Assembly (NCBI GenBank): GCA_017632535.1
Contig: JAGBRC010000019.1
Span: 1 to 48,684, forward strand
Source: Aeriscardovia sp.
Lineage (GTDB): Bacteria > Actinomycetota > Actinomycetes > Actinomycetales > Bifidobacteriaceae
Direction of reading: 5' to 3'
Length of the DNA stretch: 48,684 nucleotides
Numbering within the stretch: the stretch's first letter is position 1; the number at the start of each line of letters is the position of its first letter. The translations under genes and the position numbers were made by a program. This document shows positions 1 through 48,684 of the stretch, piece by piece. The notes below the pieces were generated by a model. It saw only the letters and a list, made by a program, of their open reading frames with translations, did not search any database and had not been told where the DNA came from.

Positions 1-45
1 TCCCTGACACGGAAGGGGTCGCAGGTCCGATTCCTGCATCGCCCA
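1..45 (+). tRNA. tRNA-Val (GAC), 5' part outside the window
   Basis: The window opens inside the anticodon stem. The visible loop is ctgacac, giving anticodon GAC, followed by stem ggaag, a five-base variable loop, the T arm and an acceptor strand atcgccc with discriminator A at 45. CCA is not encoded. From the anticodon stem onward it is almost identical to the tRNA-Val at 54-125, including the flanking ctttt. The T loop reads tccgatt, so position 55 is C instead of T (see findings). Confidence 0.9.
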
Positions 46-53
46 CTTTTTAA

Positions 54-125
54 GGGCGATTAGCGCAGCGGTAGCGCACTTCGTTCACACCGAAGGGGTC
101 GCAGGTCCGATTCCTGCATCGCCCA
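54..125 (+). tRNA. tRNA-Val (CAC)
   Basis: A complete 72-base cloverleaf: acceptor gggcgat pairs with atcgccc (118-124), D stem gcgc/gcgc with a short loop containing GG, anticodon stem cttcg/cgaag with loop ttcacac (anticodon CAC), variable loop gggtc, T stem gcagg/cctgc, discriminator A at 125. CCA is not encoded. It lies 8 bases after the tRNA-Val(GAC) and 54 bases before thrS. The T loop (106-112) is tccgatt, with C where position 55 is normally T. Confidence 0.95.
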
Positions 126-179
126 CTTTTCATATCTTCTTATAAGATTTTCATCTTCTAGTCGAGGAATGTCTTCATC

Positions 180-2174
180 ATGTCTCAATCTGGACAAGCA
201 AAAATCAAAGTCAACGGGTCAGAAGCCGAAGTGGATTTGCCTATCAAAGCCAAAGACGTACTTTCTGGCAGAGCTGGATGCGCGGCAGCGAGGATAAATG
301 GGCAAGTGAGGGACTGGTCTACTGAGCTCAAAGATGGAGATGAGGTGGAAGACATCGCCCCCGCATCTCAAGACGCCCTGAATATTATGCGCCATTCGGC
401 TGCCCATGTCATGGCCCAGGCTGTAACAGACCTCTACCCCGATGCAAAGCTCGGCGTAGGGCCTGTGATAGAGGACGGCTTCTATTACGACTTCGATGTA
501 GACAAGCCCTTCACCCCAGAAGATCTGGAGAAAATTGAAAAGAAGATGAAGGAAATCATTTCCCAGAAACAGAAGTTTGTCAGGAGGGAAGTGAACTTTG
601 AAGAGGCGCAGAAGGAAGAGGCTGACCAGCCTTATAAGCTTGAGCTGATAGAAGACAGAAAAGGCGAACCTCTGACAATGTACGACAATGTGGACAAATC
701 CGGAAAGACGGTCTGGAAGGATTTGTGCCGCGGCCCTCACATGCAGGATACTGGCAAAATTGGAGCAGTAAAGCTCCTTCGTACGGCATCGGCTTATTGG
801 AAGGGAAATGAAAAGAATCCCTCCATGCAGAGGATCTATGGCACGGCCTGGGCCACGAAAGAGGATTTGGAATCCTACCTCAAAATGCGCGAAGAGGTGG
901 CTAAAAGGGACCACAGGAAGATCGGAGAAGCGATGGATCTCTTCTCCTTCCCCTCCGAACTTGGGGCCGGCCTGGCCGTCTTCCACCCCAAAGGGGCGGC
1001 GGTAATTGAAGCCATGAAGGATTATTCCAGAGCTCAGCACCGCAGAAACGGCTATTCTTTTGTGCAGACTCCGCACGTTACCAAGGAAGATCTCTACAAA
1101 ACCTCCGGGCACCTCAATTGGTACGCAGATTCAATGTACCCCCCCATGCACTTAGACGAACTCAAGAATGCGGAGGGTGAGATTATAAGGCAGGCTCAGA
1201 ACTACTACCTAAAGCCCATGAACTGCCCCATGCACAACCTCATCTACATGTCCAGGCAACGGTCCTATAAAGAGCTTCCGCTTCGCCTGTTCGAGTTCGG
1301 CACGGTTTATAGGTATGAAAAGAGCGGGGAAGTGCAGGGCCTGACCCGGATGCGCGGTTTTACCCAAGATGACAGCCACATCTATTGCACCCCTGAACAG
1401 ATGGAGGAAGAGCTTTCGAATACCTTGAACTTCATCCTCGCCGTCCTCAGAGATTTTGGCCTCAAAGACTTTTATTTGGAGCTGTCTACCAAGAATCCGA
1501 ACAAGTATGTCGGATCTGACGAAGCGTGGGAAAAAGCCGAAAGCACCTTGCGCAAGGTAGCTGAGCAGTCGGGGCTCTCTTTGAAGCTGGATAAAGAGGG
1601 CGCGGCTTTTTATGGGCCGAAAATCTCTGTAGAAATAAAGGATGCCCTGGGAAGGTTCTGGCAGCTTTCCACGCTTCAGTTGGACTTCAACGAGCCGCGC
1701 TTGTTTGGGCTTGAATATGTCAGCCGCGAAGGGGAGCATAAAGAGCCCGTCATGATCCATAGAGCCCTTTTTGGATCCATTGAGCGCTTCTTTGCCATCC
1801 TTTTGGAACACTATGCGGGTGCCCTGCCGGCATGGCTCGCCCCCACTCAGGCCTTGCTCATCCCGGTTACCGAACAAAACGAAGGATATCTTTCAGATAT
1901 AGCTAAAGAACTTGAGGCTAGAGAAATCAGGGTGGAGAAAGATTTCTCTTCTGATAGATTCGGAAAGAAGATAAGGAACTCTGTGAACCTCAAGGCCCCC
2001 TTCGTACTCATCGCTGGCCCGAAGGACGAAGAGGAAGGCACCGTGAGCTTCAGGTTTAGAGACGGCACCCAACTGAATGGCATCCCCAAAGAGAAGGCAC
2101 TCTCTCTTATCGACAGGGCCTGCGGGGATAAAATTCAGGTTAATACCGCAGAGGATCTAAAATCGTACATGTAA
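180..2174 (+). CDS. thrS: Threonine--tRNA ligase
   Basis: Charges tRNA-Thr with threonine in the cytoplasm. The 664-residue protein has the full class II ThrRS layout: an N-terminal TGS domain (about 1-60), the SAD editing domain with HSAAH at 72-76 and CRGPH around 180, then the catalytic core with the zinc-site cysteine in MNCPMH, class II motif 2, and motif 3 in [12 protein letters not shown], followed by an anticodon-binding domain that starts near [12 protein letters not shown]. The ATG at 180 has a GAGGA Shine-Dalgarno 11 bases upstream; the ATG at 170 is out of frame. Length is normal for the family. No T-box leader is visible in the 54 bases after the tRNA. yebC follows after 21 bases. 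Identification is secure. Confidence 0.98.
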
Positions 2175-2195
2175 CAGCGAGAGTAGGAGAGAAAT

Positions 2196-2954
2196 ATGTC
2201 TGGGCATTCAAAATGGGCCACTACTAAGCACAAGAAGGCTGCGATAGACGCCAAGAGGGGGAAGCTTTTTGCAAAGCTCATTAAAAATATTGAGATTGCA
2301 GCCAAGCAGGGCGGAGGAGATCCCGATGGAAACCCCACGCTTTATGACGCTATTTATAAGGCCAAGAAGAACTCTGTTCCTGCCGACAACATAAAGAGGG
2401 CTGTCAAGCGAGGCAGTGGCGCCGAAGGCGGCGGCGTGAATTACGAAAGCATAACCTACGAAGGGTACGCTCCGGGAGGGGTGGGCCTCATCATCGAGTG
2501 CCTAACTGACAACCACAACAGGGCCGCAGCTGAGGTGAGGAGCACTCTCGGCAAGAATGGAGGCTCTCTGGCCTCTGCAGGTTCTGTGGCCTTTAACTTC
2601 TCTAGAAAGGGCGAAATAGAGGTTCCCTCAGAAAACGTCAACTATGACGAGCTGTTCTCTGTAGCCGCAGAGGCAGGGGCAGAGAATGTGGAAGACGATG
2701 GAGACATATACACCGTGACCACTTCGCCTTCGGACCTTATCACCGTGCGCAAGGCGCTGCAGGCGGCAGGGTTCGACTACGAATCTGCCGAAACGGCGCT
2801 CGTTCCCTCCACCAAGGTCGACCTTGACTTCGATACGGCCAAGAAAGTCATTCGGCTCATAGACGCCCTCGACGATCTGGACGATGTGCAGAACATCTAT
2901 TCCAATTGGACAGCCAGTCCTGAAGTCTTGCAGCTTTTGGAAGACGAAGAGTAA
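2196..2954 (+). CDS. yebC: YebC/PmpR family protein
   Basis: A 252-residue member of the YebC/TACO1 family, recognised by the N-terminal signature MSGHSKWATTKHKKAAIDAK and the typical acidic second half. Family members have been described both as transcriptional regulators and as ribosome-associated factors that help translation of difficult stretches such as prolines; which role applies here cannot be read from the sequence. A clear GGAGAG lies just upstream of the ATG. It is followed after 2 bases by ruvC, the standard yebC-ruvCAB arrangement of many bacteria. Length is normal. Confidence 0.96.
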   Translation: MSGHSKWATTKHKKAAIDAKRGKLFAKLIKNIEIAAKQGGGDPDGNPTLYDAIYKAKKNSVPADNIKRAVKRGSGAEGGGVNYESITYEGYAPGGVGLIIECLTDNHNRAAAEVRSTLGKNGGSLASAGSVAFNFSRKGEIEVPSENVNYDELFSVAAEAGAENVEDDGDIYTVTTSPSDLITVRKALQAAGFDYESAETALVPSTKVDLDFDTAKKVIRLIDALDDLDDVQNIYSNWTASPEVLQLLEDEE

Positions 2955-2956
2955 GT

Positions 2957-3541
2957 TTGCTCGTCCTGGGTGTAGATCCGGGGCTTACCCGCTGTGGAAT
3001 TGGCGTAGTAGAAGCCCAGGGGCCCAAGATGCGATTTGTAGGGATGCGTGTTTTATCCACCTCTCCCTCACAAAAGCAGGAAGACAGGCTTCTTCGGCTC
3101 TATGAAGGGCTAAGAGAGGAAATTTCCGAATTTAAGCCCGATATAGTTTCAATAGAAAAAGTTTTCGCGCAGAAAAATACAAATACCGTCCTGGGCACCG
3201 CCCAGGTGGCGGGCTTAGCCATGCTCGTAGCTGCCCAAAACGCCCTCCCTACCGCCATGCATACTCCCACTGAAGTGAAGTTGGCCGTGACAGGCAATGG
3301 AATGGCCAAAAAGGTGCAGATACAGAGGATGGTGGCCAGGTTCCTCTCCCTTCCCTCCCTTCCTTCCCCTTTTGACGGAGCGGACGCTCTGGCTCAGGCC
3401 ATATGCCACATCCTCCATCCCGAGGATTCTTCCGTCTTTGGCCTAATGGATACCGGCAAGAGCGAAGCTCAAAAAAAGTGGATCGAAGCCAGCGAGAAGT
3501 TCAAGGCGGCAAAAAATAAAATGCGCGGAAGGGGTATGTAG
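2957..3541 (+). CDS. ruvC: Crossover junction endodeoxyribonuclease RuvC
   Basis: Holliday-junction resolvase that cuts the junction carried by RuvAB. The protein is 194 residues and starts with TTG at 2957, giving MLVLGVDPGLTRCG with the first catalytic Asp at residue 7. The second acidic residue sits in SIEKVF, and the C-terminal acidic pair in DGADALAQAICH. The TTG start is favoured because it places the catalytic Asp at the usual distance from the N terminus; its Shine-Dalgarno lies in the end of yebC. The C-terminal 25 residues are basic. It is directly followed by ruvA without spacing. Confidence 0.96.
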   Translation: MLVLGVDPGLTRCGIGVVEAQGPKMRFVGMRVLSTSPSQKQEDRLLRLYEGLREEISEFKPDIVSIEKVFAQKNTNTVLGTAQVAGLAMLVAAQNALPTAMHTPTEVKLAVTGNGMAKKVQIQRMVARFLSLPSLPSPFDGADALAQAICHILHPEDSSVFGLMDTGKSEAQKKWIEASEKFKAAKNKMRGRGM

Positions 3542-4111
3542 GTGCTTTCCTTTTTAGAGGGGGAAGTGGAGTCGACATCCGGCCCCCTCATCCTCAACTG
3601 TTTAGGGATCGGCTTCGAAGTCAATATGCCAAAGCGGGATCTGACTTACCTGCAAGAGGGAAGCCGGGCCCGGGTGCAAGTCTGCTTCCACCTTTCCCCC
3701 GAAGGTCCTAAGCTTTATGGTTTCTATGAGGCCAAAGAAAAAGAAGTTTTCGCACTTCTCCTAAAAGTCCCAGGCATAGGGCCAAAAGCCGCTCTTTCAA
3801 TTCTTTCAAATATCGAAATGCCCGATCTGGCATCTGCGGTAAAAAACAGGGACACTTCCCTCCTCCTAAAAGTCCCAGGCATAGGGCCAAAGGCCGCTTC
3901 CAGGCTCATTTCCTCCCTTGAAGATGCAGATTTTGGCCTTCTGGGGGCAGGGGCGGCCGCTTCCGACGGAGTTGTGGAAGCCTTGGAGAATTTGGGCTGG
4001 AAAGGCCCTCAGGCCCTATCGGCCTACCATTCGGCTAAAGCGGCCCTTCCCGGGGCCGACAGTTCCAGGTTGCTGAAAGCCTGCCTACAAATCTTGGATA
4101 GACATGCCTGA
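3542..4111 (+). CDS. ruvA: Holliday junction branch migration protein RuvA
   Basis: Tetrameric junction-binding subunit of RuvABC. The 189-residue protein begins with GTG directly after the ruvC stop, with GGAAGGGG upstream. Domain I (about 1-65, OB fold) starts [11 protein letters not shown]. Domain II holds two helix-hairpin-helix motifs. Domain III, which contacts RuvB, is the last ~45 residues. Oddly, both HhH motifs have the identical sequence [12 protein letters not shown] and are near-identical at DNA level (3758-3793 and 3863-3898, one mismatch in 36 bases). In most RuvA proteins the two motifs are related but distinct, the second usually reading like PGIGKKTAERL. The gene overlaps ruvB by 8 bases. 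Confidence 0.96.
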
Positions 4112-5120
4112 AGACGATAAATTGTCCTTTAGCGCCAAAGATGCGGCCTTAGAACTCAGCGACGAGAAGCTGCGTCCCCGCACCTTAGACAGCTTTATCG
4201 GACAAAGCGAGATAAAAGAGCAGATGCGCCTCTTCCTGGATGCGGCCAAAAAGAGGAAAAAACCTGCCGATCATGTGCTTTTGTCCGGCCCTCCGGGCCT
4301 AGGGAAGACTACGCTCGCCTTTATAGTGTCGGAAGAAATGCAGGTTCCGCTCCGAATCACTTCGGGCCCCGCCGTGCAACATCCCGGAGATTTAGCATCC
4401 ATCCTTTCCTCCCTCGAAGAGGGAGAAGTGCTCTTCATAGACGAAATTCATCGCCTCCCAAAGGTAGCCGAGGAGATGCTGTACATCGCCATGGAGGACT
4501 TTAGGGTAGATGTGATGGTCGGAAAGGGACCGGGTGCAACTTCCATCCCCCTTTCCCTCCCGCACTTTACAGTCATAGGGGCCACCACCAGGGAGGGGAT
4601 GCTCCCCAGCCCTCTTAGGACGCGTTTCGGGCTTTCTTTGAGGTTGGACTATTACAGGCCTGAAGACTTAAAGGAGCTCGTGAGGAGATCGGCCGAGATT
4701 CTTTCTATACCGATAACAGACGATGCCTGCATGGAACTGGCTTTGAGATCTAGGGGTACCCCCAGGATCGCCAACAGACTCCTCAAGCGGGTGGGCGACT
4801 GGGTGACGGTGGAAAATGCCAAAAAAGCAGGAAAAGAGGATGTCAAAAAGGCGCTGGATATATACCAGGTAGATCCCTCTGGCCTCGACCGATTGGATGT
4901 CGCCCTTCTCAGCGCCCTAGAGAACCAATTTGGCGGAGGGCCCGTAGGACTGAAGAACTTGGCGGCAGTGCTGGGTGAAAGCTCGGAGACGATAGAGTCC
5001 GTTTCCGAGCCCTATCTCATACGAGAGGGATTCATGGTCCGCACCCGCAAAGGCAGAGTTATAACCCAAAAGGGGAGGGACCACTTAGGGTCCGATCGCA
5101 GGGATCTATTTTCCTCTTGA
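4104..5120 (+). CDS. ruvB: Holliday junction DNA helicase RuvB
   Basis: Hexameric AAA+ motor that drives branch migration on junctions held by RuvA. The 338-residue protein shows the conserved start [11 protein letters not shown], Walker [12 protein letters not shown] (about 65-75), Walker [10 protein letters not shown], sensor 1 in GATTREGML, the arginine-finger region SPLRTRFG, sensor 2 in [11 protein letters not shown], and a C-terminal winged-helix domain. It overlaps ruvA by 8 bases, so the three ruv genes form one translationally coupled unit. Length and motifs are ordinary. Confidence 0.98.
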
Positions 5121-5237
5121 GTTGAGGGTGAATGCCGTTTATAGGTATTATCATAAGAAAGTGAGATTGAAATCTTCCCACCATGGGACTAGCTGCTTAT
5201 CCAGGGTGTGAGTTTTAAAAAGGGAAAAGGAAACAGC

Positions 5238-5726
5238 ATGCGCGAGAATTACTTGCTTTTTATCGCCATAATCGTCCTCTTCATCATCTTCGCCATTTAC
5301 TCCATGCGCCGTTCGAAGAAGACCCGCAATACGCAGGAGGAATGGCTCAAGAGCCTAAAGCCGGGAGATCCTGTAGCTACGGTGTCCGGACTTTTGGGAA
5401 CGGTTAAGGAGATAGATCTCAGGCACGACCAGGTGGTGATAGATTCGGAGGGATCTTTGTCCCGCTGGAGAATCCAGGCCATAGTAAAGCCTCCTGTAGT
5501 CCCTGCATATGTAAGCGATGAGGAAGCTGCGGCGGAGGCTAAGAAGAGGAAGGGTTCGGCTCTTGCAAAGAAAGAGGCCCCGGCCCCCGAAGAGAAGAGC
5601 GTAGAGCACGTAGAGGCCTCTGGGGAAGAGGGAGTGAAGGTGGAGAACGTAGATCTCATGGATGGCTCTGATTCCTCCCAAGCCCCTTCGCAAGATGACG
5701 TAGCTAAGATCGAAAATCAGGATTAA
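5238..5726 (+). CDS. yajC: Preprotein translocase accessory subunit YajC
   Basis: YajC is a small single-span membrane protein associated with SecDF and SecYEG. The 162-residue form starting at ATG 5238 (AAAAGGAAA upstream) has one N-terminal membrane helix (about residues 4-22), a cytoplasmic segment with the family signature SLKPGDPVATVSGLLGTV, and a long acidic, Ala/Glu-rich tail. The reading frame extends upstream to a GTG at 5208, but that would place charged residues before the helix and has a poorer ribosome site. secD and secF, which usually follow in Actinobacteria, are absent here; apt starts at the last base of the stop codon. Confidence 0.88.
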   Translation: MRENYLLFIAIIVLFIIFAIYSMRRSKKTRNTQEEWLKSLKPGDPVATVSGLLGTVKEIDLRHDQVVIDSEGSLSRWRIQAIVKPPVVPAYVSDEEAAAEAKKRKGSALAKKEAPAPEEKSVEHVEASGEEGVKVENVDLMDGSDSSQAPSQDDVAKIENQD

Positions 5727-6301
5727 TGACAGATAAATCCCTCGTAAAGGCCGTAGGGGAAGAGGCGGCCCGCTATCTTATGGGCAAGCTCCGCTCTGTG
5801 GAGGGCTTTCCCCGACCCCGGGTGGTCTTCAGGGACATCATGCCCCTCATTGCAGACGCCAAGGCTTATAGGATTCTCCTCGATGCCCTTCAATCCACCC
5901 TGCCAGTTTCGGCGTCGGATTTTGACTATGTGGGAGGACTGGAAGCCAGGGGATTTTTGATAGGCGCCCCCCTGGCCGACAGACTTGGCAAGGGCTTTGT
6001 GCCTTTCAGAAAAAATGGGAAGCTTCCCCCTCCGGTCCTCAGGGAGGATTACCAGCTGGAGTACGGGATTTCCAGCGTAGAAGTGGAAAAGAACCTTATC
6101 AAGCCTAACTCCCGGGTCCTCATAGTAGATGATCTCATGGCCACGGGGGGAACTGCTGTAAGCGCTGCGAGGCTAGTTAAAAGATCGCGGGCCAAGGTGG
6201 CTGGGTTCTGCTTCCTTATAGAGCTGAAGGGCCAGGGTGGGCGCGAACGCCTTTCCCAAATTCCCATAAGCACCCTTATCCAGTTTCCGGAGAGGGCATG
6301 A
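5726..6301 (+). CDS. apt: Adenine phosphoribosyltransferase
   Basis: Purine salvage enzyme that converts adenine and PRPP to AMP. The 191-residue protein has the type I PRTase PRPP loop VLIVDDLMATGGTA (about 129-142) and the upstream segments FPRPRVVFRDIMPLI and GGLEARGFLIGAPLA typical of Apt. Start ATG shares a base with the yajC stop (taatg). Some Actinobacteria have yajC-secD-secF-apt-relA; here only yajC and apt remain together. Length is slightly above the usual 170-180 because of a short N-terminal addition. Confidence 0.96.
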   Translation: MTDKSLVKAVGEEAARYLMGKLRSVEGFPRPRVVFRDIMPLIADAKAYRILLDALQSTLPVSASDFDYVGGLEARGFLIGAPLADRLGKGFVPFRKNGKLPPPVLREDYQLEYGISSVEVEKNLIKPNSRVLIVDDLMATGGTAVSAARLVKRSRAKVAGFCFLIELKGQGGRERLSQIPISTLIQFPERA

Positions 6302-6573
6302 AAAGGCCAAAAGGGAAGGGAAGGGAGGCGTTTTTGGCCTCCCTTTTTTATTTCCCTTTTTTCTTGCTTGCTTTAGCTTCCTGCCTGGCCTTTTTTGGCC
6401 AGCTCTTGGCTGCTGTAATAGTTATGCTCTCTACTCTGGCCCTGGCATTTGTCCTAAGGCTCGCCTTCAAGGAGAAAAGTCCATGGAAGGCCAGGGGCAG
6501 AGGGGAAGATTGCGCTTCTTTACTCCTTTTTGGAGCCCTCTTCCTCGGTTCCTACCTCATCTTGTGCCTTTAG
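6298..6573 (+). CDS. Small hydrophobic membrane protein, function unknown
   Basis: A 91-residue open frame overlaps the apt stop by 4 bases (atga), with GGAGAGG just upstream, so translational coupling is likely. It has a basic N terminus (KRPKGKGRE), hydrophobic stretches at about 12-34, 35-58 and 72-91 and a basic loop between the second and third, which fits a three-span integral membrane protein with an inside N terminus. I do not recognise the family. The 3' end overlaps the convergent aquaporin gene by 54 bases, which lowers confidence a little. It may be lineage-specific. Confidence 0.55.
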   Translation: MKRPKGKGREAFLASLFYFPFFLLALASCLAFFGQLLAAVIVMLSTLALAFVLRLAFKEKSPWKARGRGEDCASLLLFGALFLGSYLILCL

Positions 6574-7488
6574 CTCCTTTTGGGCCTCCCAAAGGCTATT
6601 TTCCGCCTCCTCTTCTTCCTCTTCTTCTACTTTCTCCGCCCCTGCCTCTTTTTTAATTTTGTCCTTCGGATTTCCAAGACCGCAGAAAATCGTATTTATC
6701 AGCGCGCATACTGCAGCGCACAGCAGGGGGATAATCCAAAACATCCACAGTTCCACCCCTACGCCGGGAACACCTGCCGCGGCGCCCATAATTGCGGCCC
6801 CCGTGGCTTTGGCGGGATTAAATCCACCACCTGTAAAGAAACTGGCCAAAATTGTAGCTGTGCCATATCCCAAGGCGGAAAGGAAGAAGTAGGAGCGGCG
6901 AGGCTTTCCGTTAGAATGTACGCCCTTTAGAACGAGGGCCATCACAATAAAAGTCGAGATGAGCTCTATCACTATTGCAAATCCCAAGCCCACTTTGATT
7001 CTGTCAGAAGCAGAGGAATCAAATGTGTTGGCCAAAAGTTCCCACCACTGTTGGGGCGTGACATTGAGATCGGAAGGCATAAACTTTAAAAGCCCAAATA
7101 GAGTTCCCGAAGCTGCAATGGCGCCAACGACCTGAGCTATGGCGTAGTAGAGCGCATCCAACCAGGAAAGTCGCGCGCTAAGGGCCATGGCAAAACTCAC
7201 TGCGGGATTAAAGTGCGCCCCTGAGATTTTTTGGAAGACTGCCGCGGCGCCCGCATAAGCGCAGAAGGCCACAATTCCCAGATATACCGGCGAAAGGCTG
7301 GTCAGGGTAATCCAGCAGGTGGCAGCCATAATTGTAAAGACCACAAAATAGGTACCCACAAATTCCGTAAGAATTCGCAGCCATTTTCTGCTTGAAAAGT
7401 AGAATTTTTCCCCGCTCGGAGAGGGAGACTGCTCCCCCCCTTCCTTCCTTCCCCGTGCGGCTTCGGCTTCTTGCGCTCTTTTTTTCAT
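6520..7488 (-). CDS. MIP/aquaporin family channel
   Basis: Membrane channel of the major intrinsic protein family, for water and/or small neutral solutes. The 322-residue protein has a ~30-residue hydrophilic N terminus, six predicted spans and both half-helix motifs: HFNPAVSFA after the second span and GFNPAKATG after the fifth. The residue after the second NPA is Lys; in most aquaporins and glyceroporins this is the Arg of the selectivity filter. The C-terminal ~55 residues form a highly charged tail with a run of seven Glu. It is transcribed towards apt and diverges from rluB. Substrate cannot be assigned from the sequence. Confidence 0.88.
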   Translation of the reverse strand: MKKRAQEAEAARGRKEGGEQSPSPSGEKFYFSSRKWLRILTEFVGTYFVVFTIMAATCWITLTSLSPVYLGIVAFCAYAGAAAVFQKISGAHFNPAVSFAMALSARLSWLDALYYAIAQVVGAIAASGTLFGLLKFMPSDLNVTPQQWWELLANTFDSSASDRIKVGLGFAIVIELISTFIVMALVLKGVHSNGKPRRSYFFLSALGYGTATILASFFTGGGFNPAKATGAAIMGAAAGVPGVGVELWMFWIIPLLCAAVCALINTIFCGLGNPKDKIKKEAGAEKVEEEEEEEAENSLWEAQKELKAQDEVGTEEEGSKKE

Positions 7489-7594
7489 TAAACTTCCTTA
7501 TCTGTGAGCTGTATGTAAATCAATCAATATGTACCATTAAAAAATGTAAATCGGAATGTAATACACTCATACATATCTGAACACAGGGGTAAAA

Positions 7595-8365
7595 ATGAAC
7601 GTGGAAAAACGCGATCCGGAGCTGGAAGAAGTAAGGCTCCAAAAGTTTTTGGCCCTCTGCTCTTTGGGATCCAGAAGGGACTGCGAGAAACTCATAGAGG
7701 AGGGCAGAGTCGAAGTCGACGGAGCCCTGATCACAGATCTGGGCGCAAAGGTAAACGCTTACGATCAGAAAGTGAAAGTTGACGGATCCAGGGTTAGGCC
7801 TGTGCTGGAAAAGGTGGTGATCGCCCTTTATAAGCCGAAAAACGTCCTTTCGGCCATGGATGATAGATCCTCCAGGCCCACCCTTCAGGACATCTTGGCA
7901 TATAAGGGGCGGGCTAAGCTCTTCCACGTGGGAAGGCTCGACTACGATTCGGAGGGCCTGATTCTCATGACAAACGACGGGCAGCTGGCCAACAGGCTCT
8001 CTCACCCCCGCTATGGGGTGGAAAAGACCTACGTGGCCCGTTTGGACGCCCCTTTGCCAAGAGAGGCGGCATCGAGGCTTTCCTCCCGGGGCGTCCTTCT
8101 GGAGGACGGCTGGCAAAAGTTTGACAAGATCCGCATCCTGAAACAGGGCAGCCACAAGTGCGAAGTGTCAGTCACCCTCCACTCGGGAAAGAACAGAATT
8201 GTCAGAAGGATGTTCGCGGCCCTAGGGTTTAGGGTGGAAAAGCTGGTTAGAATCCGGATAGGTTCGATATCGCTGGGGGGACTTAAGCCTGGAGAGTACA
8301 GGGAACTAGGCAAAGCTGAAATTGGGGAATTGGAAAAGGAAGTGGGATTTGATAATTGCGATTGA
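7595..8365 (+). CDS. rluB: Pseudouridine synthase, RsuA/RluB family
   Basis: Isomerises a uridine in rRNA, probably in 23S rRNA like RluB. The 256-residue protein has an N-terminal S4 RNA-binding domain (about 10-65, from EVRLQKFLAL) and a catalytic domain with GRLDYDSEGLILMTNDG, where the Asp after GRL is the nucleophile. ATG at 7595 is preceded by an AGGGG. In Actinobacteria and Firmicutes this gene often lies beside cmk, as here, where cmk-der begins 17 bases before its stop. The exact uridine modified is inferred from family only; RsuA or RluE-type activity is not excluded. Confidence 0.9.
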   Translation: MNVEKRDPELEEVRLQKFLALCSLGSRRDCEKLIEEGRVEVDGALITDLGAKVNAYDQKVKVDGSRVRPVLEKVVIALYKPKNVLSAMDDRSSRPTLQDILAYKGRAKLFHVGRLDYDSEGLILMTNDGQLANRLSHPRYGVEKTYVARLDAPLPREAASRLSSRGVLLEDGWQKFDKIRILKQGSHKCEVSVTLHSGKNRIVRRMFAALGFRVEKLVRIRIGSISLGGLKPGEYRELGKAEIGELEKEVGFDNCD

Positions 8366-10334
8366 TGGCCCGGCAGGAGTCGGGAAAAGCACCATTTCAA
8401 AGATGCTGGCGGAAAAGTACGGCCTTCTCTACTTAAACACCGGAAACATCTACCGGGCGGCCTGCCTATACAGCATGCGGAAAGATGCGGAAGGGAAAGA
8501 TGAAAAAATTCAAGCCACCCTCTCCCTGTTCGCTGGCAGTCTTTCTCTCTCCGAGGGCGGTTCAAAAGTGCTTATAGACGGAGAAGACATATCTTCAAAG
8601 CTGCGCGAAAAGGAGATTTCTGAAAACGTCTCAGCCTTCTCCTCCATAAGGGAGATACGCGATATCCTAAACCACTTCTTCAGGCGCCAGATAGCCGAGG
8701 CACAAAAGGAGCACAGGGGGGTGGTGCTGGAAGGAAGGGACGCCACTACGGCTATAGCCCCCAAGGCGGACCTGCGCCTGCTCCTCACGGCTTCCAAGGC
8801 CGCAAGGCGCGAACGGCGCAGAAGCGAAGGCGTGGAAGACGACGTCTCTTCCAGGGACGCTTCCGATCTGCTGACTACAAACTTTCTCTCTCCCGCTCCG
8901 GGCGTTATAGAGATAGACACCACGCATATGGACGCCGAGCAGGTCTTTTCCCTTATCTGCGCCATGATAGACAAAGACAACCTCGTCGAAGAGGCGGGGG
9001 CCAAAGAACAGGCCGAGGCAGAGGAGGAAGTGGGGCAGGAGGCTCTGGATGTCGCCATCGTGGGACGCCCCAACGTGGGCAAGAGCACGCTTGCAAACCG
9101 AATCTGCGGCAGCAGGCGCTCGATAATTTCGGATCTCCCCAATGCCACCCGCGACAGGGTCGTCCAGAGAACCGAATGGAGAGGGAAGCCGCTCGATATT
9201 GTAGACACCGCCGGCTGGAACGAAGGCCCTGGAGAGATCGCTGAAAGGACTTTGGAGCAGACGCAGCTGGCCGTGCAGAAGGCAGACGCTGTCATACTTG
9301 TAGTGGACGCCGCTTCTCCCCTCACCACCCTCGACCGCCAAATCGCCTCAATTTTGAGAAAAAGTGGAGTTCCGACGGTCTTGGCCGTAAATAAGGCGGA
9401 TTCCTCCCTCCAGGAAGCTGCGGCTGGAGAAGGCTGGAAGCTGGGACTGGGAGAACCTATGCCTATTTCAGCCCTTCACGGCAGAGGCATAGGGGATCTT
9501 TTAGACCTCGTCCTCGAAAAGGCTAAAGGGGGCAAAAAGAGAGATCCCGGGGAGGGACTGCCCAAAATGGCCATCGTGGGACGCCCCAACGTGGGCAAGA
9601 GCACACTTTTGAACCAACTTACCGGAGAAGACAGGGCAGTCGTGAGCGGGGAGGCCGGAACCACTAGAGACAGCGTGGACGAGGTGGCCCAGATTGGGTC
9701 AAAGCCATGGCTTCTCATCGACACTGCCGGAATTTCCCGCAGGCCCAATATGGCCGAAGGAATAGAGTACTACTCCTTCATCCGCAGCCAAAACGCTATA
9801 GACAGGTCGGAGGTGTGCCTGGTGCTGCTAGATTCCACGCGCCCCCTCTCTAAGCAGGATCTGAAGGTGGTAAACAGGGTGCAGGAGGCCGGCAAAGGCC
9901 TTGTGATAGTCCTCAACAAGTGGGACGGGGCCGACAGGGAGCAGAAGGCCACGGCAGAGGATTGGGACGCAGTGCTTCCCTATTGGGCACAAAAGATACG
10001 CGCTTCGGCTATGACGGGTTGGCATGTACAAAAGATCGCCCCCGCAGCCGAGGAAGCCCTTTTGTCTAGATCCAAGAGGATTGCTACCCATCAGCTCAAT
10101 CAGTTTGTCTCCTCCTTCCAGATTGCCCATCCCCATCCCCTGAGGTCTGGAAAGCAGCCCAGGATCTTATTTGCGGTGCAGGCTCAGTCCATGCCTCCCC
10201 AGTTCATACTCTTTGTCAACCATCTCCTGGACGCCTCCTACCTGCGCCACTTTGAAAAGCAGCTCAGATCTCAGTTTGGATTTGAGGGAAGTCCCATAGC
10301 CTTTAAACAGAAGATCCGCGAGAAAAAGGCATAG
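8349..10334 (+). CDS. cmk-der: Fused cytidylate kinase / ribosome-assembly GTPase Der
   Basis: A 661-residue two-function protein. Residues 1 to about 215 are CMP kinase (P-loop AIDGPAGVGKST, and GRDATTAIAPKADLRLLLTA), which makes CDP. A Glu/Ala-rich linker follows, then Der (EngA) with two GTPase domains, each with GRPNVGKST (about residues 238 and 410), DTAG and NKxD motifs, and a C-terminal KH-like domain. Der acts in 50S subunit assembly. The TTG at 8349 has AAGGAAG seven bases upstream and places the P-loop at the N terminus; the in-frame TTG at 8322 is less likely. Cmk-Der fusions are known in bifidobacteria. The two Der P-loops share 35 identical bases (see findings). Confidence 0.95.
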   Translation: MIIAIDGPAGVGKSTISKMLAEKYGLLYLNTGNIYRAACLYSMRKDAEGKDEKIQATLSLFAGSLSLSEGGSKVLIDGEDISSKLREKEISENVSAFSSIREIRDILNHFFRRQIAEAQKEHRGVVLEGRDATTAIAPKADLRLLLTASKAARRERRRSEGVEDDVSSRDASDLLTTNFLSPAPGVIEIDTTHMDAEQVFSLICAMIDKDNLVEEAGAKEQAEAEEEVGQEALDVAIVGRPNVGKSTLANRICGSRRSIISDLPNATRDRVVQRTEWRGKPLDIVDTAGWNEGPGEIAERTLEQTQLAVQKADAVILVVDAASPLTTLDRQIASILRKSGVPTVLAVNKADSSLQEAAAGEGWKLGLGEPMPISALHGRGIGDLLDLVLEKAKGGKKRDPGEGLPKMAIVGRPNVGKSTLLNQLTGEDRAVVSGEAGTTRDSVDEVAQIGSKPWLLIDTAGISRRPNMAEGIEYYSFIRSQNAIDRSEVCLVLLDSTRPLSKQDLKVVNRVQEAGKGLVIVLNKWDGADREQKATAEDWDAVLPYWAQKIRASAMTGWHVQKIAPAAEEALLSRSKRIATHQLNQFVSSFQIAHPHPLRSGKQPRILFAVQAQSMPPQFILFVNHLLDASYLRHFEKQLRSQFGFEGSPIAFKQKIREKKA

Positions 10335-10404
10335 CGTCTGGCGATGGGGCGGAAAATGCCTGTATTCTAGAAATATCCGATTTGCCGGTCAGAAAAGAGA
10401 TTTT

Positions 10405-11805
10405 ATGACTCTACAAGAATGCGTTAGCAAGATGCGCGCCCAAGGAGAAAGGGAAAGCGAAATAGACGCTTTCAGCCACCTTTTCCGCGCCTTCTCAGAA
10501 CAGGATGGAGATCACTGGATTAGGGAGGAGGACATAGAGCCTCTGGGAAGGGTGACGAGCATCCGCGACATCGTCTCGGAAAAGGCCGACCCCTCGGCCC
10601 TGGCCAGCACCGCCTTCATCAAGCTCAATGGTGGCCTAGGGACCTCTATGGGCCTTAGCGCCCCCAAGTCCAGCCTTCCGGTGGCAGAGAAGGGCGGAGA
10701 GGAACTTACTTTTTTGGACGTTATCGTCCGGCAAATCCAAATCGCACGTCAAAGGCTCGGGGCCCAGTTTCCCCTAATCTTCATGGACTCCTTGCACACT
10801 TCATCTTTGACCCTAGCAGAGGTGGAGAAGCTGGAGTTTTCCAATCCCGACAGAATCCCTCTCGAGATTCTTCAAAACAGGGAGCCAAAGCTCCTCGCAA
10901 ACGGGCAGCCCGCCTCCTGGCCTAAAAATCCCTCGCTCGAGTGGTGCCCTATGGGGCACGGAGACATTTTCAACGTTCTCTACACTTCCGGCATCCTCCC
11001 ACTCCTGTTGGATAAGGGTATAAAGTATCTTTTCATTTCCAATTGCGACAACCTCGGAGCCAGGCCCTCCACCAAGATCGCAAGCTACTTCGCCTCTTCC
11101 CCTGCGTCTTTCATGATGGAAGTTGCCAGGCGCACCCCCTCCGATGTCAAGGGAGGGCAGATTGTAAGGGACAAGTACTCCGGAAGGCTGATGCTCAGGG
11201 AAATGAGCCAGGTGGCCCCTGAAGACATGAAGTTCGCCTCCGACATTTCCCGGCACATGTATTTCAATACCAACAATCTCTGGATCAAAGTCGAAGACCT
11301 CAAAGAAAGACTGGATGAGGCAAAGGGAGTCTTTGACTTTCCGCTCATTGTGAACAAAAAAACCGTGGATCCCACAGATCCCTCTTCCCTTCCCGTAGTG
11401 CAGCTGGAAACGGCGATGGGATCTATAATTAGCAAATTTCCCGCCTCGTCGTGCCTGGAGGTGGACAGGCCCCGATTCTTGCCTGTAAAGACTACAGAAG
11501 ACCTGTTTGTCATGCGCTCCAACCGATTCCATCTGACCGATCTATATGAAATGGAGGATGGAGACTATCATTTGCCGCGAGTCATTTTGGACAAGCGGTA
11601 TTACAAGCTCGTTTCCGACTTTGACAAGCGCATTCCTTCCATCCCTTCCCTGGCGGCCGCAGCCAGCGTGAAAATTGAGGGGGATTGGACCTTTGGTAAA
11701 GACGTGTCGTTTTTTGGCAACGTCCTTCTTAAAGACAACAGGAAGAAGAACTTTGTGCCTGACGGCTCTTTCGTAGGGGATCGGGGGGTGGAGGCAACTC
11801 ATTAA
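10405..11805 (+). CDS. UTP--glucose-1-phosphate uridylyltransferase, UGP2 type
   Basis: Makes UDP-glucose from glucose-1-phosphate and UTP; in bifidobacteria this serves galactose and lacto-N-biose metabolism as well as envelope polysaccharides. The 466-residue protein is of the eukaryote-like UDPGP class, not the GalU class: it has the nucleotide-binding motif KLNGGLGTSMGL (about 73-84), WCPMGHGDIF, and FISNCDNLGA with the metal-binding Asp, and a C-terminal left-handed beta-helix region (KIEGDWTFGKDVSFFGNV). ATG at 10405 is preceded by an AGAAAAGAG stretch. A 70-base spacer separates it from cmk-der, so it may have its own promoter. Confidence 0.93.
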   Translation: MTLQECVSKMRAQGERESEIDAFSHLFRAFSEQDGDHWIREEDIEPLGRVTSIRDIVSEKADPSALASTAFIKLNGGLGTSMGLSAPKSSLPVAEKGGEELTFLDVIVRQIQIARQRLGAQFPLIFMDSLHTSSLTLAEVEKLEFSNPDRIPLEILQNREPKLLANGQPASWPKNPSLEWCPMGHGDIFNVLYTSGILPLLLDKGIKYLFISNCDNLGARPSTKIASYFASSPASFMMEVARRTPSDVKGGQIVRDKYSGRLMLREMSQVAPEDMKFASDISRHMYFNTNNLWIKVEDLKERLDEAKGVFDFPLIVNKKTVDPTDPSSLPVVQLETAMGSIISKFPASSCLEVDRPRFLPVKTTEDLFVMRSNRFHLTDLYEMEDGDYHLPRVILDKRYYKLVSDFDKRIPSIPSLAAAASVKIEGDWTFGKDVSFFGNVLLKDNRKKNFVPDGSFVGDRGVEATH

Positions 11806-11849
11806 TTACTCCGAAAAAAGGCATAAAATTATGAGTAGTTGCTTTTTTT
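11794..11849 (+). terminator. Possible intrinsic terminator after the UGPase gene
   Basis: gcaactcat (11794-11802) can pair with atgagtagttgc (11831-11842) with a two-base bulge, followed by seven T (11843-11849). The loop is long (28 bases) and the 5' arm lies inside the last codons of the UGPase gene, so this is only a moderate candidate. Confidence 0.35.
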
Positions 11850-11869
11850 AGCGGAGGATTTGAGAGCAG

Positions 11870-13600
11870 ATGGCACAGAGGACCTCTAACGGCAGGCGCC
11901 GCTTTTCAGACAAAGGGGGAAAGCACGAACTAGACGTCTTGGCCGTCCTCTCATCAGCCTTTCCGCAATGGCTTACCAGTCGGCAAATCGCCCAGAGGGT
12001 CAAGGCGTATGCCGATTCTTATGGAGAGCTGGCAGATCAAGCCGCCAAGGCCGCTTTTGCAAAGCAGTTTCAAAGGGATCGGGCCAAGCTTTCGGCTATG
12101 GGGATAGTGATAGAGTCAAGGCAGCCCGAGTACTCTCCCAAAACCGACAGCCAGGATTTTGCCTCTTACAGGCTGAGGCTGGGAAATGAGCCCAAGATAC
12201 GCATACATTTCGAACAGGAGGATATCCCCGTCCTGGCAGTCGCCAATTATTTTGTCCAATCTCTTGCCCACGCTCAGGACTTTCCTGCAGACATTTCTAA
12301 AGAGCCCGCTCTTGGCCTAGATTCTATAGCTCCGGGCCTTGGGATGCAGAAGATCCCTATGGACCTAATAGAGGCCCTCGCCTCTAGAAAGTATGCCGCC
12401 ACGGTAGAAATTAATGGCGAAAAAATAAATGTGGTGTACGCTGATTCAGATGACCTGGCGACTTTTATGCTCGAGCATCCTTCTTCCAGAATCCTCACTC
12501 CTTTTGAGGCCAAGGAAGCCTATAAGAAGAGGTTGGAAGCCGCAATCAGACTGGGCCTGATGGAAACAGAGGAAGGGGAAAGCCGGCCCATTGAAAAGAA
12601 GAAGGGCCGTCCTGAGCAGCCGCGCTTCCTTTTCCAGACCGAGTCCGAAGTGGACAGGCGTCTAAAGCTTCTCCTATTTTTATCGGCGCACATGGGAGTC
12701 AGATATTCTTTGAAAGATTTGGCCCGCCAATTTATAGGGTTTTCAGACAAGGAAGAAGAGAAAAAGGCGATCGATCTTATAAGGCGCGATATCGGCATTC
12801 TCAGTACCGTTTCCGACGACGGGGAAATTGCAGGATCGCAGTTTTTTGACGTCGATTGGGACCTACTGGAACAAAAAGGGATAGTGAAGACCACAAATTC
12901 CCTCGGACTGGAAAGGCTGGCCGGAATCCCTCCGCAGTACGCCAGCCTTTTGGCCGCCGCCGTCCACTATCTTTCTCGCTCCTCCTTCCTTTCCCCCGAA
13001 GGAAAAGCTTCAGCAGAAAGGCTTGGAAAGTACCTGCGTCAATATACGACTCCCGGATCTGTTCCCTGGTTGAGCCTAACTGGGTGCGAAGTTGAACCTG
13101 TGCTCCTACCTGCGATCCGTGAGATTGCTAGGGAAAAAGGGAGCCTGGAGGTCGAGTGGTCAGATGCGGCTGGAGAAAAGTGCAAAAAGCGGATCTTTAT
13201 TGACAGAATTGTGGTGGATGAAGGCATTTACTGGCTGGTAGGAAGGGATGAAGAGGGACAGCCCCAAAATCTAAGGATTTCCGCCATTTCCAGAATCCGA
13301 CCCCTTGCAGAAAAAGCGCCTGCGAATTCCGCTCCTGCAGCCTTCCGGGGAGAAGGAAAGAGGATGCCTGTGAGCTTTGTATGCGACAACACTCTTCTAG
13401 GACAAATTTCCGAGTTTCCTGAAGCCAGGATTGAAGAAGCTGGAGATGAAAAGCTCAAGGTATATATGACAGTAAGCCATGACAGCTGGTTTGTAGCTTT
13501 TTGCATCTCCCATTCCAAGCATATCGTCTCTGTGGGCCCTAAAAGTATAAGAGATTTGGTAGTGGCTAGAGCAAAAAGAGAATTAAGCGTAGTGCAATAA
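11870..13600 (+). CDS. pafBC: WYL-domain transcriptional regulator, fused PafB-PafC type
   Basis: A 576-residue protein that reads as two tandem HTH-WYL units. The first unit has a winged-helix region with TSRQIAQRVKAYADSY and FQRDRAKLSAMGI (about 35-90), as in PafB. The second has RRLKLLLFLSAHMGVRYSLKD and LIRRDIGILSTV (about 260-330), as in PafC, and a WYL core near the C terminus written YWLVGRDEEGQPQNLRISAI. In mycobacteria PafBC activates DNA-damage genes independently of LexA/RecA. No Pup-proteasome genes and no tatAC flank it here, unlike the usual actinobacterial neighbourhood. The start ATG has a GGAGG 12 bases upstream. Regulatory targets are not visible. Confidence 0.82.
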   Translation: MAQRTSNGRRRFSDKGGKHELDVLAVLSSAFPQWLTSRQIAQRVKAYADSYGELADQAAKAAFAKQFQRDRAKLSAMGIVIESRQPEYSPKTDSQDFASYRLRLGNEPKIRIHFEQEDIPVLAVANYFVQSLAHAQDFPADISKEPALGLDSIAPGLGMQKIPMDLIEALASRKYAATVEINGEKINVVYADSDDLATFMLEHPSSRILTPFEAKEAYKKRLEAAIRLGLMETEEGESRPIEKKKGRPEQPRFLFQTESEVDRRLKLLLFLSAHMGVRYSLKDLARQFIGFSDKEEEKKAIDLIRRDIGILSTVSDDGEIAGSQFFDVDWDLLEQKGIVKTTNSLGLERLAGIPPQYASLLAAAVHYLSRSSFLSPEGKASAERLGKYLRQYTTPGSVPWLSLTGCEVEPVLLPAIREIAREKGSLEVEWSDAAGEKCKKRIFIDRIVVDEGIYWLVGRDEEGQPQNLRISAISRIRPLAEKAPANSAPAAFRGEGKRMPVSFVCDNTLLGQISEFPEARIEEAGDEKLKVYMTVSHDSWFVAFCISHSKHIVSVGPKSIRDLVVARAKRELSVVQ

Positions 13601-14009
13601 GCCGGATTTTAGAAATTTTTAGGGTTTTTCAATAAATTCTGGTCTTTTCTTTTATTTTCATGGATTTGAAAGTACCGTCCCCACCTCCCCCAAGTTGAAT
13701 AGAGATGGCACAGTGACATCCAATCTTTAAGCCTTCCCTTTTCCCAAGACGGGAAATCTACAACGGCTAGGACCTTATCCTCATCTGTTGGGGCAATCCT
13801 TCTCTCTGGGACCGGGGCGGCATTACTTTTAGGACGTTGTAAGAAAGGGTAGGGTCTTAAAAATTCGAGATTCCTTATCAGAGTTGATTTGAAATATTTA
13901 GTCCTTATCGACACATAATAAAATGAAGAGAAAGCCGCACACAGATTCAATAAAGCAACGCAGGACTTCTGGGATGAATGCTTTATCGTAAATAATCGGA
14001 AGGGAGAAA
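13601..14009. other. 409-base AT-rich gap without a supported gene
   Basis: This is the longest stretch without a convincing gene. It is visibly richer in A and T than its flanks. One 113-residue frame runs on the minus strand (13609-13950) but begins with TTG, has no ribosome-binding site and resembles no family I know. I do not see a tRNA, tmRNA or SRP RNA pattern, nor a clear terminator. It probably carries the promoter for the small gene at 14010 and rbpA; a decayed gene is possible. Confidence 0.5.
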
Positions 14010-14240
14010 GTGTTTTTTAAAAGCGCCAAGAGGCTGAAAAAAAATATAGATAACTTAAGATCGTCAATCCATATAGATCCAATACGCCCTAATCCCCCAT
14101 CCGCTCCCCAGAAAAGCTCAATAGAAAAGCCTCTCGAAGAGAGCGTAGAGGAATACGTTCGGGCTCATGCCGCGCTAAAACGGAGACGAAAAGAGAAGAG
14201 ACTTGAGAGGCTGAAGAGGTTCATAGAAGCGCAGGAATAA
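14010..14240 (+). CDS. Small basic protein upstream of rbpA, unknown
   Basis: A 76-residue frame starting at GTG 14010 with AAGGGAG five to ten bases upstream. The N terminus is basic and slightly amphipathic (FFKSAKRLKKNIDNL), the middle is Pro/Ser-rich, and the C-terminal ~35 residues form a highly charged probable helix or coiled coil (AHAALKRRRKEKRLERLKRF). There is no signal peptide. I do not recognise the family. It ends 56 bases before rbpA and could be co-transcribed with it; a nucleic-acid or ribosome/RNA-polymerase partner would fit the charge but is speculation. Confidence 0.6.
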   Translation: MFFKSAKRLKKNIDNLRSSIHIDPIRPNPPSAPQKSSIEKPLEESVEEYVRAHAALKRRRKEKRLERLKRFIEAQE

Positions 14241-14296
14241 AATTTCAAAAGCAAACGTTAAAACTATTCCGCAACGGTTTTAGAGAAAGGAAGATG

Positions 14297-14641
14297 ATGG
14301 CCGAGAGAAGCCTCAGAGGCAGGAGCATAGGAGCAAAGAGCCTGGAATCGGAGAATGGCGTACCTCTGGCAGACAGGAAAAAAATCGTGTACGTATGCCC
14401 TAAAGGACATAGGACGATTGTGCCCTTTGCCGCCCAAGCCACTGTGCCGACTACTTGGTTTTGCCACTGTGGCCTGACATGCGTTCAAGAGGATCGTCAG
14501 GGAGATCCTTTAGAAGGCGGAAAGGCTAAAAGATCTCACTACGATATGCTCCTTGAAAGGCGCACGGAAAAAGAGCTCCAGGAGCTGCTCGCAAGGAAGA
14601 TAGAGGAGCACGAGATGGGGGGATTATCCGACTACGACTGA
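14297..14641 (+). CDS. rbpA: RNA polymerase-binding protein RbpA
   Basis: Actinobacteria-specific general transcription factor that binds RNA polymerase and the principal sigma factor and stabilises the open complex. The 114-residue protein has the start MAERSLRGRSIGAKSLES, a central beta fold with CPKGH and WFCHCGLTC, and the C-terminal sigma-interaction helix HYDMLLERRTEKELQELL. Two adjacent ATGs exist (14294, 14297); the second gives the usual MAERSLRG start and a better distance from AAAGGAAG. The C terminus (GGLSDYD) overlaps the convergent FHA gene by 10 bases. This gene is the strongest single taxonomic marker in the window. Confidence 0.93.
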   Translation: MAERSLRGRSIGAKSLESENGVPLADRKKIVYVCPKGHRTIVPFAAQATVPTTWFCHCGLTCVQEDRQGDPLEGGKAKRSHYDMLLERRTEKELQELLARKIEEHEMGGLSDYD

Positions 14642-15057
14642 TCCTTTAAGTAAAAGAGCATCTTAAAGCGGCCTATCATAATGGCGTCGCCGCTGTGAAG
14701 TTCAAGGCTGTCTATGCGGGCGCCATTTACATAGGTGCCATTCAAAGAATCTAGATCTTTGAGAACGTAGGTCCCTCCGACCTTTGTAAAGAGGGCGTGC
14801 CGCCTGGAAACAGTGGGATCGTCCAAAAGGATATCGGCTTTCATGCTGCGGCCCACGCTTATTGAGGGTTCGTCCAGCAAATACCTCACATTTTGAGAGA
14901 AGCCGCTGACTGCAATTAGAAGGGCGTTGCCCTCTGTGAGCTTGTCCATGACTTCGAGGTCCTGGCCTGTCAAAGCCCCCTCTTTGGCCAGGGAGGCGGG
15001 AACCTTTACCGGGGGGAGGCCTATGACGGTGCGCTCCGCCTCTCTTTCTTCATCCAT
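14632..15057 (-). CDS. FHA-domain protein (GarA/OdhI-like size)
   Basis: A 141-residue protein with a single C-terminal forkhead-associated domain that binds phosphothreonine. Conserved positions are visible: SVGRS, SRRHALF and SLNGTYVNG. A ~60-residue N-terminal part contains ERTVIGLPPVK. In mycobacteria and corynebacteria the similarly sized GarA/OdhI controls central metabolism and is found near pgsA genes, which fits the position here: its start is 2 bases after the pgsA stop. The classical ETTS phospho-motif is not present, so equivalence to GarA is uncertain. The frame extends upstream into pgsA, but the ATG at 15057 just after the pgsA stop is the natural start. Confidence 0.8.
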   Translation of the reverse strand: MDEEREAERTVIGLPPVKVPASLAKEGALTGQDLEVMDKLTEGNALLIAVSGFSQNVRYLLDEPSISVGRSMKADILLDDPTVSRRHALFTKVGGTYVLKDLDSLNGTYVNGARIDSLELHSGDAIMIGRFKMLFYLKDQS

Positions 15058-15059
15058 CC

Positions 15060-15659
15060 TTAATGCTTTCTTTTCTTTAGCAGAGACATCCCCTGCGCTA
15101 TGTATACCAGCCCCGCCATCCAGTAGAGGCCGATTCCCCAGTAGCAGCTGGCCATTCCAAAGCAATAGAAGGATAGAGAAGCCAAAGATCCCGTGGGAAT
15201 TACGTGGGATATTATGAGGCACGGGATAGCTACAAGGATGACGAATGTGCCCACCTTTCCCACAAAGTGGACTGGCAGGGGCCCGTATCCGTTATTGGCT
15301 AAAATCAGCACTTCGATTCCAATGACAAAATCCCTGCAGCAAATCACTATCAGAATCCACCATGGCAAAAGATGCACTACAGCCAGGGCTACACAGGAAC
15401 AAATAATGAGAAGCCTGTCGGCTATGGGGTCAAGAATTTGTCCCAATACTGTGACTTGGTCAAATTTCCTGGCCACATATCCGTCCACACCGTCAGAAAT
15501 GCCCGAAAGCGCCATGAGAAGAAGAGACCACAAGAGGTGGTTGGAACCTATGAGCCAGGCTATCACCGGTATGGAGGCTATGCGCAGGAAACTTATGAAG
15601 TTCGGCACAGTCCAGACATGTCTGGAAACTTCCACGCTCCGGGTCTCTAAATCTGGCAT
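15060..15659 (-). CDS. pgsA: CDP-alcohol phosphatidyltransferase (phosphatidylglycerophosphate synthase)
   Basis: Integral membrane enzyme of phospholipid synthesis that probably condenses CDP-diacylglycerol with glycerol-3-phosphate. The 199-residue protein starts MPDLETRSVEVSRHVWTVPN and has the CDP-alcohol transferase signature in DGVDGYVARKF followed by GQILDPIADRLL, with all four metal-binding Asp positions. About five or six hydrophobic spans are visible. Start ATG is 3 bases after the rpe stop, so rpe, pgsA and the FHA gene form one minus-strand unit. Related family members make phosphatidylinositol phosphate or cardiolipin, so the alcohol acceptor is not certain. Confidence 0.88.
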   Translation of the reverse strand: MPDLETRSVEVSRHVWTVPNFISFLRIASIPVIAWLIGSNHLLWSLLLMALSGISDGVDGYVARKFDQVTVLGQILDPIADRLLIICSCVALAVVHLLPWWILIVICCRDFVIGIEVLILANNGYGPLPVHFVGKVGTFVILVAIPCLIISHVIPTGSLASLSFYCFGMASCYWGIGLYWMAGLVYIAQGMSLLKKRKH

Positions 15660-15662
15660 GTT

Positions 15663-16319
15663 TCAGGCTCTTTCCGCTATTTCCCTTAATTCCTTTATGG
15701 CTTGGGCGCGATCCTCCTCGCCATAAATGGCAGAACCGGCCACAACAATGTCGGCCCCCGCCCTGCAGGCCGGCCTTATTGTCTCTTTGTTTATTCCTCC
15801 GTCTATTTCTATCTTAGTATTTAGCCCTCTATCTTTTATTTCCCCTTTAAGGTGCTCGAGCTTAGAAAGCTGAGAGGAAAGGAATTTTTGACCTCCAAAT
15901 CCTGGTTCTACGCTCATTATGAGGACCGAGTCGAATTCATCCAAAATGCTTAAAAGACCGTCAAGCCCGACCGCGGGATTTAAAGCGCAGCAGGCTTTTA
16001 TCCCCTTTGCCCGGATTCGCCTAGCGAGCCTGATGGGCGCCTGGGCGGCTTTGAGATGGAAAGTTATGCTTTCCACGTTTTCAAAGGCGTAGTCGAGGGC
16101 GAAGACGTCAGGAGAATCTATCATGAGGTGCACATCCAGAGGAAGGGGGGAGACCTGGGCGATTCTTTTGACCACCGGGGTACCGATAGTCAGATTTGGG
16201 ACAAAGTGGGCATCCATGACGTCCACGTGTATAAGATCAGCGCTTTTTACGGCCTCAAGATCAGACTGAAGGTTGCAAAAGTCCGCTGAAAGAATGCTGG
16301 GAGCGATTTTTATATCCAT
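15663..16319 (-). CDS. rpe: Ribulose-phosphate 3-epimerase
   Basis: Interconverts ribulose-5-phosphate and xylulose-5-phosphate, feeding the pentose phosphate pathway and, in bifidobacteria, the phosphoketolase shunt. The TIM-barrel signatures are clear: IAPSILSADF at the N terminus, HVDVMDAHFVPNLTIG, HLMI, VEPGFGGQKF and EIDGGINKET. I place the start at ATG 16319 (MDIKIAPSILS, 218 residues); an upstream in-frame TTG at 16352 would add eleven residues not found in the family. It lies downstream of the acyltransferase and upstream of pgsA on the minus strand. Confidence 0.94.
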   Translation of the reverse strand: MDIKIAPSILSADFCNLQSDLEAVKSADLIHVDVMDAHFVPNLTIGTPVVKRIAQVSPLPLDVHLMIDSPDVFALDYAFENVESITFHLKAAQAPIRLARRIRAKGIKACCALNPAVGLDGLLSILDEFDSVLIMSVEPGFGGQKFLSSQLSKLEHLKGEIKDRGLNTKIEIDGGINKETIRPACRAGADIVVAGSAIYGEEDRAQAIKELREIAERA

Positions 16320-16352
16320 AAGCGATGATTTTATTTCCAGGCTTGGCGCCAA

Positions 16353-17495
16353 TCAACTTTTAAGAAGCTTGGATCCCGCCGCCAATAAGGGGCGGCGCAC
16401 CCAAGATCCCAATGCGGAAAGGATGAGGGTGTAGATGAAAGTCAAAAGGGCTGCGAAGATGAGCAGGGCCAGGAAGGGGAAGAATCCGGGCATGGAGAGG
16501 CTGTTTATAACCGGGAAAATCAGAAGGTGCCAGAAAGAGGTGAGCATGGATTGGAAAATGTAAAAGCCCAAGATTCCGTTGGCAAAAAAGGTTATGGCCT
16601 TTCCCGCTTTAAACTCCTCGTTCTTTCTCCTGCTGGAGGCTGAAAGCATCAAAAGGGAGAAGGCTATGCCAAAAGAGATGAGGGAAGTGGACTTAAAGGA
16701 AAGCTCGCCCGCCATTTTCCAGCTTTGCGCCGCCGCACACACGAATGTGGACACCAGGGCTGAAATAATGCAGATAAGCAAGATTTCTTTGGCCCTCTTC
16801 CGATTTTTGCTCCACCCTCTTTCTCCTGCCAAGCCTGCCAGACAAAATCCCCAAAAATAGGTGGCCGCGCTCATAATCTTTCTCCATCCATCCAAGGCGT
16901 GATTTATCCCTCCTTGGGAAAAGAAGGCTATAAAGGCGTTGCAGGCGAAGGTCAAAACGAGCAGGACTGTCAAAAGGAATAACCATCCTTTTGGCCATTT
17001 GCTTTGGATTAGGGCCGCGAGTGGGGCGAGGACGCAGAAAAGAAGGTAGAGCCAAATAAATTCCAGATCTCCCCCCAGCCAACCGATTCCATCCAATTTT
17101 GCGGAAGGCATGCGGCAGACAAAGTGCAAAATGACTGTGAGGATCGCAAATACTATGACAGATCCCACTATTACGATGCACCGTCTGGCTACAGACCGAA
17201 TCTGCTTTGGCCAAAATCCCCTTCCGACATCCTTGATGGCGTGGGGGATCAGAAAGAATCCGGAGATCATGTAGAAGATAAAGTTTCCGGTGCTCCCTAA
17301 AAAGTTTATGAGGCCCATGCAAAAGAGGGCTATAAAAGAGCCCTTCATAGCCGTATTGATCCCAGGGGAAAGGGCCCCGTAAGCGAGGGCGTTGAAGTAG
17401 GGAACGAAAGTGTGGAAAAGGGCGATTGAAAGGATGGCGACGCATCGGAGAAGCTCTATATTCAGATTTCTCGCCTTAGGTTTCATTGTTCCCAT
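16353..17495 (-). CDS. Acyltransferase family 3 membrane protein
   Basis: A 380-residue multi-span membrane protein of the acyltransferase-3 (OafA/NodX-like) family. The hallmark N terminus NIELLRCVAILSIALFHTF carries the conserved Arg and His of the family, followed by about ten hydrophobic segments. Such proteins transfer acetyl or succinyl groups to cell-surface sugars, teichoic acids or exopolysaccharides; the acceptor here is unknown. Two possible ATG starts lie at 17495 and 17486; AGGGG upstream favours the first. It diverges from the tRNA-Thr gene and heads the unit with rpe, pgsA and FHA, though a metabolic link is not obvious. Confidence 0.75.
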   Translation of the reverse strand: MGTMKPKARNLNIELLRCVAILSIALFHTFVPYFNALAYGALSPGINTAMKGSFIALFCMGLINFLGSTGNFIFYMISGFFLIPHAIKDVGRGFWPKQIRSVARRCIVIVGSVIVFAILTVILHFVCRMPSAKLDGIGWLGGDLEFIWLYLLFCVLAPLAALIQSKWPKGWLFLLTVLLVLTFACNAFIAFFSQGGINHALDGWRKIMSAATYFWGFCLAGLAGERGWSKNRKRAKEILLICIISALVSTFVCAAAQSWKMAGELSFKSTSLISFGIAFSLLMLSASSRRKNEEFKAGKAITFFANGILGFYIFQSMLTSFWHLLIFPVINSLSMPGFFPFLALLIFAALLTFIYTLILSALGSWVRRPLLAAGSKLLKS

Positions 17496-17521
17496 CTTTC
17501 TGCACCCCTGTGCGCGTCTGA

Positions 17522-17527
17522 TATACT
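17522..17527 (+). promoter_or_regulatory. Likely -10 element of the tRNA-Thr/tRNA-Leu pair
   Basis: TATACT ends 11 bases before the mature 5' end of tRNA-Thr. A clear -35 is not seen. The position is right for a tRNA promoter. Confidence 0.4.
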
Positions 17528-17538
17528 TTAAGCGTCAG

Positions 17539-17611
17539 GCCGTTTTAGCTCAGCTGGTAGAGCGTCTCTCTCGTAAAGAGAAGGTCAACAGTTCAAACCT
17601 GTTAAACGGCT
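17539..17611 (+). tRNA. tRNA-Thr (CGT)
   Basis: Acceptor gccgttt pairs with aaacggc. The anticodon stem is tctct/agaga with loop ctcgtaa, giving anticodon CGT. The T loop is the standard ttcaaac. Discriminator T at 17611 is followed by an encoded CCA (17612-17614). Confidence 0.93.
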
Positions 17612-17616
17612 CCAAC

Positions 17617-17696
17617 GCACGAGTGGCGAAATGGTAGACGCGCAGGATTTAGGTTCCTGTGTCTAAGACGTGAGGGTTCGAGTCCCTCCCCGTGCA
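17617..17696 (+). tRNA. tRNA-Leu (TAG)
   Basis: A class II tRNA with a long variable arm. Acceptor gcacgag pairs with cccgtgc with one A-C mismatch near the base. The anticodon stem is cagga/tcctg with loop tttaggt, giving anticodon TAG. The T loop is standard (ttcgagt). CCA is not encoded. It starts 2 bases after the CCA end of tRNA-Thr, so both are probably one transcript. Confidence 0.93.
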
Positions 17697-17730
17697 CTCG
17701 CGTTTATTCTAGATAAACTACATGAAAAAT

Positions 17731-17755
17731 AAGGCCCTCCTCGCGGAGGGCCTTT
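17731..17755 (+). terminator. Intrinsic terminator after tRNA-Thr/tRNA-Leu
   Basis: ggccctcc / ggagggcc with a four-base loop (tcgc), preceded by aa and followed by ttt. The symmetrical design can act in both directions and lies between the plus-strand tRNA pair and the minus-strand tRNA-His. Confidence 0.75.
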
Positions 17756-17786
17756 GAGCGTTCGCGCCTGCTGGACAAAAAAATGG

Positions 17787-17860
17787 GGTGGGCGACGTGA
17801 TTCGAACACGCGACCTTCTGAACCACAATCAGATGCTCTACCAACTGAGCTACGCCCACC
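17787..17860 (-). tRNA. tRNA-His (GTG)
   Basis: On the minus strand, acceptor gtgggcg pairs with cgcccac, with an extra 5' G at 17860 opposite discriminator C at 17787 as expected for tRNA-His. The anticodon stem is tctga/tcaga with loop ttgtggt, giving anticodon GTG. The T loop is standard (ttcgaat). CCA is encoded (17784-17786). Confidence 0.94.
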
Positions 17861-17890
17861 ATGTACAGGGAAAAATTATACCACCGGCTC

Positions 17891-19564
17891 TTACTTGTGC
17901 CTAGATTTTTTCCTGAGCTGATGGTTGCGGCGCATTATGTCGATTATAATCCACACCCCCAGGCAGAAGGCCACGATATACCCCAGCATTCCCACTATAG
18001 GGATTCCGAATACCACTGGGCGAATCCTAGCGTAGTAGACGATGGAAGAACCCACGAACAGGCCGGCTATTATTATGGCCATGGTGAGCCGGTCAATGAT
18101 ATAGCTCAGCTGGCGCAGGGGAGTCTGGGAGCCCACCAGCTCCGCATTTATTTTCAAGTTCCCATGAGTGAGCTGCTTGACGGCCACTTTCGAATCGGCG
18201 AGGGATCGAAGGAGCCCATGCGTGCTTTGGAGCCCTTCTTTGGCTAGGGAGCTGACTTCTTTCTTAAATCCCTCTCCCATCCCATTTCTCTTGAGGTGCT
18301 CCTCGATGATTTCCACCATGTTGACATCCGGAATAAATTCCGTAATCGTCCCTTCGAGGGTTACTAGAGCGCGGGAGACGAGGATCAGGTTTGAAGGTAT
18401 TTCAAGGCCATTGCGCTGCATGAGCTGGAGGAGGGAAAGGATGAATTCCCCCATGTTCAAGTCCTGCAGATCTACTGTAGCGAAATTCGAAACGATTATA
18501 TCTATATCTGCGAGGAGGGCCGATCGGTTTATGGAGACCGCAGTGGAAGGGGGGGAGAGCTTTAGGACGCTGTCTTCTATGCTGGCGGAATCCTGTATGG
18601 CCAGTGCGAAAATTATATCTTTCAATATGCTTCTGGTGTGGGCATTTAGCCTCCCCATAATGCCCATGTCTATGAGGACGATTTGCCCTCCCCGTATGAT
18701 TATGTTGCCAGGATGGGGATCTGCGTGGAAAAAGCCCCGGTCTAAAATCTGCGCTGCATAGTTGTCTACGAGCTTTGTGCCTATCTCTTCTAGGCTGTAC
18801 CCTTCGGCTTTGAGTTCGGAAGTGTGGGCGAGAGAGATGCCCTGGATGTAGTCCATCACTACGACCTTATGGGTGCATAAATCCATATAGACTTTGGGGC
18901 AGTCCATGTAGGCGAACTGATTTGTAAATTCGCGAAATTCCTCAAGATTTCTAGCTTCTACGAGAAAGTCGGTTTCCGTCCTAAAGCTCGCCCAAATTTC
19001 CTCTACTACCCCATTGAGGTCGAAAAGCTGGCTCTCCTTGCTGATCTTCATGGCAATTTTTACAACTGACCTTATTATTGCCACGTCCTGCGCCATCATT
19101 TCCCGCACTCCGGGTCTCTGCACTTTTATTGCCACAGATTCCCCTGTGACAAGCTTTGCATAGTGCACTTGTGCCAGGGAAGCGGAGCCTAAGGGCTTTC
19201 TGTCGATAAAATCAAAGATTTCCGACAGGTTCCTGCCGTATTCGCGTTCGAGAGTGGTGAGCACGGTGCTGTAAGGCATAGGGTTAGCGTGTGATCTCAG
19301 GGATGCGAGCGCTTCACAGTAGGCCTGTGGAAGAATCTCCGATCGCATAGAAAGGATCTGACCCACCTTCACAAAAGTGGGGCCTAAGGCCTGGAGAATG
19401 AGACAAAGCTTTTGTGGGGTCATGCCCCGCAGGGCATTGTACTTTCTAAGGACTCCGATTATCTCCCCGATCCGCTTCAGTCTGCCGTTTTTAGGAGGCT
19501 TGTCATATGCGGAAACAGTCAGATTTTCGAGCCTGTCGTAGATATTTTCCTGTTTCAGGGCCAA
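17891..19564 (-). CDS. ABC1/UbiB-family atypical protein kinase-like ATPase
   Basis: A 557-residue UbiB/AarF/ADCK-family protein. The family motifs are in place: the KxGQ motif in FVKVGQILSMRSEILP (about 86-101), the Ala-rich nucleotide loop PLGSASLAQVH (about 150), the ATP-binding Lys in VAIKVQRPG, the catalytic-loop HADPHPGNI and the metal-binding Asp in LIDMGIMG. The C-terminal ~60 residues contain two hydrophobic spans. Elsewhere UbiB proteins support ubiquinone synthesis or lipid and prenyl trafficking. No quinone pathway gene is in this window. It follows the phasin-like gene after 3 bases and is certainly co-transcribed with it. Confidence 0.92.
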   Translation of the reverse strand: MALKQENIYDRLENLTVSAYDKPPKNGRLKRIGEIIGVLRKYNALRGMTPQKLCLILQALGPTFVKVGQILSMRSEILPQAYCEALASLRSHANPMPYSTVLTTLEREYGRNLSEIFDFIDRKPLGSASLAQVHYAKLVTGESVAIKVQRPGVREMMAQDVAIIRSVVKIAMKISKESQLFDLNGVVEEIWASFRTETDFLVEARNLEEFREFTNQFAYMDCPKVYMDLCTHKVVVMDYIQGISLAHTSELKAEGYSLEEIGTKLVDNYAAQILDRGFFHADPHPGNIIIRGGQIVLIDMGIMGRLNAHTRSILKDIIFALAIQDSASIEDSVLKLSPPSTAVSINRSALLADIDIIVSNFATVDLQDLNMGEFILSLLQLMQRNGLEIPSNLILVSRALVTLEGTITEFIPDVNMVEIIEEHLKRNGMGEGFKKEVSSLAKEGLQSTHGLLRSLADSKVAVKQLTHGNLKINAELVGSQTPLRQLSYIIDRLTMAIIIAGLFVGSSIVYYARIRPVVFGIPIVGMLGYIVAFCLGVWIIIDIMRRNHQLRKKSRHK

Positions 19565-19567
19565 TTT

Positions 19568-20020
19568 TTACTTGCCAGCCGGATCGCTTTCAGATTCAGT
19601 GTTCCCATCTTGGGAAGCCTCGCCCGATTCGGCCGCCCCCGCCTTGGGGCTTTCGGCATTAGTGGCCCCCTCTTTGCCCTTTTCCGCGGAGGCGTCGGAC
19701 TTTTCGTCTGAAAAGTCGCTCTCTTCCTTGTCGAGCTGATCGGAAATTTCGACCACCTTTTTTACAAATTCTTTCCTCTGCTCTATAGTCATTGATCTCA
19801 TGTATTTTAGGAGGACTCCCCCCCTGAGGTTTTCAGCCCCTTCCTGAACGCGGTGAGCGAGCTCGCTGTTGAGCTGACGCCCCTCTTCTACGGTGAGTTC
19901 CCCTTTGCTGACGAGCTTGTCAACTACCGCCTGGCCCTTGTCTGCGGCGGTGCTCATTGCTCCGAGACCGGCCAGGAGAATCTTTTTGGCATCAGATCCC
20001 ATATCTTCCAAAATTCCCAT
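19568..20020 (-). CDS. Phasin-like coiled-coil protein
   Basis: A 150-residue soluble protein whose first 60 residues (KKILLAGLGAMSTAADKGQAV, then LVSKGELTVEEGRQL) match the pattern of phasin/PhaI-like proteins, small helical proteins that coat polyester granules or act as membrane-associated scaffolds. The C-terminal half is a low-complexity acidic Ser/Glu/Ala tail. The start has a strong AAAGGAG upstream. It heads the operon with the UbiB-like gene. There are no polyhydroxyalkanoate synthesis genes nearby, so an accessory role for the kinase-like protein is more plausible than granule coating, but this is inference. Confidence 0.65.
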   Translation of the reverse strand: MGILEDMGSDAKKILLAGLGAMSTAADKGQAVVDKLVSKGELTVEEGRQLNSELAHRVQEGAENLRGGVLLKYMRSMTIEQRKEFVKKVVEISDQLDKEESDFSDEKSDASAEKGKEGATNAESPKAGAAESGEASQDGNTESESDPAGK

Positions 20021-20047
20021 TTTTCTCCTTTTGAGTGCAGAATCCTG

Positions 20048-20076
20048 TTGACACTATTTTATCTAATGCATATTTC
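20048..20076 (+). promoter_or_regulatory. Possible promoter for tRNA-Val (TAC)
   Basis: TTGACA (20048-20053) and TATTTC (20071-20076) are separated by 17 bases, 45 bases before the tRNA. The -35 matches consensus; the -10 is weak. The same AT-rich stretch must also hold the divergent promoter of the phasin-like gene. Confidence 0.45.
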
Positions 20077-20121
20077 TGTTTTTTTACAGGCGCAGGTGAT
20101 AAGATTTGACCGGTTGGTATT

Positions 20122-20196
<75 letters not shown>

Positions 20197-20297
20197 CAGG
20201 CAGTCTTTTCCGTCATTTGACGAGGGGCCGCTTTTATTTTTAATTGTGTTTAGCGCGGTTTTCCGATCCGGAAGGCCCAATTCAGGATGAGTGCGCC

Positions 20298-20765
20298 ATG
20301 AAGCCCGGGTTGACAGAAAAGCAGATAAAGGAAGTTAGGCTTCTTCGCCGCAAAGCCGTGAGGCGCAGGCAAATCCTTGTCCTTTCGCTTATATGCGTCA
20401 TTCTGGTAGTCTTCTTTTTGGCCCTAGGGCTTCACTTTTCGCCTCTTTACACCCTCATCCCAATTTTTCTTCTTCTGATGGTGGTCATTTTGGGCATCCG
20501 AGCCTCTCGGCAGGCCATGGCCTGGGAGAAGAAAATAGCTAAGTCAAAGCAGCAGCAGAAACTTGAGCCTGAAAACTTGGGAAAGTTCGGGACTGACGAC
20601 GCCCCCACTTACATCCTTCCCGCCCAGCAAAATTCTGACGAGGTGCAGTTCCGTCTCGGCCCGGTCGATACCGGCGTCAAAAGTCTGGACTTGAGGGCCT
20701 TTGACAAGAGCGGCTTTGCACCTCAAGAGGGGAAAGATGATCTTAAAAAGGCAGATCTGGTCTGA
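20298..20765 (+). CDS. Two-span membrane protein, unknown
   Basis: A 155-residue protein starting at ATG 20298 (AGGA upstream; the frame extends to 20244 but with no better start). A basic N-terminal ~30 residues (KEVRLLRRKAVRRRQ) precede two membrane helices at about 30-50 and 54-72, then a basic stop and a hydrophilic C-terminal domain of about 80 residues. The topology is probably both ends inside. I do not recognise a named family. It lies upstream of groES but the CIRCE operator and a groES promoter sit between them, so it is not necessarily co-regulated. Confidence 0.7.
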   Translation: MKPGLTEKQIKEVRLLRRKAVRRRQILVLSLICVILVVFFLALGLHFSPLYTLIPIFLLLMVVILGIRASRQAMAWEKKIAKSKQQQKLEPENLGKFGTDDAPTYILPAQQNSDEVQFRLGPVDTGVKSLDLRAFDKSGFAPQEGKDDLKKADLV

Positions 20766-20774
20766 TTTCCGCTT

Positions 20775-20801
20775 TTAGCACTTATCTTGTAAGAGTGCTA
20801 A
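20775..20801 (+). promoter_or_regulatory. CIRCE operator (HrcA site) upstream of groES
   Basis: ttagcactt-N9-gagtgctaa matches the CIRCE consensus inverted repeat with one deviation in the left arm (t for the final c). HrcA represses heat-shock genes through this element. It overlaps the probable -35 of the groES promoter and lies about 100 bases before the groES start. Confidence 0.92.
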
Positions 20802-20816
20802 AAAATAAGATATTCT
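20787..20816 (+). promoter_or_regulatory. Probable groES promoter
   Basis: TTGTAA (20787-20792) and TATTCT (20811-20816) are 18 bases apart. The -35 lies inside the CIRCE spacer and right arm, which is the arrangement expected for HrcA repression. Confidence 0.4.
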
Positions 20817-20901
20817 AGAGTCTAGAACCACTGTGCGGTGTCGTCAGCCACCGCCTTCAAGTTTGGTTGCCCAAATTCGGTTACACCTACAGGGAGGCAT
20901 A

Positions 20902-21201
20902 ATGTCGATTGCGCTCAAACCAGTCGAAGACAGGATAATCATCAGGCAAGCGAGTGCCGAAACCACCACCCAGTCCGGGCTCGTCATCCCCGATTCTGCC
21001 AAGGAGAAGCCGCAACAGGGCGAAGTCCTGGCTGCGGGCCCCGGAAAGCGCGACGAGAAGGGCAATATCATCCCCATGGACGTCAAGGCCGGGGACAAGA
21101 TCCTCTTCTCCAGGTACGGCGGCAGTGAAATACACTTCAGGGGAGAGGTTTACCTCATCATCTCTTCTCGGGATGTGTTGGCCATCATAGAGGAAGAGTA
21201 G
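20902..21201 (+). CDS. groES: Co-chaperonin GroES
   Basis: Heptameric lid of the GroEL folding chamber. The 99-residue protein starts [16 protein letters not shown], has the mobile loop around [19 protein letters not shown] and ends [13 protein letters not shown]. The ATG at 20902 has a consensus GGGAGG five to ten bases upstream; the longer frame from 20833 is not needed. Repression by HrcA through the CIRCE operator is expected. No groEL follows: the gene ends in a strong terminator and the next gene is a ClC transporter, so groEL must be elsewhere, as in several Actinobacteria. Confidence 0.97.
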
Positions 21202-21224
21202 CCGCGACCTTTTGCGGCGTTTCA

Positions 21225-21246
21225 GGGGCCCGAAGGGCCCCTTTTT
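21225..21246 (+). terminator. Intrinsic terminator of groES
   Basis: ggggccc-gaa-gggcccc followed by ttttt. A perfect 7 bp GC stem with a three-base loop and a T tract, 23 bases after the groES stop. Confidence 0.93.
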
Positions 21247-21320
21247 CAATTCCGGTCTCCGCGGGCGTTTTACTATGATGGATAGAAGCAGCTAGTCGAA
21301 GTGCAGCGGAGGGGGAAGCT

Positions 21321-22928
21321 ATGAGCACACAGCCATCTTTGCCTAAGGCGGAAGGCACTTTGCCTAAAAATTCTAAAGACATTCCCGCCAACAGCCCGAT
21401 TCCCCATAAAAATCCTTCAGCCAGCCATCTGCGGAGAAAAAAAGCGGCCAGCTGGGAAGAGATGATCTCGAAGGCGCTCGAGGGAGGGAACCCTTCCGCC
21501 AAGATTCTTTTGTGGGCCGTGGCCGACGGAGTTCTTGTCGGAGCCGTTATAGGGCTCTTTAGGCTAATCACCGCGCTCCTTGTCCAATACGTCCGGGACT
21601 TTTACATCTACATCCGCGCCGGCCATTGGTGGTGGCTGATTTTGATAGTAGCCGTGAGCTTGGTTGCCAGCTTCTTTGTAGCTTGGCTTACCAGGACTGC
21701 GCCTTTGGTGGCCTATTCGGGCGCGGCGGATGTAGAAGAGAGACTTCATTCCTTCAATCCCAACTGGTGGAACTGGTGGAGGCTTTTGTGGAGAAAGTTT
21801 GTGGGGGGAACTTTGGCCCTCTCCTCCGGGCTGTACCTCGGTTGCGAGGGGCCGTCAATTCAGATGGGGGCCACGGTAGGGCTCGCCTTGACAAATTCTT
21901 CAAAGTTTACCAAGGAGCACAGGCGTGAACTTGTAGCCGCGGGCCTTGCCGCGGGCCTTGCCGCAGCTTTCACCGCCCCAATAGCCGCTACGCTGTTCCT
22001 GATTGAGGGCGACTATCTCAACCGAGACAAGTTCCAGTACCCCCTCAGGACGATCCTCGCCTCTTTTGCTGCAAGCGTGGCGAGCGGATACATGACCCTC
22101 CTCATTTTGGGAACCACCCCCGATTTCACGCTGATCCATCCCTCCCAGCTCGCCCTCCACAGGTACTGGGAGCTAATCCCTATAGGGATCGGATGCGGGA
22201 TTTTGGGCTATGCCTATGAAAAAACCTTGGCCTGGGGGATAGCCATCTACGATAAGCTTCACATCCCTCACCGCCTCCGCATGTTCATCCCTCTCATACT
22301 TTCCATTCCCATAGGGCTTTTTTTGCCCGCAACCCTTGGAGACGGCAGTTTTCTCGCCAGGTCTTTGGCGCAGGATACGGCCCGCGTCTCGATATGGCTC
22401 CTGCTCGTATACATAATTCTGAGGCTTGTTTTTGCCCAGGTTTCCTATGGTTCCGGCGCCCCGTCGGGCATCTTTTTGCCGATTTGCTCTCTTGGGATTA
22501 TCTACGGCCTGTTTTGCGGGAAGATCTTTGCCGCCTTGCATCTCGCCCCCGCCTCGCTTCCCTACTACTCGCTCATGGGGGTGGCCTGCCTGGGAGGCCT
22601 GTTTGGGTCAGTTATAAAAAAGCCTCTGACAGCTGTAGTTTTGGCAGTCGAAGTGACTTCTTTCAGCGATCTCAGGGTAATAGCAATCATTACCGTGATT
22701 TCCTACTTTATGACCGGGCTTATCGACAGGGTGGATAAGAAGGTCGCCGAACGCAGGAAAGATTCCAAGAACTCTGAGGAGGATCTCCCCTCCCAGGAAG
22801 AGATAGATGTCGGAAACGACTCCGAATCTATCCAAGAGCTCATAGAGAAAGACGACCTCGATATTGACGACATCCTTAAAGATTCCGACAAGATAGACGA
22901 AAAGGACATCTATGACCAAGAGCTTTGA
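21321..22928 (+). CDS. ClC-family chloride channel/transporter
   Basis: A 535-residue membrane protein with about ten to twelve helices. ClC signatures are visible: [10 protein letters not shown], which carries the gating-glutamate position, and [12 protein letters not shown], matching the GxFxP ion-site loop. The first loop, normally GSGIP, reads [10 protein letters not shown] here, keeping the Ser. An N-terminal ~60-residue soluble segment and a C-terminal acidic tail rich in Asp/Glu/Ile flank the core; there are no CBS domains. Start ATG has GGAGGGGG upstream. It ends 17 bases inside prfA, so the two are coupled. Whether it is a channel or an H+/Cl- exchanger cannot be told. Confidence 0.9.
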
Positions 22929-23997
22929 AGACAGGTACCAGACAGCTATCAAAGCTGAGAAGGAGTACGAAGAACTAGAAGGGAGGATGTCTGAGACATC
23001 AGACACAAAGGAGATTAAAAAGCTCGCCATGCGCCATGCCGAACTGCAGGGGGCGGTAGAGTGCCTAAGGGGCCTCAGATCCCTGTACTGCGATCTTGAA
23101 GCGGCGGAAGACCTGTCCAAAGAAGACCCCGCATTCGAAGAGGAGGCCCGGGGCCTGGAAGAAGAGATTTCTAAAAAGGATGCCGATCTGAAACGCCTTT
23201 TGCACCCCAGAGATCCTGACGACGCAAAAAACGTCATCATGGAGATCAAGGCCGGCACAGGCGGAGAGGAAGCCGCGCTCTTTGCAGCCGACCTCATGCG
23301 CATGTACCTGCGCTACGCCCAGCTCAAAGATTGGCAGGTGCAGATCCAGTCCCAGTCCACCAGCCAGCTGGGCGGAGTAAAGGACGTCCAGATTGCCTTC
23401 CGGGCGAAAAATATATCCTCCCCCGCCCAGGGGGTGTGGGCGAACCTGAAGTACGAAGGAGGAGTGCACAGGGTTCAGAGGGTGCCCGTAACCGAGTCTC
23501 AGGGCAGAATCCAAACTTCGGCCGCAGGGGTCTTGGTGTTTCCGGAAGTGGAGGAAGACTCCGACGAGATAGAGGTGGATCCCAAGGACCTCAAAATCGA
23601 CACCTTTATGAGCTCGGGCCCGGGGGGACAGAGCGTAAACACCACTTACTCTGCCGTGAGGATGACCCACATTCCCACCGGGATAGTTGTGAACATGCAG
23701 GACGAAAAGAGCCAGATCCAAAATAGGGCCGCCGCCCTCAGGGTACTAAAGTCGCGCCTTTTGGCCCTCAAGAAAGAGGAAGAGGCGGCCAAGGCTGCCG
23801 ATATGCGCCATTCGCAGGTGCGCAGCCTCGACAGATCTGAAAGAATCCGCACCTACAACTTCCCTGAAAACAGGATTGTGGATCACCGCACGGGCTATAA
23901 AGCCTACGATCTGGACCAAGTGATGGAGGGGCATCTTCAGGATGTGATAGATTCGGGGATCCACATGGATGAAGAAGCGGAGATCGCCGGGGAGTGA
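22912..23997 (+). CDS. prfA: Peptide chain release factor 1
   Basis: Recognises UAA and UAG stop codons and releases the peptide. The 361-residue protein has the codon-reading PVT motif in [17 protein letters not shown] and the catalytic GGQ in [18 protein letters not shown]- and C-terminal helical regions are of normal length. It starts 17 bases before the ClC stop and overlaps prmC by 4 bases. Its GGQ glutamine is the substrate of the neighbouring PrmC. Confidence 0.98.
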
Positions 23998-24878
23998 AGG
24001 TTCGGACCCTTTTGAAGGAGGCCTCCCAAAAGCTGGAAAACGCCGGGGTAGAGTGGGGGGAAAGCGAAGCCCAAAAGCTTCTAGCTCTGGCCTGCGGCAG
24101 AAGCGAAGGGGAGATCTTAATTTGGATGGCCCTGGATATGGAAGTTTCCCAAGCGCTCCGCAAAGGGGAAATGCCTCGCTTCCGTTTTCTTCTCTCCAAA
24201 AGACTTGAAAGGATCCCGCTTCAGCACATCGAGGGAAGGGCCCCCTTCGGGGGGCTGGAGCTCAAAGTGGCCCCTGGGGTTTTCGTCCCGAGGCCGGAAA
24301 CCGAGGTTATGGCTATGGCGGCCGCCTCTTTCCTCTCCAACTTCCCCTCCCCGGTTATGGTCGATTTTTGCGCGGGCGCGGGGTCTGTGGGATTGGAAGT
24401 GTGCAGGAGGCAAAAATGCCTCTGTTTTGAAGTGGAAAAAATGCCTAAGGCCTTCCGCTTTCTGCAGGAAAACATCGCATCCTGCAGCAAAAAATTCCAT
24501 ACGGGATCTAAGTGCGTGGCCGTCCGGGGGGATGCGCTATCCCCCTCCCTTTTGCCCTTCCTCTCCGGAAAGGTGGACTGCGTAGCTTCCAACCCCCCTT
24601 ACCTGCCCCTCCCGGCGCCCAGGCAGCCCGAGGCCGCAAAAGATCCTCCGGAGGCGCTGTTTGGGGGAGGGGCCGACGGCCTCTCGTTTATACGCTCCCT
24701 CTTACCGTCTTGTTTTAAACTCTTAAAGCGGGGAGGGCTATGTATTATGGAACACGAAAGCGGGCAGAGCGGCGAAGTCGCTTCTCTTTTCTCGCGTTTT
24801 GGATTTAAAGACGTGGAAACGGTGAGGGATCTTTCGGGTAGAGATCGGTTCACCCGGGGGATTAAGTGGCGAAAATAG
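23994..24878 (+). CDS. prmC: Release factor glutamine methyltransferase PrmC
   Basis: Methylates the Gln of the GGQ motif in release factors using S-adenosylmethionine. The 294-residue protein starts with GTG overlapping the prfA stop, has an N-terminal helical domain with [16 protein letters not shown] and VPRPETEV, the SAM-binding motif [12 protein letters not shown] (about 122-133) and the diagnostic NPPYLPLP (about 201). It sits directly after its substrate gene as in most bacteria and overlaps tsaC by 13 bases. Confidence 0.95.
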
Positions 24879-25501
24879 AGCGTTTAGAAGACTGCCTAGA
24901 AGAGGCGGCAGATCTCATAAAATCTGGGGAAGTCATAGTTATCCCCACAGACACCGTCTTTGGTTTGGCATGCGATGCCTGCAATCGGGAGGCGGTAGCC
25001 AAAATCTATTCCCTAAAGAAGCGCCCGGCCTCAAAGTCCCTGCAGGCGATCTTCCCCTCCGTTTCCCGCCTTAAAGACTTTGGGCTTTTTCTTCCCTCCC
25101 CTTTGCAGCTTTTGGCCAAAGCCTTTTTGCCGGGCGGCCTTTGCCCCATAGCCCTGGTCGAGCAGGGATGCCCTTTGGCGACAGTGCGGCAAGAAGATGG
25201 AATCTTTAGCCAAGCTGTGAGGGTTCCCAATCTCCCAGCGCTTTTAAAGCTCGCCTCCCTTGCGGGCCCCTTAGCGGCCTCCAGCGCCAACCTCTCTTCT
25301 CTTCCGACGGCTGAGAATGTGCAGGAGGCGGCTTTAGAGTTTGGGGACAGCGTCCCCCTTTGCGCCTTTTCCGATCTTCCCATGGGCGGGAAACCCTCTA
25401 CAGTGGTCCGAGAAAGCGAGAGCGCCCCCTTCGGAATAGAAATCCTTAGGGAAGGGGCGGTGCCGGCGGGCGAAATCTATCGGGTCCTGTCGGATAGGTA
25501 G
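24866..25501 (+). CDS. tsaC: L-threonylcarbamoyladenylate synthase (Sua5/YrdC/YwlC family)
   Basis: Makes threonylcarbamoyl-AMP for the t6A37 modification of ANN-decoding tRNAs. The 211-residue protein has the YrdC-domain motifs VIVIPTDTVFGLACDA, the KKRPASKSLQ region (usually KxRPxxKPL) and the ASSANLSSLPT motif with the usual threonylcarbamoyl-AMP binding residues. It lacks the extra C-terminal Sua5 domain. GTG start at 24866. In M. tuberculosis the same order prfA-prmC-tsaC-wecA is found. Confidence 0.93.
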   Translation: MAKIERLEDCLEEAADLIKSGEVIVIPTDTVFGLACDACNREAVAKIYSLKKRPASKSLQAIFPSVSRLKDFGLFLPSPLQLLAKAFLPGGLCPIALVEQGCPLATVRQEDGIFSQAVRVPNLPALLKLASLAGPLAASSANLSSLPTAENVQEAALEFGDSVPLCAFSDLPMGGKPSTVVRESESAPFGIEILREGAVPAGEIYRVLSDR

Positions 25502-25508
25502 AGGGCAG

Positions 25509-26690
25509 ATGCGGGCCTACGTATTCATATTCCTCTGTGCATTCTGCTCTGTCGCCCTCCTCACCCCGATGGTGCGCCGCCTCGCCGTCAAGGTGGGGGC
25601 CGTGCAGGCCATAAGGAAGAGGGATGTGCATACCGTCCCCACCCCAAGGATGGGCGGAGTGGCGATGTTTTTGGGCTTTGCGCTGTCTTTGTGTTTTGCG
25701 CGGGGCATTCCGTGGCTCAGATCCCTTTTCCAAGGCAACGGCTACCAGCAGTGGGTGATACTTCTAGGGGCCTTCTTTATCTGCCTCATCGGGGTTTTAG
25801 ACGACATATTCGACTTAGACTGGATGCTCAAACTCGGCGGCCAGATGTTTGCCGCGATCTTCGTAGCATGGAAAGGGGTGCAGCTGGTATCCATCCCCTG
25901 GGGCTCGACCCTCCTCTCCCTCTCCTCTTTCTCTTCCATGGCCATAACGATCCTTCTCATCCTCATCTCCATAAACGCAGTCAACTTCATAGACGGCCTG
26001 GACGGGCTTGCGGCCGGAATAGTTGGGATAGGCGCTCTGGCCTTTTCGGTCTACAGCTACATCCTCTCCAAGTCCCAGCCCAGCTTTTCTTCAATGTCCA
26101 CCCTCCTCAACGTCATCTTGGTGGGGATCTGCGCCGGATTTTTGGTGCACAACTGGCATCCGGCCAGCATCTTCATGGGGGACTCGGGATCTATGATGCT
26201 GGGATATGTCCTCACTTGCGCTTCGCTGGTTCTTACCGGCAGGTTCGTCCCCTCCCTCAGGCATTCTGGGGTGTACCTTCCCGTGTTCATGCCGATCCTC
26301 CTGCCCCTGCTGGTCCTCTTCATCCCAGTTTTGGATATGGTCCTGGCCATTATCCGCAGGCTCTTAAAGGGGCAGTCTCCTATGCATCCCGACCGCATGC
26401 ATTTGCACCACAGGATGCTCAAAATCGGACACAGCGTAGTGGGGGCGGTGCTGATACTTTGGGCATGGGCTTTCGTGATAGCTTTCGGATCCATTCTCAC
26501 CCTCTTCATTCCGTTCCTAATGGTATTGGCCATAGCCTGCGCAGTAGTCCCCGTCCTCACTTTTCTCACCCTCGCCCCCCACTACAAGCAGAGGCTCACG
26601 GAATTGGGGATAATAGGGAATAGAGGCTCGCACGAAAGGAAGGGCAATGGACCCCCTGGGTCAGATCCAAGCAAAAAAGATCATAAATAG
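25509..26690 (+). CDS. wecA: Undecaprenyl-phosphate glycosyl-1-phosphate transferase, MraY/WecA family
   Basis: Membrane enzyme that transfers a sugar-1-phosphate, probably GlcNAc-1-P, to a polyprenyl phosphate and so starts synthesis of a cell-wall polymer. The 393-residue protein has about eleven spans and the family motifs: VPTPRMGGVAMF, GVLDDIFDLDW with the metal-binding Asp pair, NFIDGLDGLAAG, IFMGDSGSMMLGY and the WecA-type HLHHRML loop near 300. The HLHH form argues for WecA/TagO over MraY. The 'atgcgg' start follows GAGGGCAG, 7 bases after tsaC. It overlaps the next gene by 44 bases. Confidence 0.9.
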   Translation: MRAYVFIFLCAFCSVALLTPMVRRLAVKVGAVQAIRKRDVHTVPTPRMGGVAMFLGFALSLCFARGIPWLRSLFQGNGYQQWVILLGAFFICLIGVLDDIFDLDWMLKLGGQMFAAIFVAWKGVQLVSIPWGSTLLSLSSFSSMAITILLILISINAVNFIDGLDGLAAGIVGIGALAFSVYSYILSKSQPSFSSMSTLLNVILVGICAGFLVHNWHPASIFMGDSGSMMLGYVLTCASLVLTGRFVPSLRHSGVYLPVFMPILLPLLVLFIPVLDMVLAIIRRLLKGQSPMHPDRMHLHHRMLKIGHSVVGAVLILWAWAFVIAFGSILTLFIPFLMVLAIACAVVPVLTFLTLAPHYKQRLTELGIIGNRGSHERKGNGPPGSDPSKKDHK

Positions 26691-27093
26691 GATTTTCATA
26701 TTCGATTTGGTTTTCTTTGCGGCTACGGCCGCCGTCTCCCTAGGGTTGGGCGGTGGTCTGGAGGGGCGCAGAGGGCTGTGGGGCGCGATTATAGCGGTCA
26801 TAGTGCTTCTGGTATTTGCGCTCTTCACTCCTCTGGCCTTCAAAATTTTGAGTCGAAAGAAAATAGAATCCCGCAAATTCGTCATCTATGTGACGGGCAG
26901 CTGGTTTATAAAGCTGATTTTGGTCTTCGTGGCCTTGATAATTCTGAGCCGCTTCGCATTTTTCGACAGGGGCGTTTTCGCCTGGACGGTATTTGCGGGA
27001 GCCGTAGGGGTTTTGGCCATAGAGGGTTTGACGGTGCTTTTGATGGGTCTTCCCAAGGGGGAAGAGAAAGGCGGAAAAATAAAAGATGAGTGA
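26647..27093 (+). CDS. Four-span membrane protein in the atpI position
   Basis: A 148-residue membrane protein with four hydrophobic segments at about 16-36, 46-67, 83-103 and 112-134. The spacing of the four helices and the basic loop (SRKKIESRKF) resemble AtpI-like proteins, and in mycobacteria the atpI-like gene Rv1303 occupies exactly this place after wecA. No ATP-synthase genes follow here; orn starts 8 bases before its stop. The ATG at 26647 has a strong AAGGAAGG and lies inside the wecA tail. Assignment rests mostly on position and topology. Confidence 0.65.
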   Translation: MDPLGQIQAKKIINRIFIFDLVFFAATAAVSLGLGGGLEGRRGLWGAIIAVIVLLVFALFTPLAFKILSRKKIESRKFVIYVTGSWFIKLILVFVALIILSRFAFFDRGVFAWTVFAGAVGVLAIEGLTVLLMGLPKGEEKGGKIKDE

Positions 27094-27733
27094 CGTGCTT
27101 CTTTGGGCCGACTGCGAAATGACGGGGCTGGACGTGCAAAGAGAAGAGCTGTGCGAAATAGCGCTAGTTCCCACCGACTTTTCTTTGGTGCCGCTAGACG
27201 AGGGGCGGGACTTTGTGATCCGCCCCTCCCGGGCTGCAATCGAAGGCATGGGAGAGTTTGTGAGGTCTATGCACACTAAAAACGGGCTCCTTTCCCTGAT
27301 GGAATCGGCCCTCCCGCTCGAAGAAGTGAAAGGCGCGATACTTTCCTACGCTTCCCGGTTCGTCTCTCAAGAAAACAAGGGGTACCTGGCCGGAAATACC
27401 ATAGGATCCGACAAAAAGTTCATAGACAAGTACATTCCCGAGCTTTCCGCCATGCTCAACTACAGGACGGTGGACGTAAGCTCCATAAAGGAGCTGTGCC
27501 GCAGGTGGTACCCTGAAGCCTTCGCCTCAAAGCCCGTCAAGCACGGAGACGACCGCTCTCTGGCCGACATAATAGAATCTATAGACGAGCTAAAGTACTA
27601 CAAACGGGCCATTTTCAGGCCGGAGGGCTTTGAGGAGGCCAGAGCGGAAGTGGAGGCCTCCAGCCTGCTGAAGGCGTGGCAGGCCAGGGGAATAAAGCTC
27701 GTGGACTATTCCAACGTCACCAAGAAAGACTGA
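27086..27733 (+). CDS. orn: Oligoribonuclease
   Basis: 3'-5' exoribonuclease that degrades di- and short oligoribonucleotides, including pGpG. The 215-residue protein has the DEDDh start ADCEMTGLD (Asp9, Glu11), LAGNTIGSDKKF (Asp109), the actinobacterial signature VSSIKELCRRWYP and the final Asp in LADIIESIDELKYY (Asp161). The catalytic His that normally stands five residues before that Asp (HRALAD in M. tuberculosis Orn) is Asp156 here: the segment reads KHGDDRSLAD. His153 is the nearest histidine. It overlaps the previous gene by 8 bases and is followed 2 bases later by proS. Confidence 0.93.
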   Translation: MSDVLLWADCEMTGLDVQREELCEIALVPTDFSLVPLDEGRDFVIRPSRAAIEGMGEFVRSMHTKNGLLSLMESALPLEEVKGAILSYASRFVSQENKGYLAGNTIGSDKKFIDKYIPELSAMLNYRTVDVSSIKELCRRWYPEAFASKPVKHGDDRSLADIIESIDELKYYKRAIFRPEGFEEARAEVEASSLLKAWQARGIKLVDYSNVTKKD

Positions 27734-27735
27734 TT

Positions 27736-29508
27736 ATGAAACCTACCTACTTTTCCGAACTTTTTACCCGAACCCTGAGGGACGACCCTGCCGATGAGGA
27801 CGTGGATTCGGCAAAGCTCTTGGTGCGCGGGGGGTATGTCCGCAAGATGGCCCCGGGCGTCTTCGCCTGGTTGCCCCTGGGCCTGAAAGTACTAAAAAAC
27901 GTTGAGGACGTGATAAGGGAGGAGATGGCGTCCATCGGCGCCCAGGAAGTCCACCTGCCCGCCCTTTTGCCAAAGTCCGTCTACGCCCCCACGGGAAGGT
28001 GGGACGAGTATGGGGAGAATATCTTCAAGCTCAAAGACCGCCACGGGTCCGACTACCTTTTGGCCCCCACCCACGAAGAGCCCTTCACCCTCCTGGCTAA
28101 AGACCTCATCTCTTCCTACAAGGACCTGCCCGTCACCCTCTACCAGATTCAGACCAAGTATCGAGACGAGGCGCGCCCGCGCGCGGGCCTGATAAGGGGC
28201 AGGGAGTTCATCATGAAGGACGCCTATTCTTTCACGCTAAAAGAAGAGGGCATGAAAGATTGCTACGCCCAAGAGCGCGACGCTTACGAGAGGGTGTTTA
28301 GGAGGCTGGGTGTGGATTATGTGATCGTCCGCGCCTTCTCGGGCCCCATGGGCGGGTCAGAATCTGAAGAATTTTTGTGCCCCCTGGAGATTGGGGAAGA
28401 CACTTTCGTAAAGGCGCCCAGTGGAAAGGCCTGGAACGTGGAAGCCCTCAAGACGCCGCGGGAGGAGGAGGATTTTTCTTCCGTTTCCGCCTCCCGGGAC
28501 ATCGAAACCCCCATAGACGGGTCTGTGGCCTCTCTCAGGTCTTTTCTCGATCGGGAGGGAATTGAAGCCAAGATCTTAAAAAACGTGGTCATAAGGCTCA
28601 CAGCTCCGGATGGAGAAACAACCTTGGCCGTGGTGGGCCTTCCAGAAGGAAGGCAGCTGGACTTAAAGAGGCTGGAAGCGTGCCTCTCGCCCCTGGAAGC
28701 CTCCCTGGCGGACGAAGAAGATCTCAAATCCCATCCGGAGCTTGTGAAGGGCTTTATAGGGGTCAAAAAGGTAGGCCCGCAGGGCGGCCCCGGAAGCTGC
28801 CCCTACTTTTTGGACGCACACGTGGCAAAAGGCTCTGCCTGGTGCACCGGATCCGACAGGGAAGGGGCCCATACCCTAAACCTGGTCTACGGCAGGGACT
28901 TTGGGTGTGACAAAGTCGTGGAAGCGGCCCAGGTGGAAGAGGGGGATCTCAGCCCGGACGGATCCGGGAAGCTCTCGATAGAGCGCGGAGTGGAAATAGG
29001 CCAGGTCTTCCAGCTGGGGCTAAAGTACTCCAAATCCATGGGCTTTGAGGTTGCCGGGCCTTCCGGAGCCCTGCAGGAGGTATGGATGGGCAGCTACGGA
29101 ATAGGCGTTTCCAGGCTCGTGGCTTGCATAGCCGAGAGCCACAGGGACGGGCGCGGCCTCATCTGGCCCATTTCCGCCGCGCCCTTCAAAGTTCAGATAG
29201 TTTCGGCCAGGAAAGAGTGCGCGCAGTTCTGCTCCCACTTAGGAGAAGAGATCGGCTCGCGGGGCCTTGAAGCGCTGGTGGACGACAGAAATGAATCTGC
29301 CGGCGTGAAGTTCGCCGACGCCGAGCTTCTAGGCTCCCCCATAATCGCAGTGGCCGGCAAAGGGTACATGGAGAAAGGTGAGGTAGAGGTCAGAGACAGG
29401 GAAAGCGGGGAAGTGTCCCACGTCCCTGCAGAAAGGGCGGCGGAAGAAATTTTCAATCTTTCTTCCCGCCTCCGCCGGGCCCTACTTTGCCAGTCTTGCT
29501 TAGAATAG
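27736..29508 (+). CDS. proS: Proline--tRNA ligase, prokaryotic type
   Basis: Charges tRNA-Pro. The 590-residue protein has class II motif 1 (GVFAWLPLGLKVLKNVEDVI), motif 2 (TKYRDEARPRAGLIRGREFI) and motif 3 (GSYGIGVSRLVACIAE). Between motifs 2 and 3 is the ~180-residue INS editing domain that removes mischarged alanine (for example LKNVVIRLT, VVGLPEGRQL and KVGPQGGPGSC). The anticodon-binding domain follows from about 480. The ATG at 27736 gives the normal MKPTYFSELFTRTLRD start; the frame extends 20 codons upstream into orn, but those are not part of the family. The last ~10 residues with CQSC are unusual but probably harmless. Confidence 0.97.
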   Translation: MKPTYFSELFTRTLRDDPADEDVDSAKLLVRGGYVRKMAPGVFAWLPLGLKVLKNVEDVIREEMASIGAQEVHLPALLPKSVYAPTGRWDEYGENIFKLKDRHGSDYLLAPTHEEPFTLLAKDLISSYKDLPVTLYQIQTKYRDEARPRAGLIRGREFIMKDAYSFTLKEEGMKDCYAQERDAYERVFRRLGVDYVIVRAFSGPMGGSESEEFLCPLEIGEDTFVKAPSGKAWNVEALKTPREEEDFSSVSASRDIETPIDGSVASLRSFLDREGIEAKILKNVVIRLTAPDGETTLAVVGLPEGRQLDLKRLEACLSPLEASLADEEDLKSHPELVKGFIGVKKVGPQGGPGSCPYFLDAHVAKGSAWCTGSDREGAHTLNLVYGRDFGCDKVVEAAQVEEGDLSPDGSGKLSIERGVEIGQVFQLGLKYSKSMGFEVAGPSGALQEVWMGSYGIGVSRLVACIAESHRDGRGLIWPISAAPFKVQIVSARKECAQFCSHLGEEIGSRGLEALVDDRNESAGVKFADAELLGSPIIAVAGKGYMEKGEVEVRDRESGEVSHVPAERAAEEIFNLSSRLRRALLCQSCLE

Positions 29509-29548
29509 TAATGAACTAAATGGGAAGCCTTGCCAAGGGAGGGGGAAA

Positions 29549-30517
29549 ATGTCTATAAAACTGGACATGCCCAGCATCCGCCAGCTGGCGGAAGACGAAG
29601 GGGTGGGCGAAGAGGAAGTCAGGTCCGTCCTGCAGTCCTCCCTCCTGCAGGCCTATTCCAGGTTCCCGGGTGCCTTCCCCATAGCCAGGGTCGAAGTCGA
29701 CGAACGCGGGAACCTGACCATCTGGGGAAAACAGGAGGAAGACGGCCAGGAAGTGGACTGTACTCCGGAGGACTTCAACCGCCAGTCCACTAAATTTGTT
29801 CGCTCAGCCCTCCGCCAGCTTGTCAGGCATATGGAAGACGAGAAGCTGTTTGGATCTTTCCTAAATCGCCGCGGCCAGCTTATAACCGGCATCGTGCAGC
29901 AAGACGAGGCGGACGAAGGCAATATCCATGTGGCCGTTGGAGATACTGAGGCCCTTCTTCCCCGCCGCGAGCAGACCCCCGGCGAAGAGTACCGCCACGG
30001 CCAGAGGCTGAGGGTGTACGTGGTCTCGGTGAGCCGGGGATCCAAGGGTCCGGAGATCATAGTCTCCCGGAGCCATCCCAACTTGGTGCAGCTGCTTTTC
30101 GAAAAGGAAGTGCCGGAGCTGGCTACAGGAGAGGTGAGCATAGTCAAAATAGCCAGAGAGGCGGGATCGAGGACAAAAGTGGCCGTCACGTCCCGCATCC
30201 CCGGATTCAATGCCAAAGGCGCCTTTATAGGCCCCGGCGGGAGTCGCGTGAGGTCGGTGGTCTCTGAACTCGGAGGCAGAGAACAGATTGACATAATCGA
30301 CTACAGCGAAGATCCGGCCCGCTTCATAGCCAACGCTCTCAGCCCCGCCAAGGTGGAGAGGGTGGATCTTCTCTCTGTGGCCGACAGGATGGCGGTAGCC
30401 ATCGTAGCCAATGAGGATCAGCTCAGGCTGGCCATAGGGGGCCAAGGGGGGCAGAACGCCCGGCTCGCCGCCAGGCTGACAGGATGGAAGATAGCTATTC
30501 AAACTCCGAACAAATAA
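29549..30517 (+). CDS. nusA: Transcription termination/antitermination factor NusA
   Basis: Binds RNA polymerase and nascent RNA and modulates pausing, termination and rRNA antitermination. The 322-residue protein has an N-terminal RNA-polymerase-binding domain, an S1 domain from about 105 (GQLITGIVQQDEADEGNIHV), and two KH domains, with IGPGGSRVRSV in the first and IGGQGGQNARLAARLTGW in the second. There is no acidic C-terminal repeat domain, as in other Actinobacteria. Start ATG has GGAGGGGG upstream. rimP, usually before nusA, and ylxR, usually after it, are both missing here. Confidence 0.97.
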   Translation: MSIKLDMPSIRQLAEDEGVGEEEVRSVLQSSLLQAYSRFPGAFPIARVEVDERGNLTIWGKQEEDGQEVDCTPEDFNRQSTKFVRSALRQLVRHMEDEKLFGSFLNRRGQLITGIVQQDEADEGNIHVAVGDTEALLPRREQTPGEEYRHGQRLRVYVVSVSRGSKGPEIIVSRSHPNLVQLLFEKEVPELATGEVSIVKIAREAGSRTKVAVTSRIPGFNAKGAFIGPGGSRVRSVVSELGGREQIDIIDYSEDPARFIANALSPAKVERVDLLSVADRMAVAIVANEDQLRLAIGGQGGQNARLAARLTGWKIAIQTPNK

Positions 30518-30613
30518 ATTTCCCTGCGGCCCATCCCCGCATACCGATCGGGCGCCGGGGCCCAGGTCAAGTTAAACTATTAGTGTTGCAAAATAAGCGG
30601 TTGCGCGTAACTG

Positions 30614-30631
30614 GCGGCCCGATGGGGCCGC
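30614..30631 (+). other. GC-rich hairpin in the infB leader
   Basis: gcggccc-gatg-gggccgc, a 7 bp stem with four-base loop, 25 bases before the infB start. It is not followed by T residues, so it is not a simple terminator. It may stabilise or regulate the infB message. Confidence 0.4.
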
Positions 30632-30656
30632 GAAACGTCGGATAAGTGAGGTGTCA

Positions 30657-33329
30657 GTGCCTAAAGCGCGTATTTACGAGTTGGCAAAAAAATTTGGAGT
30701 GGACAGCGGCACGATTTTGTCAACCCTGAAAGATATGGGAGAGTTTGTAAAGTCTGCCTCTTCAACTGTCGAGGCGCCAGTAGTTAGACAGCTGGAACTT
30801 AAGTTTCAAAGGAGCGCGTCCCCCCAGCCGCAGCAAAAGCATTCCCCCAAGGTTCAAAAGGCCTTTCCTAAAAAGCCTTTCCCCCAGGATTCCCAGGCTG
30901 TAAGGGAGCCTAAAGAGCGCAGGGAGAGAAAGCCCGAACCCAAGCCTGCGCCCTCCCCGAGGCCCCAATCCGCTCCGAATCCGATCTTTCGCGCCCCGAC
31001 ATTGCCCGCAACTCCTTCGCCTCAGGATTTTTCTAAGCGCCAGGGCCCAAGGCCTGGAAACAACCCATTCTCTTCAACCCAGGGCATGCACTTCCCGACG
31101 CCGAACGATATTCCAAGGCCCCATCCGCTTTCCAAGCCTACAGTAAAGCCCAAAGGAGGGCCGAGGGGCAAGAAGGGCGAAGAAGCCGGCGCACAGGGAA
31201 GCCAGTTCAGGCGCAGGCCTTCCGGTTCTCCTGCGGGGAGGGGCGCCTCTCCCTCCGGGCCCAGGTTTAGAAGCGCCTCCGGATCTCCTTCACCCCGTCC
31301 CTTCTCCTCAGCCCCCAAGGCTGGAGGGGCTCCCGCCAGGGGAGGCCGCGGCGGAGTGGCCTTTGGCCGGCAGGCTCCCGGATCTCGGGCTCAAAAGAGG
31401 AAGAACCACCGCCTCCAACAAAAAAGGCAGGAATTTCAAGAGCTGCAGACTCCGGTTATCGGCGGCGTCAGGCTTCCTTCGGGCAACGGCCAGACTATAA
31501 CTTTGAGGCAGGGGTCCACCTTGGCAGACCTGGCCGACAAGATCAACGTCCCCGCCGCCTCCCTCGTGCAGGTGCTCTTCCGTTTGGGGCAGATGGCTAC
31601 AGTCTCCCAATCTTTGGACGCGGACCTATTTCAAATCTTGGGCGATGAGATCGGATGGAACATAAAAGTAGTTTCGGCCCAAGAAGAAGACGCGCAGCTT
31701 TTGAAGCAGTTCGATATCGACTTGGAGCAGAACGGCAGTGAGGAGAATCTGGTGCCGCGTCCTCCGGTAGTCACAGTCATGGGGCATGTGGATCACGGCA
31801 AGACCAGCTTGTTGGACGCCATCCGCAACACCCATGAACGCAAGAGGGAAGCCGGGGGAATCACTCAAAGCATCGGCGCATACAGGGTGCAGATTGAAAT
31901 GGACGGCGAGAAGAGGTACATAACCTTTCTCGATACCCCCGGGCATGAGGCTTTCACTGCCATGAGGGCCAGGGGCGCAGAGCTCACGGATGTAGCGATA
32001 CTGGTTGTAGCCGCAAACGACGGGGTGATGCCGCAGACTATCGAGGCTCTGAACCACGCAAAGAGCGCGAACGTGCCGATTGTGGTGGCTGTAAACAAGA
32101 TAGATTTGCCCGATGCAAATCCTGAAAAGGTTAGAAGCCAGCTTATGGAGTTTGGGCTCGTGCCCGAAGAGTACGGCGGAGACACCATGTTTGTGGACGT
32201 GTCTGCAAAGGAGGGGACAGGCATAGACAAGCTCCTTGAAGCCGTCCTCCTAACCTCGGACGCTGACTTGGACCTGCGGACAGATCCCAATCTTCCTGCC
32301 AGAGGGACGGCCGTTGAGGCCAGGCTCGACCGCGGCCGCGGGCCGGTAGTAAGCGCCCTAATAAAAGAAGGTACCTTGCGGACGGGGGACGCCATCGTAG
32401 TGGGCAACGCCTATGGAAAAGTGCGCGCCATGTTCGATGAAGAAGGCGAGCCCCTAAAGGAGGCCGGCGCGTCCATGCCCGTAGCCGTCCTGGGCCTTAC
32501 TTCGCTTCCTGCCGCAGGCGACCTTCTCTTAGAGGCCCCCGACGACCGCATTGCCCGCCAGATAGCGGAAAAGAGGGAAGCGTTGGCCAGGGCTGCAGAG
32601 CTCGGGCGCCAACGCAAAGTAGTCTCCCTAGAGAGCCTCAAAGAGCAATTCAAGAAGTCCGAAGTGGATACCCTTAACCTCGTAATCAAGGGGGATTCTT
32701 CCGGAAGCGTGGAGGCTCTTGAGGACGAGCTGATGAAGATCCATGTGGCTGATGGGGTCGGAATCAATGTGATCCACAGGGGTGTGGGCGCTATAACCCA
32801 AAACGACGTGAACCTGGCCACGGTGGACAAGGCCGTGATCATAGGCTTTAATGTGAGGCCCAACAAGAACATAGCCGAGCTCGCGGAGAAAGAGGGGGTG
32901 GAGATCAAGTTCTACACCGTCATCTACCAAGCTACCGAGGAAGTCACAGAGGCCTTGGAAGGTATGCTGAAGCCCGTTTACGAAGAGATCACCACCTCTC
33001 ACTCCGAAATACGCCAGATTTTCCGCTCTTCCAAGTTTGGAAATATCGCGGGAGTCATGGTCCTGGATGGGGTTGTGAAGAGGAACTCCAAAGCCAGAAT
33101 CCTAAGAGAGGGAATAGTGAAGACAAACGACCTTGTCATCACCGGCCTCAGGCGCTTTAAGGACGATGTGACAGAGGTAAAGGCTGGATTCGAAGCCGGA
33201 ATCAACCTCGGCAGTTTCAACGACATCCAAGAGGGCGACATCATCGAGACCTACGAGATGAAGGAAGTCGACCGCAAGGAGGCAGCCGCGGCCCAGGACC
33301 GTGCGAAGGCGGAAGATGGGGAGAAGTGA
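30657..33329 (+). CDS. infB: Translation initiation factor IF-2
   Basis: GTPase that brings initiator tRNA to the 30S subunit and promotes subunit joining. The 890-residue protein has the N-terminal IF2_N module ([20 protein letters not shown]), a long Pro/Arg/Ser-rich disordered linker (about 60-250) typical of actinobacterial IF-2, a second IF2_N-like module (about 285-335), then the G domain with [26 protein letters not shown] and NKIDLP, and domains II-IV. Two GTG codons are possible starts (30651 and 30657); the second has a better distance from GTGAGG. It is followed by rbfA overlapping by 14 bases. Confidence 0.97.
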
Positions 33330-33729
33330 AGTAAAAGAGGGGCGCATAGCCGACTTCATACAGAGGACGGTGGCCACTGCCATAGAGAGGGATCTTAAAG
33401 ATCCGGCCCTCAGAAGCGTCACGGTGACGGAGGCCAGGGTAACTCCAGATCTGCACATGGCCTTCGTGTACTGGATATGCCCCGGAACAAGCCGCCTGGA
33501 AGCTAAAGAGGCTCTGGAGAGGGCAAAGGGGAAATTGAGGTCCCGAGTTGCGCGCGGGTGCGGCCTGAGAACTGCCCCTTCTTTGGATTTCCGCTACGAC
33601 GAACTTCAGGACAGGGCTATGAGAATAGAAGAAAAAATCGACGAAGCCTTGAGGGAAGACGAGAAGATGGAAGAGGAGAGCGCCGAAAAGGGCTTTGCCG
33701 GGGAAGAAAATCCTTATAAGGATGCCTGA
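33316..33729 (+). CDS. rbfA: 30S ribosome-binding factor RbfA
   Basis: Small KH-fold protein needed for late maturation of the 30S subunit and 16S rRNA 5' end. The 137-residue form from ATG 33316 shows [39 protein letters not shown] and [13 protein letters not shown], matching the family. An in-frame GTG at 33301 is a weaker start. The C-terminal ~30 residues are an acidic extension. It overlaps infB and truB in the common infB-rbfA-truB-ribF order. Confidence 0.93.
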
Positions 33730-34519
33730 GCCGGAATCGGGGGCGCTGTGTGTCTACAAGCCTCGCGGGGCGAGCAGCTTTGCGACTACGAGCGCGCTGC
33801 GGCATGAATTTTCTTTTAAAAAGGTCGGCCATGCCGGCACTTTGGACCCCCTGGCCGAAGGTCTTTTAATTTTAGGGTTTGGCCGCGGCACGAAGGCCCT
33901 GGGCTCCCTTCAGGGAATGAAGAAGACCTACAGGGCGGTTTTCGCCTTGGGGGCTGAAAGCTCCACAGAAGACGGGGAAGGGGATCTTTCGCCCCAAAGC
34001 GCCGCTCAGGCCTTAGCCGTACGGCGCCTTTCCTATAGGGCGCTGAAAAGAGCGGCTGAAAACTTTACCGGCAAGATAGATCAGATCCCCTCCCGCTTTA
34101 GCGCGGTGCATTTTGATGGCAAGAGGGCGTACGATCTGGCTCGCGCGGGAAAAAACTTCGACCTGGCGCCCAGAGAGGTAGAAATTTACTCTTTTACCAT
34201 CGGAAAAATGCGAAAGCTCCCCCTGGGCGGTGCGGGAAAAACTTTGAAAAAAGCGTGGCAGGGGCAGGCTGCCCTGTTGGAGTGCCAGGTTTCCTGCTCT
34301 AAAGGCACCTATATCCGCGCCTTGGCTCGAGATTTTGGCAGGGATCTGGGATGCGGAGCCTACCTGTTTTATCTGCAGCGTTCTGAAATCGGCCCCTTCT
34401 CCCTCAAAGACTGCGCACCCTGCAGGCTGGAGGGCAGGAAAGTTTACATAGACAGATCTTGGGCTATGGAAAAAATAATGGATCTTCCATCCCTTCAAAA
34501 GCGTTTGGACCGAAAATGA
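33722..34519 (+). CDS. truB: tRNA pseudouridine(55) synthase TruB
   Basis: Converts U55 in the T loop of elongator tRNAs to pseudouridine. The 265-residue protein has the catalytic loop VGHAGTLDPLAEGLLIL, with the nucleophilic Asp after GTL, and downstream motifs KTYRAVFALGAES, QIPSRFSAVHFDGKRAYDLA and CSKGTYIRALARDFG. The ATG at 33722 overlaps the rbfA stop; the upstream in-frame TTG at 33695 is less likely. It overlaps ribF by 4 bases. Two valine tRNAs in this window carry C at position 55 and cannot be TruB substrates there. Confidence 0.95.
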   Translation: MPEPESGALCVYKPRGASSFATTSALRHEFSFKKVGHAGTLDPLAEGLLILGFGRGTKALGSLQGMKKTYRAVFALGAESSTEDGEGDLSPQSAAQALAVRRLSYRALKRAAENFTGKIDQIPSRFSAVHFDGKRAYDLARAGKNFDLAPREVEIYSFTIGKMRKLPLGGAGKTLKKAWQGQAALLECQVSCSKGTYIRALARDFGRDLGCGAYLFYLQRSEIGPFSLKDCAPCRLEGRKVYIDRSWAMEKIMDLPSLQKRLDRK

Positions 34520-35427
34520 GGGTTTTCAGAGTCAAGGGCCCCTTCCTGCCGCCGGGGCGAAGAAGTTTGGCATTGGGGAGCTTCGACGGGCTGCACCGGG
34601 GGCACCTTTCGGTGATTTCTTTAGCAAAGGGAGCTGCCAGATCCAAAGGGATAAGTTCCGCCGCCATGATTTTTGACCCCAGGCCGGATCCGAGAAAGCC
34701 TGAGATAACTTCCCTTTCCCAGCAGATGAGGCTCTTTAAGTCGCTGGGAATAGACGAGCTTTTTGTGGCTTCCTTCAACCCCTGCCTTCAGTCTATGACT
34801 TATCAGGATTTTCTCACTTCCCTTTGCTTCTGCGGAGTAGAGGATCTGGCGATCGGCCCATTTACCTGCCTGGGGCGCGGGGGAGAGGGGACAGTAGAGA
34901 AAGTGGAAGAATTTTGCCAAGGCCTCCCCCTCAGGATCCGCCTCTCCTCTCCCATAAAAGCTCTGGGGGGAAGGGTGAGTTCAACCAGGATAAGGCAGAT
35001 GCTGCAGGAAGGAAGGGTGAAGGAGGCCCATTCTCTCCTCTCCCGCCCACACAGTGTGGAAGGGCTGGTAGTCCGCGGGCTCAAGAACGGCAGGAAAATG
35101 GGATTTCCTACGGCAAACCTCGGAGGGAAGGTGGAAGGGCTAGTACCGGCCCAGGGAGTGTACTGCGGATACTTGAAAGTCGGGGGGCAAAACTTTCGGG
35201 CTGCAATCTCGGTGGGGACTAATCCCACGGTGAGCCCGGAATCTAGGGAGATAAAAGTGGAGGTTCATGTGCTGGACGGCTTCTCTTCCCCCCTATACGG
35301 CTGCAGAGTTGAAGTAAAGTTCTTGGATTTTCTGCGGCCCCAAAGAACTTTTTCTTCCTCCGCCTCCTTAGAGGACGCGATCGCCCGGGACGCAATCGAG
35401 AGCGCCGAGAAGGTCCCTAAGATTTAA
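34516..35427 (+). CDS. ribF: Bifunctional riboflavin kinase / FAD synthetase
   Basis: Makes FMN and then FAD from riboflavin. The 303-residue protein has the N-terminal FAD-synthetase nucleotidyltransferase motif LALGSFDGLHRGHL (about 16-29), the second motif GGRVSSTRIRQML (about 153), and the C-terminal riboflavin-kinase fold starting GLVVRGLKNGRKMGFPTANL with the PTAN motif. ATG overlaps the truB stop (atga). There is no riboswitch upstream, as expected inside an operon. Confidence 0.95.
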   Translation: MRVFRVKGPFLPPGRRSLALGSFDGLHRGHLSVISLAKGAARSKGISSAAMIFDPRPDPRKPEITSLSQQMRLFKSLGIDELFVASFNPCLQSMTYQDFLTSLCFCGVEDLAIGPFTCLGRGGEGTVEKVEEFCQGLPLRIRLSSPIKALGGRVSSTRIRQMLQEGRVKEAHSLLSRPHSVEGLVVRGLKNGRKMGFPTANLGGKVEGLVPAQGVYCGYLKVGGQNFRAAISVGTNPTVSPESREIKVEVHVLDGFSSPLYGCRVEVKFLDFLRPQRTFSSSASLEDAIARDAIESAEKVPKI

Positions 35428-35445
35428 TTTCTCAGCATCTGAGGG

Positions 35446-35451
35446 TACAAT
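35446..35451 (+). promoter_or_regulatory. Candidate -10 element for rpoBC
   Basis: TACAAT preceded by gaggg, 21 bases after the end of ribF. The -35 is poor. If real, the transcript would have a leader of about 100 bases before the likely rpoB start. Confidence 0.35.
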
Positions 35452-35488
35452 AGCGGGGCGTAAAGTGTCATATAGCGGGCATGCCAGC

Positions 35489-35514
35489 ATTCTCTGGTTG
35501 CCCAATCAGAGAAT
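35489..35514 (+). other. Inverted repeat in the rpoB leader
   Basis: attctctg (35489-35496) and cagagaat (35507-35514) form a perfect 8 bp stem with a ten-base loop. It lies between the candidate promoter and the likely rpoB start at 35565. Confidence 0.5.
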
Positions 35515-35564
35515 CAAAAGCAACATTTCATTCGATTTCAACCGGATTTGCGAGGATTTGCAAT

Positions 35565-38500
35565 TTGACTGCTGAAAAAACTAACTCTCCCGAAGGCGAA
35601 AACACCTTGGTGTCTCTCCACAAGGCCCCCAAGCGCTTGAACTTCGCCACTATAAAGGAGCCCTTGGAGCTCCCGAACCTTTTGGACGTGCAGACCGAGT
35701 CCTTTGACTGGCTCATAGGCAACGATCGCTGGAAAGAGAGGGTGAAGGAAGACGAAAAAAACGGCACCTTCGACACTCCCCATGTCAGCGGACTCGAGGA
35801 GGTTTTTGAAGATATCTCCCCGATAGAGAACTATGCCAAAACCATGAAGCTGACTTTCAAAAACCCTTACCTGGATGAGCCTAAGCACACTTGGGAAGAA
35901 TGCAAGGAACAGGGCTGGACCTACTCTGCGGGGCTGTTTGTGGAGGCAGAATTCTCATATGAGAGTATCTTCAAAAAGCAGCACGTGTTCATGGGGGACC
36001 TGCCTTTGCAGACCCCCCGCGGAACTTTCATAATTTCAGGCGCCGAAAGGGTCGTAGTATCCCAGCTCGTCAGAAGCCCGGGAGTGTACTTCGACCGCGG
36101 CGGAACAACTGACGGCGAGAAGGAGAAGGAGGTCTTCAGCGGGAGAATCATCCCCTCCAGAGGAGCCTGGTTGGAATTTGAGATCGGCAAATCCGGCAAG
36201 TTCGACATAAGGGTCGACAGGCGCAAAAAGGTCCCCGTAATCGTCTTCCTGCAAGGCATGGGGATGAGCATAGAGGAAATCCGCAAGGAGTTCGAGGGCT
36301 GCCAGACCGTGCTAAAGCTCATAGATTCCCAGGCGCTGCGCGGAAAAGATGAGGAAGAGTCCAGGAACATGGCGCTGGAAAAGATCGCAAAGCTCGTGCG
36401 GCCTAACGACACTGCTACCCCGGAAAGCGGGAGGATCCTCCTCGACAGCTTCTACTTCAACCACCGCCGCTATGACCTGGCCAGGGTCGGAAGGTACAAG
36501 ATAAACCAGAAGCTGGGGCTTTCGATAGACCCGGAGATGAGGTGGCTGACCAAGGAAGATATCTGCGCTTCCCTCCGCTACCTTTGCGCCCTGGCAGAGG
36601 GGGCGAAAACCGTCGACGGGATACAGGACGGGGAAGCTGCGCAGATTCCCGTGGAGACAGACGACATAGACCACTTCGCCAACCGCCACATAAGGCAAGT
36701 TGGAGAACTCATACAGAACCAGTTGCGCAGCGGCTTGAACCGCATGGAGAAGGTGATAAGGGAGAGGATGACCACCCAGGACGCCGAATCCATAACTCCC
36801 CAGTCTCTCCTAAACATCCGCCCCATAGCTACGACGATAAGGGAGTTTTTCGGAACTTCCCAGCTCTCCCAGTTCATGGACCAAAACAACCCCTTGGCAG
36901 GAATTACCAACAAGAGGAGGCTTTCGGCCCTCGGGCCCGGAGGGCTCACCCGAGACAGGGCCAGCATGGAGGTCAGGGACGTCCACTCTTCCCACTACGG
37001 GAGGATGTGCCCGATAGAGTCTCCAGAAGGCCCCAACATCGGCCTCATAGGATCCTTGGCCACTTTTGCCAAGATCGACACTTACGGCTTCATAGAGGCT
37101 CCCTACAGGAGGGTCATCGATCGCAAGGTCACAGATGAGATCACATACATGACTGCCGACGAAGAGGCTCACCACGTCATAGCCCAGGCCAGCCAGAAGC
37201 TGGACAAGGAAGGCAGGATAGAGACTCCTACCGCCCTGGCCAGGGACGGCAAGGAAGAGGCGGTGGACGTGCCGTCAGATGAGGTGGACTACATGGACGT
37301 CTCCCCCAGGGAGATGGTCTCTATAGGATCTTCCCTCATCCCCTTCCTCGAGCATGACGAAGGGCACAGGGCCCTTATGGGCGCCAACATGCAGAGGCAG
37401 GCCGTACCCCTCATAAAGCCCGATGCTCCGCTGGTGGGAACCGGAAGCGAGTGGAGGACCGCATATGATTCGGGCGACTGCGTCATAGCCGATGGAGACG
37501 GCACTGTCTCATACGTCTCTGCCGACACCATCAAAGTCTCCCAGGACGACGGAACCGAAAAGGAATACACCCTTGCAAAGTTCCAGAGGAGCAACCAGAC
37601 CACTTGCTACAACCAAAAGCCGATAGTTTCCGTCGGAGATAGGGTTGAAAAGGGGAGCGTAATCGCCGACGGCCCTGCGATAGACCAGGGGGAGCTCGCC
37701 CTCGGAAAGAACCTGATCATAGCCTTCATGCCATGGAACGGATACAACTACGAGGACGCCACCATAATCAGTCAGAGGCTCGTGAAGGATGACAGCCTGA
37801 GCTCCATCCATATCGAGGGCTACGAGATAGACGCCAGGGATACCAAGCTCGGACCCGAGGAGATCACGCGGGATCTTCCCAACTGCTCAGAAGAGATGCT
37901 GGCAAACTTGGATGAGAACGGAATTATCCGCATCGGGGCCAAAGTGAAGGCGGGAGACATCCTAGTGGGCAAAGTCACCCCCAAGGGCGAAACCGAGCTG
38001 AACCCTGAAGAGAGGCTGCTTAGGGCAATCTTTGGAGAAAAATCCAGGGAAGTTAGGGATGTCTCCCTGCGCCTGCCGCACGGAGAGAGCGGAACCGTCA
38101 TCTCCGTAAAGGAGATAAGCCGGGAAAACGCTTCCGAAGATGCAGAGGAGCTCCCCAGCGGCATCAACCGGATAATAAAGGTCTTCGTGGCTCAGCACAG
38201 GAAGATAAACGTGGGAGACAAGCTCTCGGGGCGCCATGGAAATAAGTGCACCGTAGCCCGCATCCTTCCCGAAGAAGACATGCCGTTCCTCGCGGACGGC
38301 ACTCCTGTAGACATCATGCTCAACCCCCTCTCAGTTCCTTCCAGGATGAACCTCGGCCAAATCCTCGAGCTGCACCTGGGCTGGATAGCCAAGACCGGGT
38401 GGGATGCCGACCTGGATCCCGGAAACTACAAGTGGAAGGCCGCGATCCCCGAAGATGCCCTGAAGGCGGCTCCGGGAACCCTGGTGGCGAGCCCGGTGTT

Positions 38501-39113
38501 CGACGGAGTCAAAGACGACGTGCTTGACGGCCTTTTGAAGACTTCGCTCCCCGGGCCCGACGGTGAAAGGTTGGTGGATTCTTCCGGGAAGGCCGTCCTC
38601 TACGACGGCCGCACCGGCGAGCCCTTCCCCAAGCCCATTTCCGTCGGAATCATGTACATGCTCAAGCTCCACCACCTCGTGGACGACAAGATACACACGA
38701 GGGCTACTGGCCCCTACTCCATGATTACCCAGCAGCCTCTGGGCGGTAAGGCCCAGTTCGGCGGACAAAGGTTCGGAGAAATGGAGGTATGGGCCTTGGA
38801 AGCTTACGGCGCGGCTTATACCCTCCACGAGCTGATGACCGTGAAATCCGACGACATGGACGGAAGGGTGAAAGCCTACGGGGCGATAGTCAAAGGAGAG
38901 AATCTGCAGACCGGGGGCATCCCCGAATCCTTCAAGGTCCTCCTCAAGGAGATGCAGTCTCTGGCCCTGAACGTCGAGGTCCTCAACAGCGACGGCGATC
39001 CGATAGATCTCTCCAAGGAGTCTGAGGACAAGTCGGGATCTGCGGTGCCGAGCCTCGGAATCAATCTCTCTGCCAGGCCTGAAAAACCTCTGTTGGAACC
39101 TATGGATATTTAG
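35565..39113 (+). CDS. rpoB: DNA-directed RNA polymerase beta subunit
   Basis: Core catalytic subunit of RNA polymerase. From TTG 35565 (GAGGA eight bases upstream) the protein is 1182 residues, close to the size of bifidobacterial RpoB; a longer frame from ATG 35481 would add 28 unconserved residues over a hairpin. Visible landmarks are LEVPNLL-like [17 protein letters not shown], the fork-loop/rifampicin region [15 protein letters not shown] and [12 protein letters not shown], and [12 protein letters not shown] near the active site. In the rifampicin region the residue equivalent to E. coli His526 is Asn (codon 36909-36911); Asp516 and Ser531 equivalents are unchanged. rpoC starts 31 bases downstream. 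Confidence 0.98.
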
Positions 39114-39144
39114 TTTTGGACTTCAAGTTTAAGGAAATGCGTAA

Positions 39145-42100
39145 GTGGTAAACGTAAATGAGTTCTGCAAGCTGAGAATCAGCATGGCTACAACGGAAGA
39201 TATCCGCAATTGGAGCCACGGGGAAATCAAAAAGCCTGAAACTATAAACTACCGCACTCTGAAGCCCGAAAAAGAGGGGCTGTTCAGCGAACAGGTGTTC
39301 GGACCCACCCGGGACTGGGAGTGCGCATGCGGAAAGTACAAGAGGGTCCGCTACAAAGGGATAGTGTGCGAAAGGTGCGGGGTGGAAGTCACCCAGTCCA
39401 GGGTGCGCAGGGAGAGGATGGGCCACATCGACCTGGCCGCTCCCGTCACCCATATCTGGTACTTCAAAGGCATTCCCTCCCGCCTCGGCTACCTTTTGGA
39501 CATTCCCACCCGCGATCTTGAAAAAGTAATTTACTTCGCTTCCTACATCGTCACATTCGTGAACGAAGAGCAAAGGGAGAAAGATCTTGCCAAGCTCGAA
39601 GAGGAATGCGAGCACAGGATGAGCCGAGTGGAAGAGTGGAAGAAAAGGAGGATCGAAGAGAGAAGCAGAATCCTTGAAGACAACTTAAGGGAGCTCGAAG
39701 AGGAGGGCGGCTCTTCCAAAAAGCAGGCCGACGCCCTGAAAAGCGACTTTCAGAAAGCCAAAGAGGACATAGAGGCTAGGGCCGAGGGCAGGAAAGAGGA
39801 GATTAAAAACACCTTTGAGTCCTTTAAGTCCCTAAAGAAGAAAGACCTCATAGACGACATAGATTCTTGGCACGCGATGCAGGATGCCTACGGTGAATAC
39901 TTCGAAGGCGGCATGGGGGCCGAAGCGATAAAGAAGATTTTGGAGACTTTGGACCTAAGGGAGATGGACGCCTCCCTCAGGGACACCATTAAAACCGGCA
40001 CGGGACAGAAAAAGCAGAAGGCGCTAAAGAGGCTGAAAGTGGTAGACGCCTTCCTCAACACCACCAACAGGCCCGAGGCCATGGTGCTTGAAGCCATCCC
40101 CGTAATCCCTCCCGATCTTCGCCCGATGATCCAGCTAGACGGCGGCAGGTTTGCCACTTCTGACCTGAACGACCTCTACAGGAGGGTCATAAACAGAAAC
40201 AACCGCCTAAAGAGGCTGATAGAGCTGGGCGCCCCGGAGATCATGCTCAACAATGAAAAGCGCATGCTCCAGGAGGCTGTAGATTCGCTCTTTGACAACG
40301 GGCGGCGCGGAAAGGTCGTCACCGGAGCCTCCAACAGGCCCTTGAAGTCCTTGGCCATGATGCTCAAGGGCAAGGCGGGAAGGTTCAGACAGAACCTTTT
40401 GGGAAAGAGGGTGGACTTTTCCGGAAGGTCTGTCATAGTCGTAGGCCCCGAGCTCAAAATGCACCAGTGCGGCCTGCCCAAGCCCATGGCCCTAGAGCTT
40501 TTCAAGCCCTTCGTGATAAGAAGGCTGGTAGAGCTGGAATATGTGCAGAACATCAAGGGGGCCAAAAGGCTCATAGACAGGATGGATCCGGTGGTGTGGG
40601 ACGTGCTTGAGGAAGTCATCCACGAGCATCCTGTGCTCCTCAACCGAGCCCCCACCCTCCACAGGCTCTCCATAGAAGCTTTCGAGCCGATACTTGTGGA
40701 AGGAAAGGCAATACACCTGCCCCCGCTCGCCTGCGCCCCGTTTAACGCGGACTTCGACGGCGACCAGATGGCGGTCCATCTTCCTCTTTCCGTGGAGGCC
40801 CAGGCCGAGAGCCGGGTTTTGATGCTCGCTTCCAACAGCATCCTCAAGCCCGCAGACGGGCACACGGTCACCATGCCCAGCCAGGACATGATAATCGGCC
40901 TCTACTGGCTGACCACCACCATAGACGAGCAGCAACAGGAAGTCGAAGAGGCAAAGGAAAAGTACTACGCCAAGCATCCCGGAGGGGAGAGAAGGTTCCC
41001 AGAGATAAAGGACGCCAAGGGGCAGGGAAGGATCTTCAGCAGCGTGGAAGAGGCCAGGATGGCGCTGGATCTCGGCCAAATCGGAATGCAGTCCAAAGTC
41101 CTCATCCGCATGGATAAAGACTTCGTGCTTCCCAAAGACTGGGAGCCGGGGACCCTCAAAGTCCCCTCTACAGGAGAAGAAGTGAAAGAGCAGAGGCTGG
41201 AAGACGGAGGGTATCTTTTTGCCACCAACTACGGCCGACTGCTTTTCAACTCCTGCCTGCCCGTGGACTACCCCTTCATAAACTGCCAAGTCTCTAAGAA
41301 GGTCCTCTCCAAGATCGTCGACGACATCGCCCTGCGCTACGACAGCTCCCAGGCTTCCGCCACCCTTGACGCCTTAAAGGACATGGGCTTTACCAGGGCG
41401 CAGTGGTCTGGGGTGACTATCGCCTTCTCCGACATCCAGGTCCCCCCTGAAAAGGAGGCGGTGATAAAGGACTATGAGGCAAAAGCCGATGAGATTAACG
41501 GCTATTATGTCATGGGCCAGCTGACCGAGTCCGAGAGGCGCCAGGAGCTCATAAGCCTGTGGACGGAGTGCACCGACCAGGTGGCGGAGGATATGGAGGA
41601 AAACTTCGCCCCCGACAACGACCTAAACATCACCGTCAAGTCCGGAGCCCGCGGCAACTGGATGCAGATCCGCCAGATCGCCGGAATGAGGGGCCTTGTG
41701 ACCAACCCCAAGGGCGAAATCATCCCAAGGCCAGTGAAGTCCAACTACAGAGACGGCCTTTCTTCTCTCGAATACTTCATCTCCCAGCACGGGGCGAGGA
41801 AAGGCCTGGCCGATACGGCCCTCAGGACGGCAGAATCCGGTTACCTGACCCGCAGGCTCGTGGACGTCTCCCAGGAAGTGATAATCCGAGAAAAGGACTG
41901 CGGCACCAAGAGGGGGATTGTTATCCCCATAGCCAAGCTAGATGAAGAGGGAAACTGGAGGGTCGACGAGTTCGCCGACGCTTCGGCCTATTCAAGGCTC
42001 CTGGCAGAAGACATAGTGGATCCCAACACGGGCGAGCTGCTCATGAACGCCCAGGAAGCTCTCGACATGCAGGCCATAGAGAACCTCGTTTCCCACGGAG

Positions 42101-43281
42101 TGCACGAGGTGAAGGTGAGGTCGGTTTTGACCTGCGAATCTAAGCTGGGGGTGTGCGCGAGCTGCTACGGCTGGTCGCTTTCGACCAACACCCTAGTAGA
42201 CATAGGAGAGGCGGTAGGTGTCGTGGCGGCCCAGTCTATAGGCGAGCCCGGCACCCAGCTCACCTTGCGCAGCTTCCACTCCGGCGGCGTCGCCTCCGCT
42301 TCCGACATCACTCAGGGCCTTCCCCGAGTGACCGAGCTTTTTGAGGCCAGGACCCCCAGGGGCATGGCCCCCATAACGGAAGTGAGCGGCACGGTCGAAA
42401 TTGACGACAGCGGCAATTTCAGGACGATTCGGATAGTGTCAGAAGGCGGGGAGAAGAGGGAATACCACACCAACAAGCGGATCCCCTTGCTCGTTCACGA
42501 CGGGCAGTTCGTCAAGGCGGGCACTCAGCTCGTAGAAGGATCGGTGGACCCCAAGGAAGTGCTCAGAATCTGCGGCTCTAAAAAGGCCGAAGAGTGCATC
42601 GTCAACGGAGTGCACGATGTCTACAGGTCTCAGGGCGTGGGCATTCACGACAAGCACATAGAGGTCATAGTCCACCAAATGGTCGACAAGGTCGTGATTG
42701 TAGATTCGGGCGACACTTCCCTCTTGCCGGGAGATCTGGTAAGCAAAGCGGAATTTGCAGCCACCGTGAAAAGCGCGCTGGAAAAGGGCCGCAAGCCCGC
42801 GGCCGCTAGGGAGTGCCTGCTGGGCATTACCAAGGCCGCCCTTGCCACCGATTCCTGGCTCTCTGCCGCCTCCTTCCAGGAGACGACTAGGGTCCTGACC
42901 GAAGCCGCCCTCCAGACTAAGGAAGACAACCTGAATGGACTGAAGGAAAACGTCATCATAGGCAAGCTCATTCCCGCCGGCACGGGCCTGAGCCGCTACA
43001 GGAACAGCGAGGTCGAGGTAAACAGCGTGGTCAAAGAGAATGTCTACCCCGGAGTCGGCATGGATAAGTCCTACTCCCTTCTCGAAAATCAGGATCCCAC
43101 TGAAGTGGATATGAGCGGGGTAGACTTCGAGAACCTGGGAGAAGACATGGGGGCAGGCGAGATTCTTTCCCCTGAAGATCCCGGAGCCTACGGGGAGGAA
43201 GATGACAGCGATCCTATAGACGAGCCCGATTCCAACCCCGACGACTTCCCCGAAGGCAGCCAGGAAGATTTGGACGAGTGA
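39145..43281 (+). CDS. rpoC: DNA-directed RNA polymerase beta' subunit
   Basis: The other catalytic subunit. The 1378-residue protein starts at GTG 39145 (AAGGAA upstream) with [20 protein letters not shown], as in other Actinobacteria. The N-terminal zinc site [20 protein letters not shown], the active-site [15 protein letters not shown], and the second zinc-binding region with [19 protein letters not shown] are present, as are the trigger-loop and bridge-helix regions. The C terminus has a ~40-residue acidic extension rich in Asp, Glu and Pro. The stop overlaps the following FHA gene by one base. Confidence 0.98.
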
Positions 43282-43787
43282 TGGAAAAGCCGGAAGAAGG
43301 CAGGCCTTTCCCAGAGCCTCCGGCGTTCGGCTGGTACCCTGAGGACCGCATTTGGGCCAAAGAGCATGGTCTGACGGACTACCTGGATCGCTCGGATCTG
43401 TCGGGAATGGGGGACGTGCGCAGGTACTGCGAGCCCAAACATGGAGCCCCTTCCAAGTCCGGAGGGACGGTGATTTTGAGGAACACCTCCAATAACTCCA
43501 TCATCCGCATAAGCTCGGACTCAGTTTTGGGCAGAAAGCCTTCCTCGGGCGGAAGAGGGGAAGAAGTGGAGCTGGCCGATCCCACTAGGACCATATCCAG
43601 GTCTCACGCCCTGATCTATTTCGACGGGGACAAAAACGCCTATGTGGAAGACTTGGGGTCTTTGAACGGGACGTTCGTGATAAAAGATTCGACCGAAAAA
43701 AAAGCGTCCCCCGAGGAACCGGTGCAGCTGGAGGGGGGAGTGCTGCTCAGGCTGGGGGACGAGTTTTACGAAGTCTCTATAGAGTAG
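43281..43787 (+). CDS. FHA-domain protein downstream of rpoC
   Basis: A 168-residue protein whose start ATG shares its first base with the rpoC stop (tgatg), so it is translationally coupled to RNA polymerase genes. Residues 1-55 are a Pro/aromatic segment (FGWYPEDRIWAKEHGL) of unknown fold. Residues ~60-168 are a forkhead-associated domain with VLGRKPS, TISRSHALIYF and LGSLNGTFV, which binds phosphothreonine. An insertion of about 10 residues (SSGGRGEEVE) sits after the GR strand. It converges on, and overlaps by 11 bases, the LRV gene. The kinase that would supply its ligand is not in the window. Confidence 0.88.
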   Translation: MEKPEEGRPFPEPPAFGWYPEDRIWAKEHGLTDYLDRSDLSGMGDVRRYCEPKHGAPSKSGGTVILRNTSNNSIIRISSDSVLGRKPSSGGRGEEVELADPTRTISRSHALIYFDGDKNAYVEDLGSLNGTFVIKDSTEKKASPEEPVQLEGGVLLRLGDEFYEVSIE

Positions 43788-44229
43788 GGGAAGATTCGCC
43801 CTTCCTTTTTTGCAGGGCTTCTTGAATTTCCGGGTCATCTAGGCCCTCGAACCACTCCAAAAGCTCCGGGTAGCAGTTGGGGTTTTGTGCGAGGTATTTT
43901 CTAAGCTCTGGGAAATTCTGAGCTATATCGTGCTGGATCATCGCGTCTTTGACTTCCATCACCTGCTCTGGGGTGTACTCGGTCCCCTCTTTCTGCTTGA
44001 AGGCCGAAGGCGAGAGGGGGATGGACTCTGTCATGATCCTGTGCATTATGATTTTTTTCGTCTTCTCATCCCCGAAGCGGGCGAGCCAGGCCAAAAGGCC
44101 CGGATAGGCCCTGGGGTGGCTCGCCACGTTAGGTCCGAACTCCGGATTTTCGTAGGCTATCAGCGCGAGCAGAGAGGGATCGGCGTTCTCGTCTTGCACC
44201 GCCTGGCAGGCGACGTCGTAATCTACCAT
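43777..44229 (-). CDS. Variant leucine-rich-repeat (LRV) protein
   Basis: A 150-residue soluble helical protein. Two segments, VASHPRAYPGLLAWLARFGD and LAQNPNCYPELLEWFEGLDD, have the pattern A-x-x-P-x-x-x-P-x-L-L-x-W-L of the variant leucine-rich repeat found in many bifidobacterial signalling proteins. The N terminus (VDYDVACQAVQDENADPSLL) looks like a further repeat. The ATG at 44229 is preceded by AAAGGAGAAAGC; the upstream extension of the frame lies in the PP2C gene and is not used. It is 11 bases downstream of the PP2C gene on the same strand. It is probably a protein-protein adaptor; the partner is unknown. Confidence 0.8.
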   Translation of the reverse strand: MVDYDVACQAVQDENADPSLLALIAYENPEFGPNVASHPRAYPGLLAWLARFGDEKTKKIIMHRIMTESIPLSPSAFKQKEGTEYTPEQVMEVKDAMIQHDIAQNFPELRKYLAQNPNCYPELLEWFEGLDDPEIQEALQKRKGESSPTL

Positions 44230-44240
44230 GCTTTCTCCTT

Positions 44241-45089
44241 TTATTCCCTTTGGACGTGCAGGTTCTCCATGGTGGCGTCCGAAATGAAATCTATGTCTTC
44301 CTCTTGGGAGAGCTTGGAAACGAGCCAGCCCTCCTCGCACTCCACTTTTACGTCCACCACGATTACCGTGGCGTTGTCGCTTCCTCCGCCGTCAAGGGCC
44401 GCTTCCACCAGGCAATGGGCCACTTGCTCGGCGCTCTTTTGCGCAGAGCACAGGTTCGCCAGCTTGCTCAAGCTCATTTGGGTGTAGATTCCATCGGAGC
44501 AAATTATAAAGCGGCCGCCTAAATCAGCCCTGTAGAAGTCAGGCTTAAGCGGGGAGGGGGAGCCTATAGCCTGGGTGATGAGGTTTCTGGGTATGAGCTT
44601 CTCCGCTTGTTCGGGAAGGTATTTTCCGGTGTCGATGGCTTTCTGTTGCTCGGAGTGGTCGTGCGTGATCTGCTCGAAAGTGGACCTGTCGAAACCTCCC
44701 TCTTGGGAGGGGCACACGTGGTAGGTCCTAGAATCTCCCACGTTTACCACGTACCACGCATTTCCCTCCTCCTGCATGTCTTCGTCCTTCAGGATGAGGC
44801 CGCTCAGAGTGGTTCCGGCCACTCCCCCCTCCCTGGCCCCGATCTGTTCTACAACGCTTTGGGCCTCCTGCAGGCAGCCCAAAATATCCCCCTTGGTCCT
44901 GACTTTGCAGTTGCCCAGCTTCTCCATGACGGACATGCACGTGGCGCTGGCCTGCCTGCCCTTCACTCCCCCGCCCATGCCGTCGGCCACTAGGTACAGT
45001 CCCTCGGCTTCGAGGTATGAATCCTGGTTGTCGGACCTCTTGAGGCCTATGTCCGAGCAGGCGGCGCTGGAGATGTCGATTTTGCTCAT
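44241..45089 (-). CDS. PP2C-family Ser/Thr protein phosphatase
   Basis: Mn/Mg-dependent phosphatase, cytoplasmic, 282 residues. All core motifs are visible: SDIGLKRSDNQDSYL (Arg18, Asp20, Asp23), VADGMGGG (Asp36), AGTTLSGLIL, VVNVGDSRTYHV, ITHDHS, ICSDGIY and GSDNATVIVVDV. The ~35-residue C-terminal tail is extra and has no recognisable domain. There is no membrane span, unlike PstP of mycobacteria. It heads a two-gene minus-strand unit with the LRV protein, diverges from rpsL, and is near an FHA gene, so it probably removes phosphates from targets read by FHA domains. No PASTA or other kinase gene is in view. Confidence 0.93.
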   Translation of the reverse strand: MSKIDISSAACSDIGLKRSDNQDSYLEAEGLYLVADGMGGGVKGRQASATCMSVMEKLGNCKVRTKGDILGCLQEAQSVVEQIGAREGGVAGTTLSGLILKDEDMQEEGNAWYVVNVGDSRTYHVCPSQEGGFDRSTFEQITHDHSEQQKAIDTGKYLPEQAEKLIPRNLITQAIGSPSPLKPDFYRADLGGRFIICSDGIYTQMSLSKLANLCSAQKSAEQVAHCLVEAALDGGGSDNATVIVVDVKVECEEGWLVSKLSQEEDIDFISDATMENLHVQRE

Positions 45090-45154
45090 TTAAAGTCTTT
45101 CTATGCAAATTACACTAATATCCTACATTTTCTTCCTGTTGCAAAATTGCCGCA

Positions 45155-45184
45155 TTGCGCAAAAGGGCCGCAAAAGGGTAAAAT
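45155..45184 (+). promoter_or_regulatory. Candidate promoter of the rpsL operon
   Basis: TTGCGC (45155-45160) and TAAAAT (45179-45184) with 18-base spacing. A transcript from here would carry a leader of about 125 bases before rpsL. Confidence 0.4.
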
Positions 45185-45195
45185 CAAGGGGCTTA

Positions 45196-45228
45196 CTTGC
45201 GTTAAGCGCAGGTATTTTTTCTTTTTGT
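45196..45228 (+). promoter_or_regulatory. Terminator-like hairpin with T tract in the rpsL leader
   Basis: cttgcg (45196-45201) pairs with cgcagg (45207-45212) with one G-T pair and a five-base loop, followed by a T-rich run at 45213-45228. It resembles a weak intrinsic terminator and could act as an attenuator, although it lies close to the candidate transcription start. Confidence 0.35.
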
Positions 45229-45273
45229 TCATATTAGAAAAACCATCGGGCCGGTGGGCATTGGCTGTGCGCA

Positions 45274-45316
45274 GGGCGCATTGTGCGCCCCCGACCCGCA
45301 ATAAAAAAGGGGTCGG
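45274..45316 (+). promoter_or_regulatory. Two adjacent hairpins before the rpsL start codon
   Basis: First, gggcgca-ttg-tgcgccc (45274-45290), a perfect 7 bp stem. Directly after it, ccgaccc (45291-45297) can pair with gggtcgg (45310-45316), which includes the purine-rich ribosome-binding region and ends at the base before the ATG. The second stem would hide the ribosome-binding site. Confidence 0.6.
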
Positions 45317-45688
45317 ATGCCTACAATCCAACAACTCGTCCGCAACGGACGCAAGCCAAAGACGAAGAAATCCAAAACTTTGGCCCTCAAGGGATCCCCT
45401 CTGCGCAGAGGGGTCTGCACGCGTGTATACACCACCACCCCCAAGAAGCCTAACAGCGCCTTGAGGAAAGTGGCCCGTGTGAAGCTGAGCTCGGGCTATG
45501 AAGTGACCGCCTATATCCCGGGTGAAGGACACAATCTCCAGGAACACTCCATAGTCCTGGTCAGGGGCGGCAGGGTCAAGGACCTGCCCGGCGTGCGCTA
45601 CCACATCGTCCGTGGTGCTTTGGATACCCAGGGGGTCAAGGATCGCAAACAGGGTCGCTCCCTGTATGGAACGAAGAAGGCTAAGTAG
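45317..45688 (+). CDS. rpsL: 30S ribosomal protein S12
   Basis: Decoding-centre protein of the small subunit. The 123-residue protein starts [12 protein letters not shown] and has the conserved loops [15 protein letters not shown] and [12 protein letters not shown], with the Lys residues whose change gives streptomycin resistance unchanged. It opens the str operon rpsL-rpsG-fusA-tuf. The usable Shine-Dalgarno (aagggg) overlaps a predicted hairpin. Length is normal. Confidence 0.98.
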
Positions 45689-45690
45689 AG

Positions 45691-46161
45691 ATGTCACGCA
45701 AAGGACCTGCAAAGAAGCGCACGATAGAGCCGGATCCCATTTACAAGTCCACCACAGTGGCCCAGCTCATCAACAAGGTTTTGAAAGACGGAAAGAAATC
45801 CGTAGCGGAAACGATAGTCTACACTGCCCTCGAAAAGGTGGGCAAGAAGAGCGATCAGGAAGCTTTGGGAGTGCTCAAGAGGGCCCTGGACAACATCCGT
45901 CCCACTTTAGAAGTCCGCAGCCGCAGGGTCGGCGGGGCCACCTACCAAGTGCCCGTCGAAGTGCGCCCGGCCAGGGCCAACACCCTCTCTTTGAGGTGGC
46001 TGACCAACTACGCCAGGCTGAGGAAGGAAAAATCCATGTCCGACAGGCTCGCCAACGAGATTTTGGATGCCTCCAATGGACTGGGCATGGCCGTAAAGAA
46101 GCGCGAGGATACCCACAAGATGGCCGAAGCCAACCGCGCCTTCGCCCACTATCGCTGGTAG
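45691..46161 (+). CDS. rpsG: 30S ribosomal protein S7
   Basis: Primary 16S rRNA-binding protein that organises the 30S head. The 156-residue protein begins [20 protein letters not shown] and has [20 protein letters not shown] and the C-terminal [13 protein letters not shown]. The start is 2 bases after the rpsL stop, leaving no room for the S7-binding intergenic regulatory structure known in E. coli. Confidence 0.98.
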
Positions 46162-46179
46162 TAGGAAAGGGATACGCAT

Positions 46180-48324
46180 ATGCCGCAAGTGCTCACTGAT
46201 TTGAACAGGATCAGGAACATCGGGATCATGGCTCACATAGATGCGGGCAAGACCACCACGACCGAAAGGATCCTGTACTACACGGGGGTCAACTACAAGA
46301 TTGGCGAGACCCATGACGGCGACTCGACCATGGACTGGATGGATCAGGAAAAGGAGCGCGGGATAACCATCACCTCCGCCGCCATAACCTGCTTCTGGAA
46401 CAGGCAGACCCACGATCCCGAAGAGCAGTTCCAAATAAACATCATCGACACCCCGGGCCACGTCGACTTTACGGCCGAAGTGGAAAGGTCGCTCAGGGTG
46501 CTCGACGGCGCCGTGGCGGTCTTTGACGCCAAGGAAGGGGTCGAGCCTCAGTCTGAAACCGTCTGGAGGCAGGCCGACAAGTACGGGGTCCCCAGAATCT
46601 GCTTTATCAACAAGATGGATAAGCTGGGAGCCAACTTCTTCTACTCGGTAGACACTATCAAGACCAAGCTTGGCGCCCGCCCGCTCGTCATGCAGCTGCC
46701 CGTGGGCAGCGAGAACGACTTCGACGGAGTGGTAGACCTGGTCAGGATGAAGGCGTACCTCTGGAAGGGGGACGTCAAGAAGAGTGACCAAGGTGCCCAC
46801 TACGAGACAACCGACGTCCCCGAGGACCTCAAAGAGATGGCGGAAAAGTACAGGACCGAGCTGGTGGAGGCCGCCGCCGAAACTGATGAAAAGCTCATGG
46901 ACAAGTACTTTGAGACTGGAGAGCTTTCCGAAGAGGAGATCCGCAAGGGCGTGAGGGATTTGACTATACGCTCCGAAGCCTATCCCGTCTTTTGCGGATC
47001 CGCCTTCAAGGACAAGGGCATCCAGCCCCTGCTCGACGCAGTGGTTGACTACCTTCCCAGCCCCGAAGACGTTCCTGCCATCGTGGGATACGAGCCCGGA
47101 GACGAGAGTGTAGAGATCGACAGAAAGCCTGTGATCTCCGATCCCTTCTCCGCCCTCGCTTTCAAGATCGCGGTGCACCCCTTCTACGGCAAGCTCATCT
47201 ATGTGAGGGTGTACTCGGGGTCTATCAAACCGGGAGACACTGTCCTCAACTCGACCACCGGCAAAAGGGAGAGGATCGGAAAGATCTTCCAGATGCACTC
47301 CAATAAGGAAATTCCGATGGACGAGGCATTCGCAGGCAATATTTATGCCTTTGTGGGCCTCAAGAACGTCGGGACAGGAGACACCCTCTGCGATCCCAAG
47401 AACCCCATCTGCCTGGAGTCCATGACCTTCCCCGATCCCGTCATCCAGATCGCCGTCGAGCCCAAGAGCAAAGCGGATCAGGAGAAGATGGGTATAGCTC
47501 TGGCCAGGCTGGCCGATGAGGATCCGACCTTCCAGGTCAAGACCGACCAGGAGAGTGGACAGACCCTGATCTCCGGCATGGGAGAACTCCAGCTCGACAT
47601 CATCGTCGACAGGATGCGCAGAGAATTCCATGTGGACTGCAACGTGGGCAAGCCGCAGGTCGCCTACAGGGAGACTATAAGGAGGCCGGTGTCGGAGTTC
47701 GAGTACACCCACAAGAAGCAGACTGGAGGTTCTGGCCAGTTTGCAAGGGTCCAGCTCAACTTCATGCCGATAGATGAGAACAACCCAGAAGAAAAGGGCA
47801 AAGACTTCATCTTCGTAGACAAGATCACAGGTGGCGTCATATCTTCTGAATACATTCCCTCCGTCGAGGCGGGCATCAAGGAGGCGATGGAGTCCGGAAT
47901 TTTGGCAGGCTACCCCATGGTGGGCGTGAAAGCCGAGCTGATAGACGGACAGATGCACCCTGTAGACTCTTCCGAGCTCGCCTTCAAGGTCGCAGGCTCC
48001 ATGGCCTTCAAGGGGGCGGCACTCAAGGCCGATCCCGTGCTTCTCGAGCCTATAATGGCCGTTGAAGTCAGGACTCCCGAAGAGTACATGGGAGACGTCA
48101 TAGGCGACCTCAATTCCAGGCGCGGCAGGATTGAAAATATGACTGACGCCACCGGAGTGAAGGTGATAGACGCCAAGGTGCCCCTCGCAGAGATGTTTGG
48201 CTACATAGGCGATCTTCGTTCCAAGACCCAGGGCAGGGCCGTCTACAGCATGCAGATGGACTCTTACGCCGAGGTTCCCAAGAACATCGCCGACGAAATC
48301 ATAAAGCAGCAGAGGGGCGAATAG
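46180..48324 (+). CDS. fusA: Elongation factor G
   Basis: GTPase that moves tRNAs and mRNA during translocation. The 714-residue protein has the G1 loop [20 protein letters not shown], switch II region [18 protein letters not shown] and [11 protein letters not shown], then domains II-V ending in a normal C terminus ([20 protein letters not shown]). ATG at 46180 has GGAAAGGG upstream, 18 bases after rpsG. Only the canonical elongation form is suggested; motifs are undisturbed. Confidence 0.98.
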
Positions 48325-48358
48325 CCCCGGCAGATCCGTTTCATAAGGGCTTTCCCAG

Positions 48359-48392
48359 TTGAGATGGATAATGATAGGGCAAAATATAAAAT
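48359..48392 (+). promoter_or_regulatory. Possible tuf promoter
   Basis: TTGAGA (48359-48364) followed by an AT-rich stretch with TATAAA (48385-48390). The spacing of 20 bases is long. The 115-base gap before tuf suggests an additional promoter. Confidence 0.3.
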
Positions 48393-48439
48393 AAGATCAG
48401 CTTCTTACCTGAAGCGATAAGTTGTCCAGGAGGACTTTA

Positions 48440-48684
48440 ATGGCAGAAAAGGCAAAATACGAGCGCACCAAGCCGCACGTGAACGTGGGCACCATTGGGC
48501 ACATCGACCACGGCAAGACCACTTTGACCGCGGCCATCTCCAAGGTTCTTCACGAAGAGTATCCGGACGTCAACCCCGAGTACAAGTTCGACCAGATTGA
48601 CGCCGCCCCCGAAGAGAAACAGCGCGGCATCACCATCAACATCGCCCACATCGAGTACGAGACCGACAAGAGGCACTACGCTCA
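48440..48684 (+). CDS. tuf: Elongation factor Tu, 3' end outside the window
   Basis: Carries aminoacyl-tRNA to the ribosome. The first 81 residues are present: [20 protein letters not shown], the G1 loop [14 protein letters not shown] and switch [15 protein letters not shown]. The ATG at 48440 follows a strong CCAGGAGGAC. The G1 loop reads GHIDHGKT where most EF-Tu have GHVDHGKT, a conservative change. The gene is cut by the window edge. Confidence 0.97.

Follow-up and report, generated by a model that had tools for sequence, protein, structure and literature searches.

The two tandem valine tRNA genes of an Aeriscardovia genome encode cytidine instead of uridine at position 55 of the T loop, and the same substitution recurs in many other tRNAs throughout the Bifidobacteriaceae. 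The reading that we favor, with a probability of roughly 0.7, is that C55 stays C, escapes the pseudouridine synthase TruB and is tolerated or nearly neutral, with position 55 now able to change between U and C in this family. Almost every tRNA has U55, and both U55 and pseudouridine-55 are treated as universal in reviews (PMC7912444). No report of C55 in Bifidobacterium was found in the open-licence literature.

The window, i.e. the whole stretch of DNA analysed, is contig JAGBRC010000019.1 of Aeriscardovia sp. (GCA_017632535.1; 48,684 nt) and represents the entire contig C5 of genome G000, which comprises 620 kb in 34 contigs and probably belongs to a reduced-genome member of the Bifidobacteriaceae. 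It opens with the 3' part of tRNA-Val(GAC) (1..46, + strand), followed by tRNA-Val(CAC) (54..126, +) and thrS, encoding threonyl-tRNA synthetase (180..2174, +). The gene order Gly(GCC)-Cys-Val(GAC)-Val(CAC)-thrS is common to the window genome and to named Bifidobacterium and Alloscardovia loci, at which these tRNAs carry T55; the identity of ThrRS to that of Bifidobacterium, about 63%, underlies the assignment of the genome to the family. As originally predicted, both valine tRNAs have the T loop TCCGATT (26-32 and 106-112) between perfect GCAGG/CCTGC stems, with T54 at 26 and 106, C55 at 27 and 107, and C56 at 28 and 108. tRNA-Val(CAC) was called by both ARAGORN and Rfam (RF00005, 66.4 bits vs a gathering threshold of 29). 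It shares with canonical tRNA-Val the cloverleaf, the anticodon, perfect acceptor and T stems, G18G19, T54, C56, R57, A58 and the conserved place upstream of thrS, and differs in having C55 for U55, hence no pseudouridine-55 unless the base is edited. The third valine tRNA of the window, tRNA-Val(TAC) (20122..20198, +), and its Thr(CGT), Leu(TAG) and His tRNAs are normal in that all have T55, again in line with the prediction, although tRNA-Val(TAC) has C55 in the relative G006.

Because the contig starts within the first tRNA, we considered whether C at bases 27 and 107 might be an artifact of sequencing or assembly. However, contig C4, which overlaps the window by 111 bp and carries the complete tRNA-Val(GAC) gene, also has C55. 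In addition, five of the six further genomes in the genus (G001-G005) have C55 in both valine genes; these were assembled separately and show the same spacing of the two genes as the window (79-80 bp). An error is thus ruled out for practical purposes. In the remaining genome, G006, both tandem valine tRNAs have T55, and base 55 is the sole difference between the valine tRNAs of G000 and G006. Consequently, no compensation is needed, which excludes a compensatory change inside the valine tRNA.

The original prediction had also noted identical 3' halves in the valine pair, suggesting duplication or gene conversion. The identity is in fact wider: within each of the seven genomes, tRNA-Val(GAC) and tRNA-Val(CAC) are identical everywhere outside the anticodon arm. 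Between genomes the pair varies at positions 49, 55 and 65, with both copies changing together each time. The two valine genes of Bifidobacterium differ at many sites. The within-genome identity together with the joint change between genomes demonstrates that the pair evolves in concert and supports gene conversion as the probable process, by which base 55 would be kept identical in both copies.

To survey the genus, nearly every Rfam tRNA hit of the seven genomes (G000-G006) was fetched, and 291 tRNAs were scored. C55 was present in 32 of these, distributed over nine isoacceptors with 3-7 tRNAs per genome. Val GAC and Val CAC were affected in six of the seven genomes, Val TAC in G006, Gly GCC in G000, G001 and G004, Gly TCC in G003, Gly CCC in G001, and the initiator Met in G000 and G001. 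Thr GGT and a second CAT-anticodon tRNA, probably the elongator Met, had C55 in all six genomes in which they were found. Hence, the description as a peculiarity of two valine tRNAs was incomplete, as Gly-GCC and the initiator Met of the same genome and, as detailed below, the whole family share the change; an oddity specific to valine is excluded by its occurrence in other isoacceptors. In the tree based on thrS DNA, G006 is placed beside G002, G003 and G005 inside the genus (98/98), so the state of the valine tRNAs requires two gains, or one gain and a reversal. By parsimony, at least eight separate tRNA lineages appear to have changed, counting the tandem valine pair once. Neither A55 nor G55 occurred among the 291 tRNAs, C56 was present in all 291 and the G53-C61 pair in 290, and the D-loop GG was retained in all 32 C55 tRNAs. 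A general collapse of T-loop constraint is ruled out by the absence of A55 and G55 and the invariance of C56: a single site, position 55, varies, and solely between U and C. Two other tRNAs, Leu-tag of G005 and Ser-cga of G001, read GTTCGA. Separately, tRNA-Phe of G001-G006 (L153, L200, L213, L234, L277, L285) has the T loop ATCGTTC, in which A54 and U58 replace U54 and A58; the reverse-Hoogsteen pair is thereby swapped in all six genomes where this tRNA was found.

The scan beyond the genus, which included controls, looked for a TAGC D arm linked to a C55-bearing T arm; the loose motif GGTCCRANNCC was too noisy, and the D-loop plus T-loop pattern was used in its place. The family of 121 genomes was taken as Bifidobacteriaceae, as judged from named relatives. 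The C55 pattern was found in 110 of these 121 genomes compared to 5 of 78 from the other families of the order, and the ratio of C55 to T55 hits was 218:2460 in the family and 6:1508 in the other families, counts that are not phylogenetically independent and include a few C55 hits that are not tRNAs (e.g. G142:C22). With the corresponding A/G55 pattern, eight hits were obtained in 199 genomes; judged by sequence, none was a tRNA, and the reversed control gave more. Genomes of the family outside the genus usually had 1-3 C55 tRNAs by the pattern. Among named Bifidobacterium, such tRNAs occur in scaligerum, platyrrhinorum, merycicum, ruminantium, pseudolongum, pluvialisilvae and primatium, and they occur also in Gardnerella greenwoodii, Gardnerella vaginalis and Alloscardovia omnicolens; in these named genomes, they are mostly tRNA-Thr(GGT). 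No C55 tRNA was found in L108, a termite-type MAG labelled Bifidobacteriaceae. One of eight named outsiders, Rarobacter faecitabidus, has a C55 tRNA (L398); this is likewise Thr(GGT), possibly a shared ancestral or a parallel change. An even draw across the phylum gave matches to the C55 pattern in 23 of 395 other genomes, 13 of them in one family, f28. The expectation that C55 is rare in general holds outside this clade. Several C55 tRNAs (Lys, Phe, Asn, CAT-anticodon) were observed in the genomes G288, G352 and G425 of f28, a second, unrelated family.

Loss of the modifying enzyme was rejected as the cause of C55. The window does encode truB, the tRNA pseudouridine-55 synthase, as predicted (33695..34519, +). 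Its product scores 190 bits against the NCBIfam TruB model (cut-off 151) and keeps the catalytic GHAGTLDP. PF01509 (TruB) is present in all Bifidobacteriaceae genomes tested, and the catalytic motif is kept in those aligned. TruB of the genus (window 33695-34519; L366-L371) has a shortened C-terminal part, without the C-terminal domain of other Bifidobacteriaceae, and a changed motif I, YKPRGxxSF. A different observation concerns f28, the second family in which C55 tRNAs cluster. At all 14 truB loci examined in this family (L336-L338, L347, L349, L353, L355, L356, L358, L361, L365, L382-L384), the N-terminal motif is in one frame and the catalytic part in another, the two being joined at a conserved run of nine T (ten once); the frame is restored by a single additional T or by a -1 shift. 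This arrangement looks like programmed slippage.

As to how C55 would be accommodated, we infer both that C persists in the mature tRNA and that it is tolerated by the elbow; the mature base at a gene-encoded C55 could alternatively be U or a modified C. A C55 tRNA would not be a TruB substrate and would thus be without pseudouridine-55. It would nevertheless fold and work because the elbow is held by the pairs G19-C56 (Watson-Crick) and U54-A58 and by the stack of intercalated G18/R57, while only the weak G18-U55 contact would be lost or rearranged. G18-Psi55 is a pair with a single hydrogen bond (PMC4810234). In tRNA-Pyl of Desulfitobacterium hafniense, a D-loop G contacts C55 and the molecule is still L-shaped (PMC7609411); that tRNA, however, lacks G18G19 and TPsiC and has a shortened D loop, whereas all else is canonical here. 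In the Bifidobacteriaceae, position 55 has probably become free to alternate between U and C, and with the position tolerated, U-to-C and C-to-U changes would recur in many tRNAs.

The strict restriction to U and C fits tolerance of C55 and RNA editing alike. In the latter case, an undiscovered cytidine deaminase would convert C55 to U, which would then be pseudouridylated. We know of no bacterial precedent of such editing. A precedent exists in Methanopyrus kandleri, in which C-to-U editing by CDAT8 takes place at base 8 in 30 tRNAs (PMC3695527). In both cases, several different tRNA genes encode cytidine where uridine is otherwise invariant, and many unrelated tRNAs are affected here as well; in the present case, the position is 55 instead of 8 and only a minority of tRNAs is concerned, and close relatives switch between C and T. 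We therefore regard editing as improbable. If true, it would permit a universal position to collect U-to-C mutations and would represent a bacterial equivalent of C8 editing in Methanopyrus. Another alternative is that C55 is adaptive, so that avoiding pseudouridine-55 in chosen tRNAs tunes folding, stability or translation. The presence of C55 in tRNA-Thr(GGT) of most listed family genomes suggests retention and would agree with this explanation, but C55 of Val, Gly and initiator Met tRNAs is gained or lost between close species, and neither compensatory nor codon-specific patterns were seen, which makes adaptation rather unlikely.

The original prediction had further raised weaker EF-Tu binding or a non-ribosomal job of the altered tRNAs, which our data do not support. 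A model is provided by the staphylococcal peptidoglycan tRNA-Gly species, which depart from the standard T loop and are extra, non-ribosomal copies. The T-loop change is a superficial feature shared with these tRNAs; here, principal decoders are changed and not extra copies. In each genome, one gene was found per valine anticodon, with no redundant copy beside a canonical gene, and in 15 window genes GUC, which is read by the GAC anticodon, and GUG account for 202 and 263 of 611 valine codons, respectively. The affected valine tRNAs must therefore serve the ribosome. As the T stems are normal, G18G19 and C56 are kept, and C55 is spread over Val, Gly, Thr and both initiator and elongator Met, adaptation to weak EF-Tu binding or a non-ribosomal role is very unlikely. 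The C55 tRNAs are best explained as ordinary, essential translation tRNAs that act as principal decoders.

The findings have practical consequences for tRNA-finding and tRNA-sequencing pipelines that require GTTC, a motif used, with one mismatch allowed, in PMC6297222, a study that reports reads of Bifidobacterium in mouse gut samples. The valine tRNAs of G000 and G006 represent a natural experiment on base 55. If the RNA is edited, the family would harbor a new bacterial RNA-editing system. Whole genera of gut bacteria are without an encoded U55 in principal Thr, Val and Gly decoders and even in the initiator tRNA. Thus, common gut bacteria dispense with, or repair, a base that has been regarded as universal.
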